The notes beneath the pieces were generated by a model. The model did no database searches and had not been told where the DNA came from. It saw only the letters and a list, made by a program, of their open reading frames with translations. Source: Bacteroidetes bacterium GWF2_35_48 (GTDB lineage Bacteria; Bacteroidota; Bacteroidia; Bacteroidales; GWF2-35-48). Taken from it: DNA of 64,000 nucleotides. The stretch spans positions 22,322-86,321 of the forward strand of contig MEOG01000103.1 in the NCBI GenBank assembly GCA_001769125.1. The letters are read 5' to 3'. Made by a program: the position numbers and the translations under genes. Each line of letters begins with the position of its first letter. Within the stretch, counting starts at the first letter, position 1. Shown here piece by piece: positions 1-64,000 of this stretch.

Positions 1-100
1 ATTTACAAAAGTAAACTCCTTGGTTTTCAACACTGCGAAAGCCTTGCTCTCGAACATTCTGAACTAAACACTGACTGTATAGACAGACACTACTTAGTGC
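1..100 (-). repeat. Structured dispersed element, copy 1 (cut by window edge)
   Basis: This is the right half of the element seen complete at 3251-3397 and, inverted, at 39563-39707. The shared parts are the TTTAC/GTAAACTCC apical hairpin (2-19) and the box CTGCGAAAGCCTTG (33-46). The arm between them (20-32, TTGGTTTTCAACA) differs from the corresponding arm in the other copies. Its pairing partner would lie left of the window. The outer part around 47-100 (CATTCTGAAC, AGACAGACAC) matches copy 2 at 3359-3390. No coding potential is seen. Confidence 0.75.
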
Positions 101-125
101 TGCTTTGCATTTGGTAAATTGTAAG

Positions 126-153
126 CGGTGGCTGAGCGGAGTCGAAGCCACCG
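126..153. repeat. Conserved-loop hairpin (GAGCGGAGTCGA family)
   Basis: The 8-bp perfect stem CGGTGGCT/AGCCACCG encloses the 12-nt loop GAGCGGAGTCGA. The same loop with other stems recurs at 8410-8437 (opposite orientation), 41571-41596 and, slightly changed, at 58417-58466. It sits 9 bp past the stop codon of the 162-989 gene and could act in its 3' end, but there is no clear T-tract. Confidence 0.8.
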
Positions 154-161
154 AACACCAA

Positions 162-989
162 TCAATAGGGAATATTCTTCACAATTTCACGAACAAGTTT
201 CATGAAATAAACATCCGTTACTTTAATCGGATCATTTTCTGTAGCCGGAAATTCAGAACTTGCATAACTACCGAATAAATATTTACCATCATGATTAAAT
301 ACTGAATAATGCACTTTTATCTCCCGGTTGTACGAATAACTGCCGACTTTGTAAGGATCGCTGTAATCGCCTTTAATATCAAACTGATTGATAAAAAGAA
401 AAAAATCCACACGGTTTTTTTTTGCTAAATTTTTCAGAAAATCCTTTTCACGGAATTTCACATTTAAAAATTTATCGGGATTGTTTTTAATATCGCTTCT
501 TAATTCTCCATCAGACTTCTCCTCGCTTTTTTCTTTCTTAACTTTCTTCTTATTTTTTTTTGTTTTATCAATATCTTTGTCTGAAGAAAGATTGCTTTTT
601 CCAAAAAGCGTCTTTTTTCCGGGCTCCCAGCTCATAGCCTGATCGAAAAAATAATCGCAATTGGCATAAATATACTCAAGCTCGTCCCATTCGCTTTGCG
701 TTGTATAACTTTCGAGCAGACTTTTCGAAAGCGACGAATCTGCAATAACTTTATGCAGTGCCTTATCAAGCCCCAGCCTCATGATGTTCTGAACCTGCTT
801 GTACTTGTGCTGCGTTTGCTCTATCATTTCTTTAGATGCCTCGTTATTGTACAGAATGGGATTAAAAGGAACGACAAGTACCAGCTTGTTTTCAATTTCT
901 TTTTTACGTTTTGCTAGACGCAAAGAATCTTGAGCTAAAATACCGGAAACTATAAAAAAAGTAAGGACAAAAAGGATAATATTTTTCAT
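162..989 (-). CDS. Secreted protein of unknown function
   Basis: A 275-residue protein with a clear Sec signal peptide (hydrophobic residues 4-18, then LAQD, so cleavage is likely near residue 19). The mature part has no motif I recognise. Residues about 135-165 are an extremely lysine-rich charged linker (KKNKKKVKKEKSEEK) between two globular halves. The second half (about 185-275) looks beta-rich. A good promoter lies just upstream (1004-1034), giving a short leader, so it is probably monocistronic. It is divergent from gyrB. It is likely periplasmic or outer-membrane associated; no function can be assigned. Confidence 0.85.
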   Translation of the reverse strand: MKNIILFVLTFFIVSGILAQDSLRLAKRKKEIENKLVLVVPFNPILYNNEASKEMIEQTQHKYKQVQNIMRLGLDKALHKVIADSSLSKSLLESYTTQSEWDELEYIYANCDYFFDQAMSWEPGKKTLFGKSNLSSDKDIDKTKKNKKKVKKEKSEEKSDGELRSDIKNNPDKFLNVKFREKDFLKNLAKKNRVDFFLFINQFDIKGDYSDPYKVGSYSYNREIKVHYSVFNHDGKYLFGSYASSEFPATENDPIKVTDVYFMKLVREIVKNIPY

Positions 990-1003
990 GTTGCTTTTTT
1001 TTA

Positions 1004-1034
1004 CAAAAATAATGGAAAGTTTATAATTCGCAAA
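1004..1034 (-). promoter_or_regulatory. Bacteroidota-type promoter for the 162-989 gene
   Basis: On the minus strand, TTTG (plus-strand 1031-1034) is followed by exactly 19 nt and then TATTTTTG (1004-1011), matching TTTG-N19-TAnnTTTG. It lies 14 nt upstream of the start codon, implying a very short leader. Confidence 0.7.
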
Positions 1035-1151
1035 AGCCCATAAAATCAGCGTTTAAAAAGCCAATTCTTATCAACAACAAATTGTTAATTAGATGTTAAT
1101 AATTATACCCTAAAGCGCCTCATATTTAAGCCTGAATTACGATAAAAATAC

Positions 1152-1159
1152 TAATTTTG
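1152..1159 (+). promoter_or_regulatory. Probable -7 box of gyrB
   Basis: TAATTTTG matches TAnnTTTG. No convincing TTTG lies 19-21 nt upstream, so only the -7 half is clear. It would give a leader of about 85 nt before the gyrB ATG at 1250. Confidence 0.45.
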
Positions 1160-1246
1160 TGTTGCCTTAAAAAAAGGGCTTGAAGAATTAACTCCCACGT
1201 TGGTTTTTCAATGGATAGAAAGAAAAAAATAAATTTTAAAAATTAA

Positions 1247-3241
<1,995 letters not shown>

Positions 3242-3250
3242 TATTTCTGA

Positions 3251-3397
3251 TTAGTCTGTCTATAATGTCCGATTTCTGCGTTACGCTTGTTTTTAATTGC
3301 AGTCATTTACGAAAGTAAACTCCTAACAATTAAAAACTTCGCAAGCCTTGAACTCGGACATTCTGAACCAGACACCGACTTTATGGACAAGAACTAA
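3251..3397 (-). repeat. Structured dispersed element, copy 2 (complete)
   Basis: A 147-bp imperfect long hairpin. The outer stem is TTAGT (3251-3255)/ACTAA (3393-3397). Next come AATGTCCGA (3264-3272)/TCGGACATT (3354-3362), 9 bp perfect, and TTTTTAATTG (3290-3299)/CAATTAAAAA (3327-3336), 10 bp perfect. The apical part is the TTTAC-GAAA-GTAAA hairpin (3306-3319). The unpaired conserved boxes are TTTCTGCGTTACGCTTG (3273-3289) and CTTCGCAAGCCTTG (3337-3350). All boxes recur in copy 3 (39563-39707), where the stem sequence is different but again complementary. Confidence 0.85.
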
Positions 3398-3407
3398 TTA
3401 AAGTTTG

Positions 3408-3447
3408 AAGCCTGTAATGAAGTTCGCTTTTTTACAGGCTTTTTTAT
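3408..3447. terminator. gyrB terminator
   Basis: The 10-bp stem AAGCCTGTAA (3408-3417)/TTACAGGCTT (3432-3441) is followed by a run of T. It overlaps the stop codon of the convergent DUF3108 gene and may serve both strands. Confidence 0.85.
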
Positions 3448-4301
3448 TTTTGAATTTTGGCGGAAAACTCGTGCCTCAAGCCTTTTGCTTCTGACAAATA
3501 AACTTTTATTGAACCTACAAGAATTCCTGCTTCTATTAGAATTGGAATTTTATTATAGTCATCGGTTACCCATACAGAAAGCTCTTCTCCTCCCTGAAAA
3601 ATTGTACCGGAAACAAGCAGTGCGCTGAATTTTACACAACGATATTTTTGTTTGTTGCGGTCGGCTATTATTTCCTTTCCAAGATAACGAACATAAAGAT
3701 TGTGAACCTTATTATCAATGACCATTTGAATGGGAATTTTATCATTCACATTTGAATTTGAAAAATCAATATTCCGGCAGTAGTAAATAGCTGAAAGCAC
3801 ATCAAACACACATCCTGAAAGAGGCAGTGTATCTTTTTTCGGTTTAACTTTTGAGTTCTCAATAAAGGTATATATTTTTTTATTTTCGGAATCAAAATCA
3901 TAAGCTTCATTCACAAAATAACTTCCCTCAATTGCTTTTCTTTCACATCTCAAAGGTTTAAGTGAAACCGTATCAAGATACGAGATATATCGTTCCCTTA
4001 CTTTGAAAAACCAATCGTGCGAAGGGAGGCTCGTTCCATAACTATCGAATTTATAAACAGGCTTATTTTTATATACCGAATTTTTAATTTCGAAACTCGC
4101 TTTTCCCGCATCAACCCAAATAAAAGCCATGTTATAGTAAATTAAAAAACTTAGTTTTTCTCCTGTTTTAAAAGCCTTATTTTCTTTAAAACATTGCGCT
4201 GTGACAGAGCTTTGAGCAGAAAAGAAAACAAGAATTAAAAGAAACCCGGAAACCGAGAAAAAATGCAAAGCTTTTCTTTTGAAAAAAAAACGTATATCCA
4301 T
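3444..4301 (-). CDS. DUF3108-domain secreted protein
   Basis: A 285-residue protein with a positively charged N-terminus, a hydrophobic segment at about 13-35 and SVTAQC-type cleavage, so it is exported. The body carries the DUF3108 pattern (GEKLSFLIYYNMAFIWVDAGKASFEI, then a C-terminal VWVTDDYNKIPILIEAGI strand pair followed by a short basic tail). Such proteins are predicted periplasmic lipocalin/LolA-like beta structures of unknown function. Its ATG overlaps the stop of the upstream thiamine-binding gene by one base (TGATG), indicating translational coupling. Confidence 0.85.
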   Translation of the reverse strand: MDIRFFFKRKALHFFSVSGFLLILVFFSAQSSVTAQCFKENKAFKTGEKLSFLIYYNMAFIWVDAGKASFEIKNSVYKNKPVYKFDSYGTSLPSHDWFFKVRERYISYLDTVSLKPLRCERKAIEGSYFVNEAYDFDSENKKIYTFIENSKVKPKKDTLPLSGCVFDVLSAIYYCRNIDFSNSNVNDKIPIQMVIDNKVHNLYVRYLGKEIIADRNKQKYRCVKFSALLVSGTIFQGGEELSVWVTDDYNKIPILIEAGILVGSIKVYLSEAKGLRHEFSAKIQK

Positions 4302-4612
4302 CAGGTAGAGACTTTTCCGATTTTACTTTCGATAGATTCTATTTTTTGTTTCATCCTTCCGCTTTTATTTTTTCTTATATCGAAATTCATGCTTGAATAG
4401 ATGCGGTCAGACACAGGCTCCAAAATAGAATACGCTTTCTTTACTATTTCCAAAGCTTCGTCCAGAGTTTCCGTTTCAATAATGGTGCTCATGGGTGTCA
4501 GCTTATAAGATACGCCGCTTTTGCTGATCATTTCTATAACTTTGCTTACGTGCTCGCTAACGCTTGGTCCTTTATCTGTGGGAAACATTGCGAAATTCAT
4601 TAATATAGACAT
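4301..4612 (-). CDS. MTH1187-family thiamine-binding protein (UPF0045)
   Basis: A 103-residue cytoplasmic protein of the UPF0045/DUF77 family (ferredoxin-like fold). It shows the typical N-terminus (NFAMFPTDKGPSVSEHV), the YKLTPMSTIIETE strand and the SMNFDIRKNKSGRM C-terminal segment. Family members form oligomers that bind thiamine or its pyrimidine. It is the first gene of a coupled pair with the DUF3108 gene (TGATG overlap). The pairing does not by itself explain either function. Confidence 0.88.
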   Translation of the reverse strand: MSILMNFAMFPTDKGPSVSEHVSKVIEMISKSGVSYKLTPMSTIIETETLDEALEIVKKAYSILEPVSDRIYSSMNFDIRKNKSGRMKQKIESIESKIGKVST

Positions 4613-4629
4613 ATTCTTTTATTATTAAA

Positions 4630-4767
4630 TATTCAATTGTTTGTTCGATGGATGTTCAATTGTTGGTTCGATAGATGTTCAATTGTTGATTCAATAGATA
4701 TTCAATTGTTTGTTCGATAGATATTCAATTGTTGACTCGAAGGGTGTTCAATTGTTTGTTCGATATT
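4630..4767. repeat. Six 23-bp tandem repeats
   Basis: Six consecutive 23-bp units start at 4630, 4653, 4676, 4699, 4722 and 4745, each beginning T[AG]TTCAATTGTT and ending near TTCGATAGA with scattered differences. There are no spacers, so this is not a CRISPR. The array ends 3 bp before the stop codon of the four-helix-bundle gene. The same core words (GATGTTCAAT) recur on the other side of that gene. Confidence 0.9.
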
Positions 4768-4770
4768 TTT

Positions 4771-5130
4771 TTATTTGATATTTCTACTGATAACTTTAAT
4801 GTAATTATTTAATTTTACACCAATATTATTTATTTCAGAAACAATTGTAAGGTATTCTTCTTTTATTATTAAATTTCTATTGTAAGCCTTGGTTAGCCAT
4901 GTTTTTGTTTCTGAAAGAGAACCTCTGGAATAAAATAGAAAATTTTTTGTGTCTTTCGAATGAAATCGGCCATAACCCTCGCTAATATTTGCAGCAACAG
5001 AATCAGCAGATCTGATAACTTGCTTTCCAATCGTATCAATAGCTAAGTAATTCCAATTAATAACAATACTCCATACTTTCTCTCCAAGAACCATAGAAAG
5101 ATTGTAAATCTCTAAATCTTCAAGTTTCAT
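4771..5130 (-). CDS. Four-helix-bundle protein (23S rRNA intervening-sequence protein family)
   Basis: A 119-residue all-helical protein matching the four-helix-bundle family first described as the 23S rRNA intervening-sequence protein and related to the Avd accessory proteins of diversity-generating retroelements. Diagnostic parts are the LEIYNLS start, VIRSADSVAANISEGYGR in the middle and the FLFYSRGSLSETKTWL helix. Family members form pentameric barrels. The ones encoded as free genes in Bacteroidota have no settled function. No reverse transcriptase or variable repeat is nearby. The gene is bracketed by A/T-rich tandem repeats on both sides, unlike its neighbours. Confidence 0.92.
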   Translation of the reverse strand: MKLEDLEIYNLSMVLGEKVWSIVINWNYLAIDTIGKQVIRSADSVAANISEGYGRFHSKDTKNFLFYSRGSLSETKTWLTKAYNRNLIIKEEYLTIVSEINNIGVKLNNYIKVISRNIK

Positions 5131-5166
5131 AGTTTTAAATTTTAATTATATTTTCAATATATACCT

Positions 5167-5333
5167 ATTGTATTCCTATTTTGATGTTCAATAGTGCAAC
5201 AATAGATGTTCGATAGATGTTCAATAGTGCTACGTAGATGTTCAATTGAGCAACGATAGATGTACAATAGGTGTTCAATTGTTGATTCGGTAGATGTACA
5301 ATTGTATTCCTATTGTATTCCTATTGTATTCCT
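5167..5333. repeat. Irregular tandem repeats upstream of the four-helix gene
   Basis: This is a patchwork of GATGTTCAAT/GATGTACAAT words spaced 11-23 bp apart (5183-5299), followed by three perfect 11-bp units ATTGTATTCCT (5301-5311, 5312-5322, 5323-5333). A single ATTGTATTCCT also occurs at 5167-5177. The last unit runs into the stop codon (5332-5334) of the M16 peptidase gene. Confidence 0.85.
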
Positions 5334-8274
5334 AATAATTAAACACTTCCTCCAACTTCAACTCTTTAACTTTTCCAATTTTTTCTAGCGTTTTAAAGTT
5401 CAATAATTTTTTATTTCCGAGAACAAGAAAAGTGTACTTTTTCCCCTTGACTCTTGTATTAAAAAAATCTTGCAAATGCTCATACCGGGCTATTTTCATT
5501 TTGGAATATACATCTTTGCGGCTGTCGTATAAAATACCACGGTCAAGGTTCGATTGGTAAGTCCAGAATAAATCAGACCCATTAATTCGTTCCGATTCGA
5601 TACGTTTCATAATTGATTCAACAGCCGTATCAAACGATTTATCGGAGCGGGGCATTTCATTCATAAGCCCAAGCATGGCATCAGTAGCAATAGCAAGCTT
5701 GTCGGCCTGAGTAGCAACAAAGCCTATTGTATAATTCGATTTCCCAAGACGATCGGGCATATCGTAATATCCGTAAGCAGAGTAAGCCAGACCACGCGCC
5801 TCACGTATTTCCTGAAAAACAATAGAACTCATATTTCCGCCATAATATTCATTGAAAAGTTCCGCCACAGGAATTATTTCTTTTGTAAAAGGAACATCTT
5901 TTGTCATGATAATAATGTTTGCCTGCACCATATCATAATCAACAAAAAGAACCTGATTTTCTTTTGTATCTGCTTCTGCAAAAGCAGTAGATTCCGGATA
6001 ATCTATAAGCGATTTCAAAGGTTTATGATATTTTTCAAGAATCCCTTTTACATTATCTGAAGGATCTTGCCCGTAATAAAAAATTCTGTGCTTGTAATTA
6101 AAAACATCTTTTACAAGATTTGTCAGCATATTTGGCTTTATTTCCTTTAATTCTTTTTCAGATAAAATATTTGTGAAAGGAGAGCTTGCCCCGAATTTTC
6201 CATAATGATACATGGCATTCCAGAGAATTGCATCTTTGTCAAGCTTGCTGTCTGCTCTTTCTTTTAAAATTCCTGCCACATAATCATCATATACTTTTTG
6301 GTCGGGCTTAAGATTCATAATTATGTGCTCAAGCAGCTCTGCGCCTTTCTCAAACGATTTTTTTAATCCGGACAAAGAAATATACGTGCGTTCGTTAGAA
6401 GCAAAAGCATTCATTTTTAAACCGTGTCTGAACAGTTCTTTCTGCAGATCTTCGGCAGAATATTTTATAGTACCGAGATATGTAATCATATTAAATGCAA
6501 GCGGAAGTTTCGTATTATGATTTTTGCCCATATCAAAAACATAATACAAAGTAAACAATTCATTTTCTTCGTTTTTAATATAATTCAGCTCTATTCCGCT
6601 TTCAAGTTTTGTTGCCTGAATTTCTCTTTCAAAATCCGGAAAAACAGGCGTAATGCGATCGGATTTTTTATTTTCAAATTCTCTCATATATGAAGAACTT
6701 GCTTCGCGGTTAATTGCAACAGGAGTAATGTGAGGTTTGTCAACCTTTACCACATTCGTGTCTTTTCCGACTTTTTTATAAACTGTTATATAATTTTTAC
6801 CATAGCTCTTTTGCGCAAAATCAACAATATCTTTTTTGGTTATTGTACTCAAATCATCAAGAAATTTCACATAATCTTTCCAGTCTGCATCGTAAGAAAA
6901 AGCTTTCACGTAATCATGCGCTCTCCAGTTTGATTCCTGACTTTTTATTTTTTTTAATTTTAAATTATTGATAACAGCTTCCAGCATCCAGTCGTCAAAT
7001 TCTCCTTTTTTAATTTTCTCCATTTCTAAAAGAAAAAGGTTTTGCAGTTCCTCGAGAGTTTGCCCCTGCCGCGGTGTTCCGCCAATAATATGCTCGCTGT
7101 AATCGCGATGTGTTGAATAATATGACCATCCACTTAATATTTTTTGTTTCTGTACAAGATTAAGGTCTATCATCCCTGCTTTACCATTTGATAAAAGTTC
7201 GCTGATAATGCTTGCAGTTTTTTTATCCTCAGATTTATCTCCTTTTAATCGCCATGCCATAACCATATTTTCAGGATTGGGTCCCAGCACTGTTTTTTCA
7301 ACAGGAGTCGTAATTGCATCTTCAACAGGAGGAACAAAAACAGGAACATCTTTACGTGGCAAAGTACCAAAACTTTTATCAATAATTTTAATGGTTTTTT
7401 CAAAATCAATATCGCCACTCATAGCAATAGCCATATTGTTCGGCACATAATACGTGTTCCAGTAATTATGAATGTTAATCATAGAGGGATTTTTCAGATG
7501 TTCTGCCTTGCCAATAACAGTTTGTGTTCCGTAGGGATGTTTCTTATATAATTCGGCATAAAGCGTTTCCCATAATTTGTTGTTGTCGTCATCCTGCCCC
7601 ATGTTGAACTCTTCGTAAACTGTTTCCAGTTCTGTGTGAAACAAGCGCAAAACAAGAGAACTGAAACGTTCTTTTTCCAATTCTAAATATTTTTCCAATT
7701 CATTGGAAGGAATGTCGTTAATATAAACCGTGCGTTCTTCGCTTGTGTAAGCATTGGTTCCTTTTGCGCCAATTATGGCAGTCATTTTATCGTATTCATT
7801 TGCAATAGCAAATTTTGCAGCAATTGCAGATACACTATCAATTTTTGCGTAAATAATTTTCTTTTTCTTGGGATCTTCTGTTTTGCGGTACTCTTCATAA
7901 AGCGCAGAGATTTTTTCAATCTGAATTTTTTCTTCACCCCAATCGGTAGTGCCAATTTTAGAGCTTCCTTTAAACATCATGTGTTCGAGATAATGCGCAA
8001 GACCTGTTGTTCCCTTTGGATCGTAAGTAGAACCCGCTTTTACAGCAATTAAAACCTGAACCCTTGGTTCTTTTTTATTTTGGGTCATGAATACTTTCAG
8101 CCCGTTTGCAAGTGTGTAGATGCGGGCTTTCAGAGGATCGCCTTTAACGGTTTCATAAGCATACCCGTTATTATCTGTAAGCTTTTCGGTCTGGTATCCT
8201 GAATCAGAATTTTGTTTGCAGGAAATAAAGAAAACAAAGCTTAAAATTTCTGCCAGAAAAATGTATTTTTTCAT
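5332..8274 (-). CDS. M16-family zinc metallopeptidase, lipoprotein
   Basis: A 980-residue two-unit M16 (pitrilysin/insulinase) peptidase. The zinc motif HYLEH is at residues 94-98, with the downstream YEEFNMG glutamate region near 220. The second half (about 520-980) is the inactive partner unit. A signal peptide with lipobox FISC (Cys19) predicts a lipoprotein facing the periplasm. These enzymes degrade peptides of a few kDa in the periplasm. A -7 box (TAGTTTTG, 8302-8309) lies just upstream. The extreme 3' end overlaps an 11-bp tandem repeat, so the last residues may not be ancestral. A second, unlinked M16 gene is at 52190. Confidence 0.93.
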   Translation of the reverse strand: MKKYIFLAEILSFVFFISCKQNSDSGYQTEKLTDNNGYAYETVKGDPLKARIYTLANGLKVFMTQNKKEPRVQVLIAVKAGSTYDPKGTTGLAHYLEHMMFKGSSKIGTTDWGEEKIQIEKISALYEEYRKTEDPKKKKIIYAKIDSVSAIAAKFAIANEYDKMTAIIGAKGTNAYTSEERTVYINDIPSNELEKYLELEKERFSSLVLRLFHTELETVYEEFNMGQDDDNNKLWETLYAELYKKHPYGTQTVIGKAEHLKNPSMINIHNYWNTYYVPNNMAIAMSGDIDFEKTIKIIDKSFGTLPRKDVPVFVPPVEDAITTPVEKTVLGPNPENMVMAWRLKGDKSEDKKTASIISELLSNGKAGMIDLNLVQKQKILSGWSYYSTHRDYSEHIIGGTPRQGQTLEELQNLFLLEMEKIKKGEFDDWMLEAVINNLKLKKIKSQESNWRAHDYVKAFSYDADWKDYVKFLDDLSTITKKDIVDFAQKSYGKNYITVYKKVGKDTNVVKVDKPHITPVAINREASSSYMREFENKKSDRITPVFPDFEREIQATKLESGIELNYIKNEENELFTLYYVFDMGKNHNTKLPLAFNMITYLGTIKYSAEDLQKELFRHGLKMNAFASNERTYISLSGLKKSFEKGAELLEHIIMNLKPDQKVYDDYVAGILKERADSKLDKDAILWNAMYHYGKFGASSPFTNILSEKELKEIKPNMLTNLVKDVFNYKHRIFYYGQDPSDNVKGILEKYHKPLKSLIDYPESTAFAEADTKENQVLFVDYDMVQANIIIMTKDVPFTKEIIPVAELFNEYYGGNMSSIVFQEIREARGLAYSAYGYYDMPDRLGKSNYTIGFVATQADKLAIATDAMLGLMNEMPRSDKSFDTAVESIMKRIESERINGSDLFWTYQSNLDRGILYDSRKDVYSKMKIARYEHLQDFFNTRVKGKKYTFLVLGNKKLLNFKTLEKIGKVKELKLEEVFNY

Positions 8275-8389
8275 AGAGATGTACTTTTAAATCTATAATG
8301 ACAAAACTAATTATTAAAAAGAAATTTATATATAATTGCTACCGTTTTTTTCTATGAACATGATTGAAATCAGGGATTTTTGTGAAATC

Positions 8390-8437
8390 GGTAATTGGTA
8401 ATTGGTAATCGGTGTCTTCGACTCCGCTCAGACACCG
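8390..8437. repeat. Heptamer array plus conserved-loop hairpin
   Basis: Three 7-bp units (GGTAATT, GGTAATT, GGTAATC; 8390-8410) lead directly into a hairpin with an 8-bp perfect stem CGGTGTCT/AGACACCG around loop TCGACTCCGCTC (8410-8437). That loop is the reverse complement of the one at 126-153. Confidence 0.8.
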
Positions 8438-8506
8438 GTTGCGACGCAATGCCTATTACTAAAAACAAAATGTGCCAATTTATACCGCTGACAACATATC
8501 GAATTA

Positions 8507-8536
8507 TTGTATCTTAATCAATCTTTATTACTTTTG
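8507..8536 (+). promoter_or_regulatory. Promoter of the FAD oxidoreductase gene
   Basis: TTG (8507-8509), a spacing of 19 nt, then TACTTTTG (8529-8536). Transcription would begin about 10-15 nt before the ATG at 8556. This excludes the longer reading from the GTG at 8472. Confidence 0.7.
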
Positions 8537-8555
8537 TAACGAAAAAATCAATATA

Positions 8556-10148
8556 ATGAAAAAAACAGCGTTGATTTCAGGAGCCGGTCCTGCAGGTCTT
8601 ACCGCAGCTTATGAGTTGTTGAAAAGAACAGATATTATTCCTGTGGTTTTTGAAAAAAGCGGCGATATTGGCGGTATTTCCAAAACTGTAAATTACAAAG
8701 GAAACAGGATGGATATTGGCGGTCATCGCTTTTTCAGCAAATCCTCAAGGGTTATGGAGTGGTGGAAAATGTTTCTTCCACTGCAAAGCGCTCCTGCCAG
8801 AGATGAAAAAGAGCTTATACGGCTGGGACATGAAAAAAAAATTCAACCCGAAATATATCCTGATGGAACAAACCCTGAAGAAACGGACAAAACAATGCTC
8901 ATTCGTCGTCGTTTATCCCGAATTTTTTATTTGCGCAAATTTTTTTCATACCCGGTTTCTTTGAATCTCGAAACAATTTCTAACCTTGGAATTTTAAGGA
9001 TCATAAAAATTGGTTTCAGCTATATGTATGTGGGTGTGTTTCCTGTTAAAAAAGAAAAATCGCTGGAAGACTTTTTTATCAACCGTTTCGGAAAAGAATT
9101 GTATCTCACTTTTTTTAAAGACTACACACAAAAAGTCTGGGGCGTACCATGCGATCAAATAAAGCCGGAATGGGGCGCACAACGCATCAAAGGGCTTTCT
9201 ATTACAAAGGCAGTTATTCATGCACTAAAATCTTCTTTTTCAAAACCCAAATCCATAGATCAAAAAAATGTAGAAACGAGCCTTATTGAAAAATTTATGT
9301 ATCCGAAACTCGGACCCGGTCAGCTATGGGAAGAAGTAGCGCAACAGGTTCGGGAAAAAGGCGGTCGGGTTGTAATGAATACTGAGGTTTTGGAAGTTTT
9401 ACACATTTCTGATGATGAAGTACAGATTACAGTGAAGGACAACATCAGCGGTGAGGTCTCAACTATTACCGGAAATTATTTTTTCTCTACCATGCCTGTT
9501 AAAGAACTTATCGCTGCGGTTAAAAATTCTGTTCCTGAAAACGTAAAAAATGTTGCAGAAAATTTAGTTTACAGAGATTTTATTACAGTGGGACTTTTAC
9601 TCAACAAGCTACTAATAAAAAATAAAACAGATATTCCCACTCTGCACAATCTTGTTCCCGATAACTGGATTTACATTCAGGAGCGTGATGTAAAAGTGGG
9701 TCGTCTACAGATTTTTAATAACTGGAGTCCATACATGGTAAAGGAATCTGATAAAGTCTGGATTGGACTGGAATATTTCTGCAACGAGGGCGATGAACTA
9801 TGGAGCATGACAGATGAACAGTTTATGGGCTTTGCAAAAGAAGAACTTTCAAAAATAGCAATCATTGATAAAAAAGATGTCCTTGACAGTACAATCATCC
9901 GCATGCCCAAAACGTATCCCGCATATTTTGGCTCCTACGACCGGTTGCAGGAAGTTATTGATTTCATGGAATCATTTAAAAACATTTTTCTTATCGGGCG
10001 CAATGGAATGCACCGGTACAACAATCAGGATCACTCTATGCTTACAGCCATGACTGCTGTTGATAATATTGTAAAAGGTATCACTTCAAAAGAAAACATC
10101 TGGCAAATAAACACAGAAGAAGAGTATCACGAAACTGCAAAAAAGTAA
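8556..10148 (+). CDS. FAD/NAD(P)-dependent amine-oxidase-like protein, UDP-galactopyranose-mutase-like
   Basis: A 530-residue flavoprotein. The N-terminal dinucleotide-binding motif is [14 protein letters not shown] (GxGxxG), followed by GGISKT and DIGGHRFF. Together with [15 protein letters not shown], these are typical of the protoporphyrinogen-oxidase/UDP-galactopyranose-mutase-like branch. The C-terminal FAD-contacting segment is NMG-like ([15 protein letters not shown]). The start is set at ATG 8556 because the GxGxxG motif begins 8 residues later and a promoter ends at 8536; an in-frame GTG at 8472 would add 28 unconserved residues. It is followed after 6 bp by a membrane glycosyltransferase-like gene, which suggests a role in envelope sugar or lipid-linked glycan synthesis. 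The exact substrate is unknown. Confidence 0.88.
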
Positions 10149-10154
10149 CACCTT

Positions 10155-12497
10155 ATGTGGGATAAGCTAAAAAGAATACATTTCTCGTATTATTTGCCCA
10201 TTCTGATAATACCGGCTTTTTTGGTTTTTACATTCCTGAATTCTTCAATTCATAATTGCATTGTTAAAAATACTACTGGGAAAACAATTGCCGCACAGTT
10301 ACCTTATAAATCACAGGACACTCTAACAGGGGCATTCAGCATAAGTTTTGATTTTAACGCCTCTTTTCTTTTTTCAGGTAAAATTTTATTGATTCCTGAT
10401 GACTGCGTGAAAGAAATGATAATAAATAACAAAGTAGTTCCCTTCTCTTTTTTTAAAAATGCACAGTGTTCATACAGTACAGGAATGGAACTGGATCTTG
10501 AAAATTTTATTCATCCCGGAAAGAATAAGGTTCAATTTCAAATGGAAAATAGGGGCGGATATTATAGTTTGTATTTTAAAGATCGAACTTATTACGATTT
10601 GTATTTATTGTTTATTGCTTTAATTTTATGTATTCCTATTGCATACAGGCATATTAAGAAGTCATTATCTTTATCTGATTTATGGAGTCGCATTTTGAAC
10701 TACAGATTTAAAAAAAGATATTTTGTCAGTATAGCAGGGCTTATTCTTTTAATGTTTTCCATGAAGGGTTCTAATTTTTTTATTACGGCTCTTGCCAATG
10801 AAAATAATCATTCTTATGAGGCACCCCTCCCCTACACTTTTGAAGGTAAAGAACAGGCAATGATGAATTACCGCATAGAGTTTTATAATAATATTTTCTC
10901 CCCAGATACGATCCATATAATTCCAGACGACTGTATTACTTCTTTCCGGATAAATAATTATAATGCAATGGATTTGCTGGATCCGGGTAAAATTTGCGAC
11001 TGGAAAGATGGTGTACACATTTCTAATTGCCCCTATTTAATAAAAGGAAAAAATGTAATCACGCTTTCTGTTTTAAATAAAGGCGGAGTTGGAGGAATAA
11101 ATTTTATTTACAACAGCCCCTTGGCTTTAACTGTAATAATATTGAGTTTTTTAATGATGCTTTTCCCTATTTTTTTATCATTAAAAAATAATATCAAATA
11201 TGGAAAAATCAGTGCTTTTTTATTGATTGTTCCCGTGTTTTTTTGGTTTGTTTATTGGTATCGCTATTCTTATACCAGTTATGGATATGATATTGATTAT
11301 GGGCACATACCCTATATCAAATATGTCTTTTCAACCTTAAGTGTGCCTTATTCTTTAGGAGGTTGGTCTTTTTATCATCCTTCTTTATATTACATACTGG
11401 CATCGTTCTCCTGGTTTGTTTCTTCGCTTTTTGGCGAAACATCAATGCTGTTCATGTCAAAAGCATCACAAATACTTTCAATGGCTCTGTATTGTATATT
11501 CGTTTATTATGCTTTTCGTTTGATATGGATTGTTTTTAAAAATTTTGCCTTGAATCAAAATATAAATACCAAAGGATTCACTTTTAATTTTTCGCTAATA
11601 ATTACCTATCTGATAGTATTATTTTGGCCTTCAGGTATCGTCATTGCACCAAGAATAGGCAATGACAGCGCATTAGTTCCCTTTTTTACCGCAGCATTAT
11701 TTTATTTTGTAAGCTATCTTGAAAACAAGAAAAACCTGCATTTTATAATTGCATTATTGTTTTCTGTTTTAGCCTTATGGTCAAAAGCGAACGGGATACT
11801 GCTGTTTGGCATATTTGGGCTTTCGCTGTTAATTCAAAATAAATTCAAATTTTATGATATTAGTTTTATTAAAAAAATAATTGTGATTTTTACTTTTGTC
11901 GTTGTGGGTGTTTTTATTGGAATGAATGAAAAAATAAACAGCAAAGAATCTGCTGATTATATTTCTAATGCAGCCCATTTACCAAAAAATCTTATTATTA
12001 GTAATGATGTTGAGAATTTTTTTACTTTCGATTTCAAAACTTTTATTGACGAACCATTTACAAGTACCAAATTTGATAAATATGGCAGACAGATGTTCTG
12101 GTATTTTTTAATAAAAACATCTTTATTTGGAGAATATCGATTTACACAGGAAAATGTAGAATTTACAGCCCAGGCGCTTAGCATTCTTATACTTTGCATG
12201 CTTACATTTCTGTTAATTTCTATCGTGCTTTTATGCAGGAATTTTTTTCATCTTCACCCCTTGTATCTCTGGATTGTATTTTCAGTAATTTCATTAATAG
12301 CATTCAGGTTGGCTTACCCTTATGCCTGTTCAGGCGATTTCAGGTATGTTTATCACATAATAATTCCATTATCTGTTTTGTATGGATTGTTTTTGTCTTC
12401 GTTAAAAAATAAAATTATTAAAACCCTTGTGTTTTCTGTTACTGTTTTGTTTTTGATTGGTTCATTGTTATTTCAGTACGCCATTGTTTTTGGATGA
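10155..12497 (+). CDS. Polytopic membrane protein, GT-C glycosyltransferase-like, with duplicated external domain
   Basis: A 780-residue membrane protein. Residues 1-330 hold two copies of a TM-helix plus extracytoplasmic beta domain: PDDC at 81-84 and 257-260, GKN at 122-124 and 298-300, N[RK]GG at 132-135 and 308-311, all offset by exactly 176 residues. From about 325 onward there are ten or so membrane helices with an acidic loop (YGYDIDYGHIPYI, near 375) and FYHPSLYYI (near 400). These resemble the first loop and HPPLY signature of GT39/GT83-like transferases that use polyprenyl-phosphate sugars. It is probably in an operon with the FAD protein 6 bp upstream. The glycosyltransferase assignment is an inference. 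Confidence 0.75.
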   Translation: MWDKLKRIHFSYYLPILIIPAFLVFTFLNSSIHNCIVKNTTGKTIAAQLPYKSQDTLTGAFSISFDFNASFLFSGKILLIPDDCVKEMIINNKVVPFSFFKNAQCSYSTGMELDLENFIHPGKNKVQFQMENRGGYYSLYFKDRTYYDLYLLFIALILCIPIAYRHIKKSLSLSDLWSRILNYRFKKRYFVSIAGLILLMFSMKGSNFFITALANENNHSYEAPLPYTFEGKEQAMMNYRIEFYNNIFSPDTIHIIPDDCITSFRINNYNAMDLLDPGKICDWKDGVHISNCPYLIKGKNVITLSVLNKGGVGGINFIYNSPLALTVIILSFLMMLFPIFLSLKNNIKYGKISAFLLIVPVFFWFVYWYRYSYTSYGYDIDYGHIPYIKYVFSTLSVPYSLGGWSFYHPSLYYILASFSWFVSSLFGETSMLFMSKASQILSMALYCIFVYYAFRLIWIVFKNFALNQNINTKGFTFNFSLIITYLIVLFWPSGIVIAPRIGNDSALVPFFTAALFYFVSYLENKKNLHFIIALLFSVLALWSKANGILLFGIFGLSLLIQNKFKFYDISFIKKIIVIFTFVVVGVFIGMNEKINSKESADYISNAAHLPKNLIISNDVENFFTFDFKTFIDEPFTSTKFDKYGRQMFWYFLIKTSLFGEYRFTQENVEFTAQALSILILCMLTFLLISIVLLCRNFFHLHPLYLWIVFSVISLIAFRLAYPYACSGDFRYVYHIIIPLSVLYGLFLSSLKNKIIKTLVFSVTVLFLIGSLLFQYAIVFG

Positions 12498-12586
12498 GTC
12501 AGAAAATATTTTGAAAATTTATTTCTGCCAGAGCTTTTAGTATTTTAGTGCGTGAATAAAAATTAATAACAATATAAAAACTTATA

Positions 12587-12670
12587 TTACACTCTTATTC
12601 CAATAACCGTGATGTCATCTTTGTTTTGAAAATACCAGCCAAAACCTTGTTTCCAATCGTATCATCATGT
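12587..12670 (-). pseudogene. C-terminal fragment of a SpoIIE-type phosphatase paralogue
   Basis: Reading the minus strand to the TAA at 12587-12589 gives DWKQGFGWYF..DDITVIGIRV. This parallels the intact phosphatase end at 13232 (NWKNSYGKCYHQTDDITIVGIRV). Just upstream, DDTI is in another frame, so a small indel separates the pieces. Nothing of the rest of the paralogue remains. The fragment sits directly downstream of hicB, while the intact gene's 3' end abuts the hicA remnant, pointing to a recombination event. Confidence 0.75.
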
Positions 12671-12707
12671 TTACAATGAAAAACATTATTTTGCCAACTG
12701 ATAAATA

Positions 12708-12953
12708 GGGTCTGCTGAAAAAGTCTGTCGTATGCCAGATTCGAGGCGACAAGACGAAGATGTATAATAATACTTCGAGTCGCAGGCAACAAAGAAGATG
12801 GTATGCGACAGACTAACAAAACAAAAATATAAAATTATAAAAAGAAGGTGCAAGGATTTTTAATGAATCATTTATTTTATCTTGCACTTGTTATAAGAAT
12901 AACATATTCTAATCATTTAATATCAAATACGTTTTGTGATTTTCAGCAGACCC
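12708..12953. mobile_element. 246-bp MITE-like element with terminal inverted repeats and TAAATA target duplication
   Basis: The perfect 14-bp terminal inverted repeats GGGTCTGCTGAAAA/TTTTCAGCAGACCC (12708-12721 and 12940-12953) are flanked by the direct repeat TAAATA on both sides (12702-12707 and 12954-12959). A subterminal inverted pair, AGTCTGTCGTATGCCA (12722-12737) and its near complement (12799-12814), has two mismatches. There is no transposase, so it is non-autonomous. The inverted-repeat ends look like those of DDE-type insertion sequences; the parent family is not in the window. Insertion fell inside the last codons of hicB. Confidence 0.88.
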
Positions 12954-13159
12954 TAAATAGCAGGTTTATATTTAGGTTTGGGAATACGCTTCCCTTCTGC
13001 TTTAGCTGCTTCAATCCAAAGTTTTTTTGCTATCTCCAGCTCGTTTAACGCTTCATAAGGATTTTCGCCGAAAGCAGAGCAATGCTTTAAATCGGAAATG
13101 TCAGCTATGTATCCTTTATCTGCTTCGCTATAATAAATATTAATGTGGTAATCTGACAT
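12953..13159 (-). CDS. hicB: HicB-family antitoxin, C-terminus cut by the MITE
   Basis: A 68-residue HicB-type protein of the partial RNase H-fold kind (YYSEADKGYIADISDLKHCSAFGENPYEAL, then AKKLWIEAAKAEGKRIPKPKYKPAI). The stop codon TAG is made of TA from the target site and G from the element. Removing the element and one TAAATA copy restores five codons (YQLAK) and a TAA, giving the PAIYQ ending usual for the family. A GGAGGAG ribosome-binding sequence precedes the ATG by 5 nt and lies inside the hicA remnant. The antitoxin is probably still produced, but its partner toxin is gone. Confidence 0.85.
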   Translation of the reverse strand: MSDYHINIYYSEADKGYIADISDLKHCSAFGENPYEALNELEIAKKLWIEAAKAEGKRIPKPKYKPAI

Positions 13160-13161
13160 GT

Positions 13162-13231
13162 TTACTCCTCCATTGTTAAATTATATCTTTCTATTAACTC
13201 TAAAAACTGTTTTATTTGATATGGTTTTGCC
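13162..13231 (-). pseudogene. hicA: C-terminal remnant of hicA toxin
   Basis: The minus strand in frame with TAA at 13162-13164 reads EAKPYQIKQFLELIERYNL plus TMEE. This resembles the C-terminus of the longer HicA-like proteins that pair with this HicB type (QAKPYQIRQFLRLVERYNL-like ending, recalled from the family, not searched). The double-stranded-RNA-binding core with its catalytic histidine is absent. The reading breaks exactly where the SpoIIE phosphatase gene ends (stop 13232-13234). The two-nucleotide gap to hicB is the normal hicAB spacing. Confidence 0.7.
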
Positions 13232-15541
13232 TCAAACTCTTATCCCAACAATCGTAATATCATCGGTCTGATGATAGCATTTGCCATAACTATTTTTCCA
13301 GTTTTCAATAGTATCATCAAGTATTTGTCTTTGTTCTTCCATCTGTTTTTGATGAATATCGAGCAATAAATTTTTCAGGTTTTTTGACAGAAATTTTTTG
13401 AATTTCGGTCCTCCGAACTGATCCTGATATCCATCACTCAGAAGATAAAAAATATCTCCTTTCTGAAGTTGAATTGTTTGATTGGTAAAATTTTGCATAA
13501 CCACAAAAATACCTACCGGCATTTTATCGGGTTTAATATCGGTAAGTTCCGGATTTTCTGATTTTCTGATTAAAAGCATCGGATTGTTTGCCCCGGCAAA
13601 CTGAACCTCTAATGTTTCCAAATTGATTGCAACAAAACCCATGTCCATTCCATCTTTTTGTTCTCCGGTGCTCCCTTTTTGTTGTAACGAATGAATTACG
13701 GATTTTCGGAGTTCATCGAGAACATGGGCTGCTGTTTGTACATTTTCATTCGAAACAATTTCGTTAAGAAATGATATTCCCAACATACTCATGAATGCTC
13801 CAGGTACACCGTGTCCCGTGCAGTCAGCAGCAGCAATCAAGACCCAGTTTTTTCTTCTCGCGATAAAATAAAAATCACCGCTTACAATATCACGGGGCTT
13901 GAATAACACAAAAATTTCAAGAGGAGCCACTAAATTTTTCTCATTTTCAAAAGACGGGAGCATGGCTCTTTGTATACGTTGCGCGTATTTAATGCTATCG
14001 GTAATTTCTTCATTGATTTCAGAAATATGGTCTCTCTGAGCAGCAATTTCAGCATTCGTCTGATTCAATGCCTCGTTTTTTTCTTCAATAATTTTTTTCT
14101 GACTTTCCAGCAAAAGATTTGCTCTTTTCTTTGCCTGATAACTTTTCAGAATAAAAACGGCAAGAACCAGCATCAGAGCAAAACCAATAACAAAGGCATA
14201 TTTTTGAGTTTTCTGCTGCTTAATTTCTGATTTTTGTAAAGCAATTTCTTTCTGTTTTTTTTCACTCTGATAAATTTCATCAAGTTCTGCAAATTGCTTG
14301 CTTTTTTCTGTATCAAAAATGGAATCCTTATATTTTATACTCTTCTCATAATTATCAAGAGCTTCTTTAAAATTCCCCAATGCTTTATTTGCCAGAGCCA
14401 ATACTTCATAGCCTCTTTTTATTCCATAAAGAGACCCTGTTTTTTTTGCCAGATCAAAGCTTTTTTGGGCATAAAAAAGCGCATCCTCGAATTCTTTAAC
14501 ATCAATACTTATGGTGGAAAGATTCGCACAAACAATAGAAATTTCTTCTTTCGCATCTACCTCTTCAAAAATCTTATATGCTTTTTCAAGGTAAAATAAT
14601 GCTTTTATTGAATTTTTCTGGGATATATATATTTGACCTAAATTATTATAACATGAAGCTAAATTTTTTTTATCTTTTGTCTCTTCAAGCAGTGCAATTG
14701 TTTTTTCAAAATTTTCAATGGCTTTGTTTTGATTAGCAATCGCTTTTAATGTATCTTTTTGCCTTAAACATTTCTCACCTTTATTCATATAAATATTTCC
14801 AATATTATTATATGAGCCAAGAACTCCCTTTTTTTCATTTGCCTTTATGGATAAATCAAGTGCCTGCTGAAAATAATCTAATGCTTTATCAGGATTTTCC
14901 TGAATGCTGTGAACAAGACCAATATTTGTATAACAAGAAATAATCCCTTTTGTATCGCCTAATTTATCTCTTATCTTTAGGGCTTGCATGTATAAATCTA
15001 TGGCTTTTGTATAATCTCCCTGATCCTTATATGCCATACCCATAACATTATAACATTTTGCTGTTCCGGCATCATCTTTTAATTCTATAAAAAGATCAAG
15101 TGCTTTGTTATAATTTTCAAGAGCCAGGGGATAATTTCCTTCTTCGCTAAATGCTGTTCCAATATAATTATAGGTTTTACAAATATTTTTCTTATCATCT
15201 GTTTCAATAAAAATTGTTAGAGCTTTGTTATGTGAAACAATGGCGTTTGAGAATTTTCCAATTTTCTTATAAATCATACCGAGACTGTTATAGCAGTTAC
15301 CCAAACCTTTAGGGTAATTTATTTTTTTTGCCAACGCAATACCTTTATTAATATAATTAATTGCCGTAGCACTATCTTTTGATAAATAATGATACCCCAG
15401 AATAGAAAGAGTATTTACTTTTGTAGTATCATGCTTTGTTGTGTTTAATACATTTTGCAGGCTGTCAATTTTCTTCTTGTTTTGCGCCAATCCTGAAGCA
15501 ACAACAAATAAAATTATACAGAAAATATAAAAATACCTCAT
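13232..15541 (-). CDS. TPR-repeat, membrane-anchored SpoIIE-type serine phosphatase
   Basis: A 769-residue protein with a signal/anchor (residues 1-19), eight or more TPR units (about 40-420) and a single transmembrane helix (about 450-470: YAFVIGFALMLVLAVFIL). A coiled coil (about 475-535) follows, then a PP2C/SpoIIE phosphatase domain (about 545-769) with SGDFYFIA, AADCTGHGVPGAFMS and the terminal TDDITIVGIRV metal-site aspartates. The layout implies sensing on one side of the membrane and dephosphorylation of a partner in the cytoplasm, as in partner-switching. A -7 box TACTTTTG lies at 15565-15572. No anti-sigma or antagonist gene is adjacent. A paralogue fragment lies at 12587. Confidence 0.9.
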   Translation of the reverse strand: MRYFYIFCIILFVVASGLAQNKKKIDSLQNVLNTTKHDTTKVNTLSILGYHYLSKDSATAINYINKGIALAKKINYPKGLGNCYNSLGMIYKKIGKFSNAIVSHNKALTIFIETDDKKNICKTYNYIGTAFSEEGNYPLALENYNKALDLFIELKDDAGTAKCYNVMGMAYKDQGDYTKAIDLYMQALKIRDKLGDTKGIISCYTNIGLVHSIQENPDKALDYFQQALDLSIKANEKKGVLGSYNNIGNIYMNKGEKCLRQKDTLKAIANQNKAIENFEKTIALLEETKDKKNLASCYNNLGQIYISQKNSIKALFYLEKAYKIFEEVDAKEEISIVCANLSTISIDVKEFEDALFYAQKSFDLAKKTGSLYGIKRGYEVLALANKALGNFKEALDNYEKSIKYKDSIFDTEKSKQFAELDEIYQSEKKQKEIALQKSEIKQQKTQKYAFVIGFALMLVLAVFILKSYQAKKRANLLLESQKKIIEEKNEALNQTNAEIAAQRDHISEINEEITDSIKYAQRIQRAMLPSFENEKNLVAPLEIFVLFKPRDIVSGDFYFIARRKNWVLIAAADCTGHGVPGAFMSMLGISFLNEIVSNENVQTAAHVLDELRKSVIHSLQQKGSTGEQKDGMDMGFVAINLETLEVQFAGANNPMLLIRKSENPELTDIKPDKMPVGIFVVMQNFTNQTIQLQKGDIFYLLSDGYQDQFGGPKFKKFLSKNLKNLLLDIHQKQMEEQRQILDDTIENWKNSYGKCYHQTDDITIVGIRV

Positions 15542-15645
15542 AACAGATTATTGTTTTATAAGGTCAAAAGTAAAAAAATGATTGGTTTTTTAATGAAAAT
15601 AGGAAAAATAAAATTCGGGTAAGATAAAATAATAATAAAGAAAGG

Positions 15646-15672
15646 AGAGGCTTTGGTTAGCAAAGTTTCTCT
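15646..15672. terminator. Candidate hairpin in the 15542-15786 gap
   Basis: AGAG-G-CTTTG, loop GTTAG, CAAAG-TTT-CTCT, followed by seven T on the plus strand and a mixed T-rich run on the minus strand. It would best end minus-strand transcription from lpxA. The stem is short and has an internal loop. Confidence 0.4.
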
Positions 15673-15786
15673 TTTTTTATTAAAGCTATAACTCAAGATT
15701 GCCTCTACGTGCAATGAATTATTTTCTGTTGAAAAATGTTGTTAATGCTTATACTTTTGAATAATTCACATAAATTTCAAAAATGC

Positions 15787-16569
15787 TTATTCAGGAAAAT
15801 ACCCTTTCATAATTCCTCTTGTTGAATTTCTGATAAAGGTAATAATTTCATCGCGTTCTTTTGTTGCAGGCATGTGCGCTTCAACATAATCCAATGCTTG
15901 TGAATTATTTAATCCTTTCAGGAAGAGGATACGGTAAATTTCCTGAATTTCATTAATTTTTTCATTTGTATAATTACGTCTGCGAAGACCTATTGAATTT
16001 ATTCCGACAAAACTAAGGGGTTCGCGTGCAGCTTTTACATAGGGAGGAACGTCTTTACGAACAAGAGAACCGCCAGAAACCATAACATGCGCGCCGATTC
16101 TTACAAACTGATGTACCGCAACAATTCCGCTTAAAATTGCAAAATCATCAATGTGAACTTCTCCGGCAAGCTGCGTAGAATTTCCAAGAATAATATTATT
16201 CCCGAGATGACAATCATGCGCAACATGGACATAAGCCATGAGCAAGCAATTATTTCCGATTGTTGTTTTATAGGAAGTTTTTGTACCTCTGTTAATAGTA
16301 ACACATTCTCTTATGGTTGTGTTATCTCCAATTTCTACCCAGGTTTCTTCGCCTGCAAATTTCAAATCCTGAGGAATAGCACCAATTACAGCGCCGGGAA
16401 ATATTTTACAATTTTTTCCGATTTTTACATTTGGGAAAATAGTAACATTCGGACCGATCCATGTTCCTTCGCCAATTTCAACATTTCTGTCAATAGTAAC
16501 AAAAGGGTCAATAACCACGGTTTCTGCAATTTTCGCGTCGCGATGGACATACGATAAGGGTTGCTTCAT
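15787..16569 (-). CDS. lpxA: UDP-N-acetylglucosamine acyltransferase
   Basis: The first enzyme of lipid A synthesis, transferring a hydroxyacyl chain from ACP to UDP-GlcNAc in the cytoplasm. The 260 residues are of usual length. The left-handed beta-helix hexapeptide repeats span about 1-190, with the catalytic-histidine region AYVHVAHDCHLGNN near 113-126. The helical C-terminal domain is about 195-260. It is the last gene of a minus-strand run lpxD, lpxC/fabZ, lpxA, 16 bp after lpxC/fabZ and very likely co-transcribed. Confidence 0.96.
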   Translation of the reverse strand: MKQPLSYVHRDAKIAETVVIDPFVTIDRNVEIGEGTWIGPNVTIFPNVKIGKNCKIFPGAVIGAIPQDLKFAGEETWVEIGDNTTIRECVTINRGTKTSYKTTIGNNCLLMAYVHVAHDCHLGNNIILGNSTQLAGEVHIDDFAILSGIVAVHQFVRIGAHVMVSGGSLVRKDVPPYVKAAREPLSFVGINSIGLRRRNYTNEKINEIQEIYRILFLKGLNNSQALDYVEAHMPATKERDEIITFIRNSTRGIMKGYFPE

Positions 16570-16585
16570 CTATTTAATTTTTTAT

Positions 16586-17989
16586 TTAACTATTTGATTT
16601 ATTTTTCACAATCTGCGCCATTAATTCGGCTTCTGTAACAATTGTATCTCCGACAAAAGCTGTTGCCTTAACAGTACAGACACCTCTTCTTACCGCGTCA
16701 ACCAGTTCGAGTTTTAATATTAATGTATCTCCGGGTACTACCTTATCTTTAAAGCGCACATTGTTTATTTTTAAAAAATAAGTGGAGTAGTTTTCCGGGT
16801 CAGGAACACCGCTCAAAACAAGCAATCCTCCTACCTGTGCCATTGCTTCGATAATAAGAACACCCGGCATAACAGGTTCAGCCGGAAAATGCCCCATGAA
16901 AAAATTCTCGTTATTCGTAACGTTTTTAATACCCACCACAGTGGTATCCGTCATTTCAATGATTTTATCAACCAATAGAAAGGGGTAGCGGTGCGGAAGC
17001 ATTTTTTTGATCTTAATAATATCCATTATTGGCTCTTTATTCGGATCATAATTAGGAACATGAGGCTTGTTTTTGTCTTTTTTTACAAATTTCCTGATAA
17101 TTTTTGCAAATTCTGTATTAGATAAATGCCCTGGTTTTTTTGCAACAATACGACCCTTGATAGGACAACCAATTAAAGCAAGATCCCCAATAAAATCAAG
17201 TAATTTATGGCGGGCAGGTTCATTCGGATAATATAACTCTAGATTATTTAAAATGCCCTGTGGTTTTACCTGAACTTTTGGTTTATTGAAAAGAGAGGCG
17301 AGTTTGTCAAGCTCATCCTGTGAAATAGCCTTATCTATGATAACAATGGCATTTTTCATATCCCCCCCTTTAATGAGGTTGTGCTTTACAAGTTGCTCAA
17401 GTTCATGTAAAAAAACAAAAGTACGGCAACAGGAGATATTATCTTTGAATTCCTCTAAAGAATCTAAAGTTGCATATTGATTTGTCAGAACTTTAGAATC
17501 ATAATCTATTAATACATTAACACTGAATTTATCGTCAGGGTAAACAACAATTTCAATTCCTTTTTCCGGATTTTTAAATTCTATTTTTTCCCGGATATGA
17601 TAATAATAGCGCTCTGCATTCTGTTCTGTAATACCTGCCTCGATCAAAGCTTCAACAAATGCTTTTGAGCTGCCGTCAACAATAGGCGTTTCCGGCCCAT
17701 TCAGCTCAATCAGGGCATTATCTATCTGCAAACCGGAAAGAGCCGCTAATACGTGTTCAACTGTATTTATTCTTACACCGTTTTCTTCAATTGCCGTTCC
17801 GCGTGAAGTGTCAACAACATTTTCTACCTGCGCTTTAACTATCGGTTTATCTTTCAGGTCTATTCTCCTGAACTGGTAACCTGAATTTTCAGGTGCAGGA
17901 TAAAAAGTAAGTGTTGCATCAATACCTGTATGCAAACCTTTTCCTGTAACAGACACAGGTTTAGATATTGTTCTTTGCTTTTCAGTCAT
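16586..17989 (-). CDS. lpxC/fabZ: Bifunctional LpxC deacetylase / FabZ dehydratase fusion
   Basis: A 467-residue fusion known from Bacteroidota. Residues 1 to about 310 are LpxC, the zinc UDP-3-O-acyl-GlcNAc deacetylase (zinc ligand in VEHVLAAL near 75-82; HKLLDFIGDLAL near 240-250). Residues about 325-467 are FabZ, the 3-hydroxyacyl-ACP dehydratase (PHRYPFLLVDKI, then the catalytic GHFPAEPVMPGV with His and a downstream Glu). Joining them couples lipid A commitment to fatty acid supply. A promoter at 18006-18037 is independent of lpxD. Confidence 0.97.
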   Translation of the reverse strand: MTEKQRTISKPVSVTGKGLHTGIDATLTFYPAPENSGYQFRRIDLKDKPIVKAQVENVVDTSRGTAIEENGVRINTVEHVLAALSGLQIDNALIELNGPETPIVDGSSKAFVEALIEAGITEQNAERYYYHIREKIEFKNPEKGIEIVVYPDDKFSVNVLIDYDSKVLTNQYATLDSLEEFKDNISCCRTFVFLHELEQLVKHNLIKGGDMKNAIVIIDKAISQDELDKLASLFNKPKVQVKPQGILNNLELYYPNEPARHKLLDFIGDLALIGCPIKGRIVAKKPGHLSNTEFAKIIRKFVKKDKNKPHVPNYDPNKEPIMDIIKIKKMLPHRYPFLLVDKIIEMTDTTVVGIKNVTNNENFFMGHFPAEPVMPGVLIIEAMAQVGGLLVLSGVPDPENYSTYFLKINNVRFKDKVVPGDTLILKLELVDAVRRGVCTVKATAFVGDTIVTEAELMAQIVKNKSNS

Positions 17990-18005
17990 GTAAAAAAATT
18001 TCCGG

Positions 18006-18037
18006 CAAACGTACAGGTTTTTTTTATATTACACAAA
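18006..18037 (-). promoter_or_regulatory. Promoter of lpxC/fabZ
   Basis: On the minus strand, TTTG (plus 18034-18037), a 20-nt spacer, then TACGTTTG (18006-18013). It ends 16 nt before the lpxC start. Confidence 0.65.
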
Positions 18038-18089
18038 CCCCGCGCCTAAAAAGAAGTATGTGGCTGATTAATATGTATTTATATTGAGG

Positions 18090-18123
18090 AATGTGGCATC
18101 GTCCCATGGGACGATGGTACATT
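18090..18123. repeat. CATG-centred palindrome, copy A
   Basis: The perfect 20-bp palindrome CATCGTCCCATGGGACGATG (18097-18116) lies inside outer arms AATGT/ACATT. It sits between lpxD and lpxC/fabZ. Copy B (50646-50665) differs from it by two compensated base pairs. Confidence 0.85.
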
Positions 18124-18141
18124 GCCATACATAAAGATATA

Positions 18142-19182
18142 TTATTTCGATTCTTTAAGGTTTTTTATTTCCTTTTGGAGTTCCAGAATTTGCTTTCTGA
18201 GTTGGGGAAGTTGTTTGAAAAGGACGTATGATTTTTGATACTCGTGGATATTAAATGACGGTGAACCCTGAACAATGATTCCTTTTTCTTTAATAGTAGT
18301 ACCGATACCCGACTGAGCCGCTATTTTAACCTCATCTGCTATGGATATATGACCGATAACACCAACCTGACCTGCAATCATACATTTTTTTCCTATTTTT
18401 GTTGACCCAGAAATGCCGGTTTGAGCACAGATTACAGTATTTTCTCCGATTTCAACATTGTGGGCAATTTGAATCAGATTGTCGAATTTAACTCCTTTGC
18501 GGATAATTGTTGACCCAATTGTTGCCCTGTCAATTGTTGTATTTGCGCCGACTTCAACCTTATCCTCTATAACAACATTTCCAATTTGGGGAACTTTTTT
18601 ATAACTATCGGCAGATTGCATGGCAAATCCAAAACCATCAGCCCCAATAACAACACCGCTATGAAGAATGCAATCTGATCCGATTACGCAAGCGTGATAA
18701 ATTTTCACTCCGGCATATAAAATAGTGTTATCACCAATCTGAACATTCTCGCCAATAAAAACCTGAGGATAAATTTTTACGTTGTTGCCAATTTTTACAT
18801 TTTTTCCGATATAAGCAAAGGCTCCTAAATAAATATTTTCTCCTATTATTGCAGATTCGTCAATAAAAGTCATTTTATCAATACCCTTAGGTTGTGGAAG
18901 GGATTGATTGTAAAGTTCAAGCAGCGATGCAAAAGCTTCATAGGCATTTTCTACCCTGATAAGTGTTGCAGCAACAGGTTTTTCTGCTTTAAAATTATTA
19001 TTAACCAAAACAATAGTTGCTTCAGTAGTATATATAAAATGAGTATATTGAGGATTAGCAAGAAAACATAAAGAGCCGGGTTTTCCTTCTTCAATTTTTG
19101 AAACAGTAGTTACAACTGCTTCAGGGTTACCCTCAACGTTTCCTTTTAAAAATGTGGCAATTGCCTTGGCCGTAAATTCCAT
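18142..19182 (-). CDS. lpxD: UDP-3-O-acylglucosamine N-acyltransferase
   Basis: The third lipid A enzyme, N-acylating UDP-3-O-acyl-GlcN. It has 346 residues: an N-terminal uridine-binding domain (1-100), a hexapeptide beta-helix (about 105-310) with the catalytic His in [13 protein letters not shown] near 240, and a C-terminal helical tail (about 320-346: [15 protein letters not shown]). It has a good promoter at 19206-19235. A palindrome lies in the 152-bp gap before lpxC/fabZ. Confidence 0.96.
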
Positions 19183-19205
19183 TTATTTTTATTTGATTCT
19201 TTTTG

Positions 19206-19235
19206 CAAAAATAAACTATTTTTTGATTTTGACAA
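19206..19235 (-). promoter_or_regulatory. Promoter of lpxD
   Basis: On the minus strand, TTG (plus 19233-19235), a 19-nt spacer, TATTTTTG (19206-19213), then the lpxD ATG 23 nt further on. Confidence 0.65.
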
Positions 19236-19302
19236 TATGCTTTATAACTCAGATCAATAAGTTTTTTTTCAATGGATTAAGGATTAAGGAGTAGGAAAGA
19301 AG

Positions 19303-19356
19303 TCCGAAGCTGTAAGACCGGAGTCGAAAGCTTCAGTCTTCTGACTTCCGACTTTC
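19303..19356. repeat. Degenerate hairpin/heptamer debris
   Basis: GAAGCT...AAGCTTC arms around a loop containing CCGGAGTCGA, followed by TCTGACTTCCGACTTTCC. The loop resembles the GAGCGGAGTCGA family but the stem is imperfect. Similar words recur at 39285-39312. Confidence 0.45.
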
Positions 19357-19378
19357 CATTTAGCGCAACATCACTGAT

Positions 19379-20152
19379 TTATATTATTCCTGTGCCCAAA
19401 GCAATAGAAATGCAGATAAGCATTACCGCAACAATAATCTGAACGACTCTGAGGGTTACCTTCTTCAATAATTTTCTTCCAATCACAGCACCGGTTATAG
19501 CAGCCATCGTTGCATATATTAGTAATCCGATATTGTCCTGAAGATTTGCTTCTGAAAACCGGGAAGCATAAACCGATAGTCTTGAAATATCAACAAGGCA
19601 GGCAATGAAAACACCTGTTGCAACATAAGCTTCTTTACTTAATCCGCTTTTTATAAGAAACGCACTGCGAATAGCTCCCTGTGTACCTGTCAGCCCGCCG
19701 AAAAAACCACTTAATATACCTCCGATAAACAATTTGTCTTTTCCAAATTGAATTTTTTGTACAGATGGGATTATTTCCAGAAATGAAAAAATTAGCAGAA
19801 TAATTGCTACAATTAGTTTAACCGGAGTTATGTCGAAAATTTCCCCCCCTATCTGATATTGAAAAACAGAAGGCATTACCGTAATCTGAATTAAAAGCCA
19901 GGCTCCCAGAAAAGACATTATCAGCGCAGGTATACCAAATTTCAATAAAACGATTTTGTCTGTAAACTTACCAATAAGAACAATTTTAAAAATATTATTT
20001 GTAAAATGCACTATTCCGGTCATAGCAATAGCAACATCTACAGGGAAAAAAATTGCAAATACAGGAGCTAAAATTGTACCGAGCCCAAAGCCTGAAAAAA
20101 AGGTCAGTACTGACGCAAATAATGCTACGAGGGGTATTATTATAATGTCCAT
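19379..20152 (-). CDS. TauE/SafE-family membrane transporter
   Basis: A 257-residue inner-membrane protein with about eight hydrophobic helices and the TauE/SafE pattern: GFGLGTILAPVFA near 22-34 and GFFGGLTGTQGAIRSAFLIKSGL near 148-172, the two pseudo-symmetric glycine-rich segments. Family members export sulfite, sulfoacetate or similar organosulfur anions; the substrate here is unknown. It lies 6 bp after the HD hydrolase gene and between that gene and the lpx cluster. Confidence 0.88.
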   Translation of the reverse strand: MDIIIIPLVALFASVLTFFSGFGLGTILAPVFAIFFPVDVAIAMTGIVHFTNNIFKIVLIGKFTDKIVLLKFGIPALIMSFLGAWLLIQITVMPSVFQYQIGGEIFDITPVKLIVAIILLIFSFLEIIPSVQKIQFGKDKLFIGGILSGFFGGLTGTQGAIRSAFLIKSGLSKEAYVATGVFIACLVDISRLSVYASRFSEANLQDNIGLLIYATMAAITGAVIGRKLLKKVTLRVVQIIVAVMLICISIALGTGII

Positions 20153-20158
20153 ATTTTT

Positions 20159-21400
20159 TTACAAAATCCCTTTCGGGAAACACAAAAAATATTTTTTCTC
20201 CGTCTTGCCAATAACAGAAAGATTAAACATATCAGAAGCTGAAGCAATGTCATTCAATTCGCCGTTGCTGTTGAGTATGTTAATTTTTTCTTCATCCGGA
20301 TAATAAGCATTATTGGATGCTGATCCGGTACAAACCAGATAAGAAATGGCTTGGTCATCCAATAAGAATTTATTTTTAACAAGATTTTGTATTCTTTCTA
20401 TTTCTTCAGTTTCAAAGGGCTGTTTCTGTAAGCGTATAGAAAAAAGTTTTCTGTTCAGCAAACCATTACAGAGATATGAAAGTACAAAATCGCTATGACT
20501 TGCCCAAACCTTAATAGAGGCAAGAATATCTTCGTCATCAAGCAGAGAAAAAACTTCAAGTAGCGACTCGTTATTTTCATCAGAAAAATTTTTCTTTTCA
20601 ATTTTTTCGTATAAAAAAACATTTAATGCAGGAGTGCAAAATAAAACTTCTCCTTTTTCGGCAAGTTCGCGCGCCCGTTTTAATATTCCAATCAGCATCT
20701 GATCCGCAGCAATGCTTGTTTTATGAAGATATACCTGCCAATACATCAGGCGGCGGGCAATAAGAAATTTCTCAATAGAATAAATGCCTTTTGATTCTAC
20801 AACAAGACTATCGTTGACAACTTCAAGCATTTTAATAATTCTGTCTGTACTAATTACACCTTCTGATACCCCTGTAAAAAAACTATCACGTTTCAGGTAG
20901 TCGAGCCGGTCAACATCCAACTGACTTGAAACAAGCTGGTGTAAAAATTTCTTAGGATGCTTTCCCTGAAAAATTTCAATTGCTGTAGAAAGTTTTCCAT
21001 CAAATTCTTTGTTCATTTTCTGCATGAAAAGCAGCGAAATAAATTCATGAGAAACATCTGGGCAAAGAGATTTTTCAAGCGTGTGGGAAAAAGGACCGTG
21101 ACCTATATCATGTAAAAGAATAGCTATAATTGCTGATTCTGCTTCGTATTGTGTAATTTCATGCCCTTTCGACCTCAATACCTCAATGGCTGTTTCCATT
21201 AGATACATAGCCCCAAGCGCATGCTGAAAACGCGAATGAATTGCCCCGGGATATACAAGATATGTAAGCCCTAATTGACGAATTCTTCTTAAACGTTGAA
21301 AATACCGATGTTCTATCAAGTCGAAAACTAATTCTGATGGAATTTTTATAAATCCATACACAGGATCGTTTACTATTTTTTTCTTTTTTTTTGAATCCAT
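20159..21400 (-). CDS. HD-domain phosphohydrolase (dGTPase-like)
   Basis: A 413-residue protein from ATG 21400. The N-terminal HD domain (about 20-200) carries the metal ligands RFQHALG, HDIGHGPFSHTLE and LDVDRLDYLKRD, as in the SamHD1/YdhJ-like branch. The C-terminal half is a helical domain seen in the Bacteroidota orthologues. The likely activity is nucleotide triphosphohydrolysis; this is inferred. The upstream in-frame ATG at 21454 would add 18 residues without conservation, so the shorter start is preferred. It commonly lies next to lpxD in Bacteroidota; here a TauE gene intervenes. Confidence 0.88.
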   Translation of the reverse strand: MDSKKKKKIVNDPVYGFIKIPSELVFDLIEHRYFQRLRRIRQLGLTYLVYPGAIHSRFQHALGAMYLMETAIEVLRSKGHEITQYEAESAIIAILLHDIGHGPFSHTLEKSLCPDVSHEFISLLFMQKMNKEFDGKLSTAIEIFQGKHPKKFLHQLVSSQLDVDRLDYLKRDSFFTGVSEGVISTDRIIKMLEVVNDSLVVESKGIYSIEKFLIARRLMYWQVYLHKTSIAADQMLIGILKRARELAEKGEVLFCTPALNVFLYEKIEKKNFSDENNESLLEVFSLLDDEDILASIKVWASHSDFVLSYLCNGLLNRKLFSIRLQKQPFETEEIERIQNLVKNKFLLDDQAISYLVCTGSASNNAYYPDEEKINILNSNGELNDIASASDMFNLSVIGKTEKKYFLCFPKGIL

Positions 21401-21539
21401 TTGTGAAAATGCGCTTTGTTCATTGCAAAGAAACAAAATTTCAGTAATATTCAAATCATTGAGTGCTATCTTGTATAATATTGAGTCTTTAATAGGAATT
21501 ATTTATATTTGCCGTTTTAATTAATATAGTTGCAAGTTG

Positions 21540-21690
21540 AATATTGGATGTTAACTTTACCACTAAGACACTAAGGGCACTAAGATTCACGAAGGGGGAC
21601 AAGTTGTTGCAGGTTGCAAGTTGCAGGTTGAATATTGGATGTTAACTTTACCACTAAGGTTCACTAAGGTTGAAAAGTTGTTCAGGGTGT
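21540..21690. repeat. Repeat debris in a 396-bp gap
   Basis: The gap 21401-21796 holds no gene. It carries two near-identical 25-bp stretches (TTGAATATTGGATGTTAACT, then TTACCACTAAG) starting about 21538 and 21628. It also has CACTAAG words of about 7-9 bp period (21562-21590, 21650-21672) and three heptamers GCAGGTT, GCAAGTT, GCAGGTT (21609-21629). No promoter consensus is convincing before the PAP2 gene. Confidence 0.75.
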
Positions 21691-21796
21691 AGGGTGTGCC
21701 GGATGAATCGCTGACTGAATCTGCCTTCAATGCAAAATGTGGTTGAAGTCAAGATTGTAGTTTGTAGCTATATCAATAAATAAATAAAGAAAACGA

Positions 21797-22453
21797 ATGT
21801 CTGATATTCTGAAAAAAAACATTACTTTTTATATCCCTTACCTCCTCTTCTTAGTTGCGGGTCTGAGCATTTTAACTATATTTTCCAAACCGGAAATTCA
21901 TATTGCAGTAAATCAATTTCATTCTCCTTTTTTTGATCGTTTTTTCTACTACCTAACTTATTTAGGAGATGGAATCGTATCTTTATCCCTGATAGGTTTA
22001 ATGCTTTTTGTCCGGTTTCGCTATTTTTTTTATATGGCAGTAGGAACTCTTCTTGCGCTTGCTGTTGTTTCATTATTAAAAAATGTAATTTTTGAAGGAG
22101 CGTTGCGACCCTACAGTTATTTTAAATGGATTTACCCTTATGGTTTGCATCTGATAGAAGGAGTTGATTACAATGGATTCAACAGTTTCCCGTCCGGCCA
22201 TACCATGACTGCATTTTGTTCGTTTTTAAGTCTGGTATTTCTTGTAAAAAACAATATTGTAAAATTTTTATTTTTTATTATCGCACTGCTGATTAGCTTT
22301 TCAAGAGTATATTTGTCACAACATTTTTTTTTGGATATTGTTTTCGGTTCTTTTATTGCCGTTATTTTTATGACGTTCAGTTATTATCTTTTTAAGAAGC
22401 CGCAAAACAGCTGGATGGATAAATCGCTTATTACAATTTTCAAACAAAAATAA
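21797..22453 (+). CDS. PAP2-family membrane phosphatase
   Basis: A 218-residue protein with five or six membrane helices and the lipid-phosphatase triad: a degenerate KX6RP-like motif around KNVIFEGALRPYSYF (about 96-110), PSGHTMTAFC (about 133-142) and SRVYLSQHFFLDIVFGS (about 169-185). It dephosphorylates lipid or polyprenyl pyrophosphates or lipid A at the inner membrane. It is followed after 6 bp by a GT39-type transferase, so the pair probably works on lipid-linked sugars or lipid A. Confidence 0.92.
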   Translation: MSDILKKNITFYIPYLLFLVAGLSILTIFSKPEIHIAVNQFHSPFFDRFFYYLTYLGDGIVSLSLIGLMLFVRFRYFFYMAVGTLLALAVVSLLKNVIFEGALRPYSYFKWIYPYGLHLIEGVDYNGFNSFPSGHTMTAFCSFLSLVFLVKNNIVKFLFFIIALLISFSRVYLSQHFFLDIVFGSFIAVIFMTFSYYLFKKPQNSWMDKSLITIFKQK

Positions 22454-22459
22454 TTTGCA

Positions 22460-24103
22460 TTGCAATTAAAAGTATTACATATACGTATTCTGATTTTTTT
22501 TGGCGGATTGCTGATATTTGTTCCTTTTTGGGGACAAGTACACCTCTTCGACTGGGATGAAATAAATTTTGCTGAATCTGCCCGGGAAATGCTCTTGAGT
22601 TCGGATTTTCTCAATGTTCAGATTGATTATAACGTTTTCTGGGAAAAACCCCCGCTATTTATATGGATGCAGGCGCTTTCGATGAAAATTTTCGGAGTCA
22701 ATGAATTTGCGGCGCGGCTTCCGAATGCTATTTGCGGCGCGTTTACACTGCTTGTTCTTTTCAATTTCGGACGTCATGTATATGGACAAAAATTCGGGCT
22801 TCTCTGGGTTCTTGTGTATGTCGGCTCCATACTACCCCTCGTATATTTTAAATCCGGAATTATTGATCCATGGTTCAACCTTTTTATTTTTCTTGGGGTT
22901 TATTATTTTATCATTTATCAGGATACGCTTATTTACCGCAGTAAATCGGATAGGATAGACATTGCTCTTTCTGCCTTGTTTCTGGGTTTAGCTGTTCTTA
23001 CAAAAGGACCGGCAGCCTTACTGATATTCGGTCTTTGCGGTTTTGTGTATCTTATAATTTGCAGGTTCAGAATTAAAATACGAATTCTCGACACATTAAT
23101 GTTTCTTGCGATTCTTGCATTTGTGGGCGGATTCTGGTTTTTGCTTCAGATTGCAAATGGAAATTATCAGATGGTAATGGATTTTATTGTTTACCAGATA
23201 CGCCTTTTCAGCACTGAAGATGCAGGTCATGGTGGTTTTCCCGGATATCATTTTGTGATTTTGCTTTTTGGTGTTTTTCCCGCTTCTGTATTTGCATTAA
23301 AAGCATTTCGCAGGGCTAAAACAGACAGCCCTTCACAGGTATTTTTTAAAAAGTGGATGATTATTTTATTCTGGACTGTTCTTATTTTATTCAGCATTGT
23401 AAAAACAAAAATAGTTCACTACTCTTCATTGTGCTATTTCCCCTTAACATTTCTTGCCGCACACGCAATTTATCGTTATCTGAACGGACAACTTACCTTC
23501 TCGCTGTGGCAGCGTATTCTCATAATTTTTATTGCAGGAATTTTTGCAATCGCTACATGCATGCTCCCTTTAATTGATGCTTACAAGCAACAAATCATCG
23601 AAGGAAATTATATTAAAGATGCCTTTGCTGTAGCAAATTTGCATTCCGATGTTTCATGGCCTGCGCTGATTTATATTATTCCGCTTCTGTTATTGACTCT
23701 TTTGTGCATTTCTTTTTTTATGAAAAAGCCTCTGGTAAAAATTTCTTCAATATTTATCAGTGTTTTTATTTTCACAAATCTGATGCTTTTGTTTATTATT
23801 CCACGGGTTGAGCAATACACGCAAAATGCTGCCATTGAATTTTACAAAAAACATAAAGGTAAAGATTGTATAATTCGCACATGGAAATTCAAAAGTTACG
23901 CACATCTTTTCTACGCTCAGAAACCAATATATGCCGGCTCGGTTTCAGAAACCATCACAGAAGAAATGCTTATTACTAAGGAGTCACAAAAGCCCGTTTA
24001 TTTTATCTGCAAAATAACATCAGCAAATGAATTTGAAAAAACATATCCACAGATGAAAAAAATGTATGAGAAAAACGGCTTCGTGTTTTTTGAAAAAAGG
24101 TAA
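22460..24103 (+). CDS. GT39-family (ArnT-like) membrane glycosyltransferase
   Basis: A 547-residue inner-membrane protein with a first periplasmic loop typical of the family: WDEINFAESAREML (catalytic acidic pair near 31-32), then WEKPPLFIWMQ and ARLPNA. About eleven helices are followed by a periplasmic C-terminal domain (about 440-547). Such enzymes move sugars from polyprenyl-phosphate to lipid A or proteins. The start is a TTG at 22460; the first ATG is inside the catalytic loop region, so a non-ATG start is needed. It is coupled to the PAP2 gene. Confidence 0.9.
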   Translation: MQLKVLHIRILIFFGGLLIFVPFWGQVHLFDWDEINFAESAREMLLSSDFLNVQIDYNVFWEKPPLFIWMQALSMKIFGVNEFAARLPNAICGAFTLLVLFNFGRHVYGQKFGLLWVLVYVGSILPLVYFKSGIIDPWFNLFIFLGVYYFIIYQDTLIYRSKSDRIDIALSALFLGLAVLTKGPAALLIFGLCGFVYLIICRFRIKIRILDTLMFLAILAFVGGFWFLLQIANGNYQMVMDFIVYQIRLFSTEDAGHGGFPGYHFVILLFGVFPASVFALKAFRRAKTDSPSQVFFKKWMIILFWTVLILFSIVKTKIVHYSSLCYFPLTFLAAHAIYRYLNGQLTFSLWQRILIIFIAGIFAIATCMLPLIDAYKQQIIEGNYIKDAFAVANLHSDVSWPALIYIIPLLLLTLLCISFFMKKPLVKISSIFISVFIFTNLMLLFIIPRVEQYTQNAAIEFYKKHKGKDCIIRTWKFKSYAHLFYAQKPIYAGSVSETITEEMLITKESQKPVYFICKITSANEFEKTYPQMKKMYEKNGFVFFEKR

Positions 24104-24140
24104 ATTTTTTTAGTACTATTTAGGAAATTTGATTTGGGGT

Positions 24141-24181
24141 TGCAGGTTGGAAGTGTTGCAGGTTGTTTGAAGTTGCAGGTT
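24141..24181. repeat. Heptamer debris (GCAGGTT words)
   Basis: GCAGGTT at 24142-24148, GGAAGTG at 24149-24155 and two further GCAGGTT words within 24156-24181. The same words occur at 21609-21629 and 58421-58430. Confidence 0.6.
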
Positions 24182-24203
24182 TTACACATTAAAAATAACG
24201 TTT

Positions 24204-24440
24204 ATGGGACTTTTCAAAGACAATATTACTGTTGATATTGACGACAATTATCTTTATCTTGTAATAGATAATATCACGTATAATTTTGAACTTAAAAAAA
24301 TATCCCAGCGCCTGTATAATGCAAATATTTCTGATAAAAAAAAATTTGTCCTTTCTCCATCAAAATATGGAATACATTGGTTTGCGATTGATGAAGATTT
24401 ATCTATTTCAGCATTACTAAAAATGCAAACAGATATTTAG
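24204..24440 (+). CDS. DUF2442-like small protein
   Basis: A 78-residue protein. The C-terminal SPSKYGIHWFAIDEDLSISALL matches the end of DUF2442 proteins (GIHWPEIDEDLSVEGLL-like). These are small, often linked with DUF4160 partners in putative toxin-antitoxin pairs. No DUF4160 partner is next to it. The N-terminal half (VDIDDNYLYLVIDNITYNFEL) is beta-strand-like. The ATG at 24204 follows repeat debris. Function is unknown. Confidence 0.75.
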   Translation: MGLFKDNITVDIDDNYLYLVIDNITYNFELKKISQRLYNANISDKKKFVLSPSKYGIHWFAIDEDLSISALLKMQTDI

Positions 24441-24478
24441 GAATAAACTCTTTCTTTCACTTTCATTTTCTATAATGC

Positions 24479-25591
24479 ATGTTTTTTATTTTTTTAACAA
24501 TATTATTTTTATTTGGCTACATCCTTCTTGTTGCGCTCCTGATTTACGGTTGGGCGAAAAATAAAAAATTTATACCATCAAATCAAATTCCAACCACTCG
24601 TGTCAGCGTGCTTATTGCTATACGAAATGAAGAAAAAAATATTGGAAATTTGCTACATGATCTCACACAACAGACTTTTCCGAAAAGCTTATCAGAAATA
24701 ATAATTGTTGATGATCACTCGACAGACAGAAGCCGCGAAATCGTTTTTTCTTTCACACAAAAATATCCGAACATAAAATTATTTTCCTGCTGGGAAACAC
24801 AAAACGGAAAAAAACAAGCTTTGAAAATTGGCTTACAGCAAGCGAATGGAGTGGTTATTGTTACATGCGATGGCGATTGTCGTATGGGAGAAAAATGGCT
24901 GCATTCTATTGTATCGTATTATGAAATTCATAAACCAAAAATGATCATCAATCCTGTTATTTTTGAAGATGAGAAAACATTTTTTCAGAAAATACAATCG
25001 CTTGAATTCATGAGCCTGATTGGCGCTACAGCAGGTCTTGCAGGTATTAAGAAGCCCATCATGTGTAATGGAGCTAATCTTGCGTATGAAAGAGAAATAA
25101 TCTCTGAACAAAATAATTTTTTTAACGACAAACTTGCATCGGGCGATGATGTATTTCTGCTGCACCACATTAAAAAAACAGACAGAAAAAAAATACATTT
25201 TTTTAAATCAAAAGAGGCGATTGTTACCACGAAAGCGCAAGCAACCTTTAATGCATTTGTTAATCAAAGATTGCGCTGGGCATCGAAAAGTAAAAATTAT
25301 ACGGATGCTGACAGCCTAATTGTTTCTACGCTTATTTTTTTCAGCAATCTTATTTTCCCTGTTCTGCTAGCAGCATCACTTTTTGATTTTTTCTTTTTAT
25401 ATTTGTTTGCAGGTGCCTTTCTATTAAAATCTTTTATTGATTTTATATTTCTTTATCAAATTTGTGGTTTCTTTGAGAAAAAAAAATTACTGATTTGGTT
25501 TTTTCCAGTACAGTTTTTTTATTTTTCATACATCGCAATAATTGGACTTTTGAGCCTTTTCATAAAACCGGAGTGGAAGGGAAGAAAATAA
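24479..25591 (+). CDS. Family 2 glycosyltransferase, membrane-bound
   Basis: A 370-residue processive-type GT2. After an N-terminal helix (1-25), the GT-A domain shows VLIAIRNEEKNI, VDDHSTDRS, the DGDC metal-site motif (near 131), SGDD-type acceptor acid (GDDVFLL near 222) and the NQRLRW motif (near 262). Three C-terminal helices follow (about 285-365). This is the arrangement of cellulose/hyaluronan-synthase-like and ceramide-glucosyltransferase-like enzymes. It begins 38 bp after the DUF2442 gene. The product is an unknown glycan or glycolipid. Confidence 0.9.
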   Translation: MFFIFLTILFLFGYILLVALLIYGWAKNKKFIPSNQIPTTRVSVLIAIRNEEKNIGNLLHDLTQQTFPKSLSEIIIVDDHSTDRSREIVFSFTQKYPNIKLFSCWETQNGKKQALKIGLQQANGVVIVTCDGDCRMGEKWLHSIVSYYEIHKPKMIINPVIFEDEKTFFQKIQSLEFMSLIGATAGLAGIKKPIMCNGANLAYEREIISEQNNFFNDKLASGDDVFLLHHIKKTDRKKIHFFKSKEAIVTTKAQATFNAFVNQRLRWASKSKNYTDADSLIVSTLIFFSNLIFPVLLAASLFDFFFLYLFAGAFLLKSFIDFIFLYQICGFFEKKKLLIWFFPVQFFYFSYIAIIGLLSLFIKPEWKGRK

Positions 25592-25630
25592 TGTGGATAT
25601 GGCAAATAAAATGAATTAAAAAGCAAAAAC

Positions 25631-26122
25631 ATGAAATACATTTTAATTCTAATTCTGCTTGTTCTAAACGTAAATACATATAGTCAGGATAAAAAGTCAA
25701 AACTGGTTTCTATTGGAGTTCAATATGAAAAAACAGAAACCCTCAGAAGTTTTAATGTTTTTGCTGTTGATTTTGAAACTTTCAGAAAAAATATGATTGC
25801 GCATTTTGGGGCTCCCGCATCAGACACACCGGGCAATATTGTTTGGTCATTTGTAGAAATCCCAAAACTTGGCAAAAATGTTAAAGTTGAGTAAAAAGAC
25901 GGTATATGGGATCGAAGCAAAAAGGGTCTTACCACTTATACTCCTTTTAAAACATAGGACGAACGGGAAAACTATCTGGGTCGCCTCACAAAAGATCAAA
26001 ACAGGGGCATTGAAATCATGTTTTATCACAAAGAAAAAAATTGCATCAATGATAAATTTCGCGAAAACCTGATTATTGAAATTCTTGAACAAATTGCACA
26101 GAAATCGAAGAACAGTAAATGA
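25631..26122 (+). pseudogene. Secreted protein gene with two in-frame stop codons
   Basis: The signal peptide is MKYILILILLVLNVNTYSQ. The frame stays open for 163 codons except for TAA at 25892-25894 and TAG at 25955-25957. Between and after them it reads smoothly (KDGIWDRSKKGLTTYTPFKT, then DERENYLGRLTKDQN and KEKNCINDKFRENLIIEI) and ends at a TGA (26120-26122) overlapping the next gene's ATG as ATGA. There are no frameshifts. Both stops could derive from CAA/CAG by a single C-to-T change. The family is unknown. Readthrough or sequencing error is possible; I call it a recent pseudogene. Confidence 0.8.
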
Positions 26123-27360
26123 AAATTTTCAAATTCATATTCAGAAAAAAACAATTCAGTAGCGAGTCGCTGTATTATCTTTCATGGCTTCGTTTCAAGA
26201 AAGATAAAATGGCTATGGCGGCTTTGTTTTTCATTCTCCTGAGTTGTTTTATTGCTGTTTTCGGATATTTATTCACTCCCGATTCCACGCCCAATTCTAA
26301 TGATCAGCATCTGGAACTTGCTACAAAAAATCCGGGATTCTCAACACAAATGCTTTTGATTACAAAAAATCAGAAGACAGAAAATGTAAACTTTTTTTCA
26401 AAAATTTTATTTGGCGAAGAAAACAAATACAACGCTGTTCCTTTAAATAAATACCGGTTTGACAAAGATCAATTAGTTTATTCGGTTTACAATGAAGAAA
26501 AAGATTCTGCTTTAGAAAAAACCATAAACATTGCTGATGTTGTTTTTCCATTAGCCTATAATTCTGAAATAATTACAAATGAAAAAGACGAAATTACTTT
26601 TACAGATATAGATGGTAAAACACAAACACAAAGCATTGCAGCACTTCAGGAAATAATAAAAGAAAAACACATTTCAGGGAAAACTTTTTTTCTAGGCACA
26701 GATGTTTTTGGAAGAGACATGCTAAGCCGACTGATAATAGGGACGCGGGTTTCGCTTTCTGTGGGTTTTATTTCTGTTTTCATTTCTTTGATTATTGGCA
26801 TTACCCTTGGTCTCATTGCTGGCTATTACAGAGGCTGGGTTGATGAATTGATAATGTGGTTTATTAATGTCATCTGGTCAATACCAACGCTGCTTTTGGT
26901 TATTGCAATAACTTTGGTTCTTGGTCGTGGTTTCTGGCAGATATTTATTGCCGTGGGTTTAACAATGTGGGTAGAAGTAGCGCGTGTGGTGCGTGGACAA
27001 GTTCTTAGCATCCGTGAAAAAGAATATGTGGAAGCCGCCCGTGCGTTGGGCTATCGGACACATCGTATTTTGTTCCGCCATATTTTACCCAATGTGATGA
27101 GCCCAGTAATAATCATTTCTGCAGCTAATTTTGCATCTGCCATTCTTATTGAAGCCGGACTCAGCTTTCTCGGAGTTGGCGTTGCGCCCCCTGTGCCAAC
27201 CTGGGGAACCATGATTAAAGACCACTATGGCTACATAATAATGGATAAGGCATACTTGGCCATCTTGCCCGGACTTGCAATTATGCTCATGGTGCTTGCA
27301 TTTACAATTGTGGGCGATGGCATGCGGGAGGCATTGGATACAAAAGCTGTGAAGAAATAG
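26119..27360 (+). CDS. ABC transporter permease, OppC/DppC-like
   Basis: A 413-residue binding-protein-dependent permease. It has an N-terminal OppC_N segment with TM1 (about 35-55), then a periplasmic stretch of about 125 residues (60-185), longer than in typical OppC. The five-helix permease domain follows (about 205-405) with the EAA loop EYVEAARALGYRTHRILFRHILPN. Peptide or nickel import is the usual role. No OppB, ATPase or binding-protein gene lies near, so partners must be elsewhere. Its ATG overlaps the stop of the double-nonsense pseudogene by 4 bp (ATGA), so the two were once co-translated. Confidence 0.9.
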   Translation: MKIFKFIFRKKQFSSESLYYLSWLRFKKDKMAMAALFFILLSCFIAVFGYLFTPDSTPNSNDQHLELATKNPGFSTQMLLITKNQKTENVNFFSKILFGEENKYNAVPLNKYRFDKDQLVYSVYNEEKDSALEKTINIADVVFPLAYNSEIITNEKDEITFTDIDGKTQTQSIAALQEIIKEKHISGKTFFLGTDVFGRDMLSRLIIGTRVSLSVGFISVFISLIIGITLGLIAGYYRGWVDELIMWFINVIWSIPTLLLVIAITLVLGRGFWQIFIAVGLTMWVEVARVVRGQVLSIREKEYVEAARALGYRTHRILFRHILPNVMSPVIIISAANFASAILIEAGLSFLGVGVAPPVPTWGTMIKDHYGYIIMDKAYLAILPGLAIMLMVLAFTIVGDGMREALDTKAVKK

Positions 27361-27464
27361 AGAAAGTTTTCAGAGTGAACTAAATTTTCAAATCTTCAAA
27401 TTGATTCATTTTCAAATTGACACATTTTCACATTAGCGTATTGGCACATTAGCACATTTTCAAC

Positions 27465-28205
27465 TTATCCCAAAGCTTCCATAATCTCATCGGTCATTTC
27501 CATGTTGTGGTAAACATTCTGCACATCATCATCCTCTTCAAGATCATCTATCAGGTGCATCACTCTTTTTGCAACATCAACATCTACTTTTTTATAATCA
27601 TTAGGAATTCTTCGTAGTTCCGCATTTTCTGGTTCAATATTCAATGCTTCGAGTTTTTTCTGCATTGCGCCGAAATCAACTAATTTTGTTGTAACAATAA
27701 TTTCATCTTCTGTTATCTCTATATCATCAGCTCCACCATCTATTAATTCCAACTCCAGTTCTTCAAAATTTAATGTTCCTTTTGGAATCGTGAAAACACC
27801 TTTACGATCAAAAATAAAACTCAGACAACCATTCGTTCCTAAATTTCCTCCTCGTTTTGAGAAGTACATTTTAATATTGCTTACAATTCGGTTGTTATTA
27901 TCTGTAAGTCCTTCGACAAAAATGGCAACACCTCCAACGCCATATCCTTCAAAAGTTACTTCCTGAAGACTTGCTCCATCAGTGCTGGCTTTTGATATCG
28001 CTCTTTGAACTGTATCTTTGGGCATATTCGCACCTTTTGCATTTTGTATGGCAAGTTTCAGGCGGGCGTTTGTACTTTCATTGGCGCCGCCTTCTTTTAC
28101 AGCAACCGTAATTTCTTTGACAATACGTGAGAAAACCTTTGAGCGCTTCGAATCCGCTGCTCCTTTTTGCCTTTTTATTTTACTCCATTTATTGTGTCCT
28201 GACAT
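27465..28205 (-). CDS. yebC: YebC/PmpR-family protein
   Basis: A 246-residue cytoplasmic protein with the invariant start MSGHNKWSKIKRQKGAADSKR and YGVGGVAIFVEGLTDNNNR in the middle. Family members are DNA-associated regulators or, for some, ribosome-associated factors acting on poly-proline translation. The length matches. The 104-bp gap downstream holds only low-complexity CACATTTTCA/CACATTAGC words. Confidence 0.95.
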   Translation of the reverse strand: MSGHNKWSKIKRQKGAADSKRSKVFSRIVKEITVAVKEGGANESTNARLKLAIQNAKGANMPKDTVQRAISKASTDGASLQEVTFEGYGVGGVAIFVEGLTDNNNRIVSNIKMYFSKRGGNLGTNGCLSFIFDRKGVFTIPKGTLNFEELELELIDGGADDIEITEDEIIVTTKLVDFGAMQKKLEALNIEPENAELRRIPNDYKKVDVDVAKRVMHLIDDLEEDDDVQNVYHNMEMTDEIMEALG

Positions 28206-28439
28206 ACTAATTAAGTTTTGATATTTTGTGGTAAAATTACGAATTGAAATTTAAAAAAAAAGTCATTATTGATTTTTCCTTAATAATTACGAAACTTGTT
28301 TAACGATTGAATCTATTGTTTCGTTTAGATTGAAATGGTCAAATACATGGCTTGACAGTCGTATCTCTCTAATTTATTTGTTATTTTTTTTATTTAAGAA
28401 AAAGAATTATTTTTGATTATTAAATTATTAATCTTAATT

Positions 28440-28637
28440 ATGGAACATATTTTAATTGATGTAACCTCAAAAAAAGAAAGCATATTTTTAAGACAACTTG
28501 CAAAAAGAATGGGCTATAAATCAAGAATTCTTAAAATAGACGAACTTGAAGATATTGCTATTGGTAAAGCCATTAAAGAAGGTCGCAAAAATGAATATGT
28601 TGACCGTGAAACAGTAATGAATGCTTTACGTAATTGA
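28440..28637 (+). CDS. Antitoxin of a RelE/ParE-type pair (probable)
   Basis: A 65-residue protein from ATG 28440 (MEHILIDVTSKKESIFLRQL, then GYKSRILKIDELEDIAIGKAIKEGRK). It is a short helical antitoxin-like protein of the kind that precedes RelE/ParE toxins in Bacteroidota. A TATTTTTG box (28408-28415) fits a -7 element 25 nt upstream. Its TGA overlaps the TTG start of the decayed toxin (TTGA), the standard coupled layout. The frame is intact. Confidence 0.75.
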   Translation: MEHILIDVTSKKESIFLRQLAKRMGYKSRILKIDELEDIAIGKAIKEGRKNEYVDRETVMNALRN

Positions 28638-28900
28638 TAATAAAATTTGAAAAGACATTTTTATAAGACATTGATTTTATCAATGACAAACGATTGAAAA
28701 AAAATGTTGAAGAGATTATAATAAATCTTGAAAATGCAAATAGTCTAACTGAAATTTCAAATCTTAAAAAACTGAAAGGTTACAAATATTCTTTTAGGAT
28801 TAAAAGTTGGGAACTTTAGAATGGGTTTAATTATGAAAATAGTATAATAATCCTTGTTCGCCTTCTTAACAGGAAAGATATTTATCGTTATTTCCCATAA
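28634..28900 (+). pseudogene. RelE/ParE-family toxin with two in-frame stops
   Basis: Starting at TTG 28634, the 89-codon frame reads IIKFEKTFL-stop-DIDFINDKRLKKNVEEII, then LTEISNLKKLKGYKYSFRI and KSWEL-stop-NGFNYENSIIILVRLLNRKD and IYRYFP. The stops are TAA 28664-28666 and TAG 28817-28819. The pattern LKKLKGYKxxFRIRxGDYRIGxxxxxxxIxLVRxxHRKDIYxxFP is that of RelE/ParE toxins. No frameshifts are present. A product ending at codon 10 would be inactive, so the toxin is probably lost while the antitoxin persists. Confidence 0.82.
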
Positions 28901-28996
28901 TAATTGTGAAATAAAACTATAACAATTAACAAAAGCAAATTATAGTCATATCAAAAGATTTCTATATTGAACTAATCGTTATAAACCAAATAAATT

Positions 28997-31471
28997 ATGG
29001 AAAACAAAAAATTTACCAAAGCTTCAAAAGAAGAATGTATTAATGAAATCAGAGAAACCATAAGCATTGATAAATTCAAACAATCATTTTTAGATTGTCT
29101 GAGATACCAGATGGGCTGCACACTTTTATCAGCTACAAAAAATGATTTATACATTGCTCTTTCAATGATGGTTCGCGAAATAATTTTCAGACAGGATTAT
29201 TGTTCTTTGGAAAATTATTGTGAGGGAGATAAAAAAGTTGTAGCCTATTTATCTGCAGAATTTTTACCCGGTCCGCATCTTTCCAATAACCTTTTAAATT
29301 TAAAAATAACAGAACAGGTTCGTGAAGCTTTAAGCTCTATGGCGATTGACCTCGACGACCTTATTAAGCAGGAAGAAGAACCCGGGCTGGGAAACGGAGG
29401 TCTGGGGCGTCTTGCGTCGTGTTATCTTGACTCATTAGCTAATCTTCAGATTCCATCTGTTGGTTATGGTATTCGTTATGAGTTTGGTATATTTGATCAG
29501 AAAATACACAACGGTTGGCAGATTGAAATTACCGACAAATGGCTAAAAAACGGAAACCCTTGGGAAATCAACCGACCTGATTTAACCTATGAAGTTAAGT
29601 TTGGTGGTCATACCGAGTCGTGGGTAGACGAAAAAGGAAAATACAGAGTAAAATGGATTCCTGAAAAAATGGTAAAGGGAGTAGCCTACGACACGCCTAT
29701 ACTCGGGTACAATGTTAAAAGCGCAAATCCGCTTCGTTTATGGAAAGCAGAGGCAATTGAGTCTTTTGATTTTTCTGCTTTTAATCATGGCGATTATTAC
29801 AAGGCTGTTCAGGATAAAATGTATTCTGAAAATATTACCAAAGTGCTTTACCCAAACGACGAAATGCTTTCAGGTAAAAGATTACGGCTTGAGCAACAAT
29901 TTTTCTTTGTAACTTGTTCGTTGCAGGATATGATTCGCGCACACGTACTTGTTGGGAGAGACTTGAAAGATTTTCATAAAAAATGGGCAATTCAGCTAAA
30001 TGACACACATCCGGCCATTGCTGTTGCAGAACTTATGCGCTTACTGGTTGACGAACATCAGCTCGATTGGAACACGGCATGGAGTGTAACAACAAAAACT
30101 TTTGCTTACACCAATCACACTTTACTGCCCGAAGCACTTGAAAAATGGTCGCTTCCTTTGTTTGGATCTTTACTGCCACGCCATCTTGAAATAATTATGG
30201 AAATTAATTCCTGCTTTCTTGAAATCGTTCATAAAGCATTTCCGGGCGATATGGAAAAGCTGTCCCGCCTCTCTATTATTGACGAAACAGGATCGCGTTA
30301 CGTTAGAATGGCAAACCTTGCTACTGTTGGAAGCTCAAGAGTTAACGGCGTTGCTGAACTCCATTCGGAACTATTAAAACAAACCGTATTAAAAGATTTT
30401 GCCGACCTCTGGCCTGAAAAATTCTGCAATGTTACCAACGGCGTTACACCCCGCAGATTTATTGGTGTTGGCAATCCCATGCTTACAAAGCTGATTAATG
30501 AAAAAGTTGGTGGTGAGTGGTTAGATAATCTATATGATTTAAAAAAATTAGAAAAATTTATTGATGATAAATATTTCCTGAAAGAGTGGAGAAACATTAA
30601 GTTATCAGTGAAGAAGCGACTTGCTATTCTTATAAAAGAAAGAACAGGGATAGAAATAAACCCTGAATCTCTTTTTGATGTTCAGGTAAAAAGAATTCAC
30701 GAGTACAAACGCCAGCATCTGAACGTACTCCATATCCTTACATTATACCTGCGCATTAAACAAAACCCAAAAATTAATTTACCTGCACGTACCTTTATTT
30801 TTGGTGGAAAAGCAGCACCTGGTTATTATTTGGCAAAACTTATTATCAAGCTCATTAATTCAGTTGCGGATTTAGTTAACAACGATTCGGATGTAAACGG
30901 AAGAATTAAAGTCGTATTTTTCCCTGATTTCAATGTTACAAACGCACAAAATATTTATCCTGCTGCCGACCTGTCAGAACAAATTTCTACTGCCGGAAAA
31001 GAAGCTTCAGGAACCGGAAATATGAAATTCACTTTAAACGGAGCACTTACAATAGGAACTTTAGACGGAGCTAATGTTGAAATACGCGAAGAAGTGGGAG
31101 AAGAAAACTTTTTTCTCTTTGGACTCAACGCTGCCGAAGTAGAAGAATTAAAAAGAAATGGGTATCATTCCTATTCGTATTACGAACAAAATTCGGAACT
31201 AAAAGCTGTGATTGATTTTATACGCTCCGGCACTCTGTCTCCTGGCGACACAAACCTGTTTAATTCTTTAACAGATAATTTACTTTACCACGATCCTTAC
31301 CTTGTTTTTGCAGATTACGCTTCATATATTAGAAGTCAGGACGAAGTCAGCAAGCTGTGGGAAAACAAAGACGAGTGGACAAAAAAATCTATAATAAATA
31401 CAGCGCGTGTAGGGAAATTTTCTTCCGACAGGTCAATCAAAGATTATTGCGATTTAATCTGGCATGTGTAA
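28997..31471 (+). CDS. glgP: Glycogen/starch (alpha-glucan) phosphorylase
   Basis: An 824-residue GT35 enzyme releasing glucose-1-phosphate from alpha-1,4-glucan. Signatures are EEEPGLGNGGLGRLASCYL near 126-145, NDTHPAIAVAELMR near 335 and the pyridoxal-phosphate lysine motif in GKEASGTGNMKF near 670. The length matches the standard 810-840-residue maltodextrin/glycogen phosphorylases. It stands alone with a strong terminator at 31480. The other glycogen genes are not in this window. Confidence 0.96.
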   Translation: MENKKFTKASKEECINEIRETISIDKFKQSFLDCLRYQMGCTLLSATKNDLYIALSMMVREIIFRQDYCSLENYCEGDKKVVAYLSAEFLPGPHLSNNLLNLKITEQVREALSSMAIDLDDLIKQEEEPGLGNGGLGRLASCYLDSLANLQIPSVGYGIRYEFGIFDQKIHNGWQIEITDKWLKNGNPWEINRPDLTYEVKFGGHTESWVDEKGKYRVKWIPEKMVKGVAYDTPILGYNVKSANPLRLWKAEAIESFDFSAFNHGDYYKAVQDKMYSENITKVLYPNDEMLSGKRLRLEQQFFFVTCSLQDMIRAHVLVGRDLKDFHKKWAIQLNDTHPAIAVAELMRLLVDEHQLDWNTAWSVTTKTFAYTNHTLLPEALEKWSLPLFGSLLPRHLEIIMEINSCFLEIVHKAFPGDMEKLSRLSIIDETGSRYVRMANLATVGSSRVNGVAELHSELLKQTVLKDFADLWPEKFCNVTNGVTPRRFIGVGNPMLTKLINEKVGGEWLDNLYDLKKLEKFIDDKYFLKEWRNIKLSVKKRLAILIKERTGIEINPESLFDVQVKRIHEYKRQHLNVLHILTLYLRIKQNPKINLPARTFIFGGKAAPGYYLAKLIIKLINSVADLVNNDSDVNGRIKVVFFPDFNVTNAQNIYPAADLSEQISTAGKEASGTGNMKFTLNGALTIGTLDGANVEIREEVGEENFFLFGLNAAEVEELKRNGYHSYSYYEQNSELKAVIDFIRSGTLSPGDTNLFNSLTDNLLYHDPYLVFADYASYIRSQDEVSKLWENKDEWTKKSIINTARVGKFSSDRSIKDYCDLIWHV

Positions 31472-31479
31472 GTTTTTAT

Positions 31480-31516
31480 AAAACAAAAAGCAATCAAATT
31501 GATTGCTTTTTGTTTT
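31480..31516. terminator. Bidirectional terminator between glgP and trkH
   Basis: The 16-bp perfect stem AAAACAAAAAGCAATC (31480-31495)/GATTGCTTTTTGTTTT (31501-31516) has loop AAATT and gives a U-rich 3' arm on both strands. The two convergent genes end at its borders. Confidence 0.9.
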
Positions 31517-31517
31517 A

Positions 31518-32978
31518 TTACTTTTTCCAGAAGCTTGGAGAGAAAAGAATTAAAACAGTAAAAAGCTCCAGACGACCAATAAGCATAAGGAATGCGAGAA
31601 TCCATTTTCCTGAATCAGGAACACTGGCATAATTCAGAACCGGACCAACAGTACCAAATCCAGGACCCACATTTCCCAGACAAGACATTGACCCTCCAAT
31701 AGCCGACATAAAATCAAGACCAATAATATTCAAAGCCAATGATCCCACAACAAAAGCTATAAGATAAATCAAGAAAAATGCGAGAACATTAAATAAAATA
31801 TCTTTAGAAACAGATATTTTGTTTAATTTAACATGATGTATCATATTTGGATGCACCATTCTTTTTAACTCAATGCGTGTTGTTTTGAATAATAAAACCT
31901 GCCTGACAACCTTAACCCCTCCACCTGTTGAACCAGCGCATCCTCCTATAAAAAACAAAATCATTAAAATTATCATTAATACAAAAGGCCATTGCAAATA
32001 ATCATCTGTAGCAAAACCCGTAGTAGTAATTAATGATACTACCTGAAATAAAGAAGTTCTGAAAGACCCTTCCAAATCTCCACGCACAAAAAATAAAACA
32101 ACCCAAATAATTACTGTTGCAATAATAATAGTAAGAAGATAAGAGCGCCATTCTTCATTTTTAAATATCACTTTAAATTTTCCTTTCAGCATAAAATAAT
32201 GCAGCGTAAAATTTACGCCTGCAAGGAACATAAAAACAATAATAATATATTGATTGAAGGATGTAAAAGAAGCTATACTGTCATTTTTGGTAGAAAATCC
32301 TCCTGTCGCCATTGTTGTAAAAGCATGACACAAAGAATCAAAAAAATCAAGTTTACCAACCATAAGTAAAATGGTTAATGCAGCAGTAAGTATAACATAA
32401 ATTATCCATAGCCTTCTGGCTGTTCCATGAATTCGCGGGTGTAATTTATCAGCAACAGGACCGGGAACTTCGGCTACGAAAAGCTGCATTCCTCCAATTC
32501 CCAGAAATGGTAAAATCGCTAAAGAAAAAACAATGATTCCCATTCCTCCAATCCATTGTGTGACGCTTCTCCAGAAAAGCAAGCCTTTTGGCAGAGCTTC
32601 AATGTCTGTTAGAATGCTGGCTCCTGTTGTTGTAAAACCCGACATGGTTTCAAAATAAGCATCTGTAAATGATGGAATGCTGCCATGAAGAAAAAAAGGA
32701 AAAGCACCGTACAGAGAGATTAAAACCCATGCAAAGGCTACGATAATATATCCTTCTCTTCTTCCCATTGTGGGGACTTCTTCCTTTGTTGTTGAAAAAA
32801 ATAAAATAAGTCCGAAGCCTGAGGTTATAAGACAAGAAATTAATATTGGAAGCCAATCGTCTTGTTGATAGTAAACAGAAAAAATAATTGAAAAAGACAT
32901 AAAAATGCCCTCAATTACTAAGAGAGTTCCTAATAATCGAATTATGATATTCCAGTTAATTTTTGACCAGACAGACAT
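31518..32978 (-). CDS. trkH: Trk potassium uptake protein, membrane subunit
   Basis: A 486-residue ion channel/transporter subunit with four M-P-M repeats. Filter-like glycine segments are visible as TTTGASILTD, MATGGFSTKND, TTTGFATDDY and GNVGPGFGTVGP. It works with the cytoplasmic TrkA gating ring to import potassium. trkA precedes it by 7 bp (minus strand), forming a two-gene operon. Confidence 0.95.
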   Translation of the reverse strand: MSVWSKINWNIIIRLLGTLLVIEGIFMSFSIIFSVYYQQDDWLPILISCLITSGFGLILFFSTTKEEVPTMGRREGYIIVAFAWVLISLYGAFPFFLHGSIPSFTDAYFETMSGFTTTGASILTDIEALPKGLLFWRSVTQWIGGMGIIVFSLAILPFLGIGGMQLFVAEVPGPVADKLHPRIHGTARRLWIIYVILTAALTILLMVGKLDFFDSLCHAFTTMATGGFSTKNDSIASFTSFNQYIIIVFMFLAGVNFTLHYFMLKGKFKVIFKNEEWRSYLLTIIIATVIIWVVLFFVRGDLEGSFRTSLFQVVSLITTTGFATDDYLQWPFVLMIILMILFFIGGCAGSTGGGVKVVRQVLLFKTTRIELKRMVHPNMIHHVKLNKISVSKDILFNVLAFFLIYLIAFVVGSLALNIIGLDFMSAIGGSMSCLGNVGPGFGTVGPVLNYASVPDSGKWILAFLMLIGRLELFTVLILFSPSFWKK

Positions 32979-32985
32979 TTGTCAA

Positions 32986-34329
32986 TTATTTTGAAAAGAT
33001 TTTTTCAACTTTTTTAATTACGCTCGGAATAGCAAAAACGACCAATTTATCTCCTTCGTGAATAACTAAATTTCCTAAAGCAATAAAACTTTCCTGACCT
33101 CTTACTATACCTCCGATTATTGCTCCGGCAGGAAATTCCATATCTTTAATTTGTTTTCCTGCCATCCATGCATCAGATTTCACTATAAATTCTAAAACTT
33201 CAGCGTCAACACCATGTAGACATTTTATGGAAGCCACATTAGCGCGCAAGGTAAACCTTGAGATATAGCTTGCTGCTATTAATTTTTTATTTATGATGGT
33301 ATCAATTCCCATACGCTGACTCACATCTATGTAATCAATGTTTTCAACAAGTGCGATGGTTCTTTTTATTCCGTATTTTTTTGCAAGCAGACAACTCAGA
33401 ATGTTTGTTTCAGATTGTTCTGTAACCGCGACAAATGCATCGGTCTGTTTAATACCTTCTTCTTCCAGCAGATTTAGGTTGCGAATGTCTCCATGAATAA
33501 TCATTGTATTTGTTAATATGGCAGCAAGTTTATTGCATCGTTCTAAACTATTATCTATAAGCTTTACAGCCATTTCCTTTTCTATTAACAAAGCTGTTAA
33601 CTTTCCGATTCTTCCTCCCCCTGCAATCATCACGGTGTTAATGTGTAAATCATCTTTCCCTCCCAGACGTAACATTTCATTAATTCCTTCTGGTTTTGTA
33701 ATAATATACGTCATATCATTTTCCAGAAACTGATCATTCCCTCGTGGAATAATAGTTTTACTGTCGCGATGAATAGCAATAGCTCTGAAATCAAGATGTT
33801 CATTTTCTGCAGCTATATTGTCGAGCGTTTTATTTAAGATCAACGCTTTTGAATCAAGTTTTAACAAAAACAAACTGAGCAATCCTTCTGAAAAATCGAA
33901 TATTTCGGTAGCAGCAGGATTTCTTAACAGCTTTCCGATTTCTTTTGCAGCAAGGCTTTCCGGCGAAACAATGGCATCAATTCCCAGCGCTTTAAATATT
34001 TGTTTGTTATGGGGTGTTAAATATTCGGGATTTGTAATTCTTGCAATGCAGCGTTTGGCTCCAAGCTTTTTCGCTAATACCGATGTAACAATATTAATGC
34101 GTTCATCGTGTAAAACACTAATCATTAAATCTGCTTTTTTAACTTTTGCCTGTTCAAGAACCTCAATGGAAGTTGAATCTCCGGTTATTGCAAGAGCCTC
34201 GCTCTGTGATTCCACCATTTTTATTAATTCCTGATCGGGATCAACAATTGTAATGTTGTGATCATTGTTTGAAAGCATCTTTGCCAAATGAAAACCTACT
34301 TCTCCGTCGCCGGCTATTATTATGTTCAT
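32986..34329 (-). CDS. trkA: Trk potassium uptake regulatory subunit, NAD-binding
   Basis: A 447-residue cytoplasmic protein made of two RCK units. TrkA_N (1-120, IIAGDGEVGFHLAKML and ITIVDPD) plus TrkA_C (about 140-220) are followed by a second TrkA_N (about 230-350, MIAGGGRIGKLTALL) plus TrkA_C (about 365-447). It binds NAD(H)/ATP and gates TrkH, which follows it directly. Confidence 0.95.
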   Translation of the reverse strand: MNIIIAGDGEVGFHLAKMLSNNDHNITIVDPDQELIKMVESQSEALAITGDSTSIEVLEQAKVKKADLMISVLHDERINIVTSVLAKKLGAKRCIARITNPEYLTPHNKQIFKALGIDAIVSPESLAAKEIGKLLRNPAATEIFDFSEGLLSLFLLKLDSKALILNKTLDNIAAENEHLDFRAIAIHRDSKTIIPRGNDQFLENDMTYIITKPEGINEMLRLGGKDDLHINTVMIAGGGRIGKLTALLIEKEMAVKLIDNSLERCNKLAAILTNTMIIHGDIRNLNLLEEEGIKQTDAFVAVTEQSETNILSCLLAKKYGIKRTIALVENIDYIDVSQRMGIDTIINKKLIAASYISRFTLRANVASIKCLHGVDAEVLEFIVKSDAWMAGKQIKDMEFPAGAIIGGIVRGQESFIALGNLVIHEGDKLVVFAIPSVIKKVEKIFSK

Positions 34330-34460
34330 TCTTTAGTTTTTATGTTACCTAAATAAATTAGGAATTAGGAATTACGAATTGTGGAACGTTGGTTATTTAC
34401 TCATGTTATGCAAAATATTTTTTCAACATTATTTTCCATCATTAGCGTAACATCAATAAT

Positions 34461-35591
34461 TTATACTTCTTCTGTAACTTTATAAATAACTTTTCGTTCC
34501 TTCAAATAATCTAACACAAAGTTAAAACAATCTGATATTTTTCCTACTGATTCGGGGGGAAATACTCCTTTCTCTGTAAAAAGCCCCCGAAGAATCAGCT
34601 CTGCACCAGCCGTGCCTGTAAAGCCTGTTGTGCGAGACATTGAAGAAATTTTATCTCCCGGGTCGTATTCGTCATAAAGATCATAGGTAATTTTCTTTTC
34701 CTTTCCTTTTTCCTCGCCTGTAACAATTACGCGCATAATAGTAAATTCGGCTTCCTCATCGCCTAATTTCCATTTGTCGAACAACAATTTTGTTGTAAAA
34801 TCAAAAGGCGAAACTTCGGTGTTGTTTATTTTAACGGGAGTATGGCTGAAAAATCCACTTTCCTGAAATGCTCTGATTAATGAGATATGACCGGGATAGC
34901 GAAGCGTTTTTTCTTTCATATTCGGAATTTCGGAAAGCGTGTAAATCAAGGAGCGAAGACCGTCTGTGTTGAAAGCCTCAAGTGTGCCGACTTCTTTAAA
35001 ATTAATAAACTCAGAATCACTCATTGCAGGGCGAGTAATGATATGTCCGTTTTCAACATAACGTGCCGGTCGCGTGTATTCTTCAATTACATCAACAGGA
35101 GAGAAAGGCGCTTTGTACTGAAACGGCAATACTCTTGCCTTAGGGAGACCGCCTACCATATATTCAAAATCAGTAATTTTCATTTGTGCATAATGATACC
35201 CTGCAATGAGATTCGGCATGCCGGGTGCTACTCCCATGTCGGCTATTCCTATAACTTTATTCTTCTTTGCCAACTCATTCAGTTGTAAAATATCTTCCGG
35301 CAGAAAAGAAATATCTACAAAATTTTTTCCACAGGAAATTATGGTTTTCAATGTCTCAAAGCCCATAAATCCTGGTACGGCAGAAACAACAAGGTCAAAG
35401 TCTGCTACAAGCCGGGCAAGCTTTTCTGTGTCTTTAAGATTTTGCTGAATGGTTATAATTTTTCCATCGCGGGAAGCCTTTGCCAATGCTTCGGTATTAA
35501 TATCTGCAGAAGTTACTTCGTGCTTTTTACTCAGATCGAAAGCCATAGCACGACCAACCATTCCTGCTCCTAAAACTATTATTTTGCTCAT
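34461..35591 (-). CDS. Saccharopine dehydrogenase-like oxidoreductase
   Basis: A 376-residue protein with an N-terminal Rossmann motif (VLGAGMVGRAMAFDLSKKHEV) and the Sacchrp_dh_NADP and C-terminal domains (GVAPGMPNLIAGYHYAQM near 125; GFTGTAGAELILRGLFTEKGV near 330). Lysine-pathway saccharopine reductases and carboxyspermidine dehydrogenases share this fold, so the substrate is not fixed. A -7 box (TACTTTTG, 35613-35620) and an adjacent strong hairpin lie upstream. Confidence 0.85.
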   Translation of the reverse strand: MSKIIVLGAGMVGRAMAFDLSKKHEVTSADINTEALAKASRDGKIITIQQNLKDTEKLARLVADFDLVVSAVPGFMGFETLKTIISCGKNFVDISFLPEDILQLNELAKKNKVIGIADMGVAPGMPNLIAGYHYAQMKITDFEYMVGGLPKARVLPFQYKAPFSPVDVIEEYTRPARYVENGHIITRPAMSDSEFINFKEVGTLEAFNTDGLRSLIYTLSEIPNMKEKTLRYPGHISLIRAFQESGFFSHTPVKINNTEVSPFDFTTKLLFDKWKLGDEEAEFTIMRVIVTGEEKGKEKKITYDLYDEYDPGDKISSMSRTTGFTGTAGAELILRGLFTEKGVFPPESVGKISDCFNFVLDYLKERKVIYKVTEEV

Positions 35592-35612
35592 AAAATATTT
35601 TTATTAATCCTG

Positions 35613-35647
35613 CAAAAGTATAAAAAAAACAAAGGTTTTTTTTATAC
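35613..35647 (-). promoter_or_regulatory. Hairpin abutting the -7 box of the saccharopine-dehydrogenase-like gene
   Basis: The 13-bp perfect stem GTATAAAAAAAAC (35618-35630)/GTTTTTTTTATAC (35635-35647) with loop AAAG overlaps the TACTTTTG box (35613-35620). On the minus strand it could also end transcription from the gene upstream before the new promoter. Confidence 0.5.
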
Positions 35648-35926
35648 TTTTTATTTGAAAATTAATTCAACGATGCGCTTTGAAAATAAAACAGCGTTCC
35701 TTTCCGGCATAACAAGACAACAGGGTTGAAGATGTGTATTTTCGCTATAAAGGACAGATGGATCGTTGTGGAAGAAAAATATAATATTTACTCGTTAACG
35801 TTATGTTATGCAAAATCATTTTTTTAAACAATCCACAGTCTTCAGCCTACAGTCTTTCTTAATGCCGACTATTCTGTATGCCTACTTTCTACATTATAAC
35901 TTCTTCCAGGATTTGCAAAACATTCG
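35648..35926. other. Intergenic stretch with heptamer remnants
   Basis: I see no gene here. At 35837-35857 there are three 7-bp units AGTCTTC, AGCCTAC, AGTCTTT, related to the arrays at 38592 and 39363. The phrase TTATGCAAAATC (35810-35821) also recurs in other gaps (34407-34418; a variant at 39256). Confidence 0.5.
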
Positions 35927-36607
35927 TTAAGATATTTTCTTTTCCCCCCTCAGTTTTTTAATTTCTTTTTCAAAAGCATCTTTATTTCCATAGGCGGGGT
36001 GCTTAACAGGATAATAGGGAATTCCTGATAAATTCAGCGTTTTCTGTGCAGAATTGCCAACAGCAATAATGTTTTTAATTTTAAAAAGTTTGATAAGCTC
36101 TACCATGAATTTTTGTCCTTCTTTAAGCTCTTTATTTGAGGGCTGTCTGTTTGGTTTGTTGTTTTTCTTATCATAAGTATAGAAAGGGTATGAATTCCAA
36201 AGCAGGGGGCAGAAATTATATTTCTCTAGAATTTCCCACACAATTGTAGCCGTAGATTCAGTTTGCAGTTTAACATTGCGCTCCTCAAGCAAATCCCAGA
36301 TGTCTTCTGAATAACCAAAAAGATCGAATCTGTTAGAACGGGAAATAATTCTTTCAGATGTAAACGGTACGCCGGTTAGCTTGCACCCTTTGTATCCGGG
36401 CGCTTCTCCGAGAAGCATTGTTTTGGGCTTGCGCTGCTTCATCTGTGTGAGGTAGAGCAACAAATTCAGCTTTGTTGTAAAAAAACCTGGAAAATTTTCT
36501 TCTGAGTATTGATTGAATGCCTGTCTTCCGACTTTTTGCTGCGCCAAAGACTCAACAAAGTCCATTAGTTTGTTTTTCATTGCTTGGGTTTGATGTTTTA
36601 TATACAA
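35927..36607 (-). CDS. Uracil-DNA glycosylase-superfamily protein (SMUG2/DUF4918-like)
   Basis: A 226-residue protein with UDG-fold motifs: MLLGEAPGYKGCKLTGVPFT (motif A region) at about 64-83 and IPYYPVKHPAY (motif B-type His-Pro) near 201-211. This fits the SMUG2-like family of Bacteroidota, which excises deaminated bases. Two starts are possible: ATG 36607 or ATG 36580 (MKNKLMDFVESL), the latter closer to family N-termini. It lies 30 bp downstream of the GH16-like gene, but a shared function is unlikely. Confidence 0.82.
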   Translation of the reverse strand: MYIKHQTQAMKNKLMDFVESLAQQKVGRQAFNQYSEENFPGFFTTKLNLLLYLTQMKQRKPKTMLLGEAPGYKGCKLTGVPFTSERIISRSNRFDLFGYSEDIWDLLEERNVKLQTESTATIVWEILEKYNFCPLLWNSYPFYTYDKKNNKPNRQPSNKELKEGQKFMVELIKLFKIKNIIAVGNSAQKTLNLSGIPYYPVKHPAYGNKDAFEKEIKKLRGEKKIS

Positions 36608-36637
36608 ACTTAATAAAAAGAGGTGATACTATCAAAT

Positions 36638-38548
36638 TTATTCTATGGTAATTTCAAAAATTTCACCTTTTAAATCGCTTTTCAGAAATGGAATATTGTC
36701 TTGTTGATAGGGAGAACCCGGCCACCATTTTGTATTATGGTATTCCTGTGAAATAATAAGCAGCATCTGATTGTTAGGAATAGAAGTAACCGTACTGTTC
36801 ATGTAGCCGGCAACACGAAGTTTGTTTTTTTCAGGACCTATACGCCATATAATTTCATCGGGTTTCCATTCTATCTGAAAATAGTAATAGTCCCTACCAA
36901 AAAGCTCATCGTCGTTTTCCATTGATTTTTCTGTAACAGCCCTGTATTTCTTTTCCCATCTGTGCATAGAAAAAATCTGATTCTTGTATACAATATCATT
37001 GCATCCCCATCCATAATTTTTTGGTTCAGGGCAGGCCATATCCCAGTTTGTACAGGCAACTGCAATTTTATCATCGTAGGGCAAGGTTTCATCGGGTTGC
37101 GGTATATTCCAGCTTGCAATGCTGCTTGCATCATCTCCGGGCAATTGATACATGGGTGGGTATTGATACGAAGGACAATAAGGAACCGTTTTCAAAATTT
37201 CAAAATCTATTTCAGAGTAATTGGTATAGGGAATGCGCTTGTCTTCATACCCTCCCCAATAGGTTGCCATGTAACCTTCCCTGTTGCAATTACGGCGCAT
37301 ATTCCACAACCCGCCATCTGCGCTGCCTTGCGCGATAAGCCATATAGCATTTGTTATTCCACACCATACATTATTTTTGTTCAACAGCTCTGTAAGCTTT
37401 GCTTTTACAGTATATTTTCCGAATGAAAAACCATGGCGTGAAATTACTCCTACATTTTGTTTTTGCCATTTTCCAAATTCAGATTTAGGATTATGAATAA
37501 TAATTTTTTTATTCTCTTGATCTGAGATTACCGTTTCACAGGGTCTGTCTGATGTAGCAGGAATAACCCCTATCAGCTCTTCTTTTTTATAAAACGCATT
37601 GTTCCAGTTATAATCCATTTTTGAGAATTTTCCATTAATTACATCTTCAATCACAGGTACATTAAAAAATCGTGTAGAAGAATCAACATAATGAATAAAT
37701 TGTTCGAAAGCTGCCTGTTTAAGCAGGTGTTCGTCTTCGCCACAAGCATTTGAATAAAATTCTTTACTGTAATCTGATTTCAAAAAATATGGGTTGATAT
37801 AAATTCCGCTTCCTAAATCAGGTTTGGCAACAACATTCAGCATTTCATCCGACTTCCACACAACGGTATTAGCAAGCCTTGCACCATCGTCAAACAAAAA
37901 ATAAAGGTATGGATTCACATAATTACCTCCTCTTTTCTTACGCACATCACGGATGCATTCTGGAATATCTTCAAGAGTTGATTTTGTTGTAACAACCAAA
38001 AGAAACGAATAATTTCCTGTGCGGGGATTTCGCTTCCAACGTTCGTTCCTGTCTTCATGAAAGAACTGCTTTTCATCGCGTGGATTGCCCTGAATGCAGA
38101 AAGAGCCCGAAACATCATGAAAATTACTATTCGGTTCAAGCATTTCCGTTTCAGCAAAAGTATTGCCACTTGCTTCCCACGAACCATAAAAATTTTCTTC
38201 GCTCAATGGGTCTGTTTCAGGAAATTTATAACTCTCATTCTGATAGTATATCTTATAATGAAAAGATTGTTTTACTCCCGAAGTATTACGTATCTGAAAA
38301 TGAAAAGTAAATTTCCCTTCCTTTGTTTGAAAAAAAGAAGGTATGCGAAACCCTTGCAAATAGGCGTCTTTGTAATCAAGTTGAATAGTCTTTCCTGAAT
38401 CTGCTTTGAAAAGATCCTGATTTGAAATGGGCAAAAAGCCCCGTAAATCAAAAGCACTGCATGATTTTACTACACTTTTTTCTTTATTATTACACGAAAA
38501 AAAAAGAAAAAAAGAAAGTGAGACAAATAGAAAAATATGTGTTTTCAA
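36638..38548 (-). CDS. GH16-like secreted lipoprotein
   Basis: A 636-residue lipoprotein (signal, then lipobox FFSC, Cys about 19). The N-terminal half (about 30-330) is a family-specific beta domain I do not recognise. The C-terminal half has GH16 concanavalin-like features: GFSFGKYTVKAKL, NAIWLIA and the catalytic-type signature SEIDFEIL (E-x-D-x-E). EWKPDEIIWRIG and a late WWPGSPY strand follow. GH16 enzymes hydrolyse beta-1,3/1,4-glucans or galactans, so this may act on an exogenous glucan at the cell surface. No SusC/SusD genes flank it. Confidence 0.78.
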   Translation of the reverse strand: MKTHIFLFVSLSFFLFFSCNNKEKSVVKSCSAFDLRGFLPISNQDLFKADSGKTIQLDYKDAYLQGFRIPSFFQTKEGKFTFHFQIRNTSGVKQSFHYKIYYQNESYKFPETDPLSEENFYGSWEASGNTFAETEMLEPNSNFHDVSGSFCIQGNPRDEKQFFHEDRNERWKRNPRTGNYSFLLVVTTKSTLEDIPECIRDVRKKRGGNYVNPYLYFLFDDGARLANTVVWKSDEMLNVVAKPDLGSGIYINPYFLKSDYSKEFYSNACGEDEHLLKQAAFEQFIHYVDSSTRFFNVPVIEDVINGKFSKMDYNWNNAFYKKEELIGVIPATSDRPCETVISDQENKKIIIHNPKSEFGKWQKQNVGVISRHGFSFGKYTVKAKLTELLNKNNVWCGITNAIWLIAQGSADGGLWNMRRNCNREGYMATYWGGYEDKRIPYTNYSEIDFEILKTVPYCPSYQYPPMYQLPGDDASSIASWNIPQPDETLPYDDKIAVACTNWDMACPEPKNYGWGCNDIVYKNQIFSMHRWEKKYRAVTEKSMENDDELFGRDYYYFQIEWKPDEIIWRIGPEKNKLRVAGYMNSTVTSIPNNQMLLIISQEYHNTKWWPGSPYQQDNIPFLKSDLKGEIFEITIE

Positions 38549-38591
38549 TAGAATTTTAACTTAGGTTATGTATAGTGTTTTTATATTAATC

Positions 38592-38663
38592 AGTCTGCAG
38601 TCTACAGTCTGCAGTCTGTCTGACTGCCGACTGCCGACTCTCTGACTGCCGACTGCCGACTAT
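38592..38663. repeat. Heptamer array (AGTCTGC and CGACTGC units)
   Basis: AGTCTGC, AGTCTAC, AGTCTGC, AGTCTGT (38592-38619), then TGACTGC, CGACTGC, CGACTCT, CTGACTGC (8 bp), CGACTGC, CGACTAT (38621-38663). It occupies the gap between the GH16-like gene and purE. Confidence 0.85.
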
Positions 38664-38705
38664 TTTGACTTCCTACTTCCTCAACAATTTGCGCAACAAA
38701 ATTTT

Positions 38706-39218
38706 TCAATTCGTTTTGAACTCAAATTTAATTTTAGAAAATTCTTCGTTCGCTTCAATAATTTTCTTTTTCAGACCATTTTTAAATTCTGCTACTTTTT
38801 TTGCCATTTCTTCATCTCCTGTAGCAATAATTTGCGCTGCAAGAATCGCTGCATTTTGCGCAGCATCAAGTCCTACTGTTGCAACAGGAATTCCGGGAGG
38901 CATTTGTAATATTGACAACACAGAATCCCATCCATCCAAAGAAATAGAAGAACGACAGGGAACACCAATAACAGGAAGACTTGTGAAAGCAGAAACAACA
39001 CCGGGCAGATGCGCCGCGCCACCAGCTCCGGCAATTATTACCTTAATCCCTCTTTTCTGAGCCCCCGAAGCAAATTCTTCTACTTTTTCAGGTGTTCTGT
39101 GCGCAGAAAGAGCATTTACCTCAAACGGTATTTGAAAATCATTAAGTTGTTTTGCTGCTTTTTCCATTACAGGCCAGTCAGATGTGCTGCCCATTATTAT
39201 ACTTACTTTTGGATTCAT
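38706..39218 (-). CDS. purE: N5-carboxyaminoimidazole ribonucleotide mutase
   Basis: A 170-residue class I PurE that converts N5-CAIR to CAIR in purine synthesis. Motifs are MGSTSDWPVMEKAA near 9-22, NALSAHRTPEKVEEFA near 38-53 (catalytic His) and AGAGGAAHLPGV near 66-77. It forms octamers. purK is not adjacent. The gene is flanked on both sides by heptamer arrays. Confidence 0.96.
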   Translation of the reverse strand: MNPKVSIIMGSTSDWPVMEKAAKQLNDFQIPFEVNALSAHRTPEKVEEFASGAQKRGIKVIIAGAGGAAHLPGVVSAFTSLPVIGVPCRSSISLDGWDSVLSILQMPPGIPVATVGLDAAQNAAILAAQIIATGDEEMAKKVAEFKNGLKKKIIEANEEFSKIKFEFKTN

Positions 39219-39562
39219 AAGGTATGTTATATAAAATTAATTTATTAAATTGTGTAATGCAAAATGTTTTTCATCAATACTTCCGAAGTCGGAAGTCCGA
39301 AGCTATAAGCTGTTTTGCTCTTACATTTAAATTTCATTGCTTAGTTGTATTATTTCACATTCAGTCTACAGTCTACAGTCTACAGTCTACAGTCTACAGT
39401 CTACAGTCCTCAGTCCTCAGTCCTCAGTCCTCAGTCCTCAGTCCTCAGTCTACCTTACTGCCGACTCTTTCGACTGCCGACTGCTGACTATTTTGATTGC
39501 CGACTTTACTCTTGTTTCCGTCATAAACTTCATTTTACCCTATTTGCATAACACCAGTTATT
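39219..39562. repeat. Long heptamer array and remnants upstream of purE
   Basis: A 91-bp perfect array (39363-39453) consists of six AGTCTAC, then six AGTCCTC, then one AGTCTAC. CGACTCT/CGACTGC words continue to about 39505. GAAGTCGGAAGTCCGAAG-type words lie at 39285-39301. Open frames across it are only repeat translations. I see no gene. Confidence 0.88.
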
Positions 39563-39707
39563 TAGTGTCAGCAAGAAAACTCAAGTGATTGATAAGAAAA
39601 GTTCAATTTCAAGGCTTTCGAAGCCTGAAAAAGCGGAGTTTACTGATGTAAATGAGCATTTTTCAGGCAAGAGTAACGCAGAAAGTAGACTTTTCTTGCA
39701 AGCACTA
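39563..39707 (+). repeat. Structured dispersed element, copy 3 (inverted, complete)
   Basis: Outer stems are TAGTG (39563-39567)/CACTA (39703-39707) and GCAAGAAAA (39571-39579)/TTTTCTTGC (39691-39699), 9 bp perfect. The inner stem is CCTGAAAAAGC (39624-39634)/GCATTTTTCAGG (39656-39667). Conserved unpaired boxes are CAAGGCTTTCGAAG (39610-39623), GGAGTTTAC...GTAAATGA (39635-39655) and CAAGAGTAACGCAGAAA (39668-39684). These match the reverse complement of copy 2 except in the stems, which are different but complementary. Confidence 0.85.
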
Positions 39708-39857
39708 TTTAGATTTTCGGAAATTACAATTATAATTCGTTTAAACAAAAAAACACAAAGAATAATTATACAATTATAAAAAAAAATAAATAATGCAATG
39801 TAATTTTTTTATCTTCGCAAAGTGCTGGAAAATTTTGCCTCTAAATTATTTATTTAA

Positions 39858-40394
39858 ATGAAAAAAATTAAGGTTTTAGATAAAGAGTTTGTAGTTTCTA
39901 TACCATCAGAAGAAATTCAGAAAGCCATTGCGAAAATGGCAAAAACAATGAACAAGGATTTAAAAGGTAAAGATCCTCTTTTTATCGTGATATTAAATGG
40001 AGCATTTGTGTTTGCTTCCGACTTACTAAAAAACATAAATATAAATTGTCAGGTATCATTCCTGAAAATGGCCTCCTATCATGGTACTACATCAACAGGA
40101 AAAATCCGTGATCTTATAGGAATTGATGAAGACCTGAAAGGAAAGACGCTTGTTGTTGTTGAAGATATTGTAGATACGGGTCTGACGCTTGAACATGTTT
40201 TAAAAATATTAAAAGCGCATAAACCTGCTGAGATTAAAATTGCGACCTTTCTTTTCAAACCAGATGCGTATAAAAAGAAAATTAAAATTGACTATATCGG
40301 GATGGAAATTCCGAATGAGTTTATTATCGGTTATGGCTTAGATTACAATGGCTATGCGCGGAATCTTAAAGATATTTATGTGCTTGCAGAATAA
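39858..40394 (+). CDS. hpt: Hypoxanthine phosphoribosyltransferase
   Basis: A 178-residue purine-salvage enzyme joining hypoxanthine/guanine to PRPP. The PRPP motif VVVEDIVDTGLTLEHVL is near 95-111. LNGAFVFASDLLKNI and the flexible loop SYHGTTSTGKI match the family. A TATCTTCG box (39810-39817) may be its -7 element. It leads a run with a small secreted protein and adk; with purE nearby, this stretch is nucleotide-oriented. Confidence 0.95.
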   Translation: MKKIKVLDKEFVVSIPSEEIQKAIAKMAKTMNKDLKGKDPLFIVILNGAFVFASDLLKNININCQVSFLKMASYHGTTSTGKIRDLIGIDEDLKGKTLVVVEDIVDTGLTLEHVLKILKAHKPAEIKIATFLFKPDAYKKKIKIDYIGMEIPNEFIIGYGLDYNGYARNLKDIYVLAE

Positions 40395-40400
40395 AATACA

Positions 40401-40859
40401 ATGAAAAATTGTCTTTTCTTATTGATTTTTTCTTTAATAAACGGAGTATCATTTAATAGTTTTTCACAGAACAATTTTTTACAATTTACGGGTAAAATAA
40501 CTGAAGGGATTAAAGGAATAGCAGGGGTTCAAATAATTGTAAAAGGAGAGAAAATGAAACGACCCAAAAAAGTGTTTTCATTCGGCGACGGAACATTTAA
40601 CCTGCAATTACAACTGAATGATGATTATCTAATAAGCTATGTTAAAAAAAAATATCATAAAAAAATGGTGGAAATTTCGACAAAAGTAGAAGGAAAGCTG
40701 CAAGACGAAGATTTCGAACCGTATAAATTTAATATAGCACTTGTAAAAATTTCAGATACGCTTAATTACAACCCCGAAAAACCAGTTGCAAAAATACGAT
40801 ATTGTACAAAAGAAGAAATGTTCGATTACGATAAAGAATACAAAAATATTATAAATTAA
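40401..40859 (+). CDS. Small secreted protein, carboxypeptidase-regulatory-like
   Basis: A 152-residue exported protein (signal 1-22, FNSFSQ). The body resembles the carboxypeptidase regulatory-like/transthyretin fold: FTGKITEGIKGIAGVQIIVKG, FGDGTFNLQLQL, YLISYVKKKYHKK. It starts 6 bp after hpt and ends 13 bp before adk, so it is inside a housekeeping operon. Function is unknown; probably periplasmic. Confidence 0.8.
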   Translation: MKNCLFLLIFSLINGVSFNSFSQNNFLQFTGKITEGIKGIAGVQIIVKGEKMKRPKKVFSFGDGTFNLQLQLNDDYLISYVKKKYHKKMVEISTKVEGKLQDEDFEPYKFNIALVKISDTLNYNPEKPVAKIRYCTKEEMFDYDKEYKNIIN

Positions 40860-40872
40860 ACACAAAATAAAT

Positions 40873-41445
40873 ATGTTGAATATAGTAATTTTTGGACCTC
40901 CAGGAGCAGGAAAAGGCGCGCAGTCGCAGCACATTATTGATAAATATAAATTGGTACATTTATCAACCGGAGATATTTTACGATCACAGATTGCCATTGG
41001 AACACCGCTTGGATTACAGGCCAAAAAGCTCATGGATAAAGGGGAGCTAGTACCCGACGATATTGTTATTGGAATGATTCGTTATAAAATTGAAAATGCG
41101 CAGAACCCAAATGGTTTTATTTTTGATGGCTACCCTCGCACAGTAGCGCAGGCAAAAGCTTTGGACGAAGTCCTATCTGAAAATAAAACCGCTATTAACG
41201 GCGTCATTTCATTAGAAGTACAGTACAACGAGCTTGTGAAACGTATTCTCGGCAGAGGTAAAGATTCAGGTCGTTCTGATGATCAGGATATAAAAATTAT
41301 TGAAAACAGAATATTGGTTTACAATGATAAAACTGCGCCTCTGATAGAATACTATAAAAAACAAAACAAATATCATTCAATTAACGGAATGGGTACCATT
41401 GATGATATTTTCAAAAGAATTTCATCTGTAATGGATAAGTTTTAA
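40873..41445 (+). CDS. adk: Adenylate kinase
   Basis: A 190-residue enzyme (ATP + AMP to 2 ADP), short-LID type. The P-loop GPPGAGKGAQSQHI is at 8-21, HLSTGDILRSQI near 30 and DGYPRTVAQAKALD near 82. The LID is reduced to RGKDSGRSDD, typical of Bacteroidota. It is the last gene of the hpt run, ended by a hairpin at 41464. Confidence 0.96.
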   Translation: MLNIVIFGPPGAGKGAQSQHIIDKYKLVHLSTGDILRSQIAIGTPLGLQAKKLMDKGELVPDDIVIGMIRYKIENAQNPNGFIFDGYPRTVAQAKALDEVLSENKTAINGVISLEVQYNELVKRILGRGKDSGRSDDQDIKIIENRILVYNDKTAPLIEYYKKQNKYHSINGMGTIDDIFKRISSVMDKF

Positions 41446-41463
41446 AAAAAGTCATACAACCGG

Positions 41464-41497
41464 AAAAAGGCGGCTGAATTCAGAAGCTGCCTTTTTT
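41464..41497 (+). terminator. adk terminator
   Basis: AAAAAGGC-G-GCT, loop GAATTCAGA, AGC-T-GCCTTTTTT: an 11-bp stem with one G-T pair followed by T residues, 18 bp after the stop codon. Confidence 0.85.
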
Positions 41498-41570
41498 ATT
41501 TAACCTTTTCTATTCATAAATTTTCAAAAAAATTTTGAATGTGCAGAGGCTGGTGCGTTAGCAGAAAAGG

Positions 41571-41596
41571 TTACGCTGAACGGAGTCGAAGCGTAA
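41571..41596. repeat. Conserved-loop hairpin, obgE upstream copy
   Basis: The perfect 7-bp stem TTACGCT/AGCGTAA surrounds loop GAACGGAGTCGA, one base different from the loop at 126-153. It lies 70 bp upstream of the obgE start. Confidence 0.75.
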
Positions 41597-41665
41597 GTGT
41601 TTATAAGAAATTGTTAAAAAGAAATTTATCAATTTCCATGTATTATTCAAATTAAAAAGAATATT

Positions 41666-42655
41666 TTGGAGTCAAATTTTGTAGATTATGTAAAAATTTT
41701 TTTCCGTTCCGGTAAGGGCGGAGCAGGCTCTGTGCATTTCCTCAGAGATAAGCATACAAGCAAGGGTGGTCCGGACGGAGGAGACGGTGGACGTGGAGGA
41801 CATATCATCCTTAAAGGCAATGAGCAACTCTGGACATTGTTACATCTAAAATACAGAAAACATATTTATGCCGGAGACGGTGTAAATGGCTCCAGCGCAA
41901 ATAAAACCGGAGCTTTTGGCGAAGATATTATTGTTGAAGTACCTCTCGGAACTATTGCCAGGCATCCTGAAAACAATGAACTGTTACTTGAAATTACAGC
42001 GCATACCGAAGAAAAAATTTTATTCGCGGGAGGAAGAGGAGGTATGGGAAACGAGTTCTTTAAATCAGCTACAAAGCAAACACCTAAATTTGCACAACCC
42101 GGAGAACCCGGAATAGAAGACTGGGTGGTTCTTGAGCTGAAATTGCTCGCGGATGTTGGTCTCGTGGGTTTTCCTAATGCAGGAAAATCTACACTGCTCT
42201 CCGTCGTTTCTGCAGCGAAACCTGAAATTGCAAATTATCCTTTTACAACGCTTGTTCCAAATTTGGGAATTGTCAAATACCGCGATTCTCGTTCTTTTGT
42301 AATGGCAGATATTCCCGGAATAATTGAAGGAGCTCATGAGGGAAAAGGGCTTGGACTAAGGTTTCTAAGGCATATTGAAAGAAATTCCCTGCTTCTGTTT
42401 TTAGTCCCATGCGACAGTAATAATATCACTAAAGAATATGAAATTCTGCTCAGCGAACTGGAACAATTCAACCCTGAATTATTAGACAAACAAAGAATTC
42501 TAGCAATTTCAAAATGCGATATGATTGATGAGGAATTAACAAAAGAAATTGCAGCAAGCTTGCCAAAAAATATTCTTCATGTTTTTATATCATCGCACAC
42601 ACAATCAGGACTCATGCAATTAAAAGATATTATTTGGAAAGAACTGAATAAATAA
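41666..42655 (+). CDS. obgE: Obg-family GTPase
   Basis: A 329-residue ribosome-associated GTPase. The glycine-rich Obg fold (1-157) has [14 protein letters not shown] near 30-43. The G domain has [11 protein letters not shown] (G1, near 165), the switch I region [25 protein letters not shown] (G3) and SKCDM (G4). The start is a TTG at 41666, because no ATG exists before the conserved [12 protein letters not shown] segment. It has the Bacteroidota length without the C-terminal acidic domain. Confidence 0.94.
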
Positions 42656-42698
42656 ATTCCTGTTTTGTGATTAATTCCTGATTGGTACAAACACGAAT

Positions 42699-42744
42699 AA
42701 ACAAAAACGTCCATCATGCAAAAGCAGACGGACGTTTTTGTTTT
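42699..42744. terminator. Bidirectional terminator between obgE and the AOR gene
   Basis: The 14-bp perfect stem AAACAAAAACGTCC (42699-42712)/GGACGTTTTTGTTT (42730-42743) has U-rich 3' arms on both strands. Confidence 0.9.
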
Positions 42745-42764
42745 AGAGAATAAATTTACCTGAC

Positions 42765-44534
42765 TTATACTAAATCGTATTTTTTCATTACTTCAGGACT
42801 TGGATTTCCTTCTTTATCCCATTCTCTTATTGCGTAATATTTTTCAAGAATTGATTTGAAATATTCACGACTCAATTTCTGTCCTTTCATGAAACCTCCC
42901 TGCGATACTTCGTTGTAAAATCTACCAGGAAGCATATCATCAGAACCTTTTCTCCCATTACGATGATTGTACATTCTGGAAAGATTATTAATTTTTGTCC
43001 CTATTATTTGCAAATCGTTTCCTGTATAAGCTAAACCTGTTGCTGCATTGAGCATCTCTGCCAGTTTATCCAAACTCATAGGTAGAAAATCGCAAACAAC
43101 TAAGCTGTTTCTTACATTGACTGTGTCAATTCCGTCTGCTACGGCAGCTGGTATGTCTTCAATTTTAAAATCAGGACCATTTTCTGATTCTGCAATCCAG
43201 AGGCGTGTATGACTTGCAAAATCTGCAACAGCCATTGCAACGCCCATTGTGAGCGAGCCTAATGGATTGATTCCTGAAAGCTCCATCCCAAAGATGTTAA
43301 TGGCAATATCTTCGCTGCCTTTACCAATTTTTTGCGCAGCAATTTTTGTTCCGTCTGCAAACAGGTTTCCAATGCCTTCGCGGTAAACCATTTTTTTCAC
43401 GAGTTCACGCTGTGCTTCTGCATTTCCCCATGTTAATTTCAAACCGTCCCAGTTATCAACAAGCCCTTTTTCATAGCACTCCATTGCGAAACCCACAACA
43501 CTTCCCGCACTGATGGTGTCAAGTCCAAGATCATTGCAAATTTCATTAACATGCGCAATGTCTTTTATGCTTGCTACCTCGCAATTAGAGCCAAAAAGCG
43601 CAGCGGTTTCGTATTCGGGTCCTTCAATTTCATGACCATCCCAACGTGCCCATTTTGAGCAGCGAATTGAGCAACTGTAGCAACTTGTATCTTCCCAGTT
43701 TAGTTCTTCACGGGCAGCTTCCGAGCTGATTTTTTCAAACGCATCGAACTGAACTTTCGACCAGTTTTTTGTAGGAAGAATTTCTGTATTCTGGCAACCA
43801 CGGATACATTTCATTGTCCCTTTCTGACGACGAAATTTAACACCGTCCAGCGCAAGAACTTCTTTCGTATATTTCAGGTTCAGCTCATTAAATTTTTCTT
43901 CATCATGATATTTTGGCGCAATGTTTCCGTCAACCACAACGGCTTTAAGATTTTTAGAACCCATTACAGCACCAACGCCACCACGACCGTATTGCCTGTG
44001 TTTGTCAACGCCAATGCATGAAATTTTCACTAAATTTTCGCCAGCAGGTCCAATTGCTGCAACGTGTGGGTCATGACCTGCATGCCGTTTCAGCAAAATG
44101 TCGTTGGTTTCAAAAATACCTTTGCCCCATATTTCGGCAGCTTCTTTGATTTCAACAAGACCTTCGTTAATATAAATATAAGAAGGCTTAGCGGCCTTTC
44201 CTGTAATAAGCAGATAATCGTATCCGGCATATTTCAGACGCGGGCCAAAACTTCCGCCGCAATGACCATCGTGGGCACAATTTGTCAAAGGCGATTTTGT
44301 TACTAATGTCGTTCGTGCGCTGGTCTGAATTTTTGTTCCGGTAAACGGTCCATTGATAAAAATCAAAGGATTTTCAGGGCTTAACGCATCTACTTCGGGA
44401 GCCATTTTATTCAGAAGGGCAAAGCCCAATCCTTTACCGCCAATATACTCTTTTGTAAGCTTCTTATCTGTATCTGATACAGTGAAGCTGCCACGTGTGA
44501 GATCCACGTGTAAAAATTTTCCTGTGTATGACAT
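42765..44534 (-). CDS. Aldehyde:ferredoxin oxidoreductase family protein (tungsten enzyme)
   Basis: A 589-residue AOR-family enzyme from ATG 44534 (MSYTGKFLHVDLTRGS). The N-terminal pterin-binding domain has GGKGLGFALL, FINGPFTGT, GGSFGPRLKYAG and GRGGVGAVMGSKNLKA. The [4Fe-4S] cluster pattern is C-x2-C-x3-C (CYSCSIRC, near 288-295) with a distal Cys in VVCDFLP (near 482). Such enzymes oxidise aldehydes to acids with ferredoxin and carry W-bis-pyranopterin, implying anaerobic metabolism. The upstream ATG at 44591 lies inside a palindromic repeat and would add 19 unconserved residues. It stands alone; no pterin-synthesis genes are visible. Confidence 0.93.
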   Translation of the reverse strand: MSYTGKFLHVDLTRGSFTVSDTDKKLTKEYIGGKGLGFALLNKMAPEVDALSPENPLIFINGPFTGTKIQTSARTTLVTKSPLTNCAHDGHCGGSFGPRLKYAGYDYLLITGKAAKPSYIYINEGLVEIKEAAEIWGKGIFETNDILLKRHAGHDPHVAAIGPAGENLVKISCIGVDKHRQYGRGGVGAVMGSKNLKAVVVDGNIAPKYHDEEKFNELNLKYTKEVLALDGVKFRRQKGTMKCIRGCQNTEILPTKNWSKVQFDAFEKISSEAAREELNWEDTSCYSCSIRCSKWARWDGHEIEGPEYETAALFGSNCEVASIKDIAHVNEICNDLGLDTISAGSVVGFAMECYEKGLVDNWDGLKLTWGNAEAQRELVKKMVYREGIGNLFADGTKIAAQKIGKGSEDIAINIFGMELSGINPLGSLTMGVAMAVADFASHTRLWIAESENGPDFKIEDIPAAVADGIDTVNVRNSLVVCDFLPMSLDKLAEMLNAATGLAYTGNDLQIIGTKINNLSRMYNHRNGRKGSDDMLPGRFYNEVSQGGFMKGQKLSREYFKSILEKYYAIREWDKEGNPSPEVMKKYDLV

Positions 44535-44555
44535 TTTTTGGGTTTTTGGGTTTTT

Positions 44556-44617
44556 GGGTGTGTATTTGATATGCAGAGACGTTGCATGCAACGTCTTTAC
44601 ATACCAAAATCACACCC
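44556..44617. repeat. CATG-centred palindrome, copy D
   Basis: The perfect 20-bp palindrome AGACGTTGCATGCAACGTCT (44577-44596) lies inside outer arms GGGTGTG/CACACCC (44556-44562, 44611-44617). It sits between hom and the AOR gene. GGGTTTTT words (44535-44558) lead into it. Confidence 0.85.
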
Positions 44618-44625
44618 CAAAACAA

Positions 44626-45648
44626 TTACATTCCGGAATTTATTCTCAAAAGATCCGTTAAAATTGCGAATCCGGTTTCTTTGCGTCCTGCACCGGGACC
44701 AACAATTGTTATATCACCTAATAAATCGGTAGTGAAAGTAAGCGCATTTTTAGCACCCATTACACCAGCCAAAGGATGTGTAAGTTCAACCATTTGCGGA
44801 GAAACAGAAGCTTTAATTTTTCCACCTTTTACTTTTTCAATAGAGCCGATAAGTTTCCAGCGACAGCCTTTTTCTTTTGCAGTTTTGATATCTGCTGCTG
44901 TAATTTTAGTAATGCCTTTGCAATCAATTTCGTCAATTTTCATTGGTACGCCCATTACGACATTGCCGAGAATGCAAACTTTTCCGCGCGCATCGTGTCC
45001 TTCAACATCACCTGTAGGATCAGCTTCTGCATAGCCCAAATCCTGTGCAACTCTTAACACCGCTTTATAATCCATGCCTTTTTCCATTTCTGTGAGCATG
45101 TAGTTGGTGGTTCCGTTTAGAATACCTTTAATCGCTGTAATTTCGCAGCCTGCCAATGGTCCTTCGATAAGATTGAGAATTGGTGTTCCAGCAACAACAG
45201 TACCTTCAATTAAAAATTTAACTTTTTTCTTATCTGCAATTTTTTTCATTTCAAGATATTTCAAAGCAGCAGGTCCTTTGTTGCTTGTTACAACATGTTT
45301 CCCTGAACTTAATGCAGCTTTTACATGATCAACGGCAGGTTTGCCTGTTTTTAAATCGGTGTACGTTAATTCGCAAACAACCGTTGCATTGCACTTTTCA
45401 ATCAATTGAATCGTGTTTAATTTAACATTGTCTTTTGAAAATTTTTTCTTAGCCTTTGCTTCTTTCAGCATTTTAGGCATATCCAGACCTTTCGGATTGT
45501 AAACATTTCCATACGTAAAATCGGCAATAGCCACAATGTCGTATTCAAATTTATACTTCTTTTTCAGTTCTTCTTTTTTTTCGAGAAGGATCTCTGTGAT
45601 TCCTTGTCCTACGGTTCCAAAACCAATGATTGCAATTTTATGTTTCAT
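44626..45648 (-). CDS. hom: Homoserine dehydrogenase
   Basis: A 340-residue NAD(P)-dependent enzyme reducing aspartate semialdehyde to homoserine for threonine and methionine. The Rossmann motif IIGFGTVGQGITEIL is near 6-20. The catalytic domain has GTTNYMLTEME near 180 and AEADPTGDVEGHDARGK near 203-219. There is no C-terminal ACT domain, so feedback regulation by threonine is not evident. It is monofunctional (no aspartokinase fusion). With the sulfhydrylase at 46592 it forms a short methionine-branch neighbourhood. Confidence 0.95.
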   Translation of the reverse strand: MKHKIAIIGFGTVGQGITEILLEKKEELKKKYKFEYDIVAIADFTYGNVYNPKGLDMPKMLKEAKAKKKFSKDNVKLNTIQLIEKCNATVVCELTYTDLKTGKPAVDHVKAALSSGKHVVTSNKGPAALKYLEMKKIADKKKVKFLIEGTVVAGTPILNLIEGPLAGCEITAIKGILNGTTNYMLTEMEKGMDYKAVLRVAQDLGYAEADPTGDVEGHDARGKVCILGNVVMGVPMKIDEIDCKGITKITAADIKTAKEKGCRWKLIGSIEKVKGGKIKASVSPQMVELTHPLAGVMGAKNALTFTTDLLGDITIVGPGAGRKETGFAILTDLLRINSGM

Positions 45649-45766
45649 CCTTTTTATTATTTATTTATAATTATTTATTTTTTTGCCGCTAAGCCGCTAA
45701 GGCTTTAAGTTTATTTTCATTTAGATTGTTAACTTTTGTTTCTTTGAGTCTTTGTGGCTGTTTAAT

Positions 45767-46047
45767 TTGCCGCTAAGGCGCTAAAACTCTAAGTGTATTT
45801 TCTTTGCGTCTTTGAGTCTTTGTGGCTGTTTAATTTGCCGCTAAGGCGCTAAAACTCTAAGTGTTTTTTCTTTGCGTCTTTGAGTCTTTGTGGCTGTTTA
45901 ATTTGCCGCTAAGGCGCTAAAACTCTAAGTGTTTTTTCTTTGCGTCTTTGAGCCTTTGTGGCTGTTAATTTGCCGCTTAGAATCTAAATTTAATTGATAT
46001 TCTTTTTCTTTGCGTCTTTGAGTCTTTGTGGCTGTTTAATTTGCTGC
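45767..46047. repeat. Four imperfect 68-bp tandem repeats
   Basis: Units starting TTGCCGCTAAGGCGCTAAAA occur at 45767, 45835 and 45903, with degenerate units at 45970 and 46041 (spacings 68, 68, 67, 71). Each contains CTTTGCGTCTTTGAGTC and TTTGTGGCTGTT. The rest of the gap 45649-46065 has related words (GCCGCTAAGCCGCTAAGG near 45685) and no gene. TTTGCGTCTTTGCGTC also occurs on the far side of the GxxExxY gene (46561). Confidence 0.9.
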
Positions 46048-46065
46048 GAAAACGTAACACTTAAA

Positions 46066-46466
46066 CTAAAAAATAAATCTTCGTATGCCTTGTTTTATAA
46101 AGGGGACATTAAAATTTATTAAATAACCTAAATGTTTTTTTGTTAGTTTCAAATGACTTAAAATTTGTGCCTCCCATACAGGATTAACCAAATCTACTGC
46201 TTTTAATTCACAAATAACAAGATTATTTACAATAACATCTAGTCTGAAACCCTCGTTAAAACCAGACCATCAAAAATAATTGGAATATCTATTTGCCTTT
46301 TTGCATCAAATCCTTTTTGGGTTAGAACGTGGCAAAAACAAACTTCGTAAACTTTTTCAAGCAAACCAGGTCCTAATTCCTTATGGACGATATATGCAGC
46401 ATCAACAATTGCTTTTCCAATTTTTTCTTCTTCATCACTTAATATTATATGTTTCTTTTCTTGCAT
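46066..46466 (-). pseudogene. GxxExxY-family protein gene, frameshifted
   Basis: The N-terminal part (MQEKKHIILSDEEEKIGKAI, then HKELGPGLLEKVYEVCF) carries the naming motif G-LLE-KV-Y. At about 46250 the frame breaks (FDGLVL-TRVSD-stop). One base inserted into the run GGTTTTAACG restores FNEGFRLDVIVNNLVICELK, followed by AVDLVNPVWEAQILSHLKL and KQGIRRFIF, ending at TAG 46066-46068. The D...ELK spacing suits a PD-(D/E)XK-like nuclease fold, as proposed for the family. This is probably a recent loss, or a homopolymer sequencing error. Confidence 0.85.
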
Positions 46467-46560
46467 ACTTTTTTATTTGTAGCGAAAGCGTTTTTTGCTT
46501 CTCCGCCGCTGCAGAGGCACAAAGGCGCGAAGTTTTTTAATATATTGAACATATCTTCTT

Positions 46561-46584
46561 TTTGCGTCTTTGCGTCTTTGTGGC
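46561..46584. repeat. Outlying copy of the 68-bp repeat core
   Basis: The 24 bases from 46561 (TTTGCGTCTTTGCGTCTTTG then TGGC) repeat the core of the 45767-46047 array with one difference. They lie on the opposite side of the GxxExxY pseudogene, with GCCGCTGCAGAGGCACAAAGG between. Confidence 0.75.
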
Positions 46585-46591
46585 AAAAATT

Positions 46592-48061
46592 TTACCTTCT
46601 AAGCAAAGCCGAAGATGCACCACCTGCAGAAAATTCAGGGGTTGAAGTCTTCACTTTTTTGCCATTCAGAACCGATAATGCCTGATCGAGATCTGCGATA
46701 ATATCGTCAGGATGCTCGCCACCAACACACAGTCTAATTAAATTTGCAGGAATGTCAGCAATTTTTCTTCCTTCTTCGCCTTGTTGCGAGTGCGTTGAAA
46801 TCGCCGGAATTGTTGCAACAGATTTGATTCTTCCAAGGTCGGTTGCTCTCCAGATGCGCTGTAATGCGTCAAACACATCGCGTGTATCCTGAGCTGTTCC
46901 TTTTACCCGGAACGACATCAAATGACCGTAACGGTTAACTTTTTTCTTATAAAGTTCGTCGTGTTCAGAATCTACTAGTACTAAATATTTAGATGCAAGT
47001 TTATGAAGCGGATGGGATTCTAACCCGAGATAATCTACTCTTTCAATATTTTTATGTTTTTCAAGAAATTTGGCAACTTGCATTGTGCTGCGGCTCATTA
47101 AATCCATTTTAGAACGAAGCGTGCGAATATCATTCAAAGAAAGAATTGCATTCATAGGAGAAATATTCGGACCATTATCGCGATTAGGAAGCGCTTTGAT
47201 ATACATTCCAAAATTTGCTTTGAGCGCATCGTTTTCGATTCTCAAATGGGATAAATTATTTTTTGCAATAACTGCTCCTGCAATACCAAATCCACTTGTA
47301 GTAAGCGATTTCGTTACAGACTGAATAACAATATCAGCACCCCATTGCAACGGTCTCATCAGTGCAGGAGAAGCAACCGTACCGTCAATAATTAATGGAA
47401 TACCATGTTTATGGGCAATTTTCGCGACTTTTTCAAGATCAAAGAAGGCTTGCCCGGGATTGCTAGGCATTTCGCCGTAAAGGAAACGTGTATTTTTATC
47501 AATTTTTGATTCCCATTCTTTAAGATCATTTGAATTTACAATCTTTCTCCATTCGAGATTTTTTTCCTGATCTTTTCTTATTGCAAATTGTTGGAATGTT
47601 CCTCCATAAACCTGACATGTTGCAACAAAATTGATTTTCTGATTTGGTTTTTTTGGGTCATAAATTAAAAAAGGATCACAGGCGCTTTGAATAGCAGCCA
47701 TTCCAGATGCTGTAGCACAGCAAGAGGTTTCAATGTCAGAACCATATCCTTCTAAAAGAGCCAAAACTCCTTCGAGGTAATACATACTTGGATTTCCTAT
47801 ACGAGAATAACACCATGTAGGAATCTGATAACCCAGTGCGGCTTCCATCTCATCGGAATCGCGGTATGCCTGTGAAGCAGACATATAAATTGGCTCAATG
47901 GTAGATCCCTGATTGAAATCTAAAGCTTCCTGCATAGAATATAATCCATGCACGGCGATTGTATCAAAGCGGCATTTTTTCATGTTTTTGATGTAATCTG
48001 AATGCCATTTGGCAGAACGCCTTGCAGCATCTGTGTAAAATTTTAATCCTTTTGAACTCAT
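46592..48061 (-). CDS. Cys/Met-metabolism PLP enzyme (O-acetylhomoserine sulfhydrylase-like)
   Basis: A 489-residue PLP-dependent enzyme of the cystathionine gamma-synthase/MetY family. Seen are the substrate/PLP loop YSRIGNPSMYYLEGVLALLEG near 84-104, the stacking region ATASGMAAIQS, the aspartate in LIIDGTVASP and the Schiff-base lysine in SVTKSLTTSGFGIAGA near 250. The N-terminal 35 residues exceed common MetY length. It probably makes homocysteine from O-acetylhomoserine and sulfide; a gamma-lyase or gamma-synthase role cannot be excluded. A TATTTTTG box is at 48095-48102. Confidence 0.88.
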   Translation of the reverse strand: MSSKGLKFYTDAARRSAKWHSDYIKNMKKCRFDTIAVHGLYSMQEALDFNQGSTIEPIYMSASQAYRDSDEMEAALGYQIPTWCYSRIGNPSMYYLEGVLALLEGYGSDIETSCCATASGMAAIQSACDPFLIYDPKKPNQKINFVATCQVYGGTFQQFAIRKDQEKNLEWRKIVNSNDLKEWESKIDKNTRFLYGEMPSNPGQAFFDLEKVAKIAHKHGIPLIIDGTVASPALMRPLQWGADIVIQSVTKSLTTSGFGIAGAVIAKNNLSHLRIENDALKANFGMYIKALPNRDNGPNISPMNAILSLNDIRTLRSKMDLMSRSTMQVAKFLEKHKNIERVDYLGLESHPLHKLASKYLVLVDSEHDELYKKKVNRYGHLMSFRVKGTAQDTRDVFDALQRIWRATDLGRIKSVATIPAISTHSQQGEEGRKIADIPANLIRLCVGGEHPDDIIADLDQALSVLNGKKVKTSTPEFSAGGASSALLRR

Positions 48062-48256
48062 AATATTTCGGTTTTAAATTATTTGCAGAGTTTTCAAAAA
48101 TAATAAGAATTTTTACTTAACCATCTTTCATGGGGGAAAAATGGAATATGTTTAATAAAAGGTTTTACAGTGTTGTTGTGAAATGGCTATAAGTTTCGCT
48201 GATCCATTGAGCACATTTTCCTCCAAAATCATTTGTAATAATTCGTTTCTGTAAAT

Positions 48257-50590
48257 TCAAAACAGTTTTTTATTACCGGAGACAATTTCATCAAGAACTT
48301 TTTTTGTAAGAATCTCTGAATTGTAGCTTTTCTGTAACATTTCAAAGGGGATAATGAATGTGCATCCCTCTTTATAAGCGCTGCAACCCCATGCAGTTTT
48401 TCCTTTTATCATTTTACCTTTCTTGCATTTCGGGCATACAAGAATTTCTGGTTTTTCTGCTTTTTCTTTTGTTGATTTTTCTTCTTTCTTTTCAAAAGAA
48501 ACATCGAAATTATTATTTAAAATCAATATGCCGTCTTCCTTATTATTATTGACTGTAAACCCTTTGATAATGCTTGTTTTTCCTTTTTGTATAAGTGTAA
48601 AAATTTGTTTCTCGCTTAACTTTTTCCCGAACAATTCAAAAGGAATTTTAAAATTACATCCCTGTTGATATGCGCTGCATCCGTAAGCTGTTTTGCCTTT
48701 AATAATTTCTCCGCTTTTACATTTCGGACAATTTGTTTTTGCATTTAATTTTTCTGCATCCGGCTTCTCTTTTATTGTTTCATTGGCTTGCCCCTTTTGT
48801 TCTGGTTGCTCAACAGATATTCTTTTTCCCGTTTCTTTCCGCACTTCCTCTACTAATTCGCTTACCATTTTTTTCATTTCATCAAGAAAAATATGGGGAT
48901 CGTAATTTCCTTTTTCTATTAATCGTAATTTTTTTTCCCACAAGCCGGTAAGCTCAACAGATTTCAGCAACTCGTTGTTTATAGTTCCGATAAGCCCTAT
49001 ACCCGTATTTGTTGGCATAATACTTTTCCTCTGCCTGATAATATAATTTCGCTTAAATAATGTTTCAATAATATTTGCACGGGTTGAAGGTCTTCCGATT
49101 CCATTTTCTTTCATAGCATCTCTGAGCTCCGGATCGTCAACCTGCTTGCCGGCTGTTTCCATGGCGCGTAACAGCGTTGCTTCTGTATGGGGCTTTGGAG
49201 GCTGTGTTTGTTTTTCCTGTAAATCGGGTTGATGCGGACCGTGCTCTCCCTTTTTAAATTCAGGCATTTCCTGTAGCTCATCGTCTTTAGAATCGTCTTC
49301 TTTTTTAGGATATAATATTCTCCATCCTGGTTCAAGAATAACTTTTCCGGTTGCTGAAAATTCATGTTCGTCTACATTGCCTATTACAGTAGTATTTGAA
49401 GCGACACAGTCGGGGTAAAATGCAGCGATGAATCTTCTCGCGATGGCATCATACACCTGCTTTTCCTGCACAGGAAGCCCTGATGAAGGATTAATTCCTG
49501 TAGGAATTATTGCATGGTGGTCGGTTATCTTACTGTCGTCAAAAACTTTTTTTGATTTGCGAATGGTGTTTTTCAGCAAAGGTTCTGTAAATGGGGTGTA
49601 TGGCTTTAGTCCTTTTAATAGAGAAGGAATTTTCTCGTGCATTGCTTCGGGAAGATAGCTTGTATCTACTCTCGGATAAGAAACAAATTTCTGTTCATAC
49701 AAATGCTGCACGTATTTCAAGGTATCTTCAGCAGTAAAGCTGAATTTTTTGTTACATTCCACCTGCAAAGATGTTAGGTCAAATAATGGCTGAGGATGCT
49801 CATTTGCTTTCTTTTTTGTAGAAGAAACAATTTCAAAATCTTTGTCTTTTATTTCCTCAAGAATTACCAGCGCATCTTCTTGTTTTGGGAATTTTCGTTT
49901 TGTAGAATTAAAAATTACTTCGCGGTATTTTGTTTTAAGTTCCCAGTATATTTCAGGTTTGAAATTCAAAATTTCTAAATGACGGCTTACAATTAAAGCG
50001 AGCGTTGGAGTCTGCACTCTGCCAATTGACAACACACCTTTTCCCTGCGCATATTTTGTAGTGTACAATCTGCTTGCATTCATCCCTAAAAGCCAGTCGC
50101 CGATAGCGCGCGCATTGCCTGCTGCATAGAGCAAATCGTAATCTTTACTGTCTTTTAATTTTTGAAATCCTTCTTTTATTGCTTCATCTGTGAGAGACGA
50201 AATCCAAAGTCTTTTAACCTGTTTTTTGCACCCAGCAAGAGAGAGCACCCAACGTTGAATTAATTCTCCCTCAATACCGGCATCACCACAATTTATTACT
50301 TCATCGCATTGTTCAATCAATGATTTTAAAGTATCAAATTGTTTCTGCACACCTTTGTCGTTAATAACTTTTATCTGAAATCGTTGAGGTATCATAGGAA
50401 GATTCCACAAGGACCATCGCTTCCATTCTTCAGTATAATCATCAGGTGTTTTAAGTGTACACAAATGACCGAATGTCCAACTGATAAAATATCCGTTGCC
50501 CTCAATATATCCGTCACGTCTGGAATTTGCTCCGAGTATTCGTGCCAGCTCTTTTCCCACACTTGGTTTTTCTGCAATACAGAGTTTCAC
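48257..50590 (-). CDS. topB: DNA topoisomerase III
   Basis: A 777-residue type IA topoisomerase. The TOPRIM domain (1-140, CIAEKPSVGKELARILGA; DAGIEGELI) precedes IGRVQTPTLALIV near 190 and the active-site tyrosine region KFVSYPRVDTSYL near 300. GIGRPSTRANIIETLF is near 490. Two C-terminal zinc-ribbon-like repeats follow (CPKC...YGCSAYQQGCNFKIPFE and CPKC...WGCSAYKEGCTFIIPFE, near 640-690 and 715-755). It relaxes negative supercoils and decatenates. TopB copies are often on mobile islands in Bacteroidota, but nothing mobile flanks this one. The 195-bp gap downstream (48062-48256) shows no convincing gene. Confidence 0.95.
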   Translation of the reverse strand: MKLCIAEKPSVGKELARILGANSRRDGYIEGNGYFISWTFGHLCTLKTPDDYTEEWKRWSLWNLPMIPQRFQIKVINDKGVQKQFDTLKSLIEQCDEVINCGDAGIEGELIQRWVLSLAGCKKQVKRLWISSLTDEAIKEGFQKLKDSKDYDLLYAAGNARAIGDWLLGMNASRLYTTKYAQGKGVLSIGRVQTPTLALIVSRHLEILNFKPEIYWELKTKYREVIFNSTKRKFPKQEDALVILEEIKDKDFEIVSSTKKKANEHPQPLFDLTSLQVECNKKFSFTAEDTLKYVQHLYEQKFVSYPRVDTSYLPEAMHEKIPSLLKGLKPYTPFTEPLLKNTIRKSKKVFDDSKITDHHAIIPTGINPSSGLPVQEKQVYDAIARRFIAAFYPDCVASNTTVIGNVDEHEFSATGKVILEPGWRILYPKKEDDSKDDELQEMPEFKKGEHGPHQPDLQEKQTQPPKPHTEATLLRAMETAGKQVDDPELRDAMKENGIGRPSTRANIIETLFKRNYIIRQRKSIMPTNTGIGLIGTINNELLKSVELTGLWEKKLRLIEKGNYDPHIFLDEMKKMVSELVEEVRKETGKRISVEQPEQKGQANETIKEKPDAEKLNAKTNCPKCKSGEIIKGKTAYGCSAYQQGCNFKIPFELFGKKLSEKQIFTLIQKGKTSIIKGFTVNNNKEDGILILNNNFDVSFEKKEEKSTKEKAEKPEILVCPKCKKGKMIKGKTAWGCSAYKEGCTFIIPFEMLQKSYNSEILTKKVLDEIVSGNKKLF

Positions 50591-50626
50591 TTTGGTTTTT
50601 TTATATTAATATTTTCGGATAATGAT

Positions 50627-50679
50627 AATTGGAATTGTATGGTACAATCGTTCCATGGAACGATTCCACATTCCAATTC
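50627..50679. repeat. CATG-centred palindrome, copy B
   Basis: The perfect 20-bp palindrome AATCGTTCCATGGAACGATT (50646-50665) lies within imperfect outer arms (AATTGGAATTGTATGG versus CCACATTCCAATT). It sits between topB and the histidine kinase gene. It is the partner of copy A (18097-18116) with two compensated base-pair changes, and the outer GAATGTGG/GTAC words are also shared in inverted orientation. Confidence 0.85.
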
Positions 50680-50682
50680 TAA

Positions 50683-51981
50683 TCATTTAATTTCTACATC
50701 TGCTTTAAAAGAAAATCCTTTCCCATCGTTATTGCCAAACAAATAATTTGCATTCACAGATTTTACTCTGCTGATAATATTTTTTAATCCCATCCCGGCT
50801 TTTGAACTCATAAAAACATCATCAAAGACAAAGCCGGAGCCATCGTCCGTATAATCAAGCTTAAGAAAATTATTCTCAATACAAAGCCGGATAACAATAT
50901 TTAAAGCATTCGCATGTTTCAGCGTATTATTTATTAATTCTTCTGTGATACGAAAAAGCACTATTTCGAACCCTGAATCAAGTCTGGTAGTATAATTCTC
51001 TGAACGAAAATCTATTTTTATTTTACCTGTAGCTTGAATTTTTTTTGTAAGCGACTCCATTGCTTTTACCAAGCCATAATCACTAATGACGCGGGGAGTA
51101 AGATTATCGGAAATTGTTCGTATGTTTGAAATAGCCTCATCAATTAATTCATTGGTATATTTAATAAATTTTTCTTTTTCATCTTTTTCAATTTCATCAG
51201 ACGCCAGCTCATTCGCATAGAGTTTTATTGTTGAAAGAAGCGGACCCAGGCCATCGTGCATTTCTTTTGCAAAGCGTTTGCGTTCTCTTTCTTCGGTATC
51301 GAGATTTGCTTTAAGAATTTTCCTTTCAAATTCTCTTCTTTCGGTAATGTCATGCGCGATGGTAAGTATTCTCTGCTCTCCTTCATAGTCAACCACCCTT
51401 GAGCTCATTTCGAGAAAAATAATTTTTTTATCTTTCGTCCAATGTTCAGACTCATAAATATGTTTTCCGTTTTTCTTGATGATTTCTATGTTTGGCTTTA
51501 CAAGGTTGATGTATTTTGGTGTTTTAATATCCTGAAAATTCATTTCAACAAGTTCTTCTCTTGTGTAACCCAATTTGCGGCAAGCCTCGTTGTTTACTTC
51601 AATAATATTACCCTCAAAATCGGCAATAAAAACTTCATCGCTGCTGGTATCAAAAATTGTTTTAAATCTTTTTTCTGAGCCGAGTAATTCTTCCTGAGAA
51701 TGCCTGAGCAAGGAGAGAATACGCTCAATACTAACTAATGCAATTATAAAAAAAATGGAAATTATTATGTCAAAAACATAGTTTTGTAAATGTATTTTAT
51801 AATTGTTTTCTAACAAATAAAAAAACAAGTCGCTAACCCTTTTAAGCGTCATCAGAAAAAAAGCAACAGCCATAATAACCCACGACTTCCGGCTGCGCGC
51901 CACACGTAAAAGGCGTATGCTCAAAACAACAGGAACCAGTTGAATTGCAACAGAAAAAGCTATCAGTAAAATGGTATTCAT
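50683..51981 (-). CDS. PAS-domain sensor histidine kinase (NarL/DegS type)
   Basis: A 432-residue inner-membrane kinase. Three hydrophobic segments (about 3-22, 34-56, 68-88) are followed by a PAS domain (about 100-215). HisKA_3 has the phospho-acceptor His242 in RFAKEMHDGLGPLLS. The HATPase_c domain (about 330-430) has ELINNTLKHANA (N box), DDGSGF (G1) and AGMGLKNI. This class signals to LuxR-type response regulators, but none is adjacent, so it is an orphan here. A TACATTTG box (52001-52008) lies 20 nt upstream of the start. Confidence 0.93.
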   Translation of the reverse strand: MNTILLIAFSVAIQLVPVVLSIRLLRVARSRKSWVIMAVAFFLMTLKRVSDLFFYLLENNYKIHLQNYVFDIIISIFFIIALVSIERILSLLRHSQEELLGSEKRFKTIFDTSSDEVFIADFEGNIIEVNNEACRKLGYTREELVEMNFQDIKTPKYINLVKPNIEIIKKNGKHIYESEHWTKDKKIIFLEMSSRVVDYEGEQRILTIAHDITERREFERKILKANLDTEERERKRFAKEMHDGLGPLLSTIKLYANELASDEIEKDEKEKFIKYTNELIDEAISNIRTISDNLTPRVISDYGLVKAMESLTKKIQATGKIKIDFRSENYTTRLDSGFEIVLFRITEELINNTLKHANALNIVIRLCIENNFLKLDYTDDGSGFVFDDVFMSSKAGMGLKNIISRVKSVNANYLFGNNDGKGFSFKADVEIK

Positions 51982-52048
51982 AATTGAAATTTTACAATCA
52001 CAAATGTAAACAAAACATTAGATTTTTTAAATACGTTACGCAAAATGT

Positions 52049-52097
52049 GGAAGATGGAAGTTGGAAGATGGAAGTTGGAAGTTGGAAGTTGGAAGTT
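52049..52097. repeat. Heptamer array GGAAGAT/GGAAGTT
   Basis: Seven consecutive 7-bp units: GGAAGAT, GGAAGTT, GGAAGAT, then four GGAAGTT. The array is enclosed by GTGGAAG...CTTCCAC, so its ends can pair. Confidence 0.9.
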
Positions 52098-52130
52098 GGA
52101 CTTCCACAATTTTCGTAACATCACTTACTA

Positions 52131-52165
52131 AAAAACAAAAAAAGGCTTGTCTTTTCAAACAAACC
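52131..52165 (-). terminator. Terminator of the second M16 peptidase gene
   Basis: On the minus strand, GG-T-TTGT, loop TTGAAAAG, ACAA-G-CC is followed by TTTTTTTGTTTTT. It ends transcription coming from 52190 and upstream. Confidence 0.75.
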
Positions 52166-52189
52166 TCTTTGATCTTCTTTTTATAAATT

Positions 52190-54994
52190 TTATAAATTTT
52201 CGGGTTTGAGCATAACGCGAACCCTGTTTTTGGGATCAAGATATTTAGTTGCTGCTTCTTTTATTTTAGCGACAGTAAGGCTTTTTACTGTTTGTTCAAA
52301 ATCAGAAAAACCATCAGGGGAATCGCCATGGAAGTAGAAGCCTTTTAGCGTATTGAGCCAGTAATTATTTTCTCTGAGATTGGTTTCCCTGTCTCTTAAT
52401 TTTTGCTCTTTTGCTTTGTTAAGGTCTATTTCAGTAGGTCCGTCTTTTCTTAATTTTTCAATTTCAGCCATAACACCTTCAGAAAGCCTGTCAATATTAT
52501 CAGGTGAGCAGGGGAAGAAAATCAAAAAATTATATTTTCCATTTGGATAATGCGTTAATTGCGGATAAGAAGAAATTGTGTAAACGCCACTCTTGTCTTC
52601 ACGGATTGTTTCTATGAGCTTAATGTTTAGAATCAAACTCAACACTTCAATTTCAATTTTATTTTTCTGATTCCACTCAAAATTTCCGGGGAAACTCATG
52701 TAAACAAAACTTTTATCTTCTTTTCCTTTTAACACTTTTTTGTCAACAATTCCTTTAGGCATTCCAACATTAAGGTCTTTGAAAGATTCTTCTCTTTTAA
52801 CTTCCGGCAAACCTCCAATATATTTTGCAATAAGGGGTTCTGCAATTTTCTGATCAATATTTCCAACAAAAACAAAAGTGAAGTTAGAAGGGTCTCCAAA
52901 CCTTTGTTTGTATACATAATCAACTCTTCCTAATTTTGCTTCTTCAAGACGTTTTATTGTCATGGGTTTTTTACGAGGGTGATTTACAGACATTGTTGTT
53001 GTGATTGAATCTCTCCACACCATTTCAGGATTTGTACTGTTGTTTTCCAGCATTCCTTTGCTTTTATTTATATAGGAAGTAAAAGCCGTTTCATCTTTTC
53101 TTGGAGCAGTAAAATATAAATAAGTAAGTTGAAGCAAGGTTTCAAAATCTTTCGGTGTACAGCTACCATTCATGCCCTCATCTGTTTCATTAATAAAAGG
53201 TGTAACATTTACCGTTTTATCTGAAAGATATTTGTCGAGTTCCATATTGTCAAATTCTCCCAATCCGCTTTCGCTGATTACGTCTGCTGCTATTTCTGCG
53301 GCAACGGCATCCTGATCTTTATTGTTTGACCAGCCTCCCTTGCTGAAAGCAGAAAATTGTATTTCATCCTGTTTGAAATCTGTATTTTTCAAAATAACTT
53401 TTATTCCATTATTCAGAGTCCATTCAGAATATCCTAATTTTTTATTTTCCGTTTTTTTAGCAACGTTACCGGGAGTAGGTTCTTTGCTTACAAGCGGCTT
53501 TGTTATCACTTTGTCTTCATAAGGTTTTAAATCTTTATTTTTTACTGTTGTGATAATTTCTTTAACTTTGGCTTCAGTGGGGACTTTTACATCGTCTTTT
53601 TCAGGTGCCATAATTACAGCAACAAGATTTTTATCTGTTATCCATTGTTTGGCGAGCGCATTAACATCTTCTAATTTAATATCCGGAATATATTTCTGAC
53701 AAAGCTCCCAATCAACTTCAAGCCCGGGAAGTGGATCCTGATCCATAAAATGGCCTCTTAGTTCTGAAAGGATAGACTGTGATTTCCGTTTATTTCTTTC
53801 ATTGTATTGCTTTTCAACTTCTTTTAAAAAAGATTTTTTCTCTCTATCCAATTCTGTTTGTGTGAAACCAAAACGCTTTACCCTTTCATTTTCTTCCACA
53901 ATTGTTTCAAGTCCTTTTTCAAGACCTGTATTTTGAGTCAAAGCAAATGAAATATAAATATCTTTTGGTCCTAAAAATTTGGTATACATACACGCAGCCT
54001 GCATGAAAGGAGGTGTTGCAAGCAGTGTAAGTTCCTGAAGACGTTTTGATATCATCATACTAAAAAGATTCTGTGCAAGCGAAGTACGGTAATCTTTTAC
54101 AGTAACCTGTTTAAACTCGGGATGCTTGTAGAAAAGCTGCGCGGTTGTCATGGGTGCTTCTTTATCTGTTACGATTGAAATTAAAATATCATCATGATCA
54201 GGTATATCGGCATTTTCTTTTTTTCTTGGATTTGTAGCTTTAGGAATTTTTGAAAAAACATCTTTAATTTTTTGTTCCATCATTTTCTCATCGAAATCTC
54301 CAACTGCAATAACAGCCATAAGATCGGGTCTGTACCAGTCGCGGTAAAAACGCTTCAGCGCATCGTGTGGACATTTATCAACTATATCCATAGTGCCAAT
54401 AGGCAAGCGTTTTGCGAATTTTGAATTATGAAAAATTACAGGAAGATATTTCTGCATCATACGATCCTGCGCGCCGCGCCCCATTCTCCATTCTTCATGA
54501 ATGACACCGCGTTCCTTATCAATTTCTTCTCCCTCGTAAGAAACATTGCATGCCCAATCGTAAATTACAAGTAGACCTTTGTCAAGAATCGGCATACTAT
54601 CCAATGGAACAGTTATTCCGTAAACAGTCTGGTCAAAAGACGTAAAGGCATTTACCTCAGCTCCGAATTTCATTCCGATTGATTCCAGATAATTTACTAA
54701 TTCATGTTTTGGAAAATTTTTAGTTCCGTTAAACGCCATGTGTTCGCAAAAGTGCGCGAGCCCTAATTGGTCTTCATCCTCATCAATGGAACCAGCTTTA
54801 ACAGCAATTGAAAGCTCTGCGCGGTTTTTGGGATTATCGTTTTTAACGATGTAATACGTCATCCCGTTATCTAATTTTCCTGTAATGATTTTTTTATCAA
54901 ACGGAATTTTAGAATTCAAATCAAGCGCACCCTGCGACCATGCAGATAAGATACCTGCTGCAAGAAATAATGCAAGAAAAAGTATTCGTTTCAT
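52190..54994 (-). CDS. M16-family zinc metallopeptidase, secreted
   Basis: A 934-residue M16 peptidase with signal peptide (residues 1-21, LSAWSQ) and zinc motif HFCEH at 81-85, plus the downstream glutamate in GVIHEEWRMGRGA (near 156). There are four M16-type domains in two halves, with the C-terminal unit inactive. It resembles the PqqL/zinc-protease branch and is probably periplasmic. The sequence is only distantly similar to the lipoprotein M16 at 5332, so the two are not a recent duplication. A strong promoter lies at 55036-55066 and a terminator at 52131. Confidence 0.94.
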   Translation of the reverse strand: MKRILFLALFLAAGILSAWSQGALDLNSKIPFDKKIITGKLDNGMTYYIVKNDNPKNRAELSIAVKAGSIDEDEDQLGLAHFCEHMAFNGTKNFPKHELVNYLESIGMKFGAEVNAFTSFDQTVYGITVPLDSMPILDKGLLVIYDWACNVSYEGEEIDKERGVIHEEWRMGRGAQDRMMQKYLPVIFHNSKFAKRLPIGTMDIVDKCPHDALKRFYRDWYRPDLMAVIAVGDFDEKMMEQKIKDVFSKIPKATNPRKKENADIPDHDDILISIVTDKEAPMTTAQLFYKHPEFKQVTVKDYRTSLAQNLFSMMISKRLQELTLLATPPFMQAACMYTKFLGPKDIYISFALTQNTGLEKGLETIVEENERVKRFGFTQTELDREKKSFLKEVEKQYNERNKRKSQSILSELRGHFMDQDPLPGLEVDWELCQKYIPDIKLEDVNALAKQWITDKNLVAVIMAPEKDDVKVPTEAKVKEIITTVKNKDLKPYEDKVITKPLVSKEPTPGNVAKKTENKKLGYSEWTLNNGIKVILKNTDFKQDEIQFSAFSKGGWSNNKDQDAVAAEIAADVISESGLGEFDNMELDKYLSDKTVNVTPFINETDEGMNGSCTPKDFETLLQLTYLYFTAPRKDETAFTSYINKSKGMLENNSTNPEMVWRDSITTTMSVNHPRKKPMTIKRLEEAKLGRVDYVYKQRFGDPSNFTFVFVGNIDQKIAEPLIAKYIGGLPEVKREESFKDLNVGMPKGIVDKKVLKGKEDKSFVYMSFPGNFEWNQKNKIEIEVLSLILNIKLIETIREDKSGVYTISSYPQLTHYPNGKYNFLIFFPCSPDNIDRLSEGVMAEIEKLRKDGPTEIDLNKAKEQKLRDRETNLRENNYWLNTLKGFYFHGDSPDGFSDFEQTVKSLTVAKIKEAATKYLDPKNRVRVMLKPENL

Positions 54995-55035
54995 ATAAAA
55001 TAATTTAATTATTGATACAGATATTTATGAAAAGC

Positions 55036-55066
55036 CAAAGGTATATTTCATTTTGAAAAAGCCAAA
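55036..55066 (-). promoter_or_regulatory. Promoter of the second M16 peptidase gene
   Basis: On the minus strand, TTTG (plus 55063-55066), a spacer of exactly 19 nt, then TACCTTTG (55036-55043), about 41 nt before the start codon. The rest of the gap (55067-55280) shows only short repeated words (GTTGATGATT twice) and no gene. Confidence 0.75.
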
Positions 55067-55280
55067 GATATTCGGTAAAAATGAGTTTTTGGCAGGTAAG
55101 TGCGACTTATCAGGCAGTAAAATACCTGATATTTAAAACAAGAAAATGTCCAATATTCAATATTCAACAAACAACATTCTACAACGAAAAGCCTGTTGAT
55201 GATTGATTATTTGACCTGCCTGCTGTAGGTATGGTGTTGATGATTAATCATTTTTAACGAACAGAATTTAACATTAAACA

Positions 55281-57365
55281 TTAAAAATCCTGGCCTAATG
55301 TTCTTCCAAGTAAATTTGGTGTGTAGATTTTATCCCAGTATTCCGTTGCAGGAACAATCTCTTTTTCCTTTTGCATATACAATACATAATTAATCCCTTC
55401 TTTTGTTCCGTCAATTCTTCCGTTTGGAGCAACTATGACAAAATCTTTGCTTTCGCCTTCATATTCTCCCATTTTTTCAAGACCGAGAATTGTCAACAAT
55501 TCTAATCCTGTTGCGGTTTCCCACACTTTAATGGTTTTATCCTGTGAGGCGCTGAACACATATTCTCCTTTTTTTGAAAATGCAACAGATGTAACAGATC
55601 CTTCATGTCCTTTTATTGTTTTATTAATTGCTTTCGTAGCAACATCAACGATTTTTACAGTCCAGTCGTCGCAAGCGAGTGCAATACTTTTTTTATCAGG
55701 ACTTAAAGCAGCATCGCGAATGGAAGTTTTGGTTTCTGTCCTTAATATTTCTGCGCCTGTCATTACATCTTTTACAACAAAATATCCAGAAAGGTACATG
55801 CCCACTACGTATTTTTCTTCAAGCATACTAAAGAAAAGAACATTGTCAAAATCATTTCTGCCTTCATAAGCTTTTGCTTCTTTGCCTGAAGGTAATTCCC
55901 ATACTTTGAAAAAATCCATGGTAAGCATTGCATAATATTTTCCATCCGGTGAAATACCGCTGAAATAATGATACGCTTTTGTATTTACCAATTCCTGTTT
56001 TTTATCTCCGTTAGAAATATCAAAAATCGCATAGCTGTCGCTTGTTTGTTTATCTTTTGCAACCAGTGTTTTTCCATCGGGAGTAATGCAAACGGGGGTT
56101 GTTAATTTATCTTTAATACCGCGAACAGTTGCTCCGGTTGTTAAATCATAAAAATTCAAATCTCCCCACGATTTTTCTGCAAACATCATATCTTTATCGC
56201 CCTCGAAAGTAAGAATATTGGAGCCACTTCCGGATGTATGGTAACTTTTAAATTTATTATTAGTATCAATTGGGTAGGATAGTAAATCAGGTCCGCCAAC
56301 AGAAGAGATATGGCTGTTTTCCGTGATTAAAAATTTACCGGTGCGACTAACATGAACCTTAGAGGGTGTACGCACATTCATGGCAAAATTCTTAATTTTT
56401 TTTCCGGTTTCAATATTAAATAATTCAATGCCGGCCATATCTGAACTAGCCAGAGTTGACCCATCGGGACTGATTTTAATATTGCTTCCACCGTTTTGAA
56501 TTTCTTTTACAATTTTTTTATCCTTTACATTCCATACCACTGTTTTTGAGCCATTGATAGCAATTAAATCATTATGCGCCTGTTCGAAAGTAAAATGTGT
56601 GCAATATCCTTCTAAAACAGCTTTTTCAGTATAAACTTTTGTGTCGTAAACATAAATTTTCTTGTCCCAGTTTACATTTACAGCTAACATGCTACCGTCA
56701 CAGCTAAATTGAACGCCATTAGTATTAAATTTAAATTTAATTTTCTTAACTTGTTTTTGGGTTGTAATGTCCCAAACAACACAAGAGCTATCGTTTCCGG
56801 AACTGGCAATAAATTTTCCTTCTTTGTCAAAATCAAGATCATTGATAATTCCTGTATGTCCTTCAAGTTTTGATTTTATCTGACCTGTAGCAACTTCAAT
56901 TATTGAGATTGTTTTATTGTAACCGCCGCATGCCAATGTTTTTCCATCAGGGCTGAAAGACAACGCGCTGATACGGTTGTTTGCAACATCAATGGTCTTT
57001 TGAATTGTTCCTTCAGTTGCATTCAGTAAATACACTTTACCTCTTTCAGAAGCTGCAGCGATAAAATTTCCATCAGGACTAACATCTACTTTAACAATAT
57101 TTCCAAAACCCTCTTCAGGTGTTTTTCCTTTGAAAACCATTAATTCACGCGACAGCTCAACATCCCAAACTCTAACAGAAGCATCCCATCCTGAAGAAAC
57201 AATTTTTTTTCCATCAGGGAAATAACATAAATCGGAAATTCCCCAAAAATGACCAAGTTGCATTACAACTTTTGCATCAATATTCGGATCGCTGAGTTTT
57301 TCATTTTGATTGCTGCATGAGTAAAAAAGTAACGCTAAAGCTGAAATAAATAGTAATTTCTTCAT
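55281..57365 (-). CDS. WD40-repeat lipoprotein
   Basis: A 694-residue protein starting at ATG 57365, where MKKLLFISALALLFYSC gives a signal peptide with lipobox FYSC (Cys17). The in-frame ATG at 57455 would place 30 charged and mixed residues before it and is not preferred. The body is two beta-propellers of WD40 repeats (for example LEGHTGIINDLDFDKEGKFI and IKGHEGSVTSVAFSKKGEYV, each followed by S-x-D-x-T-I-K-VW-type strands). A short C-terminal segment follows (about 640-694). It is likely a scaffold on the periplasmic face; no partner is apparent. Confidence 0.88.
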   Translation of the reverse strand: MKKLLFISALALLFYSCSNQNEKLSDPNIDAKVVMQLGHFWGISDLCYFPDGKKIVSSGWDASVRVWDVELSRELMVFKGKTPEEGFGNIVKVDVSPDGNFIAAASERGKVYLLNATEGTIQKTIDVANNRISALSFSPDGKTLACGGYNKTISIIEVATGQIKSKLEGHTGIINDLDFDKEGKFIASSGNDSSCVVWDITTQKQVKKIKFKFNTNGVQFSCDGSMLAVNVNWDKKIYVYDTKVYTEKAVLEGYCTHFTFEQAHNDLIAINGSKTVVWNVKDKKIVKEIQNGGSNIKISPDGSTLASSDMAGIELFNIETGKKIKNFAMNVRTPSKVHVSRTGKFLITENSHISSVGGPDLLSYPIDTNNKFKSYHTSGSGSNILTFEGDKDMMFAEKSWGDLNFYDLTTGATVRGIKDKLTTPVCITPDGKTLVAKDKQTSDSYAIFDISNGDKKQELVNTKAYHYFSGISPDGKYYAMLTMDFFKVWELPSGKEAKAYEGRNDFDNVLFFSMLEEKYVVGMYLSGYFVVKDVMTGAEILRTETKTSIRDAALSPDKKSIALACDDWTVKIVDVATKAINKTIKGHEGSVTSVAFSKKGEYVFSASQDKTIKVWETATGLELLTILGLEKMGEYEGESKDFVIVAPNGRIDGTKEGINYVLYMQKEKEIVPATEYWDKIYTPNLLGRTLGQDF

Positions 57366-57433
57366 TTTAAATTTTAATTTAGGGTTAATAATACTACGCA
57401 ATAATACAATAAAAGATTGATACTTGAAAATAA

Positions 57434-57576
57434 GAGTCCGCTCCGAAAAATCCAAAAATTAAAATGCCACTAAAACACAAAAACCCACAAAACATTAATA
57501 ATCAATAATTTTTTTTTGTGAAATTTTTCGATTTTGTGCTTTCATGGCGAAATGATACTTTTCAGAGAGCGGATTC
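57434..57576. repeat. 143-bp imperfect inverted repeat upstream of sdhC
   Basis: GAGTCCGCTC (57434-57443) pairs with GAGCGGATTC (57567-57576) with one G-T pair. TGCCACTAAAACACAAAA (57465-57482) partly pairs with TTTTGTGCTTTCATGGCGA (57532-57550). It fills the gap between the divergent WD40 and sdhC genes. The remaining bases to 57736 hold a TAAATTTG box (57723-57730) 6 nt before the sdhC ATG, and no gene. Confidence 0.65.
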
Positions 57577-57736
57577 ATAAATTCATAATCCAAAAAAATA
57601 AAAAAAAATATTGCGAATTAGCCCACTGCATAAGCCATTCGAGCCCTTATGTTAATAAACATATTTCATTTCTTATATAATTTACAATTTAGCATGAAAT
57701 TTTAAACCAATTCTTTTAATCCTAAATTTGAATTTT

Positions 57737-58408
57737 ATGGCTAATCTGTTGACTTCTTCCATCGGCAAAAAAATTACAATGTCGCTGGCAGGATTGTTTT
57801 TAGCGGTATTTCTGCTGGTGCATCTTGGAATTAATATGCTTCTTATTGTCAGCGACACGTATACCTTTAATGTTGCTGCTAATTTTATGGCCAGCAATAA
57901 ACTCATTAAAGTTGTCGAAATAGTCTTGTTTCTTGGAATATTTTTACATATAATATATGGAATCTGGCTACAGATTCAAAACTGGATGTCGCGTCCGGTA
58001 GGATATGCAAAATCAAATAATTCACAAACTTCGTTTTTTTCAAAATACATGATTCATACCGCGGTTGTGATTTTAATTTTTCTGGTAATTCATCTTGTGG
58101 ATTTTTTCTTCAAATCAAAATTCATGAAAGACAGCATGCCTCCGGAAGTTGCACCAGGTATTGAAGATATGGCTACAATTGTTATTGCAAAATTCAAACA
58201 ATTACCCTTTGTTATTATTTATCTGGTATGTTTTTTATTGCTTGGGTTTCATTTATTCCATGCTTTTCAGTCTGCATTTCAGACATTCGGTTTTAGTCAT
58301 AAAAAATATACGCCCTGTATTAAAACAGTGGGTGTAATTTATGCTTTGATAATTATTTTTGGATACAGCTTGATAGCATTGGTAATTTACTTAAGTCCGA
58401 ACTATTAG
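57737..58408 (+). CDS. sdhC: Succinate dehydrogenase / fumarate reductase cytochrome b subunit
   Basis: A 223-residue single membrane anchor of the Bacteroidota (di-haem, class B) type, starting at ATG 57737 (MANLLTSSIGKKITMSLAGL). Five helices carry the haem-ligand histidines (VHLGINML, FLHIIYGIW, YMIHTAVVILIFLVIHLVDFF, GFHLFHAFQSAF). It passes electrons between the menaquinone pool and SdhB. It is the first gene of sdhCAB. Confidence 0.95.
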   Translation: MANLLTSSIGKKITMSLAGLFLAVFLLVHLGINMLLIVSDTYTFNVAANFMASNKLIKVVEIVLFLGIFLHIIYGIWLQIQNWMSRPVGYAKSNNSQTSFFSKYMIHTAVVILIFLVIHLVDFFFKSKFMKDSMPPEVAPGIEDMATIVIAKFKQLPFVIIYLVCFLLLGFHLFHAFQSAFQTFGFSHKKYTPCIKTVGVIYALIIIFGYSLIALVIYLSPNY

Positions 58409-58416
58409 AAAAGATG

Positions 58417-58466
58417 CAAGTTGCAGGTTGCATTTCGACTTCGCTCAATGCCCAACCTGCAACTTG
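58417..58466. repeat. Conserved-loop hairpin between sdhC and sdhA
   Basis: The outer 14-bp perfect stem CAAGTTGCAGGTTG (58417-58430)/CAACCTGCAACTTG (58453-58466) and inner CATT/AATG enclose loop TCGACTTCGCTC, the reverse complement of GAGCGAAGTCGA (one base from the family loop). The stem arms are built of GCAGGTT/GCAAGTT heptamer words. It lies 8 bp after the sdhC stop, inside the operon. Confidence 0.85.
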
Positions 58467-58514
58467 AAACATGAAACCAGAATTTAAAACGTAAAACAGA
58501 ACAAATTTTAATAT

Positions 58515-60452
58515 ATGACAACTTTAAATTCAAAAATACCAAAAGGCCAATTAGAAAATAAGTGGACAGGCTACAAGGCATCACAAAACTTAGTGAATCC
58601 TCCAAACAAAAGAAAGATAGATGTGATTATTGTAGGAACTGGTCTTGCTGGCAGCTCTGCTGCATCTTCACTTGGAGCAATGGGCTTCAATGTGAAAATT
58701 TTTTGCATTCAGGATAGTCCGCGCAGAGCGCATAGTATTGCAGCGCAGGGAGGAATTAATGCGGCAAAAAATTATCCGAATGACGGAGATAGTGTCTATC
58801 GTTTGTTTTATGATACAATAAAAGGAGGAGATTATCGCGCTCGCGAAGCAAATGTTTATCGTCTTGCAGAAGTGAGTAACAACATTATTGATCAATGCGT
58901 GGCACAGGGCGTTCCTTTTGCCCGTGAGTACGGCGGTTTGCTCGACAACCGTTCTTTTGGAGGCGCTCAGGTTTCACGAACGTTTTATGCACGTGGACAA
59001 ACAGGACAACAACTTCTTTTGGGAGCATACAGCGCATTAAGCTATGAAATAAACAACGGAAATGTTCAGATGTTTACCCGTCGCGAAATGATGGATGTTG
59101 TTATTGTGGATGGCAAAGCAAGAGGTATAATCGTGAGAAATCTTATAACAGGAGACATTGAAAGACATTCTGCACATGCAGTTGTTCTCGCTACCGGTGG
59201 TTATGGAAACGTATATTTTCTTTCAACAAATGCAATGAATTCCAATTGCAGCGCTGCTATTCAGGCATGGAGAAAAGGCGCGTTCATTGCAAATCCTGCT
59301 TACGTCCAGATTCACCCTACGTGTATTCCTGTGCATGGCGATTATCAGTCAAAGCTAACGCTTATGAGCGAAAGTCTCAGAAACGACGGTCGTATATGGG
59401 TTCCGAAGAAAAAAGAAGATGCTGAGAAAATTCGCAATAAACAATTAAAAGCAAAAGACCTGAAAGAAGAAGACCGCGACTATTTCCTTGAAAGAAGATA
59501 TCCGGCTTTTGGAAATTTAGTTCCGCGCGATGTGGCTTCACGTGCAGCAAAAGAACGCTGCGATGCCGGATTTGGCGTTGGCAACACAGGCTTGGCGGTA
59601 TTTCTTGATTTTGCTTCTGCCATCAATCGTTTAGGGAAAAATGTTATTGAAGAAAGATATGGAAATTTATTCCAGATGTATGAAAAAATTGTGGATGAAA
59701 ATCCATACCAAAACCCAATGATGATATACCCCGCAGTGCATTACACCATGGGCGGTATCTGGGTTGATTATGAATTGATGACTACTATTCCGGGTTTATA
59801 TGCTGCCGGTGAAGCAAATTTTTCCGATCACGGTGCAAACCGACTTGGCGCTTCTGCATTGATGCAGGGACTTGCCGATGGTTATTTTGTGCTTCCTTAT
59901 ACGGTTCAGAATTATCTTTCTTCAGATATTAAAACAGGAGCAATTTCTACAACATTGCCCGAATTTGATGCAGCAGAAAAAGCTGTAAAAGACAGGCTGC
60001 AAGGGCTGCTTTCTATCAAAGGAAAACGCTCTGTTGACTCTTTCCACAAAGAACTGGGAAAAACCATGTGGAATCATGTGGGTATGGGAAGAACAAAAGA
60101 AAGTTTAGAAAAAGCATTGGTTGTTTTTAAAGATATCCGCGAGCGTTTTCATAAAGAATTGCTTATACCTGGCACAACAGAAGGTGTAAATATTGAACTT
60201 GAAAAAGCTACCCGCGTTGAAGATTATATTGACATGGCAGAACTTATTACTACAGATGCTTTAACACGCAACGAATCCTGCGGCGGACACTTCCGTGAAG
60301 AATCGCAAACCGAAGAAGGAGAAGCAAAACGCGACGATGCAAACTATATGTATGTAGGAGCATGGGAATACAAAGGCACGGGAGAAATGACGCTTCATAA
60401 GGAAGATCTTAATTATGAAAACATAGAGGTAAAATCGAGAAATTATAAATAA
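58515..60452 (+). CDS. sdhA: Succinate dehydrogenase / fumarate reductase flavoprotein
   Basis: A 645-residue FAD subunit. The dinucleotide fold [18 protein letters not shown] is near 36-53 and the FAD-linked His region [16 protein letters not shown] near 65-80. The active-site loop has [10 protein letters not shown] near 273, TGGYGNVYF near 234 and [11 protein letters not shown] near 410. It interconverts succinate and fumarate. Downstream spacing to sdhB is 62 bp and is occupied by a palindrome. Confidence 0.97.
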
Positions 60453-60453
60453 T

Positions 60454-60497
60454 ACAGGTTGTTTTGAATCGCAGCATGCTGCGATTGTACAACCTGT
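60454..60497. repeat. CATG-centred palindrome between sdhA and sdhB, copy C
   Basis: The perfect 20-bp palindrome AATCGCAGCATGCTGCGATT (60467-60486) is enclosed by 9-bp perfect arms ACAGGTTGT (60454-60462)/ACAACCTGT (60489-60497). It begins 2 bp after the sdhA stop and ends 17 bp before the sdhB ATG. Confidence 0.88.
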
Positions 60498-60514
60498 CAA
60501 TAAATACAACACAC

Positions 60515-61270
60515 ATGGACTTTACACTGAAAATCTGGAGGCAGGAAAACGCCAAAGCAAAAGGTAGGTTTGAAACATATAAAATATCAAATATATCATC
60601 TGATTGTTCCTTTCTTGAAATGCTCGATCAGCTGAATGAAACATTGGTTGATAAAATTGAAATCCCGATTTGTTTCGACCACGACTGCCGCGAGGGTATT
60701 TGCGGAATGTGCAGCCTTTATATCAACGGTCGCCCGCACGGACCCGATGACGATATTACAACCTGCCAGCTTCACATGAGGAAATTCAAAGACGGAGACA
60801 CAATAACCATTGAGCCATGGCGGGCAAAAGCTTTTCCGGTGATAAAAGATTTAATGGTAGATCGGAATGCATTGGATAAAATTATTCAGGCTGGAGGTTA
60901 TGTTTCCATTTCAACAGGCGGTGTTCCCGATGCAAACTCCATTCCTGTCAGCAAAAAGAATTCAGATCTGGCAATGGATGCCGCACAGTGCATAGGTTGT
61001 GGTGCATGCGTAGCTACATGTAAAAATGCATCTGCCATGCTTTTTGTGGCTGCAAAAGTTTCTCATCTTGCTTTGTTACCACAAGGCAAAGTTGAAGCCA
61101 AAGAACGCGTTTTACGCATGGTTCGCAAAATGGATGAACTTGGCTTTGGAAACTGCACAAACACCGGAGCATGCGAAGCAGAATGCCCGAAAAGCATCAC
61201 GCTTACAAATATTGCAAGGCTGAACCGCGAATTTATTTTTGCTGGGATTTTATCGGAAGATAAATATTGA
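60515..61270 (+). CDS. sdhB: Succinate dehydrogenase / fumarate reductase iron-sulfur subunit
   Basis: A 251-residue subunit from ATG 60515 ([17 protein letters not shown]). The [2Fe-2S] site is [14 protein letters not shown] plus a later Cys in TTCQL. The [4Fe-4S] site is [11 protein letters not shown], followed by a Cys-rich [12 protein letters not shown] segment for the [3Fe-4S] cluster. A longer frame from 60464 would start inside the palindrome and is rejected. It ends the sdhCAB operon. Confidence 0.96.
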
Positions 61271-61294
61271 TTTGAAATAATTTTCTCGAAATAT

Positions 61295-61321
61295 AAAAAG
61301 GTGGGGTTTTCCTGCCTTTTT
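61295..61321 (+). terminator. Probable sdh operon terminator
   Basis: AAAAAGG, G/C-rich loop, CCTTTTT, 25 bp after the sdhB stop. The stem core is 7 bp with possible extension. Confidence 0.6.
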
Positions 61322-61405
61322 CAATTTTTACATTTTAACAACATTTTAATTTTATTAATTCTTATTATACATATTTTCGCAGAATAAATTATTAAAAAAA
61401 AACCT

Positions 61406-61756
61406 ATGAAACTTTATGCATTAATTCTTTCCGTTGTATTCGGAGCTATTATTTTAACAAGCTGCGGTGGCAGTAAGAGTTCAGACAATCCTTTTATCGG
61501 AAAATGGGAAATCACAGAGGCGGAAGGCACAATGGCCGAAATGAATAAGGGAACTGTTTATGAATTTATAGATGACAGCAATGTTGAGTTTTCTTTGGGC
61601 GGTATTAAAACCAAAGCTACCTATAAAAAATCAGGCGATACCCTCAGCTATTCTTTTGGAACAATTAACATGTCTGCAATTGTTAAAGTAGAAGGTAATA
61701 AAATGAATTTTCAAAGTTTAACAAGCGATCAGAAATTTGTTTTAACGAAAAAGTAA
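61406..61756 (+). CDS. Small lipocalin-like lipoprotein
   Basis: A 116-residue lipoprotein (signal, then lipobox LTSC, Cys about 20). The mature part begins GGSKSSDNPFIGKWEITEAEG and continues as alternating strands (YEFIDDSNVEFSLGG, TYKKSGDTLSYSFG), the pattern of DUF4488/lipocalin-like domains in Bacteroidota. It is probably at the outer membrane or in the periplasm. It is monocistronic, ended by the 61778 hairpin. Function is unknown. Confidence 0.85.
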   Translation: MKLYALILSVVFGAIILTSCGGSKSSDNPFIGKWEITEAEGTMAEMNKGTVYEFIDDSNVEFSLGGIKTKATYKKSGDTLSYSFGTINMSAIVKVEGNKMNFQSLTSDQKFVLTKK

Positions 61757-61777
61757 TTTGATTTTATTAAAAAAGAG

Positions 61778-61823
61778 AAGCGTTACGATTTATTTGAAAA
61801 CAAATTATCGTAACGCTTTTTTT
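61778..61823. terminator. Bidirectional terminator
   Basis: The 12-bp perfect stem AAGCGTTACGAT (61778-61789)/ATCGTAACGCTT (61807-61818) is followed by five T. It lies between two convergent lipoprotein genes. Confidence 0.9.
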
Positions 61824-61824
61824 A

Positions 61825-62205
61825 TCAGTCGAGCTTCAGTTTGTAAACATTCTTCTCGCTTTTTAACTGGCGAATTTCTCTGTTGGATAATTCCCTGTAA
61901 ACTTCTCCGTCTCTCTTTATCTGAATGACCTTATATTCGTTCGGGTCATGGTTTTTATATTTCAGAAAAAGTATTTTGGAATACCCGCCACTCATCATCG
62001 GAATGCTCATATCATAAACACCAACATCTAATGGTTTTACCAAAACAAAATTTCCGCTTTCATTTTGCTGATAAATTTTATAATCGGATAAATTCGAAGA
62101 TAAAAACTCAATGCGAAACTTCATGGGTTCGCTTGCTGTTTCATATATAGCGCATGAACCTGTAAAAAGAGAAATCAACACAAAATAAATTAATGTTCTT
62201 ATCAT
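61825..62205 (-). CDS. Small lipoprotein of unknown function
   Basis: A 126-residue lipoprotein with signal residues 1-16 and lipobox TGSC (Cys17). The mature part (AIYETASEPMKFRIEFLSSNL onwards) is beta-rich, ending in the basic segment REIRQLKSEKNVYKLKLD. I do not recognise the family. It converges with the 61406 gene on a shared terminator. Confidence 0.75.
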   Translation of the reverse strand: MIRTLIYFVLISLFTGSCAIYETASEPMKFRIEFLSSNLSDYKIYQQNESGNFVLVKPLDVGVYDMSIPMMSGGYSKILFLKYKNHDPNEYKVIQIKRDGEVYRELSNREIRQLKSEKNVYKLKLD

Positions 62206-62279
62206 TAGATTTATATTTTTCTTTTAAAAGTAATAGTTTTTTATTGTTTAATTTTATTTTTCTGTCTCTATATTGGCAT

Positions 62280-62365
62280 CGTTTATTCTTTAGACATATC
62301 CGGATGGGCAAAGCAATAGCGTTTTCATAAAAGCGAAATTGCGCTACACCACTTGTTAGCTGGCG
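62280..62365. other. Structured intergenic stretch downstream of the cupin gene
   Basis: GCAAT-AG-CG-T-TTT (62314-62326) can pair with AAA-G-CG-AA-ATTGC (62330-62342). TTGTTAGCTGGCG (62354-62366) follows directly. The position just past the stop codon and the GTTAGC word recall integron attC-type sites, but R'/R'' core sites are not convincing. No integrase is seen. Confidence 0.35.
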
Positions 62366-62367
62366 TT

Positions 62368-62760
62368 TTATTTAATTTCCCAATCAAACCATTCATTATT
62401 AATTGTTAGCTGTTTGTGCATTTTCTGTTTTTTTTCTTTATATCTGTCGCTTTGATTAAAAAAAGTCATATCTGCATAGCCTGAATATATTTTTGCTGAA
62501 TGATGAGCATCTTTTGGGATATAATATCTGTCTCCTTTTACAAATATATTTTTAACCCCATTTATTATCAATTCTATCTTACCTTCGATTACAATACCCC
62601 ATTGGCTTTCATGAAAATGCTCCGGGATTTCTACATCTTCTGAGAATTCCATAAAAATTATTTGATGTTTTGCTCCCTGTGATAAATAGGCAGTCAATCC
62701 GTTAATTGGAATGTCTGCTTCTGGTAAATCTAATATTGGTCTTGGAAATGCTTTTGACAT
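62368..62760 (-). CDS. Cupin-domain protein
   Basis: A 130-residue single-domain cupin. Motif 1 is visible as EDVEIPEHFHESQWGIVIEG (His residues at about 54-56, Glu replaced by the ESQWG stretch) and motif 2 as VKGDRYYIPKDAHHSAKIY. It is probably a metal-binding beta-barrel acting on a small molecule or as a sensor; the substrate is unknown. It starts 12 bp after the GNAT gene and is probably co-transcribed with it. Confidence 0.85.
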   Translation of the reverse strand: MSKAFPRPILDLPEADIPINGLTAYLSQGAKHQIIFMEFSEDVEIPEHFHESQWGIVIEGKIELIINGVKNIFVKGDRYYIPKDAHHSAKIYSGYADMTFFNQSDRYKEKKQKMHKQLTINNEWFDWEIK

Positions 62761-62772
62761 AATGTTGAATTT

Positions 62773-63603
62773 TCATTTTCTTAATTTGTAATACGGAATT
62801 TTCTTGACAGGCATAAACCCAAGTTTTAATGCTAACTTATATGACCCGATATTTTCTAAACGACAAGCCCATATTGGCTCATAATTATTTTCTATACAAT
62901 AATTAATTAAAGCAGAGCAGGCATATTGAGCCAATCCTAAGCCTCTAAATCCTTCCACTGTCTCTATTCCTATTTCTAATTTATTATCTTGTATAAATGC
63001 AGAATAAGCTGTTGAGGCTAATTGGCTTTTGTAATAGAGACTAAAACCTATTCCATTTTTAAAAAAATCAGATGCATTATTCCAAAAATATTGGGGAACA
63101 ACACTTCCTTTCATCTTATCAAATATTTGTTCATCGGTACGAACAATTTTTATTTCATCTCTATTTTCAATTGGATTATGAATTAAGTATTCTGTTAAAT
63201 TGAAATTAAAATTAATCCGTGTATTAAGCTCTATTTTATTATGTTCTTCCTTTTCGTCTTTTTCTGACAATTTTTTCAAACAGTTATTAAATAAATCTTT
63301 TAAAACAATGTCCCATGTATCAGGATAAGCTTGCATCCATTCATTGTTGGTTCGTGACTTATTTTTATTCAAGGAATAGTCTCTAAATTCTTTATTAAAC
63401 TTTTGGTTATTACAATCCCCAAAAAGTAATGACATGCCATAGGGATGAATTACATAAAACGTCTTTGGGTTGTGTTCATTATCTACATAAACTTTTCCTG
63501 AAACTTTATTTTCTATAACTGCTTGTGCAAATAAATTATTTATCGTTACAGTTTTTAATGGGTCATTTAATTGATAATATTTATTTTTATCCAATAGTAT
63601 CAT
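62773..63603 (-). CDS. GNAT-family N-acetyltransferase
   Basis: A 276-residue protein. The C-terminal third (about 165-276) is a GNAT domain with the acetyl-CoA motif GIETVEGFRGLGLAQYACSAL (R/Q-x-x-G-x-G/A variant) and the terminal NIGSYKLALKLGF helix-strand. The N-terminal part (1-160) is an unassigned domain (YYVIHPYGMSLLFGD), as in the larger acetyltransferases that modify small molecules. It is the first gene of a pair with the cupin. The substrate is unknown. Confidence 0.85.
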   Translation of the reverse strand: MILLDKNKYYQLNDPLKTVTINNLFAQAVIENKVSGKVYVDNEHNPKTFYVIHPYGMSLLFGDCNNQKFNKEFRDYSLNKNKSRTNNEWMQAYPDTWDIVLKDLFNNCLKKLSEKDEKEEHNKIELNTRINFNFNLTEYLIHNPIENRDEIKIVRTDEQIFDKMKGSVVPQYFWNNASDFFKNGIGFSLYYKSQLASTAYSAFIQDNKLEIGIETVEGFRGLGLAQYACSALINYCIENNYEPIWACRLENIGSYKLALKLGFMPVKKIPYYKLRK

Positions 63604-63686
63604 AACTTTATATTTATTTAAATTTTTTGCGACAAATTTTTACAATGCTCCCAACGGTTCTCGCATACAACAAATATTTTTTTATT

Positions 63687-64000
63687 TTATTTATATCTTA
63701 ATTTTGTATTTAAACCAAATGAATATAAATATTGCTTTATTGGTGCTTGAATTGATGTTGTTATATTTCTTTCATAATAGGGTTCTATAATAACATTTAA
63801 TTTGTTTGTAATTGGAAATTCTACCCCAATTCCTCCTTCAAAACTAATATTCACTCTTTCATAATCAGCTTCGTCTTTTGAATTAATTTTTTCTTTACTA
63901 TCATCTGTATAATATTTAATTGACGATATCTGTGCAAGAATTAAAATATTAGTCTGTAACCCTGATGATATAAAGAGTTTTATTCTTTTATTGTAAAGCA
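63687..64000 (-). CDS. C-terminal part of an outer-membrane beta-barrel protein (runs off the window)
   Basis: An open minus-strand frame ends at TAA 63687-63689 and enters from beyond 64000. About 104 codons are visible: KRIKLFISSGLQTNILILAQ, then EGGIGVEFPITNKLNVIIEP and QAPIKQYLYSFGLNTKLRYK. Alternating strands and the final strand pattern (LNTKLRYK) are those of PorT/OmpW-like outer-membrane barrels of Bacteroidota. The family cannot be fixed without the N-terminus. Confidence 0.75.
   Translation of the reverse strand, partial: LYNKRIKLFISSGLQTNILILAQISSIKYYTDDSKEKINSKDEADYERVNISFEGGIGVEFPITNKLNVIIEPYYERNITTSIQAPIKQYLYSFGLNTKLRYK

What the first reader, a model, noticed from the sequence alone, without database searches (positions are those of the whole stretch)
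4630..5333. Four-helix-bundle gene bracketed by its own repeat family
The gene at 4771-5130 is flanked by six 23-bp units (4630-4767, ending 3 bp from its stop) and by irregular repeats with the same words, GATGTTCAAT/TTCGATAGA (5183-5299). None of these words are seen elsewhere in the window. The protein family was first found in 23S rRNA intervening sequences and relates to retroelement Avd proteins, so a link to nucleic-acid insertion or repeat turnover is plausible. The layout looks like a repeat-gene-repeat cassette.
Basis: partly seen in the sequence, partly recalled or inferred. Interest (0 to 1): 0.62.

Follow-up and report, generated by a model that had tools for sequence, protein, structure and literature searches.

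The report
Repeat-armed four-helix-bundle mobile elements
A small bacterial gene of unknown function turns out to travel as a unit with its own short repeats, which are scattered over the same genome, so it looks like a mobile DNA element without a recognisable transposase and may explain where many unexplained bacterial repeats come from.

Summary
The window gene is a PF05635/TIGR02436 four-helix-bundle (4HB) protein between an M16 peptidase and a Thiamine_BP gene. A congener has these two genes about 11 nt apart, with no 4HB gene and no repeats. The repeat word has 71 matches in the window's genome (about 31 further intergenic arrays, none at a 4HB gene) and 1 in the congener. Most geneless arrays are two-armed and inverted. 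The "same words on both sides" in the window reflect a second geneless unit in tandem behind the gene-bearing one.

This is general. Of 128 4HB genes from many phyla, 88 have short tandem repeats in a flanking gap; 5' and 3' arrays tend to be reverse complements; related 4HB proteins at unrelated sites, even in different phyla, carry related repeats; repeat density is highest in the gene's own genome for 14 of 16 families. Gene-bearing copies lie within operons, sense-oriented 93 to 3.

By architecture it works like REP/RAYT or a MITE family, with an Avd-like 4HB protein and no known catalytic domain. The mover is unknown: no target-site duplication, no sign of RNA-stem selection, no tie to resident reverse transcriptases.

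The parts
4771..5130 (-). 4HB (PF05635/TIGR02436) gene, 119 aa, the only gene of the element
   Evidence: profile matches to solved chains 2gsc and 2rld
4630..4767 (.). arm on the gene's 3' side: about six 23-bp units (TTCAATTGTTGGTTCGATAGATG)
5164..5179 (.). short opposite-strand arm on the gene's 5' side (CCTATTGTATTCCTAT), same words as the right arm of the geneless copies
   Evidence: sequence; compared with geneless copies
5183..5299 (.). left arm of a second, geneless unit in tandem (GATGTTCAATAG words)
   Evidence: exact junction 5175-5211 shared with L291
5301..5334 (.). right arm of the geneless unit, three ATTGTATTCCT units, reaching into the stop codon of the M16 gene
5332..8274 (-). 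upstream host gene, M16 peptidase; stop codon at 5332-5334
   Evidence: directly followed by Thiamine_BP in congener G001
4301..4612 (-). downstream host gene, Thiamine_BP (MTH1187-type)

Best explanation
The feature is one copy of a transposon-like element family. The mobile unit is a 4HB gene, apparently without a promoter of its own, between two arms made of short tandem repeats, in inverted orientation as a rule. It sits between the M16 and Thiamine_BP genes of one operon, in the sense direction, at a place where the congener has no insert, so the host operon probably transcribes it. Geneless two-armed copies of the same repeat are spread over about 31 other intergenic sites of this genome, like MITEs or BIMEs of an autonomous element. 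Shown here: occupied and empty sites, dispersed geneless copies, inverted arms across the family, co-inheritance of protein lineage and repeat sequence at unrelated sites and across phyla, and excess of cognate repeats in the genome that holds the gene. Inferred: that the 4HB protein (a relative of the pentameric ring protein 2gsc and distantly of Avd) binds its cognate repeat and acts in trans on all copies; and that gene-bearing copies last only where host transcription reads them. Not known: which enzyme cuts and joins DNA. My guess is a host repair/replication enzyme or a HUH-type enzyme recruited by the 4HB ring.
For: Empty site in congener G001 and at sufB-sufC, three empty and two occupied of five genomes. 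71 repeat matches in the own genome, 1 in G001; 31 further arrays fetched, all intergenic; 20 of 24 printed gaps two-armed; 2 of 2 syntenic geneless sites lack the repeat in G001. Arms: 58 of 124 loci have an inverted flank score above 99% of swapped pairs. Protein identity tracks repeat similarity at unrelated sites: 14 of 40 pairs at >=0.65 identity against 34 of 3053 below 0.25; cross-phylum 6 of 17 against 9 of 1356. Own-genome repeat density more than twice that of other genomes in 14 of 16 families, p = 0.0017. Sense orientation 93 to 3.
Against: No target-site duplication signal (own 10.6, swapped 10.3, n = 93). The window locus itself scores higher in direct than in inverted alignment (79 against 22). 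40 of 128 4HB genes show no detected array. L301 and L005 do not have excess repeats in their own genome, and 7 of 23 genes could not be tested. No catalytic domain is known in the protein (only PF05635 matched). The presence/absence test for the window family rests on one pair of genomes.
Confidence: 0.6

Rival explanations
1. mRNA intervening sequence: the arms pair in the transcript and RNase III cuts the hairpin out of the polycistronic message, as with 23S rRNA IVS elements; the arms are kept for RNA pairing.
For: Same protein family and complementary borders as the Coxiella IVS, which RNase III excises (PMC4990558, abstract and introduction read). Predicted duplex energy of own arms -39.5 against -26.9 for swapped arms. 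Sense orientation 93 to 3.
Against: Among arm mismatches G-U (111) is not favoured over A-C (122) in 67 loci, as RNA selection would require. Geneless copies lie in both orientations and in convergent and divergent gaps. The window's own arms pair weakly.
Confidence: 0.12
2. Passenger: the arrays are ordinary intergenic repeats spread by something else, and 4HB genes merely settle in or persist next to them.
For: Other arrays exist in the window without a 4HB gene, e.g. around an AIRC (purE-type) gene at 38591-39505; GxxExxY genes also sit beside repeats.
Against: Repeat sequence follows the 4HB lineage across phyla and sites; SmpB and other gaps lack the enrichment; congener G001 lacks both the gene and the repeat.
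Confidence: 0.14
3. Y1 (HUH, RAYT-like) transposase in trans: the elements are non-autonomous and are moved by resident IS200/RAYT-type enzymes, the 4HB protein being an accessory.
For: 4HB count correlates with Y1 count over 60 genomes (rho 0.66; partial 0.59 after genome size and contig number); Y1 is present in 33 of 35 genomes with >=2 4HB genes and in 7 of 18 with none.
Against: Y1 and 4HB loci of the same genome do not share flanking repeats (0 of 19 pairs >=34). G049 has four 4HB genes and no Y1 match. A general load of mobile DNA would give the same correlation.
Confidence: 0.11
4. Reverse transcriptase in trans: the 4HB protein works like Avd of diversity-generating retroelements and the repeats spread through cDNA.
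For: PF05635 resembles Avd (PMC10053308, passages read); weak hit to the Avd model.
Against: 14 of 35 genomes with >=2 4HB genes have no RVT_1 match, including G038, where one family reaches 48.6 words per 100 kb. Partial rho with RVT_1 is 0.13. Drafts may miss genes.
Confidence: 0.03

Closest known systems
REP / RAYT systems (PMC2817692, abstract and outline read)
   Same: A gene flanked by inverted repeats, repeats that co-evolve with the protein, and abundance of the dispersed repeat that depends on the cognate gene.
   Different: The protein is a four-helix bundle, not a Y1 HUH transposase; the repeats are short tandem arrays rather than palindromes; Y1 genes of the same genomes carry other repeats.
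23S rRNA intervening sequences with an S23/4HB ORF (PMC4990558, abstract and introduction read)
   Same: Same protein family; an insert bordered by complementary sequences, in sense within a transcription unit; sporadic distribution.
   Different: Here the insert lies between protein genes, the arms are tandem arrays, and dispersed geneless copies exist.
Avd of diversity-generating retroelements (PMC10053308, passages read)
   Same: Four-helix bundle of the same superfamily, according to that paper.
   Different: Avd model far below its cut-off; no link to RVT_1 genes.
Bacterial MITEs / BIMEs
   Same: Short geneless inverted copies scattered between genes.
   Different: Arms are tandem arrays; no target-site duplication signal; no transposase parent known.
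TAACTGA and other heptamer arrays, cyanobacterial STRR (PMC4679880, abstract and passages read; STRR as a class recalled)
   Same: Short-unit intergenic arrays, often just upstream of start codons, spread across distant phyla; that paper says no mechanism is evident.
   Different: The terms 'four helix bundle', 'intervening' and 'S23' do not occur in that paper's main text; here an array family is tied to a gene.
23S_rRNA_IVP genes in cas loci (PMC3936711, passages read)
   Same: 4HB genes next to cas4, cas6, cas1 and cas2.
   Different: There listed as a function associated with CRISPR-Cas; here two cas-locus cases (L005, L295) carry arrays and fit insertion into an operon.

Membership tests
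REP/RAYT | Y1 (HUH) transposase encoded in the unit | tested here: not met
   Only PF05635 matches the window protein
REP/RAYT | gene flanked by inverted copies of its repeat | tested here: met
   Family level: 58 of 124 loci above 99% of swapped pairs; the window itself has a short right arm only
REP/RAYT | repeat and protein co-vary | tested here: met
REP/RAYT | dispersed repeat abundant where the cognate gene is present | tested here: met
   71 against 1; 14 of 16 families
23S rRNA IVS | located inside an rRNA gene | tested here: not met
   Both neighbours are protein genes
23S rRNA IVS | encodes an S23/4HB protein | tested here: met
23S rRNA IVS | complementary borders forming a stem | tested here: inconclusive
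   Complementary at DNA level in the family, no RNA-selection signal, weak at the window locus
23S rRNA IVS | excision by RNase III | not testable with these tools
   needs RNA
DGR accessory protein Avd | Avd model above its cut-off | tested here: not met
   14.8 bits, cut-off 80
DGR accessory protein Avd | reverse transcriptase beside the gene or in the genome | tested here: not met
   None of the neighbouring genes identified by Pfam is an RT; 14 of 35 genomes with >=2 4HB genes have no RVT_1 match. The own genome has one RVT_1 match on another contig
MITE | terminal inverted repeats in geneless copies | tested here: met
   20 of 24 geneless gaps
MITE | target-site duplication | tested here: not met
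   own 10.6, swapped 10.3, n = 93 gene-bearing loci; not tested on the geneless copies
Cyanobacterial heptamer arrays (STRR) | short-unit arrays beside 4HB genes in cyanobacteria | tested here: inconclusive
   1 of 2 plasmid loci has an array (Anabaena sp. 90 yes, Pseudanabaena no)

The most novel reading that the evidence does not exclude
4HB (PF05635) proteins are the trans-acting factors of a new class of bacterial mobile element without a known transposase, whose arms are inverted short tandem arrays. Each 4HB lineage recognises and spreads its own repeat; these elements seed much of the unexplained short-unit intergenic repeat arrays of Bacteroidota, Cyanobacteria and others; and the 23S rRNA IVS is the special case that landed in an rRNA gene.
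Probability: 0.5. Interest if true: 0.92.

Novelty: new variant of a known kind. Interest (0 to 1): 0.8.

Why it matters
PF05635 is widespread (42 of 60 genomes drawn from the order) and its function is open: a 2016 paper states no known function (PMC4990558, introduction read). The result offers a role for it, ties it to a repeat class whose spread was described without a mechanism (PMC4679880 abstract: "no mechanism is evident"), and puts the old 23S rRNA IVS into a larger family. It also warns that 4HB genes in cas and other operons may be insertions rather than operon partners. The claim is testable: one small protein, one short repeat. My searches of the held paper library listed no paper that I recognised as linking PF05635 to tandem repeats; that library lacks most subscription journals and all preprints.

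Tried and rejected
Rejected: (a) RNA-stem selection, by the G-U / A-C test. (b) Target-site duplication as a general mark; a possible one at the window junction (TTTAATTATTA near both ends, by eye) is AT-rich and unproven. (c) Arms supplying extra stop or start codons: 5' arm sense stops 9.25 per 100 against 8.98 shuffled, no excess. (d) Shared ends with Y1 transposases (0 of 19). (e) Reverse transcriptase in trans. (f) Phage link: no match in 50,697 phage records.

Limits and dropped rows: 80 of the 120 first loci were found by similarity to the window protein, so they are not a random sample; the order draw is the fairer comparison, though it takes the best match of each genome. Genes were called by a crude longest-ORF rule. 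2 of 120 loci (L073, L104) gave no 4HB ORF. 124 of 128 genes had both flanks >=40 nt. In one search the window is counted beside L001 (2 of 195 gaps doubled). 2 of 30 GxxExxY loci had no ORF. 7 of 23 genes had too few repeated words. 24 of the 31 geneless loci were printed and arm-tested. A few 3-mismatch matches that looked like chance were not fetched. Phylum labels were typed from record titles; bins can be wrong.

Full report
OBSERVATION. The gene at 4771-5130 (-) encodes a 119-aa protein that matches PF05635 (2e-24) and TIGR02436 (3.4e-25). It lies between an M16 peptidase gene (5332-8274) and a Thiamine_BP gene (4301-4612), all on the - strand. One of the two words, TTCGATAGA, also occurs at 4328. 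Solved relatives by sequence are 2gsc and 2rld; the introduction of PMC4990558 describes the Xanthomonas protein (2gsc, per PMC10053308) as a homopentamer of four-helix bundles forming a ring.

EMPTY SITE. In the only other genome held for the genus (G001) the order M16 - Thiamine_BP - DUF3108 is kept at 65, 75 and 66% amino-acid identity, but only about 11 nt separate the M16 stop from the next start, with no 4HB and no repeats. 13 of 41 genomes searched have a Thiamine_BP match; in the loci compared, only the own genome shows a 4HB beside it. At a second junction, sufB-sufC, two of five genomes of one family are occupied immediately after the sufB stop (G038; and G064, whose 4HB frame is disrupted) and three are empty. 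So the insert is best read as an addition to a pre-existing operon.

DISPERSED GENELESS COPIES. The repeat word (<=3 mismatches) has 71 matches in the own genome, 2 for the reversed control pattern, and 1 (3 mismatches) in G001. I fetched 31 further places. All are intergenic, and none coincides with one of the six 4HB genes of the genome. Where read, most have two arms: (CAATAGATGTT)n, a centre such as GTACAATTGTA, then (AATTCCTATTG)n on the opposite strand; 20 of 24 printed gaps have at least two right-arm words beyond the last left-arm word, and right-arm words average 4.3 per gap against 0.09 after shuffling. In the window the gene sits between the left arm 4630-4767 and a short right arm 5164-5179, and a whole geneless unit (5183-5334) follows in tandem. 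The junction of the two units recurs exactly in L291 and nearly so in L268 (by eye). Two geneless arrays have both neighbours in the G001 DNA that I held; neither G001 gap has the repeat. Geneless arrays show no orientation preference: 8 same, 8 opposite and 1 mixed in co-directional gaps, 10 in convergent or divergent gaps, 4 at contig ends (hand count).

GENERALITY. The own genome has six 4HB genes; five have short tandem repeats within a few hundred bases, each with different words. Over 128 4HB genes in 120 loci, 65 have a 5' array, 70 a 3' array, 47 both and 88 at least one. Of 195 gaps beside 4HB genes 112 hold arrays, against 26 of 214 other gaps of the same loci; for gaps of 30-100 nt the figures are 50 of 102 and 2 of 70. 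In one fixed draw of 60 genomes of the order, 23 of 30 4HB genes have arrays and 16 of 30 have an inverted flank score >=30; for SmpB the figures are 4 of 30 and 0 of 30. GxxExxY genes (8 of 28; inverted 12) and Y1 transposases (8 of 30; inverted 13, direct 15) also carry flanking repeats, mostly of other kinds.

ARMS ARE INVERTED AND COGNATE. The 5' flank aligned to the reverse complement of the own 3' flank gives a median score of 28.5 against 15 for swapped partners; 58 of 124 loci exceed 99% of swapped pairs (10 of 124 for direct alignment). The window locus is an exception (direct 79, inverted 22). Between loci of different genomes with no shared neighbouring gene, flank similarity rises with protein identity: 34 of 3053 pairs below 0.25 identity and 14 of 40 at or above 0.65; across phyla 9 of 1356 and 6 of 17. 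In the first, slightly larger set (7407 pairs) the opposite-strand control stays at 1.1% or below and the Mantel test gives r 0.27 (0 of 500 permutations reach it). In five sampled genomes the density of a locus's own repeat words exceeds twice the mean of the other four genomes in 14 of 16 testable families (L001 40.8 vs 4.2 per 100 kb; L302 48.6 vs 0.5); L301 and L005 do not, and L296 (second gene) has a high reversed control.

POSITION. Where the host genes are co-directional, the 4HB gene is in their direction 93 times and opposed 3 times; both neighbours are co-directional with it in 93 of 112 cases, against 80 of 174 ordinary interior genes. The 5' array starts a median of 3 nt after the upstream stop codon (48 loci), and the 3' array ends a median of 12 nt before the next start (49 loci). 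Host junctions with Pfam support include Cas2-Cas1 (L005), an SBF transporter and an LMWPc protein of an ars-like cluster (L002), SufB-ABC ATPase (L015), ALAD-aminotransferase (L079), histidinol dehydrogenase-aminotransferase (L084) and 3-hydroxyacyl-CoA dehydrogenase-thioesterase (L110). An Anabaena plasmid has cas6 - array - 4HB - cas4 - cas1d. That geneless copies lack the orientation bias suggests that it comes from the gene's need for host transcription, not from target choice (inference, one repeat family).

MECHANISM. Shown: insertion relative to relatives, co-travel of gene and arms, dispersed geneless copies, and abundance linked to the gene. Inferred: the 4HB protein recognises its repeat and acts in trans. 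Not supported: RNA-stem selection (G-U 111, A-C 122), target duplication, reverse transcriptase in trans (14 of 35 genomes with >=2 4HB genes lack RVT_1; partial rho 0.13), and shared ends with Y1 transposases. The 4HB count does correlate with Y1 count (partial rho 0.59), which may be mobile load or a motor in trans.

COMPARISON. The three traits that the RAYT paper gives for RAYT/REP (inverted flanking repeats, co-evolution, abundance linked to the gene; PMC2817692 abstract) are met here, but the defining transposase is absent: it works like REP/RAYT and is not a member. It shares its ORF family and complementary borders with the 23S rRNA IVS but not its site. Heptamer arrays in Beggiatoaceae, Cyanobacteria and Bacteroidetes were described without a mechanism (PMC4679880, abstract and passages). 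I call it a new variant of a known kind; if the 4HB protein proves to be the mover, it would be a new class.

Noticed in passing
window 38591-38661 and 39362-39505: Two-armed inverted arrays (CAGTCTA / GACTGCC words) flank an AIRC (purE-type) gene and have no 4HB gene; the same words bracket a 4HB gene in L033 (G028) and recur in L261, so they look like geneless copies of another family of this kind.
   Followed up: partly
window 45741-46044 and 46075-46424: A broken GxxExxY (PF13366) gene lies beside a 68-bp tandem array.
   Followed up: no
window 21606-21630: GTTGCAG array, the same word as the array beside another 4HB gene of the genome (L004); L004's words have 10.5 matches per 100 kb in the own genome against 0.3 elsewhere.
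   Followed up: partly
L005 1098-3138 and L295 319-3342: 4HB genes with arrays inside CRISPR-cas operons (cas2-cas1; cas6-cas4-cas1d), which could explain why 4HB genes appear in surveys of cas-linked genes.
   Followed up: partly
L108 1764-5211: Three 4HB genes with arrays in one phenylacetate-type operon of a Nonlabens bin (operon name recalled).
   Followed up: no
L165-L224: GxxExxY and Y1 transposase genes of the same order are also bracketed by their own inverted or direct repeats, in contrast to SmpB.
   Followed up: partly
L258, L266, L267, L269: Several contigs of the genome begin or end in or near arrays of the window's repeat family, so the draft breaks there and the copy count is probably a lower bound.
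   Followed up: no

Follow-up and report, generated by a model that had tools for sequence, protein, structure and literature searches.

The window, by which we mean the whole stretch of 64,000 nucleotides that was analysed, holds four perfect 20-bp palindromes with arms of exactly 10 bp each, and all of them follow a stop codon at a short distance:

18097..18116, no strand: copy A, perfect 20-bp palindrome CATCGTCCCATGGGACGATG, 25 bp past the lpxD stop codon
44577..44596, no strand: copy B, perfect 20-bp palindrome AGACGTTGCATGCAACGTCT, 29 bp past the hom stop codon
50646..50665, no strand: copy C, perfect 20-bp palindrome AATCGTTCCATGGAACGATT, 17 bp past the kinase stop codon
60467..60486, no strand: copy D, perfect 20-bp palindrome AATCGCAGCATGCTGCGATT, 14 bp past the sdhA stop codon

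Pfam assignments identify the neighbours as LpxD and an LpxC fused to a FabA-like domain (copy A, both genes on the minus strand), homoserine dehydrogenase and aldehyde ferredoxin oxidoreductase (copy B), a PAS/HisKA_3 kinase and a topoisomerase (copy C), and the flavoprotein and iron-sulphur subunits of succinate dehydrogenase/fumarate reductase (copy D). The genes around all four gaps are co-directional (lpxD>lpxC-fabZ, hom>AOR, kinase>topoisomerase, sdhA>sdhB), as an earlier sequence-only reading had proposed, and the coordinates and sequences that it gave for the palindromes are all correct. It had also placed CATG at every centre, which was borne out by a scan of the whole window, where copies A to D are the only perfect palindromes of at least 20 bp and all are centred on CATG. 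Second-order Markov simulation gave a chance expectation of about 0.3 per window for arms of at least 10 bp with any centre, and the next-longest perfect palindrome is a single AT-rich one with arms of 9. The relationships that it drew among the copies need correction: the two that differ by two compensated base pairs are A (18097) and C (50646) rather than A and B, the different core belongs to B (44577) rather than C, and the outer ATCG...CGAT that had been assigned to C is kept by D (60467).

The palindromes belong to a family whose genome-wide counts lie far above random expectation, as the sequence-only reading had supposed. In the window's own genome (G000, 5.98 Mb), the pattern ATCGTNCCATGGNACGAT with up to two mismatches was found at 64 sites and its reversed control at 1. 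Among the approximately 50 matches listed, 28 are exact and 6 carry a single, necessarily broken, change. Where two changes occur together, they almost always compensate each other, contrary to the expectation for independent mutation. Five contigs (757 kb in total), picked for carrying Y1 genes and including two already known to hold copies, contain 13 CATG palindromes with arms of at least 10 bp, which suggests roughly 100 per genome, and an RNA model (R1) matched at least about 75 places. The 59 distinct copies that were fetched represent 15 different 20-bp cores, all with CATG, the core of copy C being the commonest (15/59), and pairing ends after exactly 10 bp in 46 of them. Copies therefore differ from one another by paired, compensating substitutions, and the central CATG never changes. 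A GTA(G/A)-like foot usually stands on one side and the complement of this foot on the other, and the consensus flanking the core is (A/C)TGTAN-20 bp-NTACA(A/G)T. A 5' foot GT[AG]G with the 3' complement C[TC]AC is present in the family consensus TGTAN...NTACA and in many copies; in the window the feet are partly degenerate (GCAG/TTAC in B, TTTG/GTAC in D), and A and C have one GTGG foot each. Viewed as a single strand, the element consists of an 8-bp stem, a constant CATG loop and two feet. A covariation score from pair counts on the model alignment (0.425 versus 0.160 in shuffles and at most 0.10 with slid partners) points the same way, and it weighs less than the 64-versus-1 pattern count because the inner 20 bp had been preselected as palindromes. 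An exact 18-mer search in named genomes returned five unrelated matches, about the chance number, and a literature search by the letters of the palindromes returned nothing relevant.

Perfect dyad symmetry, an invariant centre and numerous intergenic copies might also be expected of immobile binding sites for a dimeric DNA-binding protein, such as a regulator or a nucleoid protein. We consider this very unlikely, because the paired positions change freely while the pairing stays, a behaviour more in line with a folded strand than with a contact code on the double helix, and because the copies follow stop codons instead of preceding starts; the in-gene copies that track the RAYT tree and the empty orthologous gaps, both described below, also argue against it.

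The positions of the copies relative to genes were assessed with gene calls from a home-made hexamer model trained on long ORFs. Thirty-five copies lie in tandem gaps, 7 in convergent gaps and 2 in divergent gaps, and the remainder overlaps open frames, mostly at uncertain gene starts; the window copies at 44586 (called convergent) and 60476 (called inside a gene) are really tandem and were misassigned because of overlong ORF starts. The sequence-only reading had staked its comparison with REP sequences on the copies not being equally frequent in divergent gaps, and these gaps indeed hold 2 of 44 copies, although 19% of all gaps are divergent when counted and 26% when weighted by length (p=0.006 and p=0.0003, respectively). 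Within tandem gaps, the copy is closer to the upstream stop than to the downstream start in 28/36 cases (p=0.001), with a median distance to the upstream stop of 25 bp, and a T-run follows 2/37 copies versus 8/37 in the mirrored control. REPs in general lie just after stop codons and are scarce in divergent gaps (PMC3733652). Thus, the location after stops, the small number in divergent gaps and the rarity of T-runs indicate the usual REP sites and not intrinsic terminators. The palindromes could be imagined as intrinsic transcription terminators, or as cores added to terminator hairpins, that are kept for ending messages, and both their median position past stop codons and their strong predicted hairpins would suit this role. 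This explanation is nevertheless highly improbable, since copies often sit within apparent operons (e.g., sdhA-sdhB), conservation covers the CATG loop and the feet but not the stem, and RAYT genes as well as others contain the same sequence as part of their reading frame; we rejected the reading as intrinsic terminators because the T-run test fell below its mirrored control.

The sequence-only reading had likened the palindromes to REP sequences dispersed by RAYT (Y1) transposases while seeing no such gene in the window, and a search of the window confirmed that it contains none. A profile search of the genome with Pfam PF01797 (Y1_Tnp) gave ten Y1 matches, and no CATG palindrome was found near any of them. 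The negative result was false: owing to the insert that they carry, the right RAYTs fall below the model. A query with another subclass-2.4-like RAYT (from L109) led to 30 loci in the phylum that are flanked by other hairpins, none of them with CATG. The 28-mer GTAGAGACGTTGCATGCAACGTCTCTAC (one mismatch allowed) was found in 10 of 395 phylum genomes, with zero in the control, and this and similar elements are present in genomes of the same order. In one of them (G190), a complete HuH-Y1 RAYT gene contains the identical 28-mer and has it again a short way upstream, and with its protein as the query the RAYT genes of the window's genome were found:

C46:134582-135187: C46 RAYT, 209-aa frame with NHIH and YIIFNP motifs and a family palindrome in frame
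C129:51954-52487: C129 RAYT, approximately 183-aa frame with DHIH and YINNNI motifs and a family palindrome in frame

The C46 gene contains ATACGTTGCATGCAACGTAT, where TAGATACGTTGCATGCAACGTATCTA is read as VDTLHATYL between NHIH and YIIFNP, and the C129 gene contains CATCGCCCCATGGGGCGATG, with GCATCGCCCCATGGGGCGATGC between DHIH and YINNNI. The dispersed family has two main classes of core, and each gene carries one of them: copy A belongs to class ATCGYYCCATGG, the one inside the C129 gene, and copy B to class ACGTTGCATGCAACGT, the one inside the C46 gene. Cores AGACGCAGCATGCTGCGTCT, related to copy D, are present in genomes of the same order, and no RAYT with the core of copy D was found in the window's genome. 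A Y1/RAYT gene carrying the same palindrome, which the sequence-only reading had suggested looking for, therefore does exist in this genome, twice and with the palindrome in frame. Both genes have the HuH and YIxxNP motifs of a cognate gene and the same REP in the same genome, except that the last residue deviates in C129; judged from its sequence, the C129 protein may be weakened by YINNNI in place of YIxxNP. The C46 protein has no Pfam Y1_Tnp match, and the NCBIfam model NF047646 (REP-associated tyrosine transposase) matches C46 and C129 with scores of 40.8 and 47.2, below its curated cut-off of 80. Pfam Y1_Tnp searches can thus miss such genes, whose domain is split by the in-gene REP. Two further intact RAYT frames, on C132 and C41, have different palindromes in this position, and the RAYT genes on C103, C69 and C118 are broken.

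Several other Y1 loci of this genome were recorded on the way. On the window's contig, outside the window, a subclass-2.4-like RAYT (L007, G000:C103:101256-101839) is split by a frame shift and has the repeat GTCTCGGATTTGTAATCCGAGAC on both sides. In L146 (G000:C118:1-1000), a RAYT is represented by its C-terminal half (YIINNP); three AGACGGGGTNNTACCCCGTCT hairpins adjoin it, one lying where the gene is broken, and these hairpins form a third double-foot-like family in the genome. Several other Y1 genes (L002-L006, L008) mostly have the YIxNQEQHH motif and resemble subclass 1.2, which is described as lacking REPs, but some of these genes lie amid arrays of short hairpins, e.g., CATCGGTTGCACCGATG and CAAGATGTTCCACATCTTG.

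The arrangement in C46 and C129, an in-frame REP between HuH and Y, is common in the phylum: a palindrome with arms of at least 8 bp lies in this region in 41 of a sample of 49 complete group-4-like RAYTs. The centres of 37/41 share the same codon phase, and the phase in which the GTAG foot would be read as a stop is never used among the 41. When core types were placed on a RAYT tree built without the insert, they required 9 changes versus 18.1 in shuffles, and 0 of 200 shuffles was as low; the core type thus tracks the RAYT tree, which indicates that the palindrome evolves with its transposase. One may ask whether the elements move by another transposase or by a route through RNA, like the one that has been suggested for small dispersed repeats of cyanobacteria, with RAYTs being merely frequent targets. 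That all ten matches of the first Pfam search lacked a nearby CATG palindrome, and that REPs enter other genes in frame (e.g., T9SS sorting tails and SpoIIE phosphatases), would be in keeping with this idea, but a palindrome in the same region and frame of 41/49 RAYTs, with a core that tracks phylogeny, is far beyond chance targeting, and subclass 2.4 has been tied independently to such REPs (PMC6006769). We regard a different mover as extremely unlikely.

Palindromes of this kind were also observed in frame in other genes. Six copies of AGACGTTGCATGCAACGTCT occupy the same place in T9SS type A C-terminal sorting domains (L167, L176 and L180 in G420; L173, L178 and L181 in G094), within ...VETLHATSLPSGVYFY... 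or ...VKTLHATSLPSGVYFY..., which may mean either that these tails are a hot spot for REPs or that a single tagged tail has been passed from gene to gene. Together with the LpxC-FabZ fusion of the window, such sorting tails in genomes assigned to the same phylum suggest Bacteroidota as that phylum. Two paralogous genes of the window's genome carry in-frame CATG palindromes, located in the same loop of both:

L153:9726-11942 (G000 C2): TPR-SpoIIE phosphatase gene with palindrome GANNPIYVTSSHGMVTSPHGAM
L161:4728-7160 (G000 C132): TPR-SpoIIE phosphatase gene with palindrome GANNPVYVASPHGMASSSHGTM

In another genome, L089:1-430 (G036:C223) contains at least seven tandem copies of AGACGTTGCGCGCAACGTCT, mostly about 54 or 75 bp apart, with CGCG in place of CATG at the centre.

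A congener (G001) allowed comparison at loci where both neighbours of a G000 copy are adjacent. All four testable gaps (copies A and D, C88:86565 and C126:35801) are empty in G001, without the palindrome and without its outer arms. The simplest explanation is insertion in the G000 lineage, and four losses in G001 are possible. The locus of the C46 RAYT (L191) is syntenic in G001 (L257:838-1347, G001:C24), where the in-gene palindrome is CAATATGCCNNGGCATATTG; different cores at the syntenic RAYT locus of congeners indicate that a gene can keep its place while its core is exchanged. Neither CAATATGCCNNGGCATATTG nor the G000 palindrome types were found dispersed in a 548-kb sample of G001, so this genome apparently has a RAYT without dispersed copies.

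RNA folding predicted that each palindrome of the window is nested in a longer imperfect hairpin of approximately 44 to 85 nt:

18065..18149, no strand: predicted longer imperfect hairpin of copy A, with feet GTGG / GTAC and locus-specific outer arms
44550..44623, no strand: predicted longer imperfect hairpin of copy B
50621..50684, no strand: predicted longer imperfect hairpin of copy C
60454..60497, no strand: predicted longer hairpin of copy D, with outer arms ACAGGTTGT / ACAACCTGT

The enclosing hairpins of copies A and D are missing from the orthologous lpxD/lpxC and sdhA/sdhB gaps of G001. Over the family, flanks more than 6 bases from the core pair with their own partner at a mean of 14.1 versus 11.1 with other copies, and the best of 10,000 flank permutations reached 13.2, below the own-partner mean. 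The strongest outer arms are unbroken for 20-29 bp, and copy B is among those with the strongest complementarity between its own flanks. These locus-specific arms are the less explained part of the system, and they may stem from target choice, fold-back copying or later hairpin correction. Fold-back copying at or after insertion, in which the nicked end of the hairpin would prime synthesis on the adjacent host DNA, fits both the better pairing of own flanks and the four congener gaps that lack palindrome and arms alike, but we hold it to be unlikely; the arms may also reflect inverted repeats that served as insertion targets and later disappeared from the congener, or heptamer-like repeats through which flanks have words in common. 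If fold-back copying were true, every new copy would write an inverted copy of its neighbour and end inside a private longer hairpin.

The finding is well supported and the kind of element essentially known; in this family, two palindrome classes are clearly matched to two RAYTs. Double-foot REPs have been reported for TnpA_REP subclass 2.4 / RAYT group 4 in Bacteroidetes and Cyanobacteria, and an in-frame REP insertion between HuH and Y was described as unique to this group (Corneloup et al. 2018, PMC6006769). Like these, the present family has a GT[AG]G-like foot on one side and the reverse complement of this foot on the other, a long stem, many extragenic copies and a REP copy in frame within the transposase gene between the HuH and Y motifs. 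Unlike that description, it comprises two palindrome classes that each reside in a separate RAYT of the same genome; its outer arms are specific to the locus, and its feet are degenerate in several copies including B and D. Perfectly palindromic group-3 REPs from Stenotrophomonas and Marinomonas are similar in being short perfect hairpins after GTAG, and their hairpins are processed in vitro as single strands by the cognate TnpA_REP, but they belong to another transposase group and have a single foot, and cleavage has been shown for them while here it is proposed (PMC8266576). A few REP families are nested in palindromes of fixed sequence, such as GTAG-15 of Anabaena and GTAG-23 of Thermomicrobium (Di Nocera et al. 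2013, PMC3733652), which share with our family a REP within a larger palindrome, tandem and convergent gaps and a place just downstream of genes; their outer palindrome has a family consensus, whereas here the outer arms differ per locus. The elements are no REPINs, which consist of two separate inverted REP hairpins: nearly all copies are a single symmetric hairpin, and neighbouring copies, e.g., C82:55932 and 55962, are rare. The conserved bulge after GTAG of E. coli-type group-2 REPs is likewise absent, the inner 20 bp being perfectly paired and bulge-free. The small dispersed repeats SDR4-6 of Nostoc, reportedly described by Elhai et al. in 2008, are said to be about 24 nt long with compensatory mutations and often embedded in heptamer-like repeats; their likeness to our family is one of description only and serves as a lead.

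Taken together, we consider it highly probable that the palindromes are dispersed double-foot REPs, probably multiplied by the group-4 RAYT / TnpA_REP subclass 2.4 HuH-tyrosine proteins of the same genome. The family, its compensated variation, its genomic context, the in-gene copies, the core types that track the RAYT tree and the empty congener sites are observed. The resemblance to RAYT-dispersed REPs thus held up, through RAYTs that carry the palindrome, counts above chance and avoidance of divergent gaps, whereas we infer movement by the proteins, cleavage, strand transfer and any RNA effect. Because single-strand cleavage and rejoining of REPs in vitro is known for groups 2 and 3 (PMC8266576), the mechanism proposed here is drawn from this relationship. 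A site would become single-stranded, on the lagging strand or as an extruded hairpin; the enzyme would recognise foot and hairpin and nick near the foot, and the hairpin would be transferred to a new site. Copies would then persist mainly just past stop codons, in tandem and convergent gaps, where insertion is tolerated, and the transcribed hairpin might affect mRNA 3' ends. Experiments on RAYT group 4 seem to be few; the in vitro study cited (PMC8266576) covers groups 2 and 3. The genome therefore offers a clean REP-RAYT system, with two resident transposases, each containing a different palindrome class that is dispersed in the same genome. Since the in-gene palindrome lets the sequence predict which REP a given RAYT serves, REP mobility becomes directly testable, and ACGTTGCATGC and ATCGCCCCATGG are candidate hairpins for testing the C46 and C129 proteins.
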